DNA of 64,000 nucleotides, taken from Rhizophagus irregularis. Taxonomy: Eukaryota; Glomeromycota; Glomeromycetes; Glomerales; Glomeraceae. This document shows positions 1 through 64,000 of this stretch, in pieces. The stretch spans positions 1,302,001 through 1,366,000 of the forward strand of contig NC_089445.1 in assembly GCF_026210795.1 (NCBI RefSeq), written 5' to 3'. The notes under the pieces are model-generated. The model did no database searches and had not been told where the DNA came from. It was given only the letters and a program-made list of their open reading frames with translations. Every line of letters begins with the position of its first letter. The stretch's first letter is position 1. A program made the translations under genes and the position numbers.

Positions 1-2132
1 TCATTTGAATCATCCAATATATCTCTTGGAATATCGCCGATTTCACTAGTAATTGAATCATGCGATAAATTAACAAATTGATCAATCCATATACTTTCAA
101 TTACTACATGGCAATTGTCTTCGGGTATTGTTTCGCCGCTTGTAGTTAATCTTTGAGTAGAAGCTTGCTCCTCATTATATTCTTCATCGTCATCTTCTGC
201 AAAAGCTTCTGCAATACGTATATTGATCTCATTATTACTAAGACGAGTATTCTTTTTTTGATCAATTCCATAAAATCCAAGTTCAGTTTTTGAATTGGAT
301 TTTCAATACAAAATTAATTTGCACATGGATTCTAGTTTATCCACATTAAGATTTAAGCGACGTTTATGAAATAGCCATCCTAAAGTCAAAAATCCACATT
401 CGCAAGTTGTTGAGTTAGGACATATTGCAAATAGATAACTTGCAATTCTTGGCAGGACATCTGGTTCTGATTCGGTATTAATATATTTCTACTAATTCAC
501 GGGATTATCTTTAGTAAAACTGATATCTAGGTCAAATGGCTTTTGCTCATTAATATATTTCTGTATTTGATCACATAAAGTTTTAGCTTCGTAACGGTCG
601 AAACCTAAATTTTTCCCGATTGAAGCTGCACATTTGATAATTCTCATGAGGGTGCATTTTTTAAGTGGTGCGTTTTTAAATCTGAGATCTATAAAAAAAC
701 AAGTAATATACTTATCATCATCAAACTCATCAAATATTTCATTTATTACTTTGATACAATGACTTCAGAATGCAGGATTTAATAATTTAGGTAACTTTTT
801 TAATATAGCTGCAAGTCTTGCCAAGCTCAGTAAACAATCTGCAAGTGTAGCTCTTCTTGATTCTAATAAAAGTACCGCTTTTCTTAGAGGATCCAGAACA
901 AATCCAAGAACTCGTAAATTTGAAAAAAATTTCTTGATTGAATAATCGGTTTTATTTTGTCATTTGTTAACACTTTATCATGATTGCTGGCCATTTCTTC
1001 TAGTGCTGATTCCAAATTTATTACTGAATTTACGGATTCACTAGCAGTAGTCCAGCGTGTCTTGCAATATAATTTTAATCCTCCTCTACTAATTCCTTTT
1101 TCTTTAATTATTTGAGCAAGTTTTGCATTAGCCTGATGAGAACTTCTAAAAAAGGTTGTCAAAATATTAACACGTTTTAATAAACGTTTCCCAAACTTCT
1201 TCTTGACGATGTCGCATGCAATTAAATTGATAGAATGTGCAATGCATCGCACATTCTCATAATTTTTTGTGCATTACGAACATTGGCCACATTATTAGAA
1301 ATTACAGCACATATTCAATTTTCTCCAATACCTTCTATAACCTTTTTAATTACCGTAACTAAATATTCTGCAGTGTGTGAATTTTTAGACAAATCAAAAA
1401 GTTGATAAAGATATTCTTTACGTAACGAAATCATTACAATGAAGTTCCAAATTGAACGATGTGTACCAGACATCCAACCATCAAAGGCTAAATTATAAAT
1501 TAATATTATATAGTAAGTAAGATTAATAAAAATGACGTATGATAGCCTATTTAATTTAACAAACCTAACATTAAATTCATTTCCTTTTCAAGCTCAGAAT
1601 TAACTTTGAAGTTCACTTGAGCTAATTCATGTTCAAGTGGTTGATTTACTAATACTTTCCTTGTTGGTGTATTGTACCTGGCATTAGCTCTTTTATAAAA
1701 TTGATGAAAAAGAGATGTTCCACTATTCTAAATGCAATTCCGCATGCAATAAAAAATTTAACTAATGCACGATTAGTTCGTTTACATCTTTGTTCATTAA
1801 GTTCTGTTAAATCATGGTAATCATCCATGTTACTTTGACCTTCAGAGTATTTTCTTTTTTTGGATGACTTGGACTTATCTTGCCGTTCCATTACTTTAGT
1901 CATATACCTTCTAACAACTGCTACTGGCGCATCTGGACAATGGTTTGAAAGATGCTCTTCGAGCTTTTGAAAGCTTGTCGCATGACTATGTATTCTTACA
2001 GTACTTGCAGAAGGTGGAAAATTTGCCAGAATCAACAGCTTCTCCTTTATTAATATCTTCCTAAATGCTATTAGGTGGTCGACCTCCTCTATTTTTTTTT
2101 TTAATGGGTGAATCTTCTATGTGATCAGTCAT
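1..2132 (-). pseudogene. Decayed hAT-family transposase (BED zinc finger + RNase H-like + dimerisation domain)
   Basis: Reading the minus strand from an ATG at 2132 gives, in order: an AT-hook-like RGGRPPN stretch, a BED-type zinc finger (CKYC near 2000, HLSNHC near 1950), an RNase H-like core with LAFDGWMSG (about 1480) and CIAHSINLI and CKTRW (about 1250-1060), and a C-terminal hAT dimerisation region with LFHKRRLNLNVDKLES (about 350). A 77-base intron fits at 1488-1564. The frame is broken by seven in-frame stops (2061, 1986, 1315, 765, 492, 489, 303) and by frameshifts near 1985, 1670, 1250 and 925. The domain order is that of full-length hAT transposases. The element continues past the left edge, so its left end is unseen, and I found no terminal repeat on the right side. 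Family assignment is confident; inactivity is certain from the breaks. Confidence 0.9.
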
Positions 2133-2480
2133 TTGAAACAGTTTATTATTAATTTTATTATTAAGAAAATGGAAGAAAGTAAAAGAAACTTTAGTTCAGT
2201 GTTAAAGGAGATGATGGAATTGGGTTTATTAAATGCATGTTACGTATTTTCCTTTAATAAATATAAACCCCTTAAAAAAAACTGCAAAAACGTGTAATAT
2301 CATAATATTAATATGGGAGTTAGAAATAAAAATTCTAACACTAGATAAAGCTTAAAAGAACTAAGATGACGGTAAAATATTGAAGTTTAATCTTTTATCT
2401 GTAGATTATTTGATCATCTAAATTATATTATTAATTGGTATAACTTGGCGTAATTATATGCAAATCTTATGATTAATTAT

Positions 2481-2629
2481 GCCGAAACTACAGAGAAACC
2501 TATTATAGAGGTTTCGGCATATTTCAGCAGTTTCGCAATTTTGACAGGTTTTGCAGTTTCGGCATTTCAGCGTTTCGGCACTATATAAAAGGTTTCACCT
2601 TTCAGCATTAGGCCAAACAGGTTTCGGCA
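2481..2629. repeat. Island of repeated TTTCGGCA motifs
   Basis: Within 150 bases the motif TTTCGGCA occurs four times (2512, 2557, 2573, 2622), with a TTTCGC variant at 2531 and the inverse GCCGAAAC at 2481. GCCGAAAC at 2481 and GTTTCGGC ending at 2518 form an inverted pair. CpG is otherwise very rare in the surrounding 10 kb, so the cluster is not a compositional accident. A related island lies at 6.17-6.41 kb. Function unknown; a fragment of a dispersed repeat is the simplest reading. Confidence 0.7.
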
Positions 2630-4118
2630 AGTAACTTTAGTCATCCCAGGTCTAAGGTAAAAATCATATATAAAATTCTTTGCAAATCTTATTATAAAAG
2701 GAAATTTTATGTTACATTATTATGATTTTTTTCCTTTTTAGTTAATTAACCAATAGAATTTAAGAAAAAAGTAAGGTAAAAACTATTAGTAAAGAGCCAA
2801 TATTCTACAGTGACCTTTATTATAACTAAAGTAAGCGGATCCTCTAATTATATAATTCTTATTTATTATTATATGTTAATTTTTTAAAAATTTTAATATT
2901 AAAATTAATTGCTAATTTGTCATTTACTGATATAAATAATTGGTAAAACTGGAATGCTACTTTTTTAAATAGTAAAAGTTCATTAATTTTTAACCAAATC
3001 ACTAAAAATTTTTATTTAAAAAACTTTGAGATTAAGACTTCATAAGTAATTTTTAAATATTGCCAATTAGCTAGATTTTTAGCAAAATTCTATTAAAATT
3101 TTTTGTTTAATAAAAATGTTAGCAAAATTAACTGATATATACTTTCAAATATATATTATTAGATTTTCAAAAAAAAACTAATTTAAAAAATATGAAATAT
3201 TTTGCAAATTAAAATTAACAGCCTAAAAATACATCAAAATAATTCAATAGAATTAAAATTTTAAAACTTGTATTATTAATGCAATACTCTTTAAATAAGT
3301 ATTTTAACATATACAAAATGTTTATTTTTAAATTATTAAAATAGTATTTTGCCAAGTATAGGTGTATTATTAAATAATAGATCAGCAATTAAATTACAAA
3401 TATTTTTAATAATCTTATACTATATAGTTTTAAAATTAAACAACTTTTTTTTATTAATTTTGAATTATATTTTTTTTTAAATTAAAATCTGATAAAGAAA
3501 ACTGTGCATTTAAATGATCAAATAAATGCTTTATATAATATTGTAATTTATAAATCAGTTATGTACTCTTATTTCTTATATTTTAGTTAAAACTTACAAT
3601 ATACTATAAAAAAAAGAAGTTATAATAGTATTATTAGAGAAAAAGTTATTAATTAAAAATTACTGTAATTTACATAATTAACATTTATAATACTTAATAA
3701 AATTGTCCATTATTTTATAATATTAAGTGATTTTAGCAATATTAAATGTTTTTTTTTTATTAATTTTTTATTACAAAAATTCATAAGCTACTTATTTTTA
3801 AAACTATAATAATTAAAAAGTTTCTTGTTTTTACTTAATTTTAAAATTATATGGTATTATACAAATTAAAATATTTTGAATTTTTTGTAATTAATTTTCT
3901 GAATATATAAACATGAATTTTTAAAATCATTATAAATCTTTTTGATTAAAATTTTAATTTTTTTATAAAATTTAACTATTTTTTATATTTTTATATACTA
4001 TATACTAAAATTAACTTATTAGCTAATAGCTAATAGTAATTAAAAGATAAAATATATTTTAAAAAGCTTTGCAATTATTTCTAATATAATTAAAATAGTA
4101 TTAAGAATAAGTATAAAA

Positions 4119-4414
4119 CTAGTTTTCTCTCCATATGATTTAATCCAGGTGATATCATTAAATCATGTAGATTAATTAGGGTTAGGGTTAGGGTTAGAAA
4201 TTGGTTAGGGAATTAGGATTAGAATTAGAATTAGGATTAGTATTAGGATTATGATTAGGAATTAGAATTAAAATAAGGTTTGGGTTCGCTGAAATTATTA
4301 AATTTAATGATGTCATTTTAAAAATAAAATTTCCAGTTATATATAAAAGTTATAAAATTTATTTTTTAGTACAGGTGACATCACCTAGGTGACATCTTTC
4401 AGAGAGAAAGTTAG
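4119..4414. mobile_element. MITE-like element with 39-base imperfect terminal inverted repeats
   Basis: Bases 4119-4157 and the reverse complement of 4376-4414 align without gaps over 39 positions with 28 matches; most differences are transitions. The most conserved stretch is the inner AGGTGATRTCA. A second inner inverted pair (4150-4163 against 4302-4315) matches at 13 of 14 positions. The right arm carries the direct repeat AGGTGACATC twice (4373 and 4387). The 296-base size, terminal inverted repeats and lack of coding capacity fit a non-autonomous DNA transposon. No clear target duplication was seen. Its interior contains the telomere-like repeats listed separately. Confidence 0.65.
4176..4260 (+). 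repeat. Interstitial telomere-type TTAGGG repeats, partly degenerate
   Basis: Three perfect tandem TTAGGG units (4176-4193) are followed by a further TTAGGG at 4205 and then decaying variants (TTAGGA, TTAGAA) to about 4260. TTAGGG is the usual telomere repeat of filamentous and early-diverging fungi. The short length, decay and position inside a pair of inverted repeats argue against a functional telomere end. Confidence 0.85.
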
Positions 4415-4953
4415 AAAAATTCTAAGAATAAATATTACAAATTTAAATAAAATTTTTTTTCCTAAAAATATCAATTAAAACCTTTATAATACTTTATGAA
4501 TTATAATTTATAAAACATAAAAATTGTATTTTTAAAATTTCTTTTTTAATAATATATAAATATTAGTATATAATTAAATATTTTGTAATAATAGTAATAT
4601 TTTTATTTTTATTATTATTACATATATTACATAAAATTCTATAATATTAAATAATTTCTTTTAAATTTTTTTTTTAAAAATTTATATATAATTATATTAT
4701 TGGTAAAAATGAAAAATCTAAAAGGCAAATTTTTTTTACCAAAAAATATATAGCTTGCATTATTATACTAATTATATAATTTTTATTATTTTTTTTATAA
4801 TAAATTTATTTTTCTCTTTATACTATATATATAATATATAGTACATTTTTTTTTATTTTTATTACAATATAATTAAAAAAATTTAGTTAACCATTTAGAT
4901 TTAAATATTTTACTATTATTTATATAGGAATTTTTTAATATTTTTTTTTTTTT

Positions 4954-5200
4954 TAATGATCTATATATACTTTATTGATATTAAGTTCATATACCATATA
5001 AACAAATTATCATAAACTATATCCACCCAATAGGATGTGATCATCAAAAAATTTTTTAATATTTTATCTTTACTTTTTTATTAAAAATATCTTTTTTTTT
5101 TTTTTTTTTTTAATGATTTATATATGCTTTATTGATATGTAGTTTATATACCATACAAACAAATTATCATAAGCTATATCCACCCAGTAGGATGCAATCA
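4954..5200 (+). repeat. Two diverged copies of a ~90-base direct repeat
   Basis: 4954-5043 and 5111-5200 share the same order of segments: TAATGAT, TTTATTGATAT, ATATACCATA, AAACAAATTATCATAA, TATATCCACCCA and TAGGATG. They differ at roughly one base in ten and are separated by a T-rich spacer. No coding potential. Confidence 0.85.
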
Positions 5201-6166
5201 TTAAAATATTTATTAAAAATATCATTTTTATTAATTCTTTTTATTTAAACTATATTTACTTTTTTTTTATAATTTATTGCAATTTTTAGAATTCTGTATA
5301 TATTATGATTACTAAGTGATTATAATTATAGGATAATTATAGGATAATTATAAGATTATATTACCTAATTTTTATTTGATAATTATTCTGTTGGTAATTT
5401 AGTAATTTTTTATCAAATAATTTATAAGATAGTATAATTTTGAAAGTGTAATAATATAAATAAAATCTGAATTTTAAAAATATTTTTTAATTCTGATTAT
5501 ATATTTTAATTGAAAAAATAAATTTTTAGAATTTTAATATTTATAATTAGTTATTAAATTAATATTTAATTATTAAAATAGGACTAAGTTTTATAATATA
5601 TAGATATATATTAATCATATAAAATTTTCAAAAGTTGTTTATTTTAAAAGTAATTTTCAAAATTTTTTATTCTATATACTTCTATTTTTGAATAATTTAT
5701 TGATTAAATTTTAATAAATCTTATATTATTAGATTTGTTTTAATAAAAGAAATCTAATGATAGTAAAATTACATTTTTAGTATTGATATTAATGAAGTTA
5801 TTATAAATTAAAATTTTACTAAAATAATCTATTTTAGTTTTAAAAATAAATTCTATAAATAATATATTAATTTGATATATTAATATTATATAATTTAATC
5901 ATTTAAGTAGTAGTAAACTATTTATATTTATATTAATGAAATAATATTCAATAATATAAAATTAATAATAATTTATATTCTTTTTATAATAATAAAAAAT
6001 TTAAAAATATTTTTTATTATAATAGTATAATTTATAAATAATTTAAACCTTTACATTCATTTTTTTTATTTATATATTTATATAAATTATAAAGAATATT
6101 TTTTTACATATAAATTTAATAAATTATTATAAAGTAATATTTAATTAATATTATATACTTAAGATT

Positions 6167-6410
6167 GTCTGCCTAAACCTCTCCAAAATTCTACGATTAG
6201 TTTCTCTAAGATTTTACTATAGTTTTATTATAGTTTTGGCACAGTTTCAGTATTTATAATAAGTTTCGCCGGTCAAGTTTCGCTTTTCTCCAGAGTTTCG
6301 CTAACTTTTTAATAAGACTTTCATATAGTTTCGGTAAAGTTTCGCTATTTCAGCATTTCGCCAACTTGCCAAAACCCCCTAGTTTCTCCAGCAACCTTAT
6401 ATATACTATT
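6167..6410. repeat. Second island of TTTCGSC-type motifs
   Basis: The motifs TTTCGCC, TTTCGCT (three times) and TTTCGGT, plus a terminal TTTCGCCA, occur within about 130 bases, with CAGCATTTCGCCA matching the CAGCGTTTCGGCA of the island at 2.5 kb. It stands out sharply in a stretch otherwise almost free of CpG. Likely a diverged copy or composite of the same repeat family; no coding potential. Confidence 0.65.
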
Positions 6411-7012
6411 TAATTACCTTTATAAGTTTTATCAAATTACTAGTTAGATTTTTTAAAAAAAATCTATATAAAAAATTATAAGCATTTGAAATTATATAAT
6501 TTTTATATAATCAACCAAAATTTAAAATAAAATATATTAACTAAAATTTATAATAATTTGTGTTAATTTAATAATATTAATTTAATAAACTTAATTAAAT
6601 GTAATTTTTTTTTTAAAAAAAATTTTATTACTTTATAAAATAATAGTTGTATTTTTATTATTGAAATTTATTTTTCTTATATTTTATTTTATTTATAATA
6701 AAAAATTTTTAAAAACTGCATTTTATTATTAATACTTTATATAAAAAATCACAGTTTTTATTAGCTAAATTTCAGATTATATAATATAAATCAGTTAAAA
6801 AAATTGAAACAAAATTACATGATTATCAAATATAAACTTTTAGTACTTTATATTATAATAAAAACTTTTATTTAAAGTTATTAATAAAAATATTTTTAAG
6901 AATTTTACTTATATAAAAATTTTCTGAAATTTTCATATTAAATTATATTTAATTATTTATTATTTTTTTTTATTAATATTTATAAATTATATAATTCTAT
7001 TAAGTACTAGGA

Positions 7013-7240
7013 AACGGGAACTGTTGTAAGTCTGAAGCGAAGTATAATAATAAAGATGTAGCAATATTCTACTAATTAGCAGCATAACACCTTAGAATTC
7101 TGGTAATTTTCTGCTGATTAGCAGCATAACATTTTGGAATTTCTGGACAGAAAAACTCACGTGATTGAAAATTTACACGTTATTTTCATAGATCATCATA
7201 GTGCGTAGACATATATAGTCCTTTGCTTCGCTCCGGACAA
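7013..7240. repeat. Short mobile-element remnant with internal direct repeats
   Basis: Two 38-base direct repeats (7066-7103 and 7109-7146) share ATTAGCAGCATAACA and a closing TTCTGG. The island has inverted edges: CTGAAGCGAAG on the left and CTTCGCTCCGGACAA on the right. This is the form expected of a small non-autonomous transposon. The right-edge motif TTGTCCGGAGCGA (reverse complement) recurs at about 45.39 kb, supporting a dispersed family. Boundaries are approximate. Confidence 0.5.
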
Positions 7241-10200
7241 TAATTTAAAATTTTAGTTATTAAAAAAATATAAATATAAAATTTCAAAAAATATCTTTAA
7301 AATAAGTAATTTTTTGAAAATTTTATATAATTAATAAATAAATTTAATATATGATATATATATAGATTATTTGAAATTCTATTAATATAATTAAAATTAA
7401 TTAAGTGTGTTTGGAGATTTTCATTACTCAGCAGGAGTGGAGAGTTTTCTTATATTTGTAATTATGTACAATTTCAAATTTTAATAAAACCTGATCTAGT
7501 CATACTATAAATAAAAAAAAAAATTAAAATTAATTAAATTTAACAATTAATAAATATACTTTTTTATTTTTAAATTATTTTAATAAAAATAATTTATATA
7601 GTTTTTTAATTATAAAGATTATAAAGAAAAATAATATTGGTGATAAATTTTATGGTAATTAAAATAATAATATTTATCATATAATATTTTAGAAAGATTA
7701 AAAATATTGAAAGAAAAATTTTAATATATATAGTGTTATAAAATTTTATATATTATATGAAAATAGAAAGATTAAGATTATAATAAATGAATATGTATTA
7801 ATTATTTGATAAAAGAGTTAGAATATTGTTAAATTGCAATTTAAATAATATTTTAACTTTAAATAATATTTTAATTTTTCTATTATTAAATAACTGTATT
7901 ATTTTACAACTATTGATAATTATAATAAATTATTAATTAAATTACTTTTAGTTTAATATGACATATTCTTTACTATTTAGTATTTTATTTATAGTTTAAT
8001 AAAAAAATATTAATACAATGAAAAAAATATGATTTTATTTGATTATAAGATAATATAGCTTTTATGTAATAAAAAAATTACATATATAAAAATTATATAG
8101 TAATAATTATTAGAAATTTTCAGCAATTATTTATATATTTAATTATAATAATAATTTTTTTTTTTTACAGAAAATAATAAGTTAATAATAAAATTCAAAA
8201 TTTAAAGAATTAAATAAATAAATTAAATGGAAATTCAGAAAAAATGTAGTTAAATAAATTAATAAAAAAAATAATAAAATATAAAGATTATTTTGGATAA
8301 ATTATTATATTTAAAATATTTTTATTAAAAAATATTAATATTTAATAAAAAGTATATTAGAAAATCTTTAAATATAAATATAAAAATTTGATTAATTAAA
8401 CAATTATATGATTTTAAATATATATATATAAAACAAATTATAATTTAACTTTATTAGCAAATTTAACCAAATTTAACCAAATTTGAAAATTCAAAAATTA
8501 GTTTTTTTACAATTATTTTGCTATTTAATAATCTAATTCAGCCCAATTTGTTTTTAAATTATAACTATTAATAAGTTTCACAAAATAAATAAAAGATTTA
8601 TTTAAATTTAATTACTAAATTTTAAAATAATTATAAAAATTTAAAAGAACAAAAAGTATTAATTTTAATATAAATTAATTATAAATTATATACTGTTAGA
8701 TATTTAAAATCTGCAATTATTATATTTTTAAAAAATAATCAGTATTAGAAAATTATAAAAATAAGAAATATTTGAAAAAAAAATCAGATATAAAACTTTA
8801 TATGAATTATTAAATAAAAGCAGTTAAGCAGATATTATAAAAAAATTTAATTAAGAAAGAAATAAAGTTTAAAGAATTATAATTAATTTAATTTAGTCAT
8901 TATTAAGTTACAAAATTTTACTTAATGCTGGTTATAATTAAATTTAATAATTAAAGATTTGGGTAGTAATAGTACTATTTTGATGTAATTGAATCTTATT
9001 GATAAATCATACTATATGTATATATTAAAAAATCAAACCTATGTTTTAATATTTAAATGAACACATTATTATCTAATCTTATAACAAAGTTAATTGCATT
9101 ATTATATTAATAAGTATATAGCATGTTTGTAAAAATTAAAATTTTTACGCATTATAATCTAAGTTTAGCATGAGTTAAATAAGTTTATGACTTAAAGATT
9201 TCCTAATGAACTTATAACACGTTATTACTTATTAGTTATTATATGATAACATAATTCATCATTAAAACCAATTAATTAGAAAAATAAAACTATACTAAAT
9301 ATGTATTTATTCTGGATGAGCAAGAATCATACAATTTTTTTTTTTTATCATCAGATTGTTGAAATGATCAGGCAATTTTGTCATGACATTCAACAAATTT
9401 TCAATATTTTTATCATTTAAAGATTTTAGCTCATTTTATTATTTAAAATACTATGGTTAATTAAAAATTTTAAATTGGGATAGATTAATAGATTAGATAA
9501 AAGAGTAAAAGACGGTCAGCATGGGATAACCATATGAATATCATATCATAATAAAGAATAGGTGACATATAATGTGTGACAAATAAAATTCACTACTAAA
9601 ATAGTTACGCAGGAAATTTGATATTCATGGAATGACATGACTAAAATATTACAATATTTTACATATAAACTAAATTTAAAAAAAAAAATTATTATAAATT
9701 AATAATACGGAAAAATAAAATATAAAAATAAGTTTAATCATTACTATTATTAGGTAATTTCATTTTCTTATATAGATTTAATTAGATTTTTAATTAATAA
9801 ATAAACAAATAGTTAAGCCAATTTTGGGTTGATTTTACCGAATTCACCGTGGTTCATTCATGGATGATATCAAAATTTTCTTAAATTGGTAACATGAATC
9901 ATAAATAATAAAGGAGTTTATATACCGAAAAAATCATCGACGCGTCTATATTAGGTCGGTCGGAGTAATGGGAAAAAAAAGAATCGGAATTGTTGAAAAA
10001 ATCAGATGATCAACAATAAAAGCTTCATAAGGACATATGGCTTTTTAAAATAAATTTATAAAATTTATTTAATCACAAAATTCACAAAAATTCATGTTCG
10101 CTTAACATTCCAAGGCTGTGTAAACATAATTTACACATGATAGTGAAAATATATAAACAATAATAAAACTTGTAAAGAAAAAGGCGTTTTTAATTTTAAA

Positions 10201-12483
10201 TTAAATTTTTTCCCCCAAGGTATTATGACATTGTAACACACGACCTAAAAAGTCTAAATATCTTTAAGTAAGTGTTCCCAGAATTGGTAAAAAGACTTCG
10301 CAAGCCCAAATTTAGAGAAATTTAAGGGAGAGAATATAAACAAATAATACTTGAATATTGACTAGAAATTAAATAATAAATATTAATAATAACAACAGAT
10401 AACAATAACAAATAACAATAATAATAACATATATATATATAATATATATATATATATTTCTTTTAAATATATATTCGGAATTTTATTTCCTATCAATAAC
10501 AATAAAGGATTAAAAAAAGGTAAAATGAAATGTTAATGATATCTGATCAAAAATATTTTGGAAGTTTAGAAACTTTTTTTTTTTTTTTTTATTAGACCCT
10601 GCGCTTTTGTTTATGATGATCATGCCGATATTTGTGTATCAGCTAACTGGAAAACTTTCAAGTTTAGATCACTTTTTGACGTTTAGAATCAGGGGATTAA
10701 GAGAAGAAATAGGAATAAAAGAGCGTGATATAAATTTATTGGCTTAAATATCGTAATACCTAAATAATCTTTTATGAATACCAAAATTAGAAATACAAGG
10801 TGTGTTTTTAAGTAATTTGAAAATGAAATTAAAGTTGTAATGTTTTTTTTTATAGACATTAACAAATCACGATGTTCATTGTTCTTACTGATAAAAGTAA
10901 AAGATATCATGATCAAGATTCGATAGATAGAATTATATTGGGAATATTGCCGCAAGGAAAGTTGTTAAATGTAAATAAAAAAAACTTGTAATATTAAGGA
11001 GTATGTATTTATCACATCAATGCATTATATAAATAATTATTATATATTATTATTATTATAATAGGTTTGAGGGTGTGATAATTAATGTAGTGAAATTGTT
11101 ATTTGGCTTATTTCTGTATTTCTTGTATTCGTAATTCTGTTATTCGCTGTTAAAAAGTTAACCACACACGAAATTTTGAAACAATGGAAATTTTTATTTT
11201 GTTTCTTTTTAATTGTTAGAACAGGTTGACGTGCTGGTTTCACGATTGCGTTTGTTTACAGTTTAGAAAGTTTTGGAAGGTTATAGTCAAAGAGAAATCC
11301 CTTTTTTAGGATTTTTAAAGATGGCAGAAAAAAATTTATTATTTATTTTACAAAAAAGGTTTTCAAATAAAAAGAATCTTATTTTTCTTTTGTTTCTTTT
11401 GCCAAGAGTTAAATATATTAAATATATTATAGAAAAAAAAAAATTAAAAAAATTTATTAAATGTCGTACTGACCAGAATTAATTTTATCAGTGAAACCCT
11501 GGGGGATGCTTATATGCATGCTTATTTGTTGGTATTGTACTCAATTATACTGAATTTTTTTGAGCCAAAATATTCTCAAATTTCTGCAAGTTTTAATTAA
11601 ATTAGTATTAAATTTACCACTCGCATTTATCCAATAGACTTTAAATAGTAAAACAGCTTTCTATTCATTTATGGAATTAAAATAAAATCTTGGGCTTAGC
11701 AACTTTGGTTCTTCCCCCCCATGACATGGGGAATAAACGTTTGAAGAATTATCTTTTATAAGGAAAAAAATAAAAAATAACCAAGAATGAACATTTCACG
11801 TTACACACAAACAAAAAAAAAAACCGCCGCCCTTATTTTAACAGTATATTTACATCATTTAAATCATTGAATTCATTCAATAAATAACAAAAAAAATTAT
11901 TATGACATGATTTTTAAAAATAACACAATTTTTAAACTATAATACCGTTATAAATTATGACTGCATTAGACAGATCTTGTTTTACAAAGTACGATCAAAA
12001 ATTTCTTAGGCGGGAAATTTAGATGTAGTAAGACGTAGTAAAACCAAAAGTACATAATAATAAAAATACAATATATTATATATCCAATATATATCATATT
12101 ATTATTATATATTATTTATTATCAGTTATATATAAAATATTGTTATTATGACGGAATGGATCTTCAAAAATAAGTTACAAATTTCCTTTTTTAATTTTGT
12201 AATTTTGTATTTTTTTGTTATTTACAATCATTTTTATACTATTTTATACTATTTTATACTATTTATACTTTTTTTTATACTTTTTTATACTATTATATAC
12301 TACCGTATTTTATCGAAAATAAGCACCCCATTTTTGCAAGGATTCTGGACGAAAAATTTGGGGGGTGTTTATTTTCAAGACTTTTTTTTAAAATACGATT
12401 ATCTATTAATCAAGGGGTTTTATCACTCTGGAAATTTTTTTTACTAATTCGGGAATTTCACCATGTGAATTAGGGGTATTATT

Positions 12484-12600
12484 TCGCGTTCGTGACTTTA
12501 TAACTTTCGCGTAACCTCGTAACTTTCACGAAACTTTTATACGACCTTCATAACTTTCATACAACTTTTATAACTTTCACAATTTCATACAATTTCAAAC
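12484..12600 (+). repeat. Repeated TAACTTTC motifs upstream of the transposase start
   Basis: About six copies of a TAACTTTCrY-type motif (for example at 12499, 12520 and 12551) lie between the left end of the transposon and the transposase ATG. Such subterminal repeats often bind the element's transposase; that role is inferred here. They may equally be 5' leader sequence. Confidence 0.6.
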
Positions 12601-12613
12601 CTGTTTTAATACT

Positions 12614-13987
12614 ATGCCACAAGTTTCAAAACGCCAACGTAGTTCGTATTCTATTGAGCAAAAAAAAATTGTCGTTGCTTATGCTAAGGAACGTGGCAGA
12701 AATGAAGCTTCTAGGCACTTTGAACTTGATGCTAGTATGGTTGGAAGGTGGGTCAAAGCAAGTTTAAACTGGAAAGATGAAACAAAAGCAACAAACATGA
12801 GTGTAGGTTCTGGCCGAAAAGCATTTTATCCTGAAGCAGAAGTGGAGTTATACAAATGGGTTATGGAACAAAGAAAAATGGCATTAGCTATAACCACAGT
12901 GAATTTACGAATTTCAATGTTTGAAATTTTAGACCGGCCAGAAATGATCTCTCTCTATGGTAATTCAATAGAAACATTTAAGGCAACATCTAGTTGGTTA
13001 TCTGCATTTATGAAAAGGTATAAATTGGCTTTACGGCGGCGTACAAAAGTGTCACAAAAACTACCTGAACAAACAGAAGAATTATTGGAAAAATTTCGCA
13101 GATTTGTCATTCGAATTAGGGTCAGAAAATCTTTTGAATTGTGTAATATTTTTAATATGGACGAAACGCCTGTCTGGTTTGACATGGCTGGAAATTTTAC
13201 CATTCATACGAAAGGTGATAAGACAATTCATATTCGTGGAACAGGAAATGAAAAAAACAGATTTACAGTAGTTTTAACATGTGCCGCAGGTAAGATTTAC
13301 ATTAAATTTATGGTTTTTATTAGTTTTTAAATAAAATAACAATTTTTTTTATTTATAATAGATGGAACTAAATTTCCGGCAATTTGTATTTTCAAAGGAA
13401 AACAAATGCCACGCGGAGAACAAGCACCTTCTGGTGTGATTGTTTGGTTCCAAGAGAGTGGATGGATGAATACAGACTTAATGAAACGGTATGTTGATTA
13501 TCTCAAACGTTCAAGAATAATGACAAACGGTCAATCCAGCTCTCCTGCATTGATGGTGTATGATTCTTTTAGAGGACATTTAGAAGAATCTGTTAAAAAC
13601 GCATTTCATGATACTAATGTTGATTTGGCAGTAATTCCGGGTGGTTTGACTAGCATTTGTCAACCACTTGATGTTGCAATCAACAAGCCATTTAAAGACA
13701 ACCTCCGTAAAGAATGGCACCACTGGATGTCTAATGGTGGTGCTGGGTATACTACTTCAGGAAACCTTCGACGTGCTAAAATAAGTGATGTTTGTAAATG
13801 GGTTAAGCGTGCATGGGAGAATATTTCGGATGATATTATTATCCGTTCTTTTAAAAAATGTGGTATATCTAATGATTTAGATGGATCGGAAGATGATCTT
13901 GTTTATGAAGAAATTGATGAACTTCTTAAAGAACTTCAAGATGAAAATGAGGAAATGGATGAAATTGATTTTATCGATACAAATTAA
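12614..13987 (+). CDS. Pogo/CENP-B-like DDE transposase, intact, 433 aa
   Basis: Two exons (12614-13289 and 13362-13987) with a 72-base GTAAGA...ATAG intron join in frame. The N terminus (about residues 10-60) is a basic helix-turn-helix DNA-binding region of the kind in pogo/CENP-B proteins, followed by a second HTH-type segment (CENP-B-like, about 70-150). The DDE catalytic core begins with NMDETPVWFDM (first Asp near residue 182), then MVYDSFRGH (second) and PGGLTSICQPLDVAINKPFK (third Asp), the standard DDE_1 spacing. The acidic C-terminal tail (ELLKELQDENEEMDEIDF) is also usual. No stop or frameshift is seen, and length is within the family range. The ATG at 12614 is the first in frame after the subterminal repeats. 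It probably cuts and pastes this element and any non-autonomous relatives. Confidence 0.93.
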
Positions 13988-14196
13988 TAATATTTGTTTA
14001 AATTTTATTTTTTTTTCTAAGTCAATAAAATCAATATAGTTAAAAATTATTTTTTTTTCTATTGTCAATAAAATTAATAAAATACCGGGGGATGCTGATT
14101 TTTGAAGGTGCTTATTTTTGATTTTTGCATGAAATCGCACAAAATAAGGGGAGGTGCTTATTTTTGATAGGTGCTTATTTTCGATAAAATACGGTA

Positions 14197-15818
14197 TTAT
14201 ATATACTATTATATATACTATTTTAGTTATTACGTACTATCTTATTATATTATAATAATCCATAATTAGATATCAAAAATACATTGTGAATAGCATGAAT
14301 AACATCATAGAATCAGCAAAAGAATAGTAGTAAAAAAAGCACACACTAAAAAAATCATAAAATCAAATACACTAAAAAATCATAAAATCAATTGCCATCT
14401 TTTAAATTCCTTTAATTGTTTTTAATTCTGCATTTTGGTAATAGTAATACCATGATTTTTTATGATGTGTAACAAAATCGTTTCAACATCTTCAACAATG
14501 TAACAATTTTTTTTCTCATCCAAAAAATTTTTCATTTTCCCCACAAATTTTCATATGGACACACACGCTAAAGTTTCAATTGTTTTGTTAATGATATCAC
14601 ATTTTTATGTATAAATATATATTATGTATATGGTATTATATAATTTATATTGTACCTTTTTAGTACAAAGGTATTTTTTGATTTTCAAACTCGTATTATT
14701 TTTATATATATTGTGCTGCTCATTACTGTATAAAAACTCATCGATCCTTTTTCGCCCCTCATTCTCGCATTCTTTTCATTTTCCAAAAATTTTATTTTAT
14801 TCTATTTTATTTTTATTCTATTTTATTTTTTTTTTATATTTTTTTTTTAAAGAAAGGTGATCATATTTCAGATGTTTCATATAATAAATACCTCTATCGA
14901 TAAAAGAATATTCATTGATCGTCAATAACTAATAAAAGAAGCTTTAAAAAGAAGGTGGGTAATAATATCTATTGAAAAAAAAAACGCTAGCTGTTAAGAG
15001 AATTTTTCGGGGGTTGGAGAAAGTTTTTGTGAATGATATCATTCTTAATTTCTGAAATCTTATGCCATTTACCTTATTTATGCATATAATTAAAATATTT
15101 TGGAAGTTTATAAAAAAAAATTTCTAAAGTTGGTAAAGTTGTCCTTTTTTTTTATAAAATTTTTTTTTAAAAAGAAAAAATTTCTTTTTTTGTTTTTTTT
15201 TTTGTTTCCCGAGTTCACCATACGAAAAAAAAAGAGAAAAAAAAGTTTGAAACTAGATAGTTTCAAACTTTATATGAAAAAAAAAAAAAAAAAAATAATA
15301 ATTCGAAAAAAAAAAAACCTTCGAACGCGTTTTGTTTATTTTTAGATCCTATTTGGATTTATTTTTGTCTTAGTATTATTATTATTATTATTATTATTAA
15401 AACATTTTAATTAATTAATAATCATTGTTCTTTAATAATAATACTTGCATTATTACCCGAAATTTTTTTTTTTATGATTAATGTTAAAGTAACCTCCGTT
15501 TAAATTCTATCAACTTATTTTTTTTAACGAATTCCAAAAGAAAAAAAAAACTTTTATTTACGAGAACGACAAATAAAGAAAAAAACTTTTGAATTATTAT
15601 TATTATTATTATTTTTTAATTATCAAACGCATTTATCTTGAAAATAATTTTTTTTCCCCCTTAATCAAAACTTGTATATTTAGTTTTTTTTTTTAAAAAA
15701 AAAACCAAAAAAAAAGGGTTACGTGTTAACATTATATTGGTGATCAAATCCAAACCCACACGGCCACGAAAAAAAAAAGAATTTTATCAACTGATTTTAA
15801 ACAAGATTTATCAACAAA
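14197..15818. other. Intergenic, A/T tracts
   Basis: Immediately right of the transposon the TATACTA low-complexity array resumes. The rest is poly-T/poly-A rich, with an (ATT)n microsatellite near 15370-15398 and long A and T runs. Open frames here are Phe/Lys-rich artefacts of these tracts. The last few hundred bases are presumably promoter and leader of the RasGEF gene; no specific element is recognised. Confidence 0.7.
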
Positions 15819-18800
15819 ATGTGGCATTTAATTCGAAATCAAACATCATTTTCAACAACAAATATCGTACCAAAAAACGTTGAATCCAATGATAAGACAG
15901 AGAGCAGTAAACCTTTAAAGAAAGCCGTTTCCATGGATTCTTTGAAATCAACACCTATAAACGTAAAAAAGAGAAATGGTAGCATGGATGGAAATGTATT
16001 TAGTTATGGTAATTGGTTTATAAATGATAAGGTATGATACATTTATTTAGCTATATTTGTTCTTTTAATATATGAATTGAAATTAATTTTAATGAATCTA
16101 TTTCTAATTTCTTTTCTTAAAGAAATTATCCCTAAGTGATCAGTCAACAACAAGTTCACAGGATGATAATTACGTGATTGCTTTGATCGGTAAGCCAACT
16201 GTTGGTAAATCAACAATTGTGCGAACGGGTATGAATAATTTGACACCAATAAAAAATATTGGCGTAGATCATAATATAATAAAAGGTAAAGTATTTATTA
16301 TTATGATAATAAAATATTAAATTATTTTATTATTATGATAAAATTATTGTTTATTTATTATTTTCTTCTCTTTTCTATTTAGCGCCAACGTTTATATCAG
16401 AAATTGAGGTCGATGATCAGGCGTATCCAGTTGAAGTGCTGGAAATTCAAGAGAATGTTTTTGACATGAAATCTCCATTGCAATGGCCAAAAGTAAGTTT
16501 GATTTCACAATGAAATATCCATCAATCACATTAAATCACATAAAATTTTAATTGGCTAAATAATTTTATAATTAGGAGCTCCCTGAAATCGATGGAATTC
16601 TAGTTTGTTATGACGTCACTTCACGTGAATCAATAGCAAATATAGCATGGCTTCTAAGTATGTTATATATATTCGTGTCGTATAATTTTTATGATTTATT
16701 AATCATTTTATAATGTATTCTTTTTATATAGGTGCTTTCAAAGAATTTCAAATTCCAACAATACTGGCTGCTTGTAAAGTAGATTGTGAATTATCAAAAC
16801 GTAAAGTTGATGCATCATTTGGTCCGAAACTTGGTGATTTATTTCGTATTGGGTTTGTTGAATTGGACACACGTTCTGATGCTGGAATTGAGAAAATACA
16901 TGATGTATTTTCAATGTTATTAAGATTAGCAATACGGCATAGAGGTAAATATGCAATAATATTTTTAAAATATGATTCCTTAAAACATTTCTGCCAATGT
17001 TCTGCCCATGAATAGAAAAAGTTTTATTTATTTTCATCTTTTTTGTTTAGATTTCTCTCGAAAAAATAAAGTAAATAGGACAGCTGAATCATCGTCGGAT
17101 TCTATATTTTTACAAAATGTTAGTAGTGATGCTGAATCGGATAAAGTATCTTTAAGTCACAGAAGAACATCAAGTGATTTAAGTTATGAACCAAGAGGTC
17201 GAAGAAGGTTCTCAAATTTACCAGCTGTACGATTTATGAGCAGTCGATATAGTTCCCATTTTGGTACTCCAAAAATCGATTCACGAAAATGTAAGTTAAT
17301 AATAATCATATTTTATTACATTATACTTTATAAATAATATAAATTCACTTTTTTTTAGTATCACGATATCCATTAAATATGTTAAGCAGTGATGAAGAAG
17401 GTAAATCTTCAATTACTTTTCTTTCACGTTCTTTTCCTCATTTTTATATCATATTTCGAATTTTTAAAAACAATCTTCATTAATATATAGCAACAACACC
17501 ACCTCAAACACCACCAACACCTTCAATCTTATCTCAAATGTCGCTTCCTTCGGCTCCATCATCTCCTAAACTCTATAATACCGAAAAGAGACGTTCAATT
17601 TTACCTTCAACGAATTTATTACAGGTGAAAGAAACTGAAGAAGAAAGTTTCTCTACAAGATCCGCAAATAGTAGAATTTCAACTGCAAGTTATGATTCTG
17701 TTCTAAGTTCAATGAGTGGAAGAAGTGATAATTCTTTAGATGCTCTAGATTCTATTGAAAGGGGTCAAGTTAAATGTACTGGGTATGTATTAGTTACATC
17801 AATAATGGTGTACATTTGAAAAACTTTGTTTCAATTGAAATGTTTTGTAAAACGAATCCTTTTATATGAAAATTTTTTATATTGGAATGATTTATTAAAA
17901 TTTTTTTGACTTGATTCATAGAAATCGTACGGATGGTATGACAATCGATGAATTGATTCATCGATTAACCATTGGAGGTCAATATGGTACACATGATGAT
18001 CCATTTACGATAACATTCTTTGTCGTTTATCGAGCTTTCATGAGACCTAGAGAAGTTTTGGTCAAATTAGTACAAAGATTTCATGAATGTGAAAAGGATG
18101 TAAAGGATTTTAAAGATAATCGAAACACAACACATGAGAAGTAAGTTTATTCAATTAATTATGTTCTTTTATTTTAATATTTTATTTAATTAATGATTAA
18201 AAAAAAATAATTTTTTTTTTTAGGATATGTAACTTGTTGTATAATTGGTTAACTCAACATCCTAACGATATGATTCACCCTCATACTCGACACATGTTAC
18301 GAAATTTCTTTGACGTAATATCAAGCAGATCACATCTTACGTACTACGCTATTACTCTAAAGTCATTAGTTTATGGCACAGTTCCTGAAGAAGACCCTGA
18401 TTCCTTTTGGGGATTAACCGATGTTGATGATGATGAGATTACTAAAGAACAACATATAGAAAAACCGAAAATGGCTACTATTGGTACAAAAAAAGATAGT
18501 GGTATTGGTAGCTGGATCTTATGTGATGACAAAAATGATGCTTTATCTCTTTCACGACTTGCTCGACCAAGTCTTACAAATCATCGTAAAGCTTCCATAA
18601 TAATTGTAAATAATGAGTCAACTGGAAGACCTATATGTCAAGTACCATTCGAAGAATTACCCGAAAAGTCGATTGCGAATGAATTAACGTATCAGGAATT
18701 TCACCTTTTCAAAAAAATTGTGCCAAGGGACATGTTAAGGCACATTTGGTCTCCACAAGGAAGTCCTCAACGTGAAAATGGGAGGGTTGCTCAATCTATT

Positions 18801-19821
18801 AAACATTTTAATCTTATTTCTAACTGGTAAGTAATGAAATACTTGATCGAATTACTTTAATGAAATGTATTAATAACTTTATTAAAATTATTTAATAGGG
18901 TTTCTACGATGATTTTATCCCAGGACAAATTGAAAAATCGCGCAGCTATGTTGAAAAAGTTCATGAAAGTAGCAGTAGTAAGTATAATGGTTCTCATAAA
19001 TAGTGTACTATATTATACATTAGAAATTATTTCTCAAAAATTTATCATTTTATTTCTTATTAGATTGTCAGGGAATTAAATAATTACAATACTTTAATGG
19101 CAATTATTGCTGCAATAAATTCTGCCCCAATTGCGAGACTTCGTCGCACACGTGAACTTATAAAGGGAAAATCGACATACAAAAAATTTCATAATTTGGA
19201 AGTTTTGATGTCAACGGACAAGTCTTTTGGTAACTATCGATTGGCCTTGAAGGCTCCATCACGTGGCTATGATGAACAATTTGGGATACCTTATCTGTAT
19301 GTATCTTTTTATGATTAATAGTTATTCCATTTCTAAATTCTAAATTGTTTTACTAATCATTTAATTTTTAAAATCAATATAGTGGTATTCATTTACAAGA
19401 TTTATTGTCCATTGGAGAAGGTAACAAAGACTTTCAGGAAAATGGCAAAGTTCATTGGAATAAATTCTCTCTTATGGGAGATATAGTAAACATGATACGA
19501 AATTTTCAAAAGAAGTATGTATTATTTTAACACCGTTATTATTATTAAATCATAATTGTAAATATATTAATTAATCTTTGTAAATTTGTTATAGATCATG
19601 TAATGTTAAGAACAATAAACTTATTGAAAAATTTATTTCTGAAACGGTGGTATTGAACGATGATGTAAGTACATTCATTTTTCATTTCACACTCAAAAGC
19701 TATTATACGTATAATAACCGATCATGAATGAATCTTTTAATTATAGGAATTATATAATAGGTCTTTGGAATTAGAACCTCGAATTCAAAGATCTGCAAGT
19801 ACAAGTAGAGTACGAAGATAA
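15819..19821 (+). CDS. Ras-like domain fused to RasGEF (Cdc25-type exchange factor), 921 aa
   Basis: Fifteen exons: 15819-16031, 16123-16285, 16383-16492, 16576-16657, 16732-16944, 17051-17290, 17359-17400, 17491-17782, 17922-18140, 18224-18826, 18899-18977, 19064-19296, 19383-19514, 19595-19664, 19747-19821. Phases agree throughout. Residues about 85-270 form a Ras-like fold with a P-loop GKPTVGKS (94-101) and CKVD (204-207) where Ras has NKxD; the DxxGQ switch is not recognisable, so GTP hydrolysis is doubtful. A Ser/Pro-rich linker follows. RasGEF-N lies at about 452-590 and the catalytic RasGEF domain at about 676-895 (LTYQEFHLFKKI, HFNLISNWVSTMIL, GIPYLGIHLQDL). The predicted role is nucleotide exchange on a Ras-type GTPase at membranes. 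Long spacer loops interrupt the region between the two GEF parts. Confidence 0.92.
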
Positions 19822-21169
19822 GTCAATAAAACCACTCAAAATTCGGACAATTAATAGTAACACAACTAAATGAAAGGACACTTTTATTCTCTCAGACATT
19901 GTTTGATCTTTTATTACATCAAGTTCCCTTTTTTTTGAAATGAGGGACACAAAAACTTTGTATATATTTTATTTCCAGAAAATTTTTTTTAATTATCGTG
20001 TATAGTTTTTTTCTTATATATTGGGCTTTTTTTATTATATATTATTGGGTTGGGTTTATTTTATCAACTAAAAATTAAAAAAAACTTTTTTATTGTATTA
20101 ATGGGTATTATGGGCTTTCTTTTTATAAATATAATTTTTTTGGGTTTAGTGCGATTAAAACGATTTTTTTTTTTTTGTAACATAATCGGCCTTTTCTTCA
20201 TTTCTTTTATTTTTACTTTTATTATTTTTTTTTTTTTTGTAAAAAAACGATATGAAATTATTTTGTATCGTTTATTGGTCTTATATATATATATATTTTT
20301 TTATGTTTAATTAGTACTAATGTAATTTTATTATTATAATTTTTTTTATTAATTATGGTTTATTTTAAAAAGAAAAAATGAGTATGGATTTAGTAATATT
20401 TTTCATATTAAATAATTTTCTTTATATATTTGAATTTGGCCTGGTACCAGATTCTAAAAGAATTTGTTATAATAAATACAAAAAACAATTTTCACGAGTT
20501 TCAGATTATTTTTGGATGTTATGTTTGTTACCGCCAATGGATTAGTGGGGTATAGTTTTAGGGCCATTATATGTCATGTACAAATAAGTACAGTATGATA
20601 GTATGATAGTATGATAGTATGATACGAATTTACTAATTATAAAAAAACAAATATTATTTCTTTTTTAAAATATTTTTAAATATGCACCATCTTGCATAAA
20701 AAATATTTTTTAAAGTTTGATTTGCATAATTTGCATAAAATAATTTCTTATTAATTTATTTTGTCAATCCTATTGAAAATTTTCAATTCCGGTAATTAAT
20801 TGATTCCCGACATATTTGATATAAAGATTTCCGGGATTTCCGAGTCAAAATTGGAAGACTTTTAGTTGATCCTCATTGTGTTTTCGTGGTAATTTATATA
20901 GAAAAAGTGTGCGTTACGCACTATGCATTACGATCATCTTTTACCCTTCATGAACCATACTTTCCCTTAGTTGTTAGGGTCCGTTCACCGAAAATCTTGC
21001 CCGATAGTATTTTGGTAAACAGCCAGCCTTACCCCATCTTTTTTCATCGCACGTAGAGCTCTCACTCAGCTCTTGGCGCTTTCATTCCTTTTTCCTTTAC
21101 ATAGCTTACGTTTCTAACGTTTATATTTTACGTCAATAAATACATATTTTTTGACTTAAAATTCCAAAC
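19822..21169. other. Intergenic between RasGEF and UPF0658 genes
   Basis: The first half is T-rich, probably the 3' region of the RasGEF gene. A tandem AGTATGAT array (four units, about 20592-20624) follows. From about 20860 to 21120 base composition becomes more balanced, with short palindromes (GTGCGTTACGCAC near 20910, an AGAGCT/AGCTCT pair near 21055, a CCCT/AGGG pair near 20970). This is presumably promoter or leader of the next gene; no defined element is recognised. Confidence 0.6.
20592..20624 (+). repeat. 8-base tandem repeat, AGTATGAT x4
   Basis: Four perfect tandem copies of AGTATGAT in the intergenic region, a minisatellite with no evident function. Confidence 0.9.
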
Positions 21170-22020
21170 ATGTTTGGATCGCTGGCCGAAAAACTGGTAT
21201 GTTTAAGCCACATTTTATTTTTTTTAGAGGCTTAATTATGTGAATGAGCATTTTTAAGGCTTTTTAAAATATTTTTTTTTTGACAATTTTTTTTTTTCTT
21301 TTTGTGACCTTTAAAAGCCTTTTGGCTTTTCTAAATTTATACAATAATAAATGGCTTAAATTATTGAAAGAAATAAATTTATTAATAGTAACTAAAAGAA
21401 GAAAATTAAAAAAAAAATTATATGAAATTAAATAAATTAAATTAATTTTTTTAAAAAAAATTGATTTATTTCCAATTTTTTATAATTAAAAATAATGACT
21501 TTTTTTTCTTATTTGACTAAAAAATATGTATAAATATTTTTTTTTTTTTACCTTTCTTACTATAGTTTGGCCAATCTTATTATGCCCGATATGCATTGAT
21601 AGTTTCGGTGTGTCAAGCATTGGCTGTATCAATACTGGAAGGGTTGGTTCTTGCAGTACATTCAAAGGCTGTTAGTCAAATATCTTTATTTGAAGATAAA
21701 GTGAAGAATGATGCAACTTTATTAAGTGATTTTACTGATATATATGCTCAAGGAAGAAGTATGACAATATATCATGTTTTGTTTATTGTCAGTCAATTTT
21801 TTCAATTAGGATTATGTATTGATGCGGTGAATATTAAAAATTTTTGATATATATTTTTTTGATAAATTAATTTTTTGATATTTTACTAATTTAAAATTTT
21901 TTTTTTTTAATAACAGCTTTATCATCAAAATACTATTCAACTTATTGCATTAAGTTTATTTATATTTGCTGGTTTGGCTTTTTCTGCAATTCAAGGTGAA
22001 TAATAATGTCATCTAAAAAA

Positions 22021-22053
<33 letters not shown>

Positions 22054-23363
22054 GAGGGTGAAACAACAATTCAACACGAGTAAATGAATTCTTTTACTAA
22101 TAAATTAAATAAATATTTAGTTTATCAATCAACTTCTTTAATCTCTGACAACGGAATATCACCTTCCATCCAGGAACTTATTATTAAAGGAAATGATACT
22201 CTCCCTAAAGATGCAGTTCCTTATGAAATTGTCATCATCATAGTAATGTTAATTTCTTCAATGAGTTTTGCATACTTGGCTTATAAATTATATCAAGAAT
22301 TTGGTTGGACAATATATAAGAAGATTGGAGCTGATATGGCAATGAGAGGTATCTTAAATTAAATATTTATATTATACCGTTTTATTTATACTTTATTTGT
22401 TAAATAATAATTAAATTTTTTTATTATGTATATACAGATCGATATAAAATGTATCAAAGTAGGTTTTATTACTACTATATTGTTATTATTTAATATTTTG
22501 AAAAAAAAAACAATGATACTTACAGATTAATTTATTTATTTATTTTTCATGAAACAGTTTTCATAATGCTATTAAAATTCGATGTCTTCTTCTTCCTTGG
22601 ATTCTCGATACAATTTTTGGCTTTGGTGGTTATTCTGGAGGCAACAAAAGAAATATTACAGCATGTAATATTATCAGTATTAACATCGGCTGGAATGATT
22701 ATAGTTGGGTTCTGGGGAGTACAAACGGAGAGAAAGGTTCTTATGTATCTTTTCAAGTTAGGAGTTTGTGTTGCAGAAGGTTATATTATATCGAAAATAG
22801 TTGATGTGTCAATGAATCCTGATAAATATCATGGAACTAGGATTTTCGTTACATTTTTCCGTAAGTATTAAATATTTTATTTGAATTTATTAAAAATTTA
22901 AAAATTAAAATTTTTGAAATTTTTTTTTTTATTGATGAATTTTTTATTTTATTATTTTGAAATAGTTTCTGTTTGTTTAGTCCTAGGAATAGTAAGTGTC
23001 GATTTTTAATTTAATTAAATATTTCTTAAAAATGATTATTATTTTTTTTTTAATATTAATTTATTATTGATTTTGATTACTTTATAGGTAACTTTTGTAA
23101 TATCCCTCCTTTGTTTAAAAAATTTCGATAAGGGATTGAAATTTCATCGTAAGTGTATTTATTAATCTTGCAACTCCAAATAAGTTACCTTTTTTTCCGT
23201 TGATAAGGAATTAATCTGTTTATGTTTTATGTTAGTTTCACGAAGCAAAAGTCTTTCATCACAAGTGGGCGGACGAGAAGGACGAGATGCTTTTATTGAA
23301 AATAATCGCGCATACAACCTTGAAACTGTAAATCGACACACACAAAGATGGTCTATTGATTAA
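21170..23363 (+). CDS. UPF0658 Golgi-type multi-pass membrane protein, 377 aa
   Basis: Nine exons: 21170-21196, 21566-21826, 21917-21995, 22121-22348, 22438-22458, 22558-22860, 22966-22991, 23088-23148, 23236-23363. All phases join. The protein has a short N-terminal exon (MFGSLAEKL) and around seven hydrophobic segments. The block GWTIYKKIGADMAMR, then MYQIFIMLLKFDVFFFLGF and a GVQTERKVLMYLF-type segment, resembles the fungal UPF0658 family of Golgi membrane proteins as I remember it; molecular function is not known. The hydrophilic C-terminal tail (RSKSLSSQVGGREG onward) should face the cytosol. Two very small exons (21 and 26 nt) and an (ATT)n microsatellite in intron 3 (about 22021-22053) are notable. 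Family call is by recognition only. Confidence 0.82.
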
Positions 23364-23999
23364 AATTGGGATTCTATGTTGAAGTTTTTTCTAAAAAAAA
23401 AAAAAAAAAAAATTAATCAAAGAAGATATAAGGGTTTATAGTAAGAGGGTAAAGGATGGTAGAGGTATCATATATTCATATATTCCATATGTTAATAATA
23501 ATATATTTGACATATACTGTAAAAGAAATGAGTATATTATTTATTTTTATTTATTTCTTCTCCTTTCCCTTTTTTTACCCTCTTCCTTTTTTTTACACGT
23601 TAATAGATTATATATAAAGTACTTTGAATTTATTATATCATTAATTATATGAATATACAGTATACTTTTTTTTTTTTATTATATTAAATTAATTCCGGAT
23701 CTAACTATTTTATCTTTTTTTTGGACCTATTCTATATAAAATCTTTTTTTTTTTTTTTTTTTTTTTGTCACCTTTAATATTACCTAATAATATTGGTATC
23801 ATTGTAAATTTTTTTTTTCTTGGGTATATCCGCGTAAAAAAAAAAAAAAGTATAATTTTTTATAATAATAGTTGCACTTGTATAAACTTGTGAATGAGAA
23901 AATTTTTTTTAAAAAAAAAATAAAATAAAAATTGTTACTTAATTATTTTTATTACAAATAATAATAATAATATAATATACAGTTTTTATTATAATATCC
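23364..23999. other. Intergenic, 3' region of UPF0658 gene
   Basis: A/T homopolymer-rich sequence with no coding signal. Contains several T and A runs longer than 15 bases. Confidence 0.7.
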
Positions 24000-26900
24000 C
24001 ATTCGTATACAGAGTTAAAATTGATAAAAATCACTCAAATGTGCTATCTCACTACACCTTGGTATTGCGATGTTCCCTGTCCTTGAGCAGTTTCCTGATC
24101 TGAATTTATAATCTAAATTTACAATCAAGCCAGAATGTTCACACTAAGTTCAAGTAAAAAATTACCATCAACGTAATTACTGATATCTTCAAATGAATGA
24201 ATGTTTAATATTCTCTCAAATGATTAAATAAGTAGATTTACCGAGCAAGTGAATGAAACAAGTATCTGTGTGACAACTTCTTAATATCATTTGAAAAATT
24301 CTTTTTTTTTTTAAATCTAATAATTATATCCCCTCTGGTTACTGTACATCATTCATTCGTCCATTTGCATGTAAACGTCTATCGTCGCTATCAATCCTTC
24401 CTTGTTTTTTATAATTATTTCGGTAAAGACCTAAATCAATGCATTATTTTTTGTTATTTTTTATAATTTGTGAAACACTCTACCAGATGGCTGTCCTTCA
24501 TTTGTAATGATCATAAACCTCCAGTAAAATGAATATCCATATTTTACAAGTGCTTAGATAAGTTAGTATTACGAGTGTACGCGTGTATAGGATGACAGGT
24601 TTGATACGTTCTATGGATTTGATGAGTGGTTGAAAATCCCCACGCATCGCCTCTGATTCTGCACAGTTTCCCAAAGGATGCCTGCATTCCCTCTTTTGTT
24701 ATTCGGTTAGGTAATCCATCACATCCAATGATTAATAATGAACTAACAAACATTTTCCTACATTATTTTGAGCTATTGCCTTTCCATTTTCAGCAATTCT
24801 TTTGAGAATTTCCCATATTATTGACAATTAACTAAAATTAATCCAACTAACTAATGATCACTCTTAACACAGCTTATATAAATTTTAGTCATCTTTCTGT
24901 AGGATTCTTCGAGGTAAATCAATTCCCAGAATGAGTCAATATAATTAATATTGCCAAATCATCGATCAGGATGTTCGGATGAATGTGGTTCTCAAATTTC
25001 CTTTTTCTTCTCTTAACCATTTTCCGTTTTTTTTAATTGCATTATTAAGCATTTTTCAGTGAGTACCCTCCCGATACTGGAAAAAAAAAAAATTTTTCTT
25101 AGTCTCATATATAACAATTGAGATTTTCCTGTAATTTTTGATCTCTTCTCACTTGAAATATATCTTTCAGGAGTTTCTATCATGAGGACCTTGGCATGTT
25201 TTCGCGACTTCAATTCCTTCATATTCATTATTATTGACTGTGTTTTGAAAAATTCCATCAATACGGTGTCCAAGTGCTTTTCTCTGGCCCTTTACTAAAT
25301 TTTCAGCATATACCTATCCAATTTGGAATCCTGGTAATTTTTTCTCTTTTTTTTTTATTTCGTTTGTAAATTACCTCAAACGTCTTAGTTTAAAAGTCCC
25401 GTAACCAATTATTACTGAAAAACCCTTGAATTTGGCTGACACTTTCCTAGCATGAACATCTGATTTTTTTTCGGGTTTAGCATATTGTAATCTTCAACAT
25501 ATTGTCGATATAACTCTGGTTGGTCACTTGGTTACTTGGGTAGGCAGGATTGTAGTGCAAAATCATATATATATATATATATATATTCAGATCAAATGTC
25601 AGATAGTAAAGGCTTCCATCTTAGTAAAGATCTGCTCACTTTTAAATCGCGACGATGATGAATAGAAGGAAATCCATGCTCTTTTCCAGATTAACTTATC
25701 TTCTTCTTTCTCATCCTCTTTGTTTTCTTCTATATTCATGTTCTCGCCATCTTCGTCTGGAACTAAAAGATCCACCTTTTCTCCTAAATTTGTTTCTCCT
25801 CTTAATTGAAGATATTTCATGAATTTCAGAATGCGCATTCTTTAAAATCACCAAAATTAAATAGGTAAAAAGTAAAATGCTGAAAAATTAAACTGTTAAT
25901 AAATGTTGAGCTCACATTGTTATTTATTCTTCGGGAAAGTTAATAATATTTTCGGACCATTCTATGCAACTAACGAGTTAGCCATGTCTTGTAGACCTCT
26001 CCTTCTGTAGAACCCGGTTTTGACGCGTATACCATACGAAGAGTATTATCAATAGGTCTAATAGCTGCGGAGACTTTATAAATGACGTATCGAATATTCT
26101 TGTCCTGTTCGACCATATCCTTTTGTCATAATGGGTTGGTTCATCAATAAATTCCTGATTATTGTTTATATATTGAACGTATTACGTAAATCTATAACGG
26201 AACGAAGCTTTCCGCCCTTCTTGGGAACTAGGAATAAATCTGAAACGAAACAAGAAATACGATGGTCCAATTCCTGGGTATCTCCTATCTGTAGAAGCGA
26301 TTATGAGAAATTCTATTGTAATATCTACTGTTTGTTTTCTTATATATTTATCCTCTTTTGATCAAAAATAATAAACTCTTTCATCAATAAATTTCTGGTT
26401 ATTTTTTATGAGAAATTCTTTTGTAATATCTACTGTTTGTTTATGATTGTTTTTATATCTTTTATCCTCTTTTGATCAAAAATAATAAACTACATAATAA
26501 TTCATATTCGGATTCATTCCTCAATTTATCATCTTGATCTTTTAATTTAGAACAACTTGGTTCTTCCTCACGTCTGCTAATTTGTCCATAAATCATGTAG
26601 TTTTAATTAACCATAGAGGGACTCCTCTTTTTTGATTAATCCTTTTTTACATATTCTGCTATCTGAGAAGTTTTTAATGCCTTTTTGTCGATCTTAAACT
26701 AGGTGCTTTTCTCGATGAGTTCTTTGTAATCATCATATATATATCGGCGAGAGCGCTGCAATTTGATCTACGTAGTGTTTCCTCATTAATTCGTAATCTT
26801 TGGCATATTTCTGAGCGGCTTTATATGCATTGCTAACGTACTCCCTAAAAAATAAAAACGAATTCAGTATTAAGTAATTCTATATAAAAAAAAAAATTAT

Positions 26901-27010
26901 GTATGTTACCTGGCTTCTTCCAAAAATCGTCGATAAAATCATCATAGAATTTTTCCCCATTCTTTGACATCTTTCCGCCTCTTTCTCCCTTTACCATCTA
27001 ACAAACGCGA
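24000..27010 (-). pseudogene. Degraded coding remnants, probably retroelement-derived
   Basis: Base composition here is less A+T-rich than true intergenic DNA, and minus-strand frames give coding-like fragments broken by stops and shifts. At about 26290-26180 the minus strand reads VPKKGGKLRSVIDLR, which resembles the fingers motif of LTR-retrotransposon reverse transcriptases. At about 26115-25975 it reads NIRYVIYKVSAAIRPIDNTL, and at 26860-26740 EYVSNAYKAAQKYAKDYELM. Other fragments: 25599-25838 (acidic, EENKEDEKEEDK) and 24544-24753. No single frame connects them and no long terminal repeats were found. Retroelement origin rests mainly on the one RT-like motif, so it is tentative; a decayed host gene is possible. 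Confidence 0.45.
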
Positions 27011-27516
27011 ACGTATGAACTAAATTCTAGGAAGATAAATGAATCAAATGTTCAAAAAAGTATTGAATCTGTCCAGGGTAAATATCGACACTATTTCCAT
27101 CCCGACTAACGAATTTAGCTAAAATAAAGGATATACAATATAAAGTTCGTAGCTGCTTTTTGTGTGGGAACACCATCAAAGTTTTCAAGCCTCTCCATCT
27201 GTATCAAAGAGAGTCAGAGCTTCCCTTACTATACTTAATTTGTTAGATTAACATTACTAATGTGAATGATTATTTCTCCTCTTTAGATAGTTCTTTAAAG
27301 AGACGATTAAAATTTCTCTATTTATAGGAAATGACGGTAATACAGAAGAAATTTTATATGCGGGCGAGAATCTGAAATCTTAACGAATGGGAAATTAGGA
27401 TAACAACCTAAATGAAACATGATTGGCTGATTATAAAATGATCATATGATAAAACCAATAAACTAGAACAAAATTGGTCCCAAATTCAAATTAAAAAAAA
27501 CTTACATGGGAAAGCA
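27011..27516. other. Intergenic upstream of the U2A' gene
   Basis: No coding remnants recognised. An inverted CCAAT box (GATTGGCTGA, about 27421-27430) lies roughly 90 bases before the U2A' start codon and may belong to its promoter. Confidence 0.55.
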
Positions 27517-28940
27517 ATGAAACTTACACCGGAACTTATCGAACGTTCACTTAGTTATATCAATGCTGTTAAAGATCGAGAACTTGATCTACGAGGTATC
27601 CTTTAGAAGGTGTTTTTTAGGACAACACTGGTTATCTTTATAAGGGTAAAATATGGTTCTAATAAGTGAAAAAAGAAGAGTATTGGTAAATTACGTTGGT
27701 GTTCTTAAATTTAGTTTTATTTTATATATAGTAATTTGTTATAATTGCTTAGGGTTCGAAATAATTATAGTTTAGGGAACTGAATGATAACGTAACTTCT
27801 GTATATTATTCCTTCAACTTTAAATCAATAAAGAACATCAAATCATTGGGCAATGATCAACTATAAGTGACATTGCCCTTGTTTTGTTTTATTAGATTTT
27901 AAAAAACGAATTTCCATATTGTTCCCTGACTCGAAATCCTTTATCCCTTCTCTTTAAATTTAATTAGGAAACAAAATCCCTGCTATAGAAAATCTTGGTG
28001 TATCTAAGGTATTTTAAAAAATAATTTTTATCTATTTTATAAATAATTTAAAAATAAATCATATTTTAATTTTTATAGGATCAAAATGACACGATCGATT
28101 TAACAGATAATGACATTCGTGTTCTTGGAAATTTTCCGTTGTTACGTCGTGTTAAGACTCTATTATTAGCAAATAATCGTATTACTCGTATTGATCCACA
28201 AATATTCGAATTCCTTCCTAATTTAACAACATTAGTTTTAACTAATAATAACGTATCAGAATTATCAGATCTTGAACCTTTATCAGGATGTTATAGATTA
28301 CAATATATTAGTTTATTAGATAATCCTGTTACAAGAAAACAATGGTATAGAAGTTGGATTATTTGGAAAGTTAAATCTGTTAGAGTCTTGGATTTTAAGA
28401 GAGTTCGTGATGTGGTAAGTGTGAATTAATTTAATTGTTTGGAAAATTATTTGTCATATATATATGTATATATATATAATTTATTTATTTTTTTTATATT
28501 TTACATATACTTATTATATTTTTTATACCTATTTTTAAATAGGAACGCAAAGAAGCTAAACAATTGTTCGAAACATTAAAAGGTGAAATGACTTCACTTG
28601 CAAAATCTATCTCTGAAGTTGCTTCCAAAACATTCGAGCCGGGTGAGGGATTTGTTTCAAGTAAAGGAGTTAATCTTCCTAAATCAAACTTACCCACGCT
28701 TGGAATGTCAATAGAGGAACAATCCAAAATTAAAGTAAATATTCTCATTTATATTTCTATTTTTTTTCTGATTTACAATTTTATTAAACCGATTTTTTAT
28801 TATTTATTATTTAGGATGCAATTCGTAATGCTAAAACTTTGGAAGAAGTTACGCGTCTTGAAAAGTTATTACAATCAGGTCATATTCCTGGATCAAAACC
28901 TGGTGAAATTGAAGAGGATGATGAAGAAATGGAAGATTGA
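27517..28940 (+). CDS. lea1: U2 small nuclear ribonucleoprotein A' (U2A'/Lea1), 257 aa
   Basis: Five exons: 27517-27595, 27968-28008, 28079-28414, 28543-28734, 28815-28940. The protein opens with MKLTPELIERSLSYINAVKD and RELDLRGNKIPAIENLG, the signature start of U2A'. Four to five leucine-rich repeats follow (about residues 20-125: TIDLTDNDIRVLGNFP, LLLANNRITRID, TLVLTNNNVSEL), then the LRR cap (SLLDNPVTRKQWYRSWIIW, VRVLDFKRV). The C-terminal third is hydrophilic with an acidic end (EEDDEEMED). Length matches the family (about 240-255 aa). It binds U2B'' and stem-loop IV of U2 snRNA in the U2 snRNP, in the nucleus, during branch-point recognition. First intron is the longest (372 nt), the others 70-128 nt. 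Confidence 0.95.
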
Positions 28941-29227
28941 AGAATATTTACTTATGAAATCAATTTAATTGTATCACTTTTCTTTCTTTTTATTTGTATA
29001 TCGAATAGACGTTTTAGTATAGCAAAAAAAAACCAAGTTATATAATTTTTATTTTTAGAATAGAAATATTTTTTTTTGTCGTTTTATACAAAATAAATAT
29101 CTGCAATAATATCCGTATAGTTATGTTCACTAAATTTAAAGATCAGTTCACTAAAGATGCTTGCCGAAAATAAAAAAAGCCAATACCGAAATGTATGAAT
29201 TAATTTCTACAGTTCGACATGCTGAAA

Positions 29228-30702
29228 TCAATTAATTTCGATAAGCGACTCTAGTTCACACCTAGCTATACCATCTCCACGAAAAGTACCCAAAAGCATT
29301 ACATTCCTTTGCCTATCTGCAGTAGCAATTGATACGGAAGGTAAGATGCTTCCATTATCCTCAAAAATTATCTTTTGAGAATATTTTATTCCGTAGAATT
29401 TATCTTCGGCTGTATTGTTACTTACTTTTATGATAGCAGCTGGTTGTGGAGGAGCTGTTCCAGTGCGATCTCTCATATAAACCAATGCAGCCAAAGGTTT
29501 TTGTGTTGCTATCAAAAATAAATAAACAAATAAATAAATATACAACTCGTTATATTTTTAATATATACATACCAGCACAATAAATTTCACCAGTTTGTTC
29601 ATCAACACTTATGTTATCAATTGATAGTCCGGTAAATAAACTTTCCGATAGATGAAGTTTATTATTTGATTTACGATCATAAATTAAAAGTTCTCCACCA
29701 GCAGAAGTTCCAACATATATTTTAGAATTATCCCAATTTGAAGTTATTCCATTAGGATATCTTATACTATCTGCAACAATCTCAGTTGTATTCGTAATTG
29801 AAGAATGAAATACAACATTTCCCCATGGACGACGAGTAATATCTAAATAAATTAAATAATACGCGTAAAAAAATGCAGACATAATATATATACATACATA
29901 TGCATGTAATTTTATATACCACCAAATTCTCTCCAAAATCCGGTTTCATGACCATGATCATTAGTAACATAAAATTCATCCTTTGAAACGGGTACGACAT
30001 CATTTGGAGTAATAATTAAATCATTTTTAACGGTACTTAAATGAACTAATTCATTTGTGTTCAGGATATGTTCAAAGATTTCAATAACACTACCAGTTTT
30101 TTTGTGATTTGTAAAAAATACATATAATTTATTTGGTTCATTTTTTTCATCCTCGTATATTCCCATTCCACATAACAAAAAATCTTCTTCCGGTGGAAAA
30201 TTTTTTAATTCAAGTGGAATAAGTTTATCATTCTAATAAAAAAACACTTTAAATATAATTTTTGTCACGATAAAAAAAAAAGAAAGATTATAATTGATAA
30301 TATACATACATTAATGTCATAAATGTAAGGAGTATCTCTTATTAGTTGAGTCGTATCTGTAATAAGGTTAATTGGTGGATAAAATACTTGACTTCTAATC
30401 GTTTTATCACCACAGGCCATAAAAGCGTGACCAGTTCGATGATGAATAACTATATCTTCACAAGTTTCAATTCCTAATAAATTCAATCGTAAGAAATAAG
30501 AATTATTCAAATTTTTCAATTACTTTTCAAAAGATAAATCAGATATATAATGACCTTCAATTACTCTACATTTTCCTCCTTCGTAAGGTTTAATATCTGG
30601 TCTTCTAAATCCAGAAATAGTTATAGATTCATCTATCCAATTATAAGATAATGCAGTTATAACTGCAATTATAATAACAATAATTGTCGCCGCGTTTTGC
30701 AT
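29228..30702 (-). CDS. Paraoxonase/arylesterase-like six-blade propeller enzyme, 391 aa
   Basis: Five exons on the minus strand: 30702-30555, 30473-30310, 30232-29920, 29842-29573, 29508-29228. An N-terminal hydrophobic segment (about residues 4-22, AATIIVIIIAVITAL) acts as a signal anchor, as in animal PONs. Conserved features are CRVIEGIETCEDIVIH (GxExCED type calcium-site region), ITPNDVVPVSKDEFYVTNDHG, YPNGITSNWDNSKIYVG, LSIDNISVDEQTGEIYCAG and a final GDGIARCELESL. These fit the arylesterase/PON family, calcium-dependent lactonases or esterases. The first intron uses a weak GTCATT donor; a better-looking GTAATT donor 34 bases downstream would lose the frame. The motif CxxIxGxExCED supports the chosen site. 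Substrate unknown. Probably membrane-anchored or secretory. Confidence 0.88.
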
Positions 30703-30941
30703 ATTATAGTTCGTGAAATTTTAAAATGAGATATCGTTAAAAAGTGGCCTTCTACTAAGCACTTCGGGAAAATACTAAAATAGGCTAATATGTATGTTTT
30801 TTCTCACGAAAAAACCACCCTCATAAAAAAATTGAACGTGTAAATTTTTATGGTGATGTTACTGATGATCATGATGATCATTGAAAAGTCATTTCGAAAA
30901 TTTACTGCGCCATTTTCATCGATCCCATAATTTGCGATTTG

Positions 30942-30955
30942 AGCATAAATAGACC
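30942..30955 (+). promoter_or_regulatory. TATA-like element upstream of the U1 snRNA
   Basis: GCATAAATAG lies about 30 bases before the mapped 5' end of the U1 RNA, the usual TATA distance. No proximal sequence element consensus is known to me for this lineage, so assignment is by position only. Confidence 0.4.
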
Positions 30956-30977
30956 GATAATCGCACTTTTGCAAATC

Positions 30978-31142
30978 ATACTTACCTGCCAGGACACGAC
31001 CGTGAACATGAAGGCGGACGTGTAAGTGATGGTCGCTGACATTGCACAGCGTTGGTAACTGTTGCTTTGAACGCTCTTAATGAGTGTCTCAACTGGATAA
31101 TTTTTGTTTGTTGGGGTGGTTATGGTTCGCCGTAATCGCCCC
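30978..31142 (+). ncRNA. U1 spliceosomal snRNA, ~165 nt
   Basis: The RNA begins ATACTTACCTG (30978-30988), the invariant U1 5' end that pairs with 5' splice sites. Stem-loop I closes with ACACG/CGTGT and displays GAACATGAAGG, close to the U1-70K-binding loop. Stem-loop II (CGCTG/CAGCG) shows ATTGCAC (31041-31047), the U1A-binding loop. Stem-loop III is ACGCTC/GAGTGT. The CCAG near the 5' end (30988-30991) can pair with CTGG (31093-31096) as the long-range H helix. The Sm site is AATTTTTG (31099-31106). The final hairpin GGGGTGGTTATGG-TTCG-CCGTAATCGCCCC has a 13-bp stem with G-U pairs and a UUCG loop, ending at 31142. Length matches vertebrate U1 (164 nt). It lies in the plus orientation between PON and NDUFA4-like genes. 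Confidence 0.96.
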
Positions 31143-31192
31143 TATTATATTAAAAAGCGGGTTTTGGGTCAGGAAAGAGGGATGTGTAATGT

Positions 31193-31557
31193 CGAAATAT
31201 TAATAACTTAAAATTTAATCTTCTAAATTCTAATAATAGAATTTTTTTTTTTCTTTGTGGGTAAGTCGTAGGTTTAGAGACTATTTAAGCGATATATATT
31301 TTTTTAATTTCGAATTCTCAGATTGGGTAGATTTCAAATTTATCGCCGTTTTCAAAATGATGTATTGAAATATTAAATAACTTAAAATTTAATCTTCTAA
31401 ATTCTAATAATAGAATGTTTTTTTTTTCTTTGTGGGTAAGTCGTTGGTTTAGAAACTATTTAAGTGATATATATTTTTTTAATTTCGAATTCTCAGATTA
31501 CCGAAAGAGGGTAGATTTCAAATTTGTCGCCGTTTTCAAAATGATGTACGCAGTTAA
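31193..31557 (+). repeat. Tandem direct repeat, two ~174-base copies
   Basis: Copies start near 31193 and 31367. Shared blocks include TAATCTTCTAAATTCTAATA, CTTTGTGGGTAAGTCGT, GCGATATATA/GTGATATATA and TTCAAAATGATGTA. The second copy has a roughly 10-base insertion (CCGAAAGAGG) before the shared GGGTAGATTTC block. Copies are about 95% identical apart from that, suggesting a recent duplication directly downstream of the U1 gene. Confidence 0.9.
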
Positions 31558-31698
31558 ATTTGAATAAAAAAAAAAGAAACCCGAAAACCGGACGAAAACC
31601 GACGAAATATGGACAAAAAACGGATGAAACCCGGGCGAATATTGGTATTCGAATATACAATCACAAATAAACTGCGTACACCATTTTGAAAACGGCGA
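31527..31698. repeat. Inverted repeat (MITE-like arms) around GAAAMC-rich core
   Basis: Bases 31527-31555 (CGCCGTTTTCAAAATGATGT and onward) are matched, with one mismatch, by the reverse complement of 31670-31697. Between the arms lies a run of roughly 11-base units of the type GAAAACCGGAC/GAAAACCGAC/GGATGAAACCC. The left arm coincides with the end of the second tandem copy above, so the tandem repeat and the inverted element share a family sequence. Confidence 0.8.
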
Positions 31699-32845
31699 TA
31701 ATTACATCAAGGAAACGATAAAAATTTAGACATTCATTGTACATCCAATTTTTCACGCCAGAATAATATGAATTCATTTAATATGCTCGAAATCGCAATT
31801 CGCAATAATTCGTCTTCACGTGATAATAATAAAGAACTAAAGTCATGAGTTAGTTGATTATCGGGCGAATAATCTTGCCGACGCCGCATGGCTTAATTCC
31901 AAATCGGATTAAAAGATCTAAGAGGCGCAATAAGTAAATTGACTAGCCATTTTAGTAATTACGCAATCATAACATAAATTAAAAATTTCTAAAAAAAAAA
32001 AAAGGCTTACGTACTCAAAATAGATTCTTTGGTGGAGATGACCGAAATTAGACATCTTTTTTTTTTTGCGTCAGTTGATTAAATCTTTTATGACTATCCA
32101 CTATTTACTTGACAAAAAAAAACTAATAAATTAAAAATTTATTAAAAAAATTACTTTTCATAATTAATTTGATACTGACACTCGAACAAGTGACTCCGAA
32201 TATTATTTAACTATTTTTATGTGAGAAGGAGAAATTGCATCATAGTGTGTGGTCGCACATTACGTTAGCAGAATTTCTTTGGTTCCGCATTCTTCCGTAA
32301 CAAAGTAATTCAGCTGTGATACTTTGAAAGTATACAATGTGGAATACCCGAATCAAAGATCCCATATGATTCGTATTTATTTATTTATTCATTTTCTTTC
32401 TTTTTTTTATTGCCAATCAGTTAGAATAAGGTTACTTTTATTACAAAAAAAAACCCGATTGTATTTATAACCCAAAATAATCAAATATTAACCTCATTTA
32501 GAAAATTTGACTCAGGAAAAAATCTGTCAAGATTTTATTTACCATAGATGCTCCTGCATGGCTGCATTATTATTTTATTATGAATTCATTAAATATGTAT
32601 AAACATATTATACACGTATTTTTTTACGCCCGTTTATTGCCGTTCACGGCGGAACTTCCCGGCTTTGTAAAATATATAAACCGTCTCCTCCTTTTCACGT
32701 TCAAGAAAAAAATTTTTTTTCACATAAACAATTTTATAATAATCGTACAGGATATTATTATTATATTATATTATCATCCTTTGCCACAGAAAAAAAATTT
32801 TCTCTCTCACTTTTCAAATTAAATACATCAATACATCAAATCAAA
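31699..32845. other. Intergenic upstream of NDUFA4-like gene
   Basis: No coding signal. Moderately A+T-rich with A and T runs; the last 150 bases contain an ATTATATTATATTATC tract and are presumably promoter and leader. No defined element recognised. Confidence 0.6.
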
Positions 32846-33395
32846 ATGTCTGCCGCAGTCGCAAGGTCAACATTTATGAGAAATTGGTACCGAATTGAAG
32901 TCCTCCCAATCTACGCTGTAACCGTATGTATTATTTGAAAGTACTTTAAGAGTTTAAGTTATATGTCTATATTCTAATTTATTATGACATAATAGGGTGT
33001 AGCCGTTGTTGGTGCCGGCTGGTATCTTACCCGCCTTGCTCGGGGACCCGAAGTCGTTTGGGATAAGTAAGTTACTTTAAATATTTATTTATTTAAAAAC
33101 ATCCTTTCATTCTGATGAAAATTTAATCTTATCATTCTCATCATTAGAAAAAATAATCCAACGCCATGGAATAATATCCAAGACGGCACACAAGTAAAAC
33201 TTATGACCGTCAATCACAAATGCGAAAGAAAGTACGTTTTAGTGGTATAACGAAAAAAACGAAAAACAAAAAGCCATTCCATTTTTCTTATGAAAAAAAT
33301 TAAGATATCACAATTTTTCTTTTTTATAATACTTATATGTTTTCATTCTCATTATATTTTAAACCAAATATAGATATAGACGTGACAGGTTTTAA
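32846..33395 (+). CDS. NDUFA4/MLRQ-like mitochondrial inner-membrane subunit, 84 aa
   Basis: Four exons: 32846-32923, 32996-33066, 33148-33231, 33374-33395. The sequence contains WYRIEVLPIYAVTGVAVVGA (one transmembrane helix, about residues 15-37) followed by WYLTRLARGPEVVWDKKNNP and TPWNNI, the signature of the NDUFA4/MLRQ family that associates with respiratory complex I or IV in the inner mitochondrial membrane. The length (about 80 aa) is typical. The last exon adds YRRDRF; the fourth exon is chosen because a GTACGT donor follows CERK and family members end in a basic segment of this type. If that intron is retained, the protein instead ends CERKYVLVV after 83 aa. Both ends are possible. 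No cleavable presequence is seen, usual for this family. Confidence 0.88.
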
Positions 33396-33807
33396 TTCTG
33401 TTGAAACTTAGGAAGAAAACCAAAAAATGGTCCTAGTCATATTACTTACAAACATTTATATTAAAACACCGTTAAATAATCACTTTGCATACATATACAC
33501 AATTTTACCTACATCAAATTTATTATTATACAGATGTAATATTGCACGTGATCATTAATAAAAGTTTAGATTTTATACATATAAAAACAATCGATACCTT
33601 TTGTACTTTATACTTTTTTTAAAAGACAAATAATAAAAATAATTGATTTATTATTTAATAAAAAAAAAATGTTTATTTAATATATAAAAATCTCTCGGAA
33701 ATTTTTTAATCATAAAAATATTTTACCCCCTTCTGTTAACAACAAGATCACTACAAACGAATAACAAAAAACTAACGCAGTTCATAGATCGAAATTTTAT
33801 TTATCAC
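33396..33807. other. Convergent intergenic region
   Basis: Space between the 3' ends of the NDUFA4-like gene (plus) and the acidic-protein gene (minus). A+T-rich with AATAAA-like sequences on both strands; nothing else recognised. Confidence 0.6.
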
Positions 33808-34499
33808 TTAATCCTCATCTATTGAACTTCTCCCTCTATAAATTGTGGCAAAAAGGAAAATTTAAATATTATTAAAAAATACAGAAAATGTAAGGGATGT
33901 ATAATATGTATAAATACCTTCATTTATTTTCAAAGGATGTCCGGTCACTTTTTCATGCAATTCTGAAGCCTTTAAAGCACTTTGACGTTTTTGTTCCGGA
34001 GCTCTATTCTTTCGGTGAGATGCAGCAACAAGCGATGACCTATGACAAAAAATTTACAATTAAAAAAAAAATCCAAATAATGATAGAAGATGGAGTGTTT
34101 TATTACAATTGTCTTGAAGCATCTTTGTCTCTAACACTTTGCTCAGAAACTTCGCCTCCTGTTACATCTGTCTCATTCTCATAATAAAAGCCTTTCTTTT
34201 GTGCGATATTATAGGTAGAATCACGAAATCTTTTTGGTTCAATTGTTGCATTTTGATCTAAATCAGCGGGATCTATTTTTTTGTTGGATTAAAAAAATGA
34301 TCATAAAAGACGTTTATTCATTTAACAATATTAACATTATAAACAAACCCTCTTCCACAACATCAACATTGTCTTCTGTTTCTTCTTCTTCCATGTCTTG
34401 CCGAGGATCATATTCATCTCCTCCGTGTTCTTCATTTTGGACATAAAATTCGTCCTTAACGATTCCCTCTTCTTCTGGGTATGGACTTTGATCAGTCAT
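33808..34499 (-). CDS. Unknown acidic protein, ~154 aa
   Basis: Not recognised. Four exons on the minus strand: 34499-34349, 34272-34107, 34039-33918, 33833-33808, with consistent phases. The N-terminal third is strongly acidic (EEHGGDEYDPRQDMEEEETE, about residues 24-43), the middle reads IEPKRFRDSTYNIAQKKGFY, and the C-terminal part is basic and probably helical (SHRKNRAPEQKRQSALKASE). No signal peptide or membrane segment. The last intron ends in a tandem acceptor TAGAG: using the second AG gives a GRSSIDED end; using the first gives EGEVQ. The regular intron/exon pattern and charge segregation argue for a real, probably nuclear or cytosolic protein. Function not assigned. Confidence 0.72.
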
Positions 34500-36439
34500 T
34501 TTTTTTTTTTGAATGGTTTTTAAAATAATTTGCTCGAAAACGGTAAATTTTTGTTTAAAAAAAGTTGAGGAATAACTCTATATATATATAAAAAATGATT
34601 TACATCTGGCGTCTGTATGATGCTCATGAAATCTGTCAAATATAAATTTGGTTTAGCATAATATTTTATTTGTTTTAAAATGATGTCAATATCTCAAAAA
34701 TAAAACGCCAACTCAAAAAAGAGCTAATCTGATTTTTGTCTTCATTTCACGAGGTTTAAAGTCTTTTCGGGAAGCAATTCGTTATCTTAATAATTAAATT
34801 TTGTCGCCACAAATTCAATATTCAAATAAATAAACATCTGAAAACTAAATTTTAACGAAAAAAATTATTTTTCGATCAGGCTCCAAATTTCCTGATTTAT
34901 TTTTTACGTCTAAATGATGTTATATCAGATATCAAGAAATCGATTAAATGTATCATTATGACATTTACTTTAGCGTAATTGCCCCAGAAAAGAGGCTTAG
35001 TGTTTTAAAAAAACACCAACTGTCCAAAAAGAAAAAATCACGAAAAAGGCGCTCCCTGAATTAAATTTGACCATTATCGTTGGTTATTAAGTAATTTTTT
35101 AATTATATTTAAATTACCCGAATTCAAATAATAACTCAAAAAGAAATCGGTTACGATAAATCCATAATGACATTCAATTTAGTGAATGTTTGTTTATGTG
35201 ATGTCAATATCTTAATAACTTCTTATCGATTTACAGTAAATTATAAATATTAAAATAATATCATTTAATTGTTGACCAAATTTGTTAATATTGTTAATAT
35301 TCATCTTCTCAAACTCGAATTAAATATAAATTATTTCTAACGCGAATCGTTTCGCTTAATATTTTAATTTATAATAATCAAAAACTGATCAAATTTATTT
35401 TGCGTTTATGTCATTTAAGTGTAATGTTTATATTTTCTGTACAAAAATCAGTATAGTGAGAGTATAATTCGAGTAATGTACTAACACATCACAGAAAAAA
35501 CAGGAAATTAATCATAAATTCCTCCGTGCAATTCAATCAAAGATCTTAAATTTTTTATGTCGAAATTCAGAATCGATAACCCAAAAAGGATTTCGCAGAA
35601 ATTTTTGTAACGTTAGATAACTATAAAACTTTCTTATCACACAAAAATTCGTAATTCAATTATCAAACTTTCCTGTTCGTTCGCTCTATAAATTGATTAT
35701 GAAATTTGAAATATTGTACTGATGAACTATTTGGTCGATTTGCTTTCGCGTACTGTGTAACATTCCTGGTTACACTTATACTAAAACATTATCCTTTGAA
35801 AATGGGATTCTACACTATATAATTTGATTGTATCAGATGAATTAGCATATATACTGTATATATGCGTAGGTCGTAATTGACCTTTTCATGGCGTAAAAAT
35901 AACGTATAGGCTTATTTACATTAACCTTTGCGTATTTAAAAATAATTCGTAGATATTGCAATCTCAGGAAATTACGATTGCATTCTTTGTAAATTTACCG
36001 AAATTTTAGTACAAATGAAATAAATTAACTCCTAGTTTGATTTAAAAAGACTTAGTCCATTTAAGCACGTAACAATAAAGCTCTAAAAATAGAAAAGACT
36101 GGCATTTTTTGTCCACTTTTTAACTATTAATAAAACGAAATTTCAAATATAAAGATTTGCATTTTGGCGTTTGAATATATTGAGGTCAAGCTTTTAGCGT
36201 AATGTTTAATTTGTTTAATTTGTTTAAAATGATGTCAATATCTGTAAAGATTCTCTATGGAAGTAATTCATTATGATAAGAATACACGATTTCACCATAA
36301 CAAAAGGTTTATTGTTTTTTACATTTAAATAAATCATAATGACATTAGGTTAGCATAATTTTTTGTTAATGTGATGCCAATGTCCAAAAATCTTTTTTAA
36401 AAAAAGCAATTTACAGTAAAATTATCCAGTGCCAGAAAA

Positions 36440-36540
36440 TTTTTAATGATAGCATGTGAAAGTTTACCGAACGACGAAGAAGTGATAATAGTTATCCATT
36501 ACGCTAATTGTTGAGGAGAATTAACCAAATTTGTAAATAT
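36440..36540 (+). repeat. Dispersed repeat, copy 1
   Basis: The ordered blocks AGCATGTGAAAGT and TTGAGGAGAATTAACCAAATTTGTAA found here recur at 40625-40690. The interval between the blocks differs in length. Confidence 0.75.
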
Positions 36541-39500
36541 TACCCGAATTTCATATTGAAAATGATTTTATAATTATCTTACGTCTGAATGATGTTATGT
36601 TAAAGAATCATTCATTTTTAGCGTAATTTTTTGTCCAAAAATTAGGTATAGTGGTGTTGATGTCCGAGACTCTGAGTAGACGTCAAAAATAACATGAATC
36701 CATTATTATATAGTACTAGCAACGCACAAAAGTTTCGCCGTGCAATCAAAGAAGTCATACGCGAACATTTGAGCAAAAAATATACTGTATATACAATAAA
36801 TATAGAACTTGGGATCAATATTGGGCATGTATTACATAAAATTCATAATTCAATTATAATTTAATCCCCTATTCGACTCGCTCACCCTATAAATTGATTA
36901 TGAAAATCCGTGTTTTTCTGACAGTCAGAACATATACTAAAAACATTTCCTCTCTACTTTGGAAGTTGTTATCCTAGTCTTGGAAATGGACAGCGTAGCG
37001 TACAATTCTTAATTATATCAAATGATCAGTATATATACAATTAACCCTATGATTAGTCGTAGGAATGGACTTTCTATTACTAAAGACGGAAGTGAGGATT
37101 ATTTGATTCAACTACTTAATAATACAATAAGAGAAGTGGATGAAGAGAAGTGGATGAGATGAAGTTCTATAATGTTTGATGAATTTGATGATATAGATAG
37201 CGAAGATAATTATAATGAAGGAAAATAATAATTTAAATTAATGTTTAAAATCCCGTTATAATAATTTAATAAATATAAAAAACAATTTTTTAGATATATC
37301 AAACGTTACCACGTAAAATAATATCCTGATTACAATAATTGTTATTTCTACATCAAAATTTATTACTATAAAGTCCACCAAGCTAGTAGTATATGTAGCT
37401 TGAAAGATAACTGTATTGTACATATCGATTCTTATAAGGAATATAGATGTGAATTCTGGCTCGGGCACTGATCAACAACATCGGCATGTAACACCTGAGC
37501 GCTATAAATACGAAATTACAACCAATCTATTGAATGTATGCGTGAGCTGGCAAAGACTCACCTTAAAATTTCGCACAATTGAAGAGATTGTCGTTGTAAG
37601 TAAAAGGGATTTCGAAAAAGTGCTGGAGTTACGACTTACGTTAAGACTTGTAAACCTCACCAAGGAGTCTAAAGAGTAAAGGAAACTTGTATAAGACTCA
37701 GAAAGACTTTAAAGATGTTAAACAAATATAGATAGACGTGGGCAAGTTAGGAGAGTCAAACATATTCATTCATTAAAGGTTTAGCGAAAACGACAAAGAC
37801 TTTCAATACTGCAGATCAGAGATTAAAGGAATGAGTTGAGTTGGCTATAGATTAGAAATTTCGTTATTTATTGTTTAAGTAATACACTTAAAATTTGTAT
37901 TTATTTTGCGTGTTGCTCTACGCTACTATTGATTAATCTTTCGGAAATAATAAATTTTATTGCCGTTCACGTCAGGCTTTTTTTTTTAATCTGTACGTTG
38001 AAAAATAAGATTATCATCAATGATCTTTAATTTATTAATCGCATTTATTAAAGTTTATTTTTGTATTATAATAAAAAGATATACATCTTTTCAATATATA
38101 AATATAGATTTCAATTTTCAAATTATAATTAGGGACCCTAATCAATATTTTCTCTTCCAGAATCAGTAGACCTTAATAGAAATAACATGAATGTAAATGA
38201 GGGAGAAAATAGTCTTACTGTAAGACTGCATCGGTTCCCACGGGCTTAAGAAAGTTAAATATTTTCGTGAGCGTACCAATGTCCAAACCCAAACTTTGCG
38301 TTACCAAGAATATAAGTTCTCAATCTCAATTTAGTCCCGTTCAGTCTACTCTATCACCTAATAAGACTTCCCACGGAATGAAATCTTAAAATTTTCATCT
38401 TTGCACTGTGGACATCTTAAGATTCCCAAATATCATCGTTTTCTCAATCTCTTTCCTAGAAATATGGTAATGGTATAATTAGAAGATTGCGGGGTAGAAT
38501 ATTGATCATTGTCACTATCTGTAAGAAGTTGGTCCTAACTTTTATTTAACATTTTACTAAAAATATTGAGTTCTGGATCAACTTGGTATTCAGATGCTAT
38601 CTCATTATTTTTTTGGATGAGAGCTTTCCAAATAGACAATAGAACAAGATAGATTCTTTCGGCAACAAAGACCGGAGAATTTAAGCTTTGAGATCCTGCA
38701 TCATTAGAACGAACTACCATTATTTATAAGGCAGAGCCGATAGAGTTGATGTTTGGGTTCCCAGACACTTCATGCATGAAATTTTCTCTATTTTTTTTTT
38801 TTTGCAAAGTGCTTTTTGTTGAAGAATCCTCGGGTTCACATGTTCCAAGGTCAAATGATGAATAGATTGCTCTGATTCCCAAAGTCAGATTTTGTTTTAA
38901 AATCTTTTCCTCCCGTTTCCTCTGTCTTATCTCAATACTAACCTTTCCTTGCATCCGAATCCAAGAAATAATCCGCCTCCTCATCTTCCAATGATAGAAT
39001 TGGCATTATTAAGACGGTCTATTATGGAGTCAGGTATTTCAATAGCTTAATTTACTATTTTAGATTTAAGCTTAGAATTTTTCAGCTACAAGATTAGTTG
39101 TATTCATTTTGTGTTTTTTTTTTCTAGCTCTGCTCCTGAGCTCTTTCATAACTGTCTCAAGTCTCAACTGTTTCAAGTTCAGGATGTAAATCTGGTATTT
39201 TCATCTTGGTTTCATAACGCATTTTCATGCACAATATATAAGAAATCAAAATCGCGTCTCTGAATTTAGTTCAGGAAGTATTGCCCCCCAAAAAAAAATT
39301 GATCAATGTCGAGAAAATGAATTCGTATATATGAATCGAACATCAGTGTCTTTATTGATACAGAATACAAATAAATTACATGATTCAGTTCAAAATGATA
39401 TTCGAAGTTCTAAATAAATCTAAAAACTAATCTTCCTTTTGTTTTGCTTTACGGTACAAAATAAATGACGAGTAATTTTTTTTGGGACCACACCAGCTTT

Positions 39501-40624
39501 TCGATTGTCTTAACCATCACATTATCTCAATATTAACTCATGCCCCAGTTTCATTTGTCCTATTAATCGATATTCTGGATAAAATCAAACGGTCGTAAGT
39601 AATACGAAATATACCATAAGGTCCTCAGAAATCTAAAAATGGTCATTAGTTTGCAAACTGTTTTCTTGTAAAATGTAAGTCCACAAACGAAAAAATATAT
39701 TTATTTATACCTTCGGAATGTCTCGTCCGGACTTCCGTAATTTTTTCTTTCAAACTGCGATACGTCGTTGCATATAGACTCAAGAGAAAATAATACATTA
39801 GCTTAGGTGGTCGAAACAGTAACAGTAAGGAATTTTACATCGCATGCGCTTTTTATTTTCAAAAAGCCACATTAATCAAATACGGTCAATCGTACGACCA
39901 TAACATTAATTCCGTATTATTCATATTATTCAACTATCGAGTATCTGTATATCAGCAACTAACGCACAAAATCTTTTAATATACTGTACGTATTCATATA
40001 CTATTTCACATCCCAATTGATCTCAAATATTAAACTTTCAAAATTCCATAGAAAAAAATACATTTGTACTGTAACAACATTCCATGAATAATCTTGCTGG
40101 ACAGAATTTTGAAACACGTGTTAATATAATCAATTCACTGTATAGTAGCAATATGAAATCTATTGTTTTGAAACGTTTTCAACTAAGAATCAAGAAATGG
40201 TAAATATACCGATAAAATTTGATTGTCAGATTAATACAATGGGTTTTAAAATACTAATACTAAATTTAGACATCACTAACTTTGCTTCGAAAAAAATAAT
40301 TATTTGAATTATATTATATAATTCTACAAATGCCGAGATAATTAATTAATGATTTTGTTAACAGTTAAGTCTAAAAATATCGATATTTCTACAATTACCA
40401 TTAGTTAATAAAAATTAAAATTAAAACCAAAATTATTATCTATCTTAACCTACGTATACAATTCGAACCTGCTTGACGCCACACCAACCTGCAATACAAC
40501 CCATCATTCAAAGATATTGGACGAGCAGGAAAAGTGATGATAGCGATATTATTTCTTGTTTATTAGTAGAAATGAATAAACAAATTTATCAATGTTAGAA
40601 TTATATAAGCAAAGGAACTTTAAG

Positions 40625-40690
40625 TAGCATGTGAAAGTGTACAGAATATTTATCGATCTTTGAGGAGAATTAACCAAATTTGTAACAGTA
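40625..40690 (+). repeat. Dispersed repeat, copy 2
   Basis: Second copy of the repeat at 36440-36540, with the same two blocks closer together. Shows that the 34.6-41.3 kb region is built from diverged copies of a shared sequence. Confidence 0.75.
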
Positions 40691-41358
40691 TCTAATGCTC
40701 AAATCAAAACTAATAACGAATCATGAATCAGCAAAGTGTTTCATTCTAATGAGTGAAAAAAAAATAATTTTTATTTTTTCATATACAGTAAACGAATCGA
40801 TTCCGCGAAAATTTATTTGTATACTGTATACTAAGTATATCATGTATGAATTCTTAATTCCATGTTTACACACGCATCACCACGTTCGAATTTGAAATTT
40901 AAAAAACGTATATAATACAAATTTTATTTATTATTATGCTAATTTTTCTTTAGTAATAGGTTTTTCTAATTACACCAAAAACAATATCGATATTATGATT
41001 AGTCAGATGTGATTCTTTATAATTACAATATTTATATTTTGTTCGATTTCCGCTATATAAGATGTTCTCGTCCACCAATCAATATAGTCTTTATCTTCTG
41101 GAGTACTAACGCTCTCTCATACATTAATCAAAAAAAAAAGAACATGATACTGAAAATTATCATACGAAATAACCATATTTTAATAAATGATATTCATATG
41201 AACATTCAAATAATTTCATCTAGTTTTGAATTATAAATATCAATAAGAATATGTCATGAAACGCCCATAATTATAAATAAATGTACGATAACATGCAAAG
41301 TTATAAAAACGTATAAAAAAGATCCAAATTTCTTCAGTCAATTTGATCGTCTAAAATC

Positions 41359-42936
41359 ATGACCGAAACTCAAATTGAAGTCGTGACTAATAAGCAGCAC
41401 GAAGTTTTTAATTTACTTGAACTTCCTGATCCAAAAAGCCAATTAATAAGGAAAGAATGTTTGAATATTAAAAGAGATGCAAGCTTCGAAAACCTTACAT
41501 CAGATTTTGCAAAACTTACCGATCTTATTCGTCTTGCAGAAAATGGAGCCTATGATCATTGTGAAATTCAAATTCAGGTATTGATTTAATTTTATTTTTC
41601 TGTATCGTTTATCTCGTAAAAAAAAAAAAAAATTATTTTCATTTATTTAATCTTAACATGATATCTTATTTCCTTGACCAAAGATACGTGATATCGGTAG
41701 AATTATTACCCAATTGGCCGGGGACACCTCAGTGGCCATTCTCGCATTTGAAAAGACTTCAGAGGAGATGGCGGAAACCTGGAAGATAATTTATGAATAC
41801 CTGCTTTCTTCATTTGAAGATGAAGCTCTTATAATGCTTGGCAGCGTTAAAGAATTAAACGAAAATATGCTTAATATTTCGGTAAAGTTGAAAGGTGAAA
41901 CCAAACTTGCTGCCGAAAAAGTTAAGAACATCTCTAATGCAGCGAATAAACATAAACAGGAAGATATAAATAACTGTAAAACAAAAGAAGCACTCTTAAG
42001 CGAAAAAGTAGCTGCTGAAAAAAGGCTTGGAAATTTGGAAACAGAGATAGAGGTGATAACTAAAAACGTCGAGAAAGCTGAAAAATCTGCCTATAGATGG
42101 GGAATAGTTAATATGTTTGTCCCCTTTCCAATAAAAAAATATCAAAATGCCCAAGAACTTGCTGATAGTGAACGTAAAGGTTAATATTCATATTCTGAAC
42201 TGATTTATTATGCCTATAACTTTCACAGCTCACCACTCAATTGTATGTGATGACAGAAAAACAGCGATTAATCGAAGAACATCGCAGCCAAATCGCTGCA
42301 CGTCGTGAAGCCAATGAGAAAATTGCCACTTTTAGTTTAAGCTTATTAAATTGCAAAACCCAATCCGTTCTAGCAACGGAAGTTATAAAGTCTTTGGACC
42401 ACGCGTTTTCTGCCCTTAATAATATTGAAGGAATAATTGAAGCCGCACGCATATATTGGGAAAAAATGTACACGCGCTCCAAACAATTTTCGAACCAGAA
42501 TATTGATCGAATAATTAAAAATGGAGTTAAAAAAGATAATGAAAGCAAACAAAACTTGTATAGGAGTCCTACATTCAAGCGTCAAACCGTCAAAGAATAT
42601 GCCAAGTGTATTGCGTTGGTAAGTTTAAAGTTTATAATATTTATCATCTGCTCCACACAATAAAATAATAAATTAATCTCTTATATTTAGAAAGAGACAT
42701 GTCTTGAATACAAGAAACTGATGGAGAAAAATCATATTAATTTGATAAAATATTTGAAAGAACACTCCAGTCGTGAGCAGAGTATCTCCATAGTTAAGAA
42801 TCTCTCTGAGAAGCTATTTAAGGAAACCGAAATCACAAAAGAAAATTTGAGGCGTGAGGAGGAGGAACTAAATGAACAAGAAGCAAATTTGGATTATGAC
42901 ATTCAAGCAAACATAGAAAACACGGAATTGAATTAA
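41359..42936 (+). CDS. Coiled-coil protein of unknown function, 440 aa
   Basis: Four exons: 41359-41577, 41684-42179, 42257-42618, 42691-42936. Intron 2 is placed so that DSERK runs into EKQRLIEEHRSQIAARREAN in frame; the nearer acceptor at 42228 would break the frame. The protein is almost wholly helical and charged. Long heptad-type coiled coils cover about residues 130-215 (TKLAAEKVKNISNAANKHKQ, SEKVAAEKRLGNLETEIEVI), 235-265 and 385-435 (KENLRREEEELNEQEANLDY). A less charged segment, AYRWGIVNMFVPFPIKKYQ, sits between the first two at about 215-233. No signal peptide, no catalytic motif. The overall plan (paired long helices around a short apolar segment) is unusual, but I cannot name a family. 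Confidence 0.8.
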
Positions 42937-42951
42937 ATGATTTGATAATGC

Positions 42952-42963
42952 AGTCACGTGACT
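42952..42963. promoter_or_regulatory. Palindromic E-box AGTCACGTGACT
   Basis: A perfect 12-base palindrome centred on CACGTG, 16 bases after the stop codon of the coiled-coil gene. RTCACGTG is the site of Cbf1-type bHLH proteins in fungi. Position in a 3' region makes a promoter role uncertain. Confidence 0.5.
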
Positions 42964-43189
42964 TATAATAAGGTTTCTGATTATAATTATAATGTTAGTT
43001 GTAACGTAACGTTGTATGATTACATTTTTTTTCTACCCAAGCCGTTAACTCTTATTCGTGATTATAATAAATAATTTTAATAATTGGTTTTTCACCTAAA
43101 TGGATTGATTACAAGTTCTTCTCTAAGCCTCCAATACTCGTTCTTGATTACATTATTCCATTGCGTAACTAAGGATAATCCTATAGAAT

Positions 43190-43221
43190 CATTACAATAA
43201 TTGTTTTCAATTATTGTAATG
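43190..43221. repeat. Perfect 14-bp hairpin with TTTT loop
   Basis: CATTACAATAATTG (43190-43203) and its exact reverse complement (43208-43221) are separated by TTTT. A perfect stem of this length is uncommon even in A+T-rich DNA. It could mark a short transposon relic or a transcript-end structure. Confidence 0.85.
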
Positions 43222-44071
43222 TATACGCAATTATTATTAACATAACCTAAATTTGATGTAAGGTAAATCCATATTTTTTTCATTCGAATTTTAGAAAGAA
43301 GTTTTTTTTTGTTGTTGTTGGACAAATCAGAAATGGCTTAAGCCTCCGAATTAAAAATTATTTAGTGTTTGTCTAGAGCGACAAGTATGAATGAATAATA
43401 TTTTGAAATGTTCGGAAAAATCTATATTAATAAAGTTATTTAGACACATAACTTTGTGTTCCCCTTAAAGTATTTTTGTAAACTCATGCAAAAGAACAAA
43501 AACCAATGTTTAAAATTGGACAATTATTATCATTATTATCGACACGGTCTAATAAGATCAATCTGATTTTGTTTGTCCAATATTTTCATCCATAGCTAAT
43601 CTTTTGTACAATATTGAATATCAATAGTTTATTTGCGTACAATCTGCAATATCAGTTGCAAAAAATTCAAATCAACTAAAATTACTAGGTAGTATGGTTG
43701 GGATTAAAAGAAAGTTTAAAAATGATCTGCATTAGCCAAGCTTATTGGTATTTACATGAATAATGAATAATGAACCCTTTTTTGATATTTTATTATTTAT
43801 ACAAGGACATTGAAATTGTTATTTATGTACATTAAATTTGGTGATACATGACAAAAAGCAAAATTCAGATGTAGTTAACTGTTTGTTTGTTAATTGGTTT
43901 GGGAACTGTTTACACCTCTCAACTGAATGGAAATATTTTATCACCGTTTTTTCCCAGCATCTACGGGAAATGATCCTTTTTTTTCTTATATTTCACGCAT
44001 TTTTTTTCGAATTTCATTTTCATTTCTTTCTTAATTGGTTTTCTAAAAAAAATAAAAAAATAAAATTAATT

Positions 44072-45324
44072 ATGAAGAATCGTTTAGAAGAAATGTTAAA
44101 AAGTATTGAAACATCACAAATTAAAAAATTTCTAAAAAAAACATTCATGAAATATAATAATAGTCATAATAATAATAATAATAATAATCATAATCATTAT
44201 AATGAAGATCCTCTGAGTAATTTGGAAAATATCAATAGGTCAAATTTACTACATGCTTATTATCGATATATATGGAATAGTAATTTTTCATCTCCGATAG
44301 AAAGAAATTTACACAGTGGAGCAAACGTAATTGATCTTGGGTTAGTGTAAAATTTTAAAAAATAATAATAGCATGTTGTTTGTATTTATTGATTTCTTTC
44401 TTTCTTTTTTTTTTAAAAAGATGCGGTTCTGGAATTTGGCTCACAGAACTTTCTTCAGAATATTCAAACAGCAATTTTATCGGAATTGATAATAATGAAA
44501 TCTTTCCGATTGAAAAAGTTTCAAAAAATTTGAAATTTGTTAAACATAATATTCTTAATGGTATTCCTTTTGAAGATAATACCTTTGATTTTATTCACGT
44601 AAGATTTATGATCAAATGTTTTAGTGAAACTGAATGGAAGACGCTCATTCTTCCAGAAATATTTAGAATTTGTAAGCCCGGTGGTTGGATAGAAGTATGT
44701 ATAAATAAATATATATATATGTGATTTTTTTTTTTAACCACACTATCTTTTTTTTAAACTAATAAATATTTTCTGAAAAGATCATGGATTCGGATACAAA
44801 TCTTTATAATGCTGGTCCTAAAACGGAAGGTTACAATCGAAAGAGTAAGAATAAAATTTTTATACCTTTTTTTTAAAAAAAATGATATATTTATTTTTTT
44901 ATCGAAGATTTTTTAATTTCATTTAAATTCAAAAAAGTCAATAGCATGTTCGGTCTCAGCAAATTTGATATGGATCAATTACAAGATATAATGAATATTT
45001 ATCAAGATCTTGGAATTACTATTATGAAAGAAAAAATAAATGCTTGGTATCCATTTAAATCTCAAAATTCTGATAAACCTTTCGAAATGAGTAAATATTA
45101 TTTTATAATAAATAATTTGAATTTAATAATCTTTAATCTATCTAACCTTTTAATCTTCTATAATAGCGTCGGAAATTTTAAAATCATTATATCCATTAAT
45201 GTCAAAGGTATTAAATTTAAATCAAGAAAATTACGCAAAATTATCAAAACAAATTCTTGAAGAAATTACCAAAAATAAAACTTATGGTAAAACATATAGG
45301 ATCATAACTCAAAAGCATTTGTAA
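44072..45324 (+). CDS. Class I SAM-dependent methyltransferase, 305 aa
   Basis: Five exons: 44072-44340, 44421-44694, 44781-44844, 44938-45090, 45167-45324. Motif I spans the first splice junction (VIDLGCGSGIWLTEL, about residues 84-98), followed by motif II acidic end FIGIDNNEIF, motif post-II FEDNTFDFIHVRFM and motif III LPEIFRICKPGGWIEI. This is the standard Rossmann SAM-binding fold of the Methyltransf_25/11 type. The substrate cannot be deduced. An (AAT)n microsatellite encodes an Asn/His run at about residues 35-44. The ATG at 44072 (MKNRLEEMLKSIE) is preferred; upstream in-frame sequence is Phe-rich. Fungal relatives include LaeA-like and small-molecule methyltransferases; no cluster context helps here. 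Confidence 0.9.
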
Positions 45325-45901
45325 ATAATTTATATCTGTACGTAGTAATTTATTATTTAATAACAAATATACAATATTCATTTTAAAATTGTCCGGAGCG
45401 ACATTATTTTTAATAAAATTCAAAAACAATTGAGAATTAAGATAAGCATTTTAATAAATTGACTGATATGATATTTGTTTAAGTCGTATCGCCGTGGAAT
45501 TCCATGAGATTTCCACGGTTAAATCGGGACGCTAATCATGAATGCGGCTACGTGAATAAATGCGGTTTAAACTATGTTTTGAATCCAACACGTAAATCAT
45601 TACTCTTTTATTTCCACCAAAAAATCAGGTAGCCGCTGTAAGTAATAAATACCTTGTTAAACACAACGTAATTATAAGAATCTTATGTTATGTAAAAAAA
45701 GAAAATGATAAATACACAAGGATGCTCTTTACAGATGGAAATAAATATATATTTATTAATAAAATGTAATATTGACAACAAAAAGTATGTATCAAGATGC
45801 AAATAAAAATAATTGAAATATTATATAACAAAATTAAAAAAAAAATATAGTCCAAAAAATATGTTATTTCATTACTGATCAACAGAATAAAAATGATGAA
45901 A
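45325..45901. other. Convergent intergenic region
   Basis: Lies between the 3' ends of the methyltransferase and P450 genes. Holds TTGTCCGGAGCGACA (about 45389), which matches the edge motif of the 7.0-7.24 kb island, and a short hairpin CCGTGGAA/TTCCACGG (45492-45499 with 45511-45518). Nothing else recognised. Confidence 0.6.
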
Positions 45902-47512
45902 TTATTTTCTTCTTTCAATGTATACTTCCATTTTACTTATATCATTAACTAAAGTGAATTTAAATTGTATAGGTTCATTAGGATTAACTAATTTAAAAGT
46001 ATATTTTCTATATATTGTGGCTAAAATAACTTTCATTTCTGCCATAGAAAAATTTTTACCAGGACAATTTCTCATACCATGACCGAAAGGTGAAAAAGCG
46101 AATTTAGGAATTCTTTCTTTCCAATTACCAAGAAATCTTTCAGGTATGAATTGATCAGGATTTTCAAAATATTCAGAATTACGATGAATATGAGATAAAT
46201 TAATTGCAAATATTGTATCCTTATTAAAATGATAATCCCCAATTTTAGTATTTTGATCAGGAGAATAACGATAAGTTATTGGTACTACAGGATATAATCT
46301 CATTGATTCATTTATTATAGCTTCAGTAAAAGGTAATTTTGATAAATTAGAAGTAGTAATTTGATCATCATTACCAATTACATTTAAAATTTCTTTTACC
46401 ATACGATCTTCATGTTCAGGATATTTTGCCAATAAATAAACAATAGAACATAAAGTTGTAGTAGTTGTACCAGTACCAGCACTAAACATTTCTCTAATAT
46501 TTTGTTTAATCTCATCAGGAGAAGGATCATCTTCAGTATTTTGAGTTATTAACATAGTAAGAAAATCTGGTCTAACTTTACTATTTTGATCACTTATATT
46601 ATAATCTTTCTCAATTTTAATTTGTTGTTTACGTTCTTTAATAAATTGAATTTCAAATTCTGTTAAATAATTTAAAATATTTTTATAATATTTAGCAGCT
46701 ACGCTTATAAAAGGAAGATTCCAAAGAAGTTTAGGTACAAAAATATAAAATCCCAAAGCATCAGCGTATTCACTTCTTAATCTTCTATAAATTTCACCTT
46801 TGTTTTTTTCATCTTCAATTTTCTTTTCCTTATAAATTTGATTTGTAAATTTCATGAATTGAATTTTCATTGAAGTTTCTTTACTACCTGAAGCAACCAA
46901 ACCCATCATATCACTTGTGAATGCTCTAAACCATTCATCTAATCTAATAACTTCATCATCTTTTATACAATCCCAATAACCAATAATTTCTTCACAACAT
47001 TCTACAGTATATTTTGTACATAATTGAAGAAATGAAGGAGGAGATAAAGATTGTTGAAAGAATTTTCGATTATGTCTCCATTTTGGTACATCACAATTTA
47101 ATAATAATCCTTCTTTATCCATACCTAATTCAATAAAACCTGAAGTTAAAGGTAATCTTCGAAGAAATGGGGAATGAACACTTGGACTAAATAATTCTTT
47201 AAGATATTTTGGTGAACTTATTATAACACATCGTTGACCAAACATTGTTATATCACAAATTTCACCATATTTTTCTGAAAGATTATATTTATTTTGTGCC
47301 ACATCTCCTATTAAAAATATATTCCAATGTCCGATAAATGGTAAAGGTAATGGACCAGGTGCCAATGAATTTCGATTTTTATAATAATAGATATATGGCC
47401 TTATTGCTAAATAAATGAATAATGTAGCAAAGATATAATAAAAATTTATCTTTAAAATTGAATGATAAGCGGTAATGAGAATCGGATATTTTTCCGGTAA
47501 TGATAAAATCAT
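45902..47512 (-). CDS. Cytochrome P450 monooxygenase, 536 aa, single exon
   Basis: An uninterrupted frame. A transmembrane anchor lies at about residues 20-42, followed by the proline-rich hinge LAPGPLPLPFIGHW. The I-helix is MFSAGTGTTTTTL, the K-helix ExxR motif is NESMRLYPVVP, and the heme-binding signature FSPFGHGMRNCPG has the axial Cys at about residue 483. Length is normal for a microsomal P450. It would oxidise a small molecule in the ER using electrons from NADPH-P450 reductase; the substrate is not predictable. A single-exon gene is unusual among its intron-rich neighbours, though Phe-rich fungal P450 expansions often have few introns. The start MILSLPEKYPIL gives a complete anchor. 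Confidence 0.96.
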   Translation of the reverse strand: MILSLPEKYPILITAYHSILKINFYYIFATLFIYLAIRPYIYYYKNRNSLAPGPLPLPFIGHWNIFLIGDVAQNKYNLSEKYGEICDITMFGQRCVIISSPKYLKELFSPSVHSPFLRRLPLTSGFIELGMDKEGLLLNCDVPKWRHNRKFFQQSLSPPSFLQLCTKYTVECCEEIIGYWDCIKDDEVIRLDEWFRAFTSDMMGLVASGSKETSMKIQFMKFTNQIYKEKKIEDEKNKGEIYRRLRSEYADALGFYIFVPKLLWNLPFISVAAKYYKNILNYLTEFEIQFIKERKQQIKIEKDYNISDQNSKVRPDFLTMLITQNTEDDPSPDEIKQNIREMFSAGTGTTTTTLCSIVYLLAKYPEHEDRMVKEILNVIGNDDQITTSNLSKLPFTEAIINESMRLYPVVPITYRYSPDQNTKIGDYHFNKDTIFAINLSHIHRNSEYFENPDQFIPERFLGNWKERIPKFAFSPFGHGMRNCPGKNFSMAEMKVILATIYRKYTFKLVNPNEPIQFKFTLVNDISKMEVYIERRK

Positions 47513-48073
47513 TGTATAAAATGGTATAAAATGTATGCAAATGTTTGAAAAGGTTTCTGGTTAAAAAAAAAAAAAATTTATATACACTAAATGAAGTTTT
47601 CAAAGTTTTAAAAGTAATAATTTTCTTGAGAAAGAGAAAGAAGAAGAAGAACGAATATCCATTTTATAACAAATTAATTAACAATACAACGTTTTTCTTA
47701 AGATTGTATAATTATTTATAATTATTTTGCATATAAAACGAAACAAATAAAAGGAAGTTCAAAATCAATCATCATTTAAATTAACTAAATTAACATAACA
47801 AACTAAAAAATAAAATTTGATTTAAAAAACCATTGTTACTAATATTATTTACAAATGATTTTATACGTATTGTTCTTTACATATTAGGGATTGTCTTTTT
47901 TAAAACAATATTCAGATATTGTGTAATGTTGATCATTTATGTCCGAAAGTAGATGATTATTTTTACATATGAATAAATTATGAATTATATGAATTGTATA
48001 TGATTTGCCCAGCAGCACATTTTTAACATAATGACATATTTAATAAACCAGAATGGGAAATTTTGAAAAATTT
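47513..48073. other. Intergenic upstream of P450
   Basis: A+T-rich, no coding signal. Presumed P450 promoter; nothing specific recognised. Confidence 0.6.
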
Positions 48074-48723
48074 TTAAAAAATTCTCTTTCTTTTTTTAAT
48101 AATAGATTTCGCAATTTTAAAACTAAAGGACCTACCATAGATTTTCGTATCATTTAAAAGATTAACTTGAACATAATAATTGGTCAAATTACCCCCTAAC
48201 CAACTATCTTGTACTACAAATTTAACTGGATTATTATTATTATTGTTGTTACTATTATTTAAATATACTTTCTATAAAATAAAATAAAATTTAAATTTAA
48301 ATTTAAATTTGCCAATAAAATAAAAACATTTTAAATATTATACGTTTGAATTATAAATTCTTACCTGCTCATTAAAGTTCCATATTTTATGTGGATAATA
48401 TTGATCAAAATCTGATTCTGGGTCATATTCATATATTGCTACTTCTACTTCAGCTAGAAAAAAAAATAATATAATTGGTTTTTATTTAATTATAAAAGAG
48501 ATTTTAAAATAATACACATACGATTTACATATGTTACATAATAACTTTCCCATCTAATTTCTTGTTCTGACCATAATGGATATATTTCATATAAGGGGAT
48601 AATAGTAACATTTATTTTTGGCTCTTCTTCCCCATTATATATTTTTATTTCAACCGAATATATTTCCTTAATAAAAAATATTATAAAAGATAATACAATA
48701 TTTGTAAATAAAACTGAGTTCAT
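48074..48723 (-). CDS. Small secreted protein with KNH/Kre9-like domain, 162 aa
   Basis: Three exons on the minus strand: 48723-48522, 48453-48365, 48271-48074. An N-terminal signal peptide (about residues 1-24, FTNIVLSFIIFFIKEIYSVE) precedes one domain. The pattern IYPLWSEQEIRWESYYV, PEVEVAIYEYDPES, VKFVVQDSWLGGNLTNYYVQ and a closing GRSFSFKI matches the beta-sandwich layout of the Kre9/KNH-like (Ser/Thr-rich GPI-anchored) family, in which W...xIxW and the final S.xFxI are conserved. An Asn run (AATn) lies inside. The C terminus is basic (KKRKRIF), with no GPI signal seen. Predicted to be secreted or wall-associated; in a symbiotic fungus it is a candidate apoplastic protein. Family call is moderate. 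Confidence 0.75.
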
Positions 48724-49313
48724 CGTATAAGAAATAAAGGAGAGAGTAAGAATTTTAATTTGCGTAAACTTTTACAAACTTTTGTTTAGTCTTTACGTCA
48801 AAGATAAGCCTTTGGTGCTTCATAAACGGATAAGTTTAACAATCCGCGTCACATGACTACAATCCATAACACGTGATGTCTAGACTAGAGATAATCTAGT
48901 TAAAAATGTGTTTTGTTCCTATAAAAGTGTTAAGATCGTGTATTACTTCCCGAATATATTTTCACCATCATATTTTCACCATCTCATTTAACGAGAACAG
49001 AATTTCTTTAAACTTTTCCATCCTGATAAATGATAATTGTAACGGAATGAATATTAGAGTTGTTTGAGTTGTTCGGGCTGTTCGGGCTGTTCAAAATTTC
49101 GAATTTCGATACCCGAGTTACCCGGGTTTTCATAATTTCACTTATTTACGGTACCCTAAAAATTTTATTACCCTAAGAAATATAAAAAAAACACGTTTAA
49201 GTTTAATCTACTGTTCAAATTTTAACTATTCTACTTTTCGATCGTCAACCAATAAAATCAGTGTCATTTTATTCGACATATTTTTTCACAAATAATTTTT
49301 TCAAACTTTAAAA
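48724..49313. promoter_or_regulatory. Divergent promoter region between secreted protein and Scm3-like genes
   Basis: The two genes are transcribed away from each other over this 590-base gap. It contains two Cbf1-type sites (RTCACRTG): GTCACATGAC at 48848-48857 and CACGTGAT at 48870-48877. Near 49068-49094 a 9-base unit TGTTCGGGC is tandemly repeated (about two and a half copies), followed by GATACCCGAGTTACCCGGG. Confidence 0.5.
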
Positions 49314-50832
49314 ATGAAAAGTAACAAAGTGTTACGTTCAAAAAAACAAAAAAAAGTTGCAACTAAAAAGAATATTAATAAAACGTTAAAATCTAAACCT
49401 TCTAAAAGTTCTTCTATAAAATCCTCATTACGAGAATCAGAGAAGAGTAAATGTCGTTTAAAAGCTGCTTGGGCTGATATTATTAAACGATATCAAAATA
49501 TTTCTCCAGAACAAACTGACGTGATTGATTTAGTTACTGAGGAGATTGTAGTTGATAGAGGTATCTTACAAAAAGATAATATACGATATGTTGGAACTTT
49601 AGATTTACACGCTTCAAAACCTCAGGAAGACGCGATTGATGATGATTCAATTTGGCAACCGGATCCTAATTTATGTGAAAACGATACCGATTTTAATCAA
49701 CGAGTTTCTTTAAGAAAAAATAAGAATAAAACTAGCGATAAAACTAATGATATAATAGACGTACTCTTGGAAGGATCAAATGAATGTTTTGACTGGGAAA
49801 CAGAATCTAGCGATTATAACGAATTTAATGAGAATTTAGGAGATATTGATGAATCTTTTGATGAAATGTCAAATATAGAAGAAGAATCAGAAGTTTGTAG
49901 AAAAAACAATTCATCTTTTGAAAAAGAATCGTTAAAAATTACTAATAAACAATCAAGTACAGTTACTTCTTTAAGAAAAAATGATAGCGATAAAACTAAT
50001 GATATAATAGACGTACTCTTGGAAGGATCAAATGAAAGTTTTGACTGGGAAATAGAACCTAGCGATTATAACGAATTTTATGAGAATTTAAGAGACAATG
50101 AATCTTTTGATGAAATGTCAAATACAGAGGAAGAATCAGAAGTTTGTAGAAAAAATGATTCATCTTTTGAAAACGAATCGCTAAAAATTACTAATGGACG
50201 ATCAAATTCAGTTACTTTGACTGAAATCCCATCATCACAAAGTACAGAAAGTATAACTCAATCAAATTCTTCAAGACGACTCAAAGTATATAGTTTCAAT
50301 ACATTTGATTCAGGACATGAATCAGAAAGTGAAGATACAGATTCTGAGTGTTCTGATTCTGATTCAAACAATGTAATGATATACGCACAAGAGAAAAATT
50401 TGGATTATACACAAGAAGCTCAACAGGAGACTTTAAATCATTGTCAAATGACTCAACAAGAAACTTTAAACTATTCAAGAGTGATTCAACAAGGGACTGT
50501 AGACTATTCTCGAATGACTCAACAAGAGTCTGTAAACTATTATCAAGTGACTCAACAAGAGACTTTGAACTATTGCAAAATGCAGTCTATAGATCATTCT
50601 CAACGAGAGATTTTAGAATTCATACAAACGATACCTCCAGCTTCGCTCACTCAGGAACAACAGCGTCTTTGGTTAGGTATGTCGTTATATTTAAATTCGT
50701 TTCTTTCTTTTTTTTAAAAAAAAATCGATTTCTTACATCAAAATATTTGACAAAATAGAACCAACATCTGAAGACTATACGCAATTATTGACTTGGACTG
50801 ACAAACATGTGGGACACGGATTATTGAATTAG
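49314..50832 (+). CDS. Scm3/HJURP-like protein (putative CENP-A chaperone), 478 aa
   Basis: Two exons: 49314-50676 and 50759-50832. The N terminus is basic. Residues 48-86 (AAWADIIKRYQNISPEQTDV then IDLVTEEIVVDRGIL) match the Scm3/HJURP family signature: a helix ending in W..I..KY, then a D.IDL.T.EIVVDRG loop that contacts the CENP-A/H4 dimer. Family members escort CENP-A to centromeres. The middle holds a tandem duplication of about 83 residues (DNA 49708-49966 and 49967-50214). A C-terminal set of five 11-residue repeats, consensus (V/M)TQQETLNYSR, covers 50415-50579. The last exon adds a short GHGLLN tail. Acidic Ser-rich middle regions are common in this family. Identification rests on the short signature alone. 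Confidence 0.75.
49708..50214 (+). repeat. In-frame tandem duplication inside the Scm3-like gene
   Basis: Two units of about 250 bases each begin TCTTTAAGAAAAAAT and share long identical stretches such as GATAATAGACGTACTCTTGG. They differ at roughly 10% of positions and by two in-frame indels, so the frame is kept. This is a fairly recent expansion of the coding region. Confidence 0.93.
50415..50579 (+). repeat. Five tandem 33-base coding repeats
   Basis: Each unit encodes 11 residues of the type TQQETLNYSRV. Divergence between units indicates an older array than the 250-base duplication. Confidence 0.9.
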
Positions 50833-51385
50833 TCAATAAAATGATCTATTATGGATCTTTTTTTTTCTTGTTCCAATTAATTTAATCAATTTGTTAGAAT
50901 CATTGATAGAAATATCATTCTTTTTAAAAGAAAATTTTATATTATAAGTAGACTCATTTACCTAGTCGCAGACTATACTTTTGGATATAATTAAAATAGA
51001 ATAGTAGATTTGAATGATTATTTTTTGTAAAAATATACTTGACAGAGAATAGATTAACTATAGCGTGCAATACATAAAATATCCTGTATTGCGAATATCT
51101 ACCGAAAATATGAGGATGGATTCCTTGATATAATTATGATGATGACGAATTTGAAGAACACCTTGAATAAGATTTCACGAATTCTTCTGATGATATACTT
51201 GAAAGATAGTAAACAATGTTCATTATTTACTTCGTTTTAACAATAGACACCATATCATACTGTAAGGAGTATTAAAAAAATTCAATAACAAGGGAATGGT
51301 TTGAATTAGCATTGAAAAATGTAAAGAATCGTTGATAAAATTCGCGGATCGCTGTTTACATACCTTAAATGCTAGCACGATTTAA

Positions 51386-51490
51386 ATTACATAAATTTAT
51401 ATAGATCCCTGATAATAATTACATAAATTTATATTAATTATATAGATCTCTGATAATAATTACATAAATTTATATAGATCTCTGATAATA
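51386..51490 (+). repeat. Three tandem copies of a ~31-41 base unit
   Basis: The unit ATTACATAAATTTATATAGA followed by TCYCTGATAATA is present three times; the middle copy carries a TTAATTATA insertion. Confidence 0.92.
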
Positions 51491-53231
51491 AAAACTAAAA
51501 TATTTTAATTATATATTTTATTAATTGTACAATATGTCAATATATTTATATTGTCTTATCGCAAGACAGCAAGCTAATGGGCGATAAGAAAAAGTGATTT
51601 TTCTAGTAATGAGTGTTACCCTTCATGTGATACTTCTTGGATAAGAATACACCCAACCGAAAGATTACTCATGTAATATAAGTGAAAGAATTAGCGTAAC
51701 CCCACAATCTAACTACATATAAAAATCAAATGCACATCGGAGTTGATTTGCGAAGATTGACTCTGTTTATTTAAATTGTTCTCGTAAGTTATCTCAACCA
51801 TAAATACATGATGATATTCTCTTAAGGTTCTCGCTATTCTTACTAACAACAATATCCCTCAATAAACCTACAATTTACTCCAACATTTGTTTTACCCGCT
51901 TCACATTCTCCTAAAATTTCTTTTCTCCTCTAAACCTCTTCTCAGTGAACTTGATGTTGAATGAGCTTTACCCATATCATCCTTGGCATGTAAAGTAAGT
52001 GATCCTACAGACTCCTGATATAATCGTTTGTGATATTAGAAAATGGATTGGTGATTTTCTAGTATTAAAGGAGATGACACATCATTTAGAAATTGTGTAA
52101 TTAAATATGTAAAATTATAAATGCTGATTGAATATCGCACATATAAATATTTTAAATCCATATTCTCAGCAAAAATTTTTTTAGTTTAGCAAGTGTAATA
52201 AGAGATGTTGAGAATATGGAATATTATCCATTCACAATGAGTTAAGGTTTATTTTCGGTAACGATCCCATAGAGGTAGTCAAAGCTATATTTGTCAGCTA
52301 TATTTGTCGGCCATATTCCAAACTATTATAAAATCTCATGCTCAGTCCTATTTACCGTCCTTTCCCATTTTTTCTGAAGGAAAAATAGCCAAGCAAGAAT
52401 ATCCTAACTCTCAGGTCCAATGCATGTATTCTTTTCAATCCTTGTCCATTTATTATTTTTCACTTCTAATTCTATAGAAATGCATAAAATTATAATAAGG
52501 TTTAAGTATTTTTTTATTTCAAAAAGTATCATATAAAAACCGTACCTATATTAATATGGCTCGCTTTCACATTAGAAAAGATTATGGGTAAACCTCTGGT
52601 TGATTTCCTTTCTGTAATGTAAATAAGTTCTTCGAGGAACTTGATTGCATAATCGACTCGACTCGTAATTACTTCGTCAGCAATTTTCATAACGTAATTG
52701 GACGTTACATTTTTTGTTGTTGTAAGTTATATTATTGCGTTCTCCGTATTCTTCCGTCTATAAAAGTTGAAGAAATTAATCTCCACTATTTATACCGATG
52801 CTCCCCAACTTTGAATGTCGTTAAAAAGACGAAACATGGAATGCAGGCTCTATGCAAGAATACTTGTTAGAATTCTACCATGTTGACAAGATCATGCCCT
52901 TTCTTAACATGACCAAAAGCTAGAATTGCGTTAGGGCACTTCTCTGAAAAGAGACTAAGAATCTCAAAACCCTAACGAAGCATGACAGAATCTAAAAGAA
53001 CCTTTCTCGGCAGAAAATGTAGATTCGATTTTGATGATCAAGTGATATAAGGGACATAAGCATAGTGTATTACGTAAATTTACATCATGTTTTCGTTCTA
53101 AAACGCTTTTGGAATTTGGAATTTGCCGTGAGAACAAGAGAAAAGATAGTTGTCAGGTCATAAGTGTTCCTTGATGCTGATGCGGGGAAGGATTTTTTAA
53201 TTACGTATAAGCGTTGCAAAATGGGACGTAG

Positions 53232-53289
53232 ACCCCTCTTTAGTCACTCTCTGTATAATCTCATTCAAGGAGTGTGACTATAGAGGGTG
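53232..53289. repeat. Hairpin with 19-base imperfect stem
   Basis: ACCCCTCTTTAGTCACTCT (53232-53250) pairs with 53271-53289 at 16 of 19 positions, loop 20 bases. It lies about 190 bases before the aldehyde dehydrogenase start. Could be a transposon relic or part of a structured RNA; no family recognised. Confidence 0.7.
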
Positions 53290-53480
53290 CAGGCCATGAT
53301 ATGTACAACATCGAAGATCTTATTGGATCTTAAGATCTTGTAGCTTAATTTGATGTAGGACATTGCAGATTCCCACGGGTTGTCATAAATAACTAAATTA
53401 AAGTTTCGATCTTTCTTTACAAGGTATAAAAAAAATAATTTCGATTTTTTGAAGTATCAAATTTTTTAAATTTTTTGAAA

Positions 53481-55794
53481 ATGTCGAAACAAATAACTAT
53501 TTCTCCTGTTGATAATAAGCCATACGTCACTAGAACTTTAGCTACGACTGAAGAAGTCAACAAGGCAATTGAACGGTCAAATATAGCCTTTCAAGCATGG
53601 AAAAAAGTTCCAGTCAAAGAGCGTGTGCAAATTATGACCAAATTTGTTGATGCCTTTGTTGCAAAGAAAGAAGATTTGTCAAAGGAATTGACTTTGCAAA
53701 TGGGAAGGTTTGTTTAGTTTTGATTTCATTTTAGAATTCATTATCGTTTGATTCACGTTTGTTGTTGTTATTTAGGCCAATTAAATATGGGCCCAATGAA
53801 ATTAATGGAACAGAGGAACGTGCACGTTATATGACTTCAATTGCAGAGGAAGGCCTCAAAGATGTTGAAATCACGGATTCTGATAAACCTGGTTTTAAGC
53901 GATTTATTCGAAAAGAGCCATTAGGTTCGGTTTACTTTTGATGCTTGCAATTTTATAGATATTGTAAAGTTACTTACGATTTCTATTTGAATTAGGTCCA
54001 ATTCTTATAATTGCTGGTACGTTTTCTTAGTTAATCAAAGTTCGCACACTTTCTTAATATTGTATCGATAACTAAGAAGTCATTCAATTTAGCTTGGAAT
54101 TATCCATATCTCATTTCTATAAACGGTGTTGTTCCAGCACTTCTTGCAGGTGGTCATTAGTTATGTGAACGTTTTTTTTATTTCCTTCAGTTATGAGTTC
54201 TTAATACGGGTTTGATATTTAGGTAATACCGTTATTTTGAAACAATCTTCTCAGACTCCTTTATGTGCCGAGCGATTTGCCGAAGCTTTTAAGGAGGCTG
54301 GTCTTCCAGATAACGTGTTTCAGTTTTTGCACATGTCACATATTGATACGGAGAAAGCCATCAAGAATCCTCTTATTGCATACATAAATTTCACTGGTTC
54401 AGTTGAAGGGGGTAGAGAAATCCAAAAAGCGGCCAGTACTAAATTCATTGGTATTATTCAAAACATTTGGATGTTTATTGTACATAATTGTATGAACATA
54501 TTTTATTAACTTGTGTTTCTTATTTCTCAGCAACTGGACTTGAATTAGGTGGCAAGGATCCAGCATATGTACGGCATGATGCTGACATCGATTATACTGT
54601 TGAACAGCTTGTTGATGGTTCATTTTTTAATAGTGGCCAATGTTGTTGTGCGATTGAACGAATTTATGTTCATGAAAAAGTATATGAAGAGTTTATTCAG
54701 AAATTCGTGGATTTAACGAAGGTAATGATTCATTTATTTTTTTGCTCTTTTAAATTCGTAGAAATAATTTGTTTGAATGTTATTTATTAGCAATATAAAT
54801 TGGGTGATCCATTGAATCCTGACACAACTCTCGGTCCCATGGTTCGTACTAAAGCTGCGGAGTTTGTACGAAATCAAATTGAAGAAGCCGGTTAGGAAAC
54901 AAATATTTTAGCTTTTTGTATATAATTATCATATTATTAACAATCATTTAACTTTAGTTAATCAAGGTGCAAAACCTTTAATCGAAACTGCATTGTTCCC
55001 GCAAGATAAGGTGATTGAAACTCGATATTTTTGATTTATGGTTTTTAACATCAATGTGTGCCATTTTTAATCCTGTTGTTTTTAATATATGTCAGAAACA
55101 AACACCATACATGGCACCTCAAGTTCTTGTTAACGTAAATCATTCAATGAGGGTCATGACAGAAGAGAGTTTTGGTCCTGTAATTGGAATCATGAAGGTT
55201 AATATCATTCTATTGACTAATTGTATTTCTTTATTTATTGTTAAATCTTTCTAAGATTTTACTATTCATGTTTTGCATTTCATAGGTTTCTTCGGATGAG
55301 GAAGCAATTCGGCTGATGAATGATTCAGAGTTTGGTCTTACAGCCAGCATTTGGACTAAAGATCCTGATGCAGCTGTTGCGATTGGAAATGAAATTGATA
55401 CTGGAACTTGGTTTATGAACCGTTGTGATTGTATGTTTTTTGTATAATAATAGTAATAGAAGTGCAGATGGTAACTGAAATAGAAGTTTCTAAGAATTTT
55501 GTTAATATATATTATATAGATCTTGATCCAGCTTTAGCTTGGGTTGGAGTTAAGAATTCAGGGAGAGGATGCACATTGGTAAGTTGTTAATCTATTATCG
55601 TTCTTTATGCGTTTGGTGTTTGGTTTGATACTAATTTAATTTTTTTTTTTTTTAAATAGTCAAAGTTTGGATTTGATTATCTTACAAGGTATAAACTTAA
55701 AATATTGTATTTAAAGTTGAGTTAGATAATAATATTTGTTTCTTTTCTTTTTTATAGACCTAAATCTTTCCATTTGAAGTTAGTAACTAAATGA
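53481..55794 (+). CDS. NAD(P)-dependent aldehyde dehydrogenase, 465 aa
   Basis: Thirteen exons: 53481-53707, 53776-53924, 53996-54016, 54093-54149, 54223-54450, 54531-54721, 54791-54890, 54958-55010, 55096-55197, 55286-55430, 55520-55578, 55660-55688, 55758-55794. Conserved parts are EPLGPILIIAAWNYPYLISI, the cofactor segment GNTVILKQSSQTPL, the catalytic glutamate in TGLELGGKDPAYV (Glu232) and the catalytic cysteine in FFNSGQCCCAIERIYV (middle Cys, residue 266), then TEESFGPVIGIMKV and GVKNSGRG. Length is slightly below the usual 480-500. No targeting peptide, so probably cytosolic. It oxidises an aldehyde to an acid; the substrate is not resolved. Exon 3 is only 21 bases, and exon 2 uses an unusual GTTCGG donor chosen to keep PLGPILII intact. 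Confidence 0.95.
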
Positions 55795-56409
55795 TAACGT
55801 GCGACATATAAGTTGCTATCGAATTAGTAAATATTTGAAGAGTGGTGATATATCATCCAGATTCAAATTTTCGACTATAATCTTTCTACAAATTACATAA
55901 GCGTGACATAGTATCTAGATCTAATTTTCAAACTTACTGTGGTATCTTAAAATTTTTCATTATTTCTATTTTAATTTTTTATTATTATATGTTAAGATTT
56001 AATTCTATAATATATATTAACATGCTATTGCTGTACTGTTAGATTCAATTGATTCAATTGTACAGTCTTATTAAGATCCAATGAAGATTTATCATAATCT
56101 TGAAATAAATATTTTGGTGACAAATATAATCATTTTTTTATTAACGATAATAGACGCTGATTTTTTTAAGAGTCCGCTTCAATATAATTAATTATGCAGT
56201 TCTCAAAGTAAACCTATTTCTAATTGATGAAGTAGTTTTAAATAATTTATTTATTATTCTAAAATTTTCCATTCGAATTTTGAAAATGAAAATTAAATAA
56301 ATGATTTTGTTTTTTTAAATTGAAAGTTTGTATGATTTCTAAATAATGATTGTGAAATAGTCTAGTAAGTCAATATCTCTTGTGAATTTAATTTCTAGGG
56401 AAATTGATT
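55795..56409. other. Convergent intergenic region
   Basis: Between the 3' ends of the aldehyde dehydrogenase and COQ8 genes. A+T-rich, AATAAA-like sites on both strands, no other feature seen. Confidence 0.65.
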
Positions 56410-58494
56410 TTATATCTCGCCAACAACTTCTTCAAAAATACCTTTACATCTAACTTTGGCACCTAATTTAGCACAAAGTAAAAATGCGCCGGATAATTTT
56501 CTGTGTAAGCTGTAAGTTTCATCAGGCGGTGGAGTTAATCTATATTTCAACATTGTAGGTATTAAATCTTTTACTCTTTTAGTTATAGTTTGTTTAGAGA
56601 AATCATACATGACTTCTGAAAATGGTTCTCCTAATGTCAATATTGAATCAATATGTGCATTTCTCATAACCTATAAATTTACATAATAGAGGAATTAGAA
56701 TATATGCAAAAAATTACATAAATTATAAAAATTATAAAATAATATATATATATATATATTACCTCAGTTTCATATCCTGTTAGATAGCCTATTTGTTCTG
56801 AATAAAATAAACATCCTTCTCTATCTCCTTTTGCTGCCGATTTTAGAATTTGCAAGTATAAATTTATGAATTTGGAATCAAATCCTCTACTTGCTCCAAA
56901 ATCTACTAATTCAATCTAATAATATATTATTATAAATATCATGATGAAATATATTATAAATATATAAATATAACAATAATTAAAATTTTTTACCTTTCTT
57001 GTTTTAGTATTGTATAAGAAATTAGTCCAGTTCGGATCAGTTTGCATAAATTGAAATTCAGCTAACTCTCTTAAACTAAGTTTCAAGATATTTTCACCAA
57101 TCTAATAAATTCATTTAAATAATTATTCATAAACATGAGAATATCTCATTTTTTTAAAATACGTACTTTGTTTCTGAGTTCTTGGCTATAGTAAACAGCA
57201 TAAGTTAAAGGTTCGCCCATCATTTTTTCACTAGTTAAAACCATTTTTGTAGAATATTCTTTCATCACTTTAGGTACAACAAAATCCTTATCATCTTTTA
57301 AAAGTTCTCCAAATTTCTCCATACAGGTAGCTTCCCTAACGTAATCAGTTTCCCATGCTAATTCTCTTCTTGCTACTTTAATTGTATTATCAAGGTAAAG
57401 TCCTTTGGGCAATAAATTGCTCATTATTACTAAAGTTCTTAGATTATTCAAGTCTGAATCGATCGAAGCCGCAACTCCTGGATATTGTACTTTAATTGCT
57501 ACTGGTAAATAGGGAGGTTTGGATAATTGAGCATTATGAACTTGGCCTATTGATGCTGCTGCCATTGGAATCGGATCAAAAGTTTTAAAATTATCACGCC
57601 AATTTAGACCAAGTTCCTTTGCCATTACTTTCTAATTTGAAAATTGTTTAGTTTAATATTAAGTATTAAAAATTTAATAACTCAGCCTTTTTACCTTACC
57701 TCCATTTGCCAATTTGGCATATAATTGGCACTATTCTGAACACGCAACAATACTTTTTCCAATTGTACAGGTAGCATATCATTATCTGTAAAAATAAGTG
57801 TTATGTAAATTATATAATAGAAAATCGTAATGATATAGTTTTGTTTTATTTACCTTGAATACTTATCATCTGTCCCAACTTCAATGCAGCTCCGCGCATT
57901 CGAGATAATTTATTAACCAGACGCTCTATATTGGCTTCACTCATCAATACCGAGCCACCTTCAAAATTAAAATTACATATTAATCATATCTCAAATTATT
58001 TTATTTATTCTGATAAAATAATTAATTACCTTTTGTTTTTGAAATTCCCGTAGCTCTTCGAACAGCCTCACTCATAGCTCCTGCTCCCAATCCAATAGCC
58101 AATCCTAAAAATTTACAATTGTTAAATTTGTTTAAAAACTAATATTTAATAAACTTCTAAACTTACCTCCATAATGAAAAAATCGACTAACTCTTGATGT
58201 GGGTATTTTTGATTTTTTAAGTGTATTCTCTTTATTAGAATGTTCTTGCGTTTCAATAATTGATGCTTTATATGTATTTGGTTCATCTATTATAACTTTG
58301 GAATCTAAAGTTGTCATTGGGAGGCGAATGTCCTGTGCTTGAGGTGATGGTTTTTGATATTTAACAGACCATCGCCAATTAGAAGTTTTATAAAACCATT
58401 CGGTGTTTTTTGATTGTATTTGCAAAAAATTTGATCCAATTTTAGCAAACGCGTTAGCAATACTATAAGTATCAGCTAAACGTTGAGAAGACAT
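56410..58494 (-). CDS. coq8: COQ8/ABC1 (ADCK3-type) atypical kinase for ubiquinone synthesis, 526 aa
   Basis: Eight exons on the minus strand: 58494-58167, 58104-58030, 57958-57854, 57785-57700, 57631-57167, 57101-56994, 56915-56763, 56670-56410. The diagnostic KxGQ motif is KLGQ (residues 161-164) in [15 protein letters not shown]. The alanine-rich loop that replaces the glycine loop is AAASIGQVH (222-230), followed by VAIKVQYPG. The catalytic region reads [12 protein letters not shown], and the metal-binding motif is VDFGASRGF (DFG at 394-396). These define the COQ8 branch of the ABC1 family, which supports coenzyme Q biosynthesis in the mitochondrial inner membrane. The first 110 residues are variable and basic/Ser-rich, consistent with a mitochondrial presequence. 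Length is normal. Confidence 0.95.
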
Positions 58495-58781
58495 AATCCT
58501 TATCAGAAAAAAATTGTTGATCTGTCACGGTACAACTAAACAGTACCTGTTTTGTGTACAATTACACAACAGCCAATTGGAAAATTTTGTGATTTTTTAA
58601 TATCCGATATTATAAATATGAAACTAAACGAGAATTTAAATGTAATTTATACATTAAATAAATTAATTTAAACTTCTCGTTTATTATTTTTTTAAAAAAA
58701 AACAATTCTAAACTTCTGTCTCGGTTCTGCCACTTTTGACTTATGATAATTATGATAAATTTAATTCGAAATTAATACATA
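58495..58781. promoter_or_regulatory. Divergent promoter region of COQ8 and UNC80-like genes
   Basis: The two genes start 287 bases apart on opposite strands, so this gap must hold both promoters. Near 58557-58572 lies ACAATTACACAACAGCC ATTGG-type sequence (inverted CCAAT, CCAATTGG). An ATATTATAAATATGAAA stretch near 58605 could serve as a TATA region. Confidence 0.45.
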
Positions 58782-59155
58782 ATGGAATACTCTAAGGGTA
58801 TAAAACTAATTCATTTCGTTGTTATTGTTCTTTTATGAATATAAATTTATTCGATAATTTTTTTATTTAGACACAACGTACATTAGAGATTCGCAAATTT
58901 TGGAACCAGAAATTGACCACGTAATAGATATAACGAATAATGAATCACAAAATTATATAGACCCATTGGAAATTGCAACAGTTTCTACGGAAGAAAATGA
59001 TTTAGATACAATTTCTACAAAAGCTACGGTAGCACCAGTTAATGATCTTCACAATACTCCATCACATTGGAATAAATTGAGAAATTTGGTAGTGGTCGAT
59101 GAGAATATTCCACAGACGCCTATACCATCGGATTTGTTTAGTAACCAAAACAACA

Positions 59156-59187
<32 letters not shown>

Positions 59188-62100
59188 TCTGATGATGCTG
59201 AGAGAACAAGTGTATTGTCAAAATCAAGTTCAAAACGGGATATTTATCAAGGAAATGCTTTGAAGATGTTAAGATTTAAATCTACCGTACAACAAAGATC
59301 AGATGTGAATAAAATGGAAAAGGATCTAGAACGATTAATTACTAGAACATATGGTGGTAATATGTTTACAAGCATAGGAGGTAGTGGAAACTCTGCAGGC
59401 TCTTTAGGTCCTTTACCTGTAAATGATAAAGGAAATAAACAACAAGTAGATATACTAAGAGAGGATAGTGTAAGAAGTGCGGGGGGTCATTTTAATTTTT
59501 TATCGGAACTTTATAAATTATTGAAAAGATGGAAGCATGTGGTGAAATTACCTGACAGTCATCAAATATTATCCGAATTAGCCAAACCATTTTATAATTA
59601 TCCAGGGAATGGTAGGTTTGATGTTCAATAATTTTTTTTAAAAAATTTATTTTATTTTATATCATTATACGTAATTTTATTTACTATTGTTAAAATTTAC
59701 TATTGTAATTCAGCCGATGACTGTAATCAATCATTGGATATTTTTGAATATATTAGGGCTACCTATAGGCCTGCAGATCCTGATGTATGTTTTTTAATGT
59801 TATAAATCTCCTTTTCTTTTTACATTTAATTGAAAATTTTTTCTATTAATATCAAAGGAAAATTTTGCGCGAATTCAATGGTGTTGTAAATTATTAGAAA
59901 CGCATCATAGTATAATTAGGGTAAGTTTCAATTTCAAAATTTTTATCAATTGTTTCCGAAAATTGTTTTTTTAGTAAAAAAGTAACTCTTTTTTAGAACC
60001 GCCTATGTGATATAACAGAAAAATTGTTAAACGCTACGGCAATGAATTCATATTTTCCTACTTCAGTAGCTGCAATTCATTCACTTATATATACATTTAT
60101 TCATACATTAGTTGTTACTGCTTCGTCCAATTTAAAATCAGAAGAATCGAACAAATTATTTAAAATGGTTGATGGATTTTTGTCTCGATTGGCCGCTGGA
60201 ACTTTAATCTCAATTGATCCAGATGAAATGACAATTGGGAATGCTAGAGTACAAATTAACAAATACGATAGTTTGGCTCGTTGTATATTTGTAGAGGGCT
60301 TAGTTAAATGTCTGCTAGTTAAAGATGTTCAGCTATGTAAATATATTATGGAGAATCTTATAGGGGTGAGTTTGTGTAATATTGTTAATTTAAATATTAA
60401 ATTGGCCTAAGTTAATAAATTTGTAATATCTACTTTAGAAATATTGGATAACTCCCGACTTATCTATGCAGTCTTTATATGAGCATATTATTCAATTATT
60501 TGCTCAATCTGCAATTGAGATACTAGCTGATCCAAATATGTCGTTCATTGATTCATCAAATCCCTATATTTCATTACCCTATCTAATACTTCATACGCTA
60601 AACCAAAATTTACCCCCAAAAAATCTTAGAAGTATGCCATCTCATATAGTAAGATCACTTGTAAGCGTGGTAGTATCAATTTTTGCTCTGCCTTGGCCAG
60701 ACAATAACTCTCAAAGCTCAAAGAAACAATATAATCTACCAATTAGAAGCTCAAGTAATAATCAAAAAATGAGTGGAAATGAAACCGACAATGAAACTTC
60801 AGCTGGGGACATTGATTCAAAATATAAAAATACTAGGCCGAGTTTAAATAAGATTAATGATGGTTTATTAACACCCGGAAGTATAAGACAATCATCGGAG
60901 ATCGATATATTAAGATTGGCTAAGACATATATTGAGTATTTATGGAATGAAGGATGGAAGAATGAAGTTGTTGAACTTGTTAAAGAAGCTGTGAGTTCTT
61001 TTCTTTTTTAAAAAAAAAATTAATATTTATTGTCCATTTATTTACCTTCTTCTTACCATCTTTAGTTTGAACAAGATGATTTAGATAGGATTATCACTAT
61101 ATTTAATCAATTAGTGTTTGGAATAAGTGACTCCATAGGCGATGATATAGTAAAAGAAACCATACCAGATTTGTTTGCGGTATGTTGTTTATTACATTGA
61201 TTACTTAAATTTGAAAAATTGCTTACATATTGGATTCAATTTAAAGAAAATAGTGAAAATTCGACCAGAAAAATCAGCAAATCTAAAGAAAATACTTTTG
61301 TCACTATCCACTAAGTATCGTGCACACTTTTATAAGCCAATCCTTGCTTGTGTTGCGTCGGATAACGAATCAAAAGTGTCCGAATATCTTCATCTCATAT
61401 CAACTTTGTTAAATTACATGAATGGTGTTGAATTATTTATGCAAGACGTTGAATTGATGAATGTTATAATTTTAAGTGATGTTGGACCTAGTTCAGTTAA
61501 AAATGAAGAAGATAAGCATAATTCCAAACTAACTGTTTCATCTACTACTTCTCAAGTAAATACATGGGGCTCAACCACAGTGGGTCAATGTGCTATTATC
61601 ATGGAGTTTATCTGGATTATCCGAGAATTAAGATTACAACAATCATCTGACGTATGTAATTTTATGATAATATTTAATTTTAGATTACATTGATTCTTAC
61701 AGTGCTAATTTAAAATTATAGCGTGCCAAAGATTCAAAGCATGATACAATCGCGAAGAAATTTTTGAATGAGCTTGAAAAGCGGTTATCGATATTCATGG
61801 TTGCAAAGGTAACCAAATTTGTTAATTAATATTATTATGTGATATTTATTTGGTTAATTTATAAAATTTTATATAATTTATAGGAGAAATCTAAATTAAT
61901 TCCAATGCCATTGCGTGTATTGCTTTGTAATCTATTCTTTGAAATAAGATTATATTGTAAAACAACTTACCGGTATATTATATAATTTAAATTTTTTTTT
62001 TTTCATTTTAAACGTTAATAATACGTGAATATCTTATTTTAGACCAGGTTGGCTTTCCCGAATAATTGACTGGACAGTACATTCTTCGCCAGTAATTCAT

Positions 62101-64000
62101 AGGGATTCCATGTCGTTTGGCTTAAATCAAAATCCATTCACTGCGCAATCAGAGTTAGAAGCAGATAATAATCAACTTAATGAAGTTGAATTCATATTTC
62201 AAAGAATTAGAGTTGTATACGCAACATTGGATGATTGGAATTCTTCGGATACCGATAGGGTTATTATTTTTTTCCATTTAATGTTAATTTTTAGAAAAAA
62301 TGAATTTTATTGAATATTTTTATTTATAAATTAGGACGAATTTTTAGATGTTCCAGTGCCTGCAATACCAAGAGTACCTGTTACTCCTTCAACTCCAAAT
62401 ACTCCAAAAACACCAATCACTCCATATAATGATCTGCGACGCAGTTCGACTGTAGTTCCATCGTCGGGTCCCGCTGTCAATACACCAAGAAGGATATCAT
62501 CTAAATTACCTAAACAACGTCTTCATAGATTTAATACCTTTTCTGACGATCCTGCATTTTCATTTTTATCTTTACTGGTTGCTGTATTCAACACTATAGC
62601 AGAGGAAGAGTTTACTAGGCTAGCACCGCACCTTTGGAATAGATTTTTGAATGACAAAAAGCATAAGCCCTTTGCTTCTGCTTCATTTCTGTTTATACTT
62701 TGTGGCGAAAAATCACCTGAAACTGTAAAGGATTTTATCATGAAGGATTTGTACAGGTAAAATTTTTTTTAATGTTTTATATCTGCGTATCTTAATTTCA
62801 GTTTTACTAATTAACTATTTACTACTATAGTACAAATGCCCTAGTTCGTGCTATAACTATTTATAAAATATCATCCTTATTTGGTCACCGAAATCAACTT
62901 CTATCACAATCTTATGTATCAGATTCGACTCGAAAACGTCCTTTTCGTGTACAGGCACCTGCAATTCCTTATATACCAACTGAACTAGGTACTCAAGATG
63001 TAATGATGTACGAATCATCAAAAGAATCGAAAAGTAAAAATTCTCATCATGACGTTGATCAGAGAATACAGGAACTTGGTTGGGAGGTGGTAGATGAATC
63101 TGAAACCGAATCGGATCGTTCAAAGCGTATCGTGACACCAATATCACTTTTATCTACTTTCCATCTTGATGAAGAGGTACTTAAGCAAAGAGATGAGGCT
63201 ACACCTATACAAACAGCTCGTGATAAAATTAGGAGGAATATTCGTAGTGAGGTTATATCAAATATGCAAGGAAATACAAATAAGCGAAGGATTATTTCAG
63301 TTCATATTTTAAGTTTCTTCTCTTTAAGACTTGTAGATTTATTAGATGATATTCATTGTGGTGTATATAACCTCGCTAAAGAAATAATAATCTACTTTCT
63401 TAGAGATGATCCTCTATTATTCCTGCGAATTTTTTTCAGTGATTTGGGCACGTTAAATTTTGAAACGCAGAAAAAGTTACTCACGAGAATACGTTTCCTT
63501 ATTTCGATGCAGCATGTTTTCCCGCCCGGATTTACTTATATGTTATTTAACCATCTTGCTGGAATATTAAAATGGTATTCCAGAGATAACAAAGAAAATG
63601 GTTTAGGTTTAATGACTTACATCATACCTACAATGGCTGAAATGGTACCGACAGTTAGTAACATACTTGTTAGAGATTTCAAGAAAAATAAGATTGAACA
63701 TATTCTTTGCAATAATGGGCAGTTCTGGTTTACTGATGGAACCCCTCCTTCAATGTTTCCAAGGGAATTAACTAATGATGAAGTTACATTCAATATACTT
63801 GATGTTCCACTAATTATGTTTCAAGTAGCGATGCTTCGAGTTGGACATATACATTTTATGACGAATTATGTTGTAGCATGGCCACAAGAGGTTTATTCAG
63901 TAAAAAAAATGATTCACGCATTTGCCCCAACTCATTTAACTGACAATCTAGTGAATGTAAATGAGGAAGAAAAATATTTTCCAGATATTGAAAAGGCACA
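58782..64000 (+). CDS. Very large protein, UNC80-like (5' part, runs off the window)
   Basis: Thirteen exons seen: 58782-58797, 58871-59611, 59714-59784, 59858-59920, 59997-60365, 60439-60990, 61066-61179, 61247-61651, 61722-61808, 61884-61972, 62043-62259, 62335-62756, 62831-64000 (open). The 16-base first exon encodes MEYSK; its GTATAA donor fits the phase of exon 2. About 1438 residues are visible. Helical-repeat segments dominate, with an Asn run near residue 100, a Pro/Thr-rich linker (RVPVTPSTPNTPKTPITP) and FSFLSLLVAVFNTIAEEEF. The opening region (HWNKLRNLVVVDE, RNRLCDITEKLLNA) recalls fungal proteins annotated as cation-channel-complex UNC80 homologues, which partner NALCN/Cch1-type channels. 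That assignment is from memory and tentative. No transmembrane segments stand out, as expected for an UNC80-type scaffold. Confidence 0.8.

Follow-up and report, generated by a model that had tools for sequence, protein, structure and literature searches.

Positions 30978–31142 on the plus strand of the window (the whole 64-kb stretch of DNA analysed here) probably hold a functional U1 snRNA gene in an AT-rich eukaryotic genome, probably a fungal one, a reading to which we assign a probability of roughly 0.93 on the strength of a family-model match and the RNA's own predicted fold. U1 is the small RNA that marks intron starts for splicing, and a eukaryote with introns is expected to have a gene for it. 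Scanning the window with cmscan revealed a match to the U1 family of Rfam (RF00003) at 30978–31144 (+), with a covariance-model score of 94.4 bits (E 2.4e-22) that exceeds the family's gathering score of 69.5 bits, and with an alignment that spans model positions 1–166 of 166 and is not truncated. U1 was the sole Rfam family to reach the gathering level in the window; when E-values of up to 5 were admitted, the other two matches were to unrelated families, RAGATH-30 (26.7 bits, cut-off 59.5) and ES003 (22.7 bits, cut-off 37), both far short of the cut-off, and were rejected.

The original prediction had described a complete U1 snRNA gene at this position, and the model match, a check of its pairs and the fold uphold its identity, ends and parts. 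The Infernal run with RF00003 returned the same 5′ end, 30978, and a 3′ end of 31144 as compared to 31142; we place the 3′ end of the predicted RNA at 31142, where the UUCG hairpin ends, giving a length of 165 nt. GC content is 0.48 in the 167-base match versus 0.29 in the 500 bases on each side, and ranges from 0.146 to 0.320 per 4-kb block of the window. Four open frames of 45 codons or more overlap the gene, and none of them matches a Pfam family.

Parts and fold of the predicted RNA

The 5′ end of the RNA, ATACTTACCTG (30978–30988, +), is an exact match, is unpaired in both the minimum-energy and the centroid fold, and is complementary to 5′ splice sites of the form CAG/GTAAGTAT; a motif search and the fold likewise find the U1 5′ end AUACUUACCUG present and unpaired. 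When up to one mismatch is allowed, ATACTTACCTG occurs twice in the window, where 0.99 occurrences would be expected; the 5′ motif by itself is therefore weak evidence, and the whole structure carries the case for U1. Helix H follows, also on the plus strand like all further parts, its 5′ strand (30989–30992) forming four pairs with its 3′ strand (31093–31096) in the fold. Between these strands lie stem-loop I, the predicted U1-70K site (30994–31023), with the loop GAACATGAAG at 31004–31013; stem-loop II, the predicted U1A site (31024–31067), whose loop holds ATTGCAC (AUUGCAC in the RNA); and stem-loop III (31068–31091), the last two being placed by both the Rfam alignment and the fold. The Sm site region, ATAATTTTTG (31097–31106), is unpaired in the fold and aligned to the unpaired AUAAUUUgUG of the Rfam consensus, and alignment and fold agree that the putative Sm site, AUAAUUUUUG, lies open between helix H and stem-loop IV. 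Stem-loop IV (31113–31142) has 13 pairs, three of them G-U, and a TTCG loop, and forms the 3′ end. CATTGCAC, ATAATTTTTG and the TTCG-capped 13-pair stem are all found in the locus, and sequence, pairs and fold put the U1A loop, the Sm site and the final hairpin where they had been predicted to lie. A candidate TATA-like box read from the sequence, ATAAATAG (30945–30952, +), precedes the 5′ end by about 30 bases and could be a promoter element, a weak indication in AT-rich DNA.

Folded alone, 30978–31142 adopts a free 5′ end and a four-way junction in which helix H closes stem-loops I–III, and this unconstrained fold also contains the open Sm stretch and the 13-bp stem-loop IV with its UUCG. 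The minimum-energy structure (51 pairs, 12 of them G-U) has an energy of -58.6 kcal/mol and a z-score of -3.40, and none of 200 dinucleotide-shuffled sequences reaches so low an energy. Given human U1, the same program did not return the known U1 shape, so the fold of the locus is support rather than a test that every true U1 passes.

We also compared the pairs of the RNA with those of the Rfam consensus. One of the 46 consensus pairs is gapped; of the 45 ungapped pairs, 42 are standard and three non-standard, as compared to a mean of 18.9 and a maximum of 33 standard pairs when the 3′ letters were shuffled 10,000 times. The alignment behind this count had been fitted to the U1 model and is biased towards pairing; the unconstrained fold agrees with it. 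Relative to the consensus, 23 of the 42 standard pairs are changed on both sides, three on one side and 16 not at all, indicating that the four-way junction is retained through compensatory changes. Compensatory change of this extent would be expected from a gene under selection, and helices kept through 23 two-sided changes speak for a gene that works rather than one that has decayed.

If the RNA acts as U1 RNAs do, Sm proteins would assemble on it at AUAAUUUUUG, U1-70K would bind loop I and U1A loop II, after which spliceosome assembly would start from the pairing of the free 5′ end with 5′ splice sites. The analysis gives the sequence and the predicted structure, and we infer transcription, capping, protein binding and function because the RNA is a member of the U1 family.

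Loop I and alternative readings

Stem I is present, and its loop, GAACAUGAAG (31004–31013, GAACATGAAG), deviates from the Rfam consensus GAUCAaGAAG at two bases: the third, which is A at the locus and U in the consensus, and the variable sixth. Loop I of human U1 is GAUCACGAAG. The counterpart of this third base in human U1 is U30, a contact base that is reported to pack against Leu175 of U1-70K and to hydrogen-bond Asp177, with Leu196 also among the residues that hold it (PMC4383343). The change may be typical of the lineage and matched by changes in its U1-70K, it may simply be tolerated, or it may flag a variant copy. That A is normal here in this lineage, with the U1-70K contacts changed to match, is a tentative proposal that we think somewhat unlikely; if true, it would be a co-evolved departure from an RNA–protein contact that is, to our knowledge, widely conserved. 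The single change in loop I offers a small, testable case of RNA–protein co-evolution.

Could the locus merely resemble U1? The general layout is common to U1 and U11, as would suit a different snRNA, but where clan members overlap the scan reports the best match, which here was U1, at the E-value of 2.4e-22 given above. A chance array of hairpins is opposed by the behaviour of sequences that resemble U1 by pattern only. A pattern for the 5′ half of U1 was found at one viral and 12 prokaryote-genome loci, and one of these 13 is U1 by RF00003: it is a full-length U1 (positions 1121–1283 of the locus, 151.7 bits, loop I GAUCAAGAAG) on contig JAGQZA010000190.1, which is filed as a Flavobacteriaceae MAG and which we infer to be eukaryotic contamination. 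The other 12 lack a gathering-level U1 match, as do both viral loci found with a three-block U1 pattern; these two are near-identical stretches, and in one of them (L014) an open reading frame covers most of the match. We therefore regard another snRNA or a chance array as extremely improbable.

If the main U1 gene were located elsewhere and this locus were a U1 pseudogene of recent origin or a variant copy with weak expression, that would account for a loop I that reads GAACAUGAAG instead of the consensus, and snRNA pseudogenes are frequent in some genomes. The score of 94.4 bits, well below that of the U1 on the contig filed as Flavobacteriaceae, also counts against a working U1. A decayed or variant copy is hard to reconcile, however, with helices kept through 23 two-sided changes and with only three non-standard pairs, with an intact 5′ end, U1A loop and Sm site, or with a match that is full-length and lacks a long poly-A tail, and we consider this origin very unlikely. 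The evidence as a whole points to a functional U1 snRNA gene at 30978–31142.

Splice-site hexamers and surroundings of the gene

Counted over both strands, the window contains 44 copies of GTAAGT, the target of the U1 5′ end, including two in U1 itself and two in the repeat downstream, as compared to 25.1 expected (sd 5.3, maximum 39) from 100 first-order Markov simulations. This excess fits the U1 5′ end; GTATAT is in excess too (92 versus 65.2), so composition contributes to the GTAAGT excess. The same simulations gave 25 versus 24.6 for GTATGT, 6 versus 10.5 for GTGAGT and 13 versus 8.3 for GTACGT, and 20 simulations gave 22 versus 24.75 for GTTAGT, 30 versus 29.7 for GTAAGA and 104 versus 97.85 for GTAAAT. 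Intron-like composites give a weak signal, with 7 versus 2.7 for GTAAGT, 5 versus 2.95 for GTATGT, 1 versus 0.6 for GTGAGT and 0 versus 1.2 for GTACGT.

The original prediction considered a second U1 copy or pseudogene elsewhere likely. Neither a second U1 nor any other snRNA reached the Rfam gathering level in the 64-kb window, and a blastn comparison of the 165 U1 bases with the window returned, besides the gene itself, 14 short matches of 11–25 bases (best E 0.34). When U1 was compared together with 200-base flanks, the downstream tandem repeat was among the matches listed. This repeat begins about 50 bases downstream of U1 and has two copies with a period of 175 (31194–31548), each 175-bp copy containing GGGTAAGTCG. 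It runs into an inverted repeat (31524–31560 with 31665–31701) whose 37-nt arms are 89% complementary, lie 104 nt apart and enclose CGAAAACCGGA-type repeats. Together, the tandem and inverted repeats 3′ of U1 are perhaps a small non-autonomous transposon.

Upstream of U1, open frames on the minus strand at about 29228–30720 may together represent the exons of a single gene; of five frames scanned, the one at 29550–29936 matches an arylesterase and the other four have no match. If these frames form one gene, it would point away from U1 and start about 275 bases from it.

Elsewhere in the window, two open frames at 12614–13987 encode a transposase with a Tc5-type DNA-binding domain and a DDE_1 endonuclease, and single frames match RasGEF (18234–18830), cytochrome P450 (45902–47512), the centromere protein Scm3 (49314–50717, E 3.6e-12), which is mainly fungal, and an ABC1 kinase-like family (57146–57625). 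Exon-like open frames occupy 58900–62760, of which 62356–62760 matches the central region of UNC80 (E 7e-06) and three other scanned frames have no match. The low GC content and the Scm3 and Tc5/DDE_1 matches would suit an AT-rich fungus such as a glomeromycete, so that the early-diverging fungus of the original prediction is a plausible source.

Comparison with known U1 RNAs

A search of the open-licence literature found no paper on U1 snRNA in Rhizophagus, Glomeromycota, Mucoromycota or early-diverging fungi in general, which does not imply absence from print. The locus contributes a well-supported U1 for a probably sparsely annotated lineage and serves both annotation and U1 alignments, and the general picture of U1 is unchanged by it: U1 at 30978–31142 is a correct and ordinary annotation, real but expected. 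In Rhizophagus irregularis, four minor snRNAs have been reported (PMC10639083), and the assembly of Lichtheimia corymbifera is described as containing all major-spliceosome RNAs apart from U4, implying U1 (PMC4133162). The parallel with Lichtheimia is one of detection: there, too, homology located the RNAs in the genome of a basal fungus.

With RF00003 the locus has in common the 5′ end, the four-way junction, the U1A loop, the Sm site, a UUCG-capped stem IV and a length of about 165 nt. It differs in the third base of loop I, A rather than U, in 26 of the 42 standard pairs, which are changed on at least one side, and in stem IV, where 13 continuous pairs replace the interrupted stem of the consensus. 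Human U1 is 164 nt long and carries UUCG in stem IV. The original prediction was accurate in describing a compact 165-nt RNA with a UUCG cap, and it suggested that the length would inform the ancestral fungal U1; a size of about 165 nt and UUCG are both usual for U1, and so carry little information on fungal ancestry. Budding-yeast U1, in which the 5′ end has the same role, is greatly enlarged at about 570 nt, whereas the U1 of this locus is compact.
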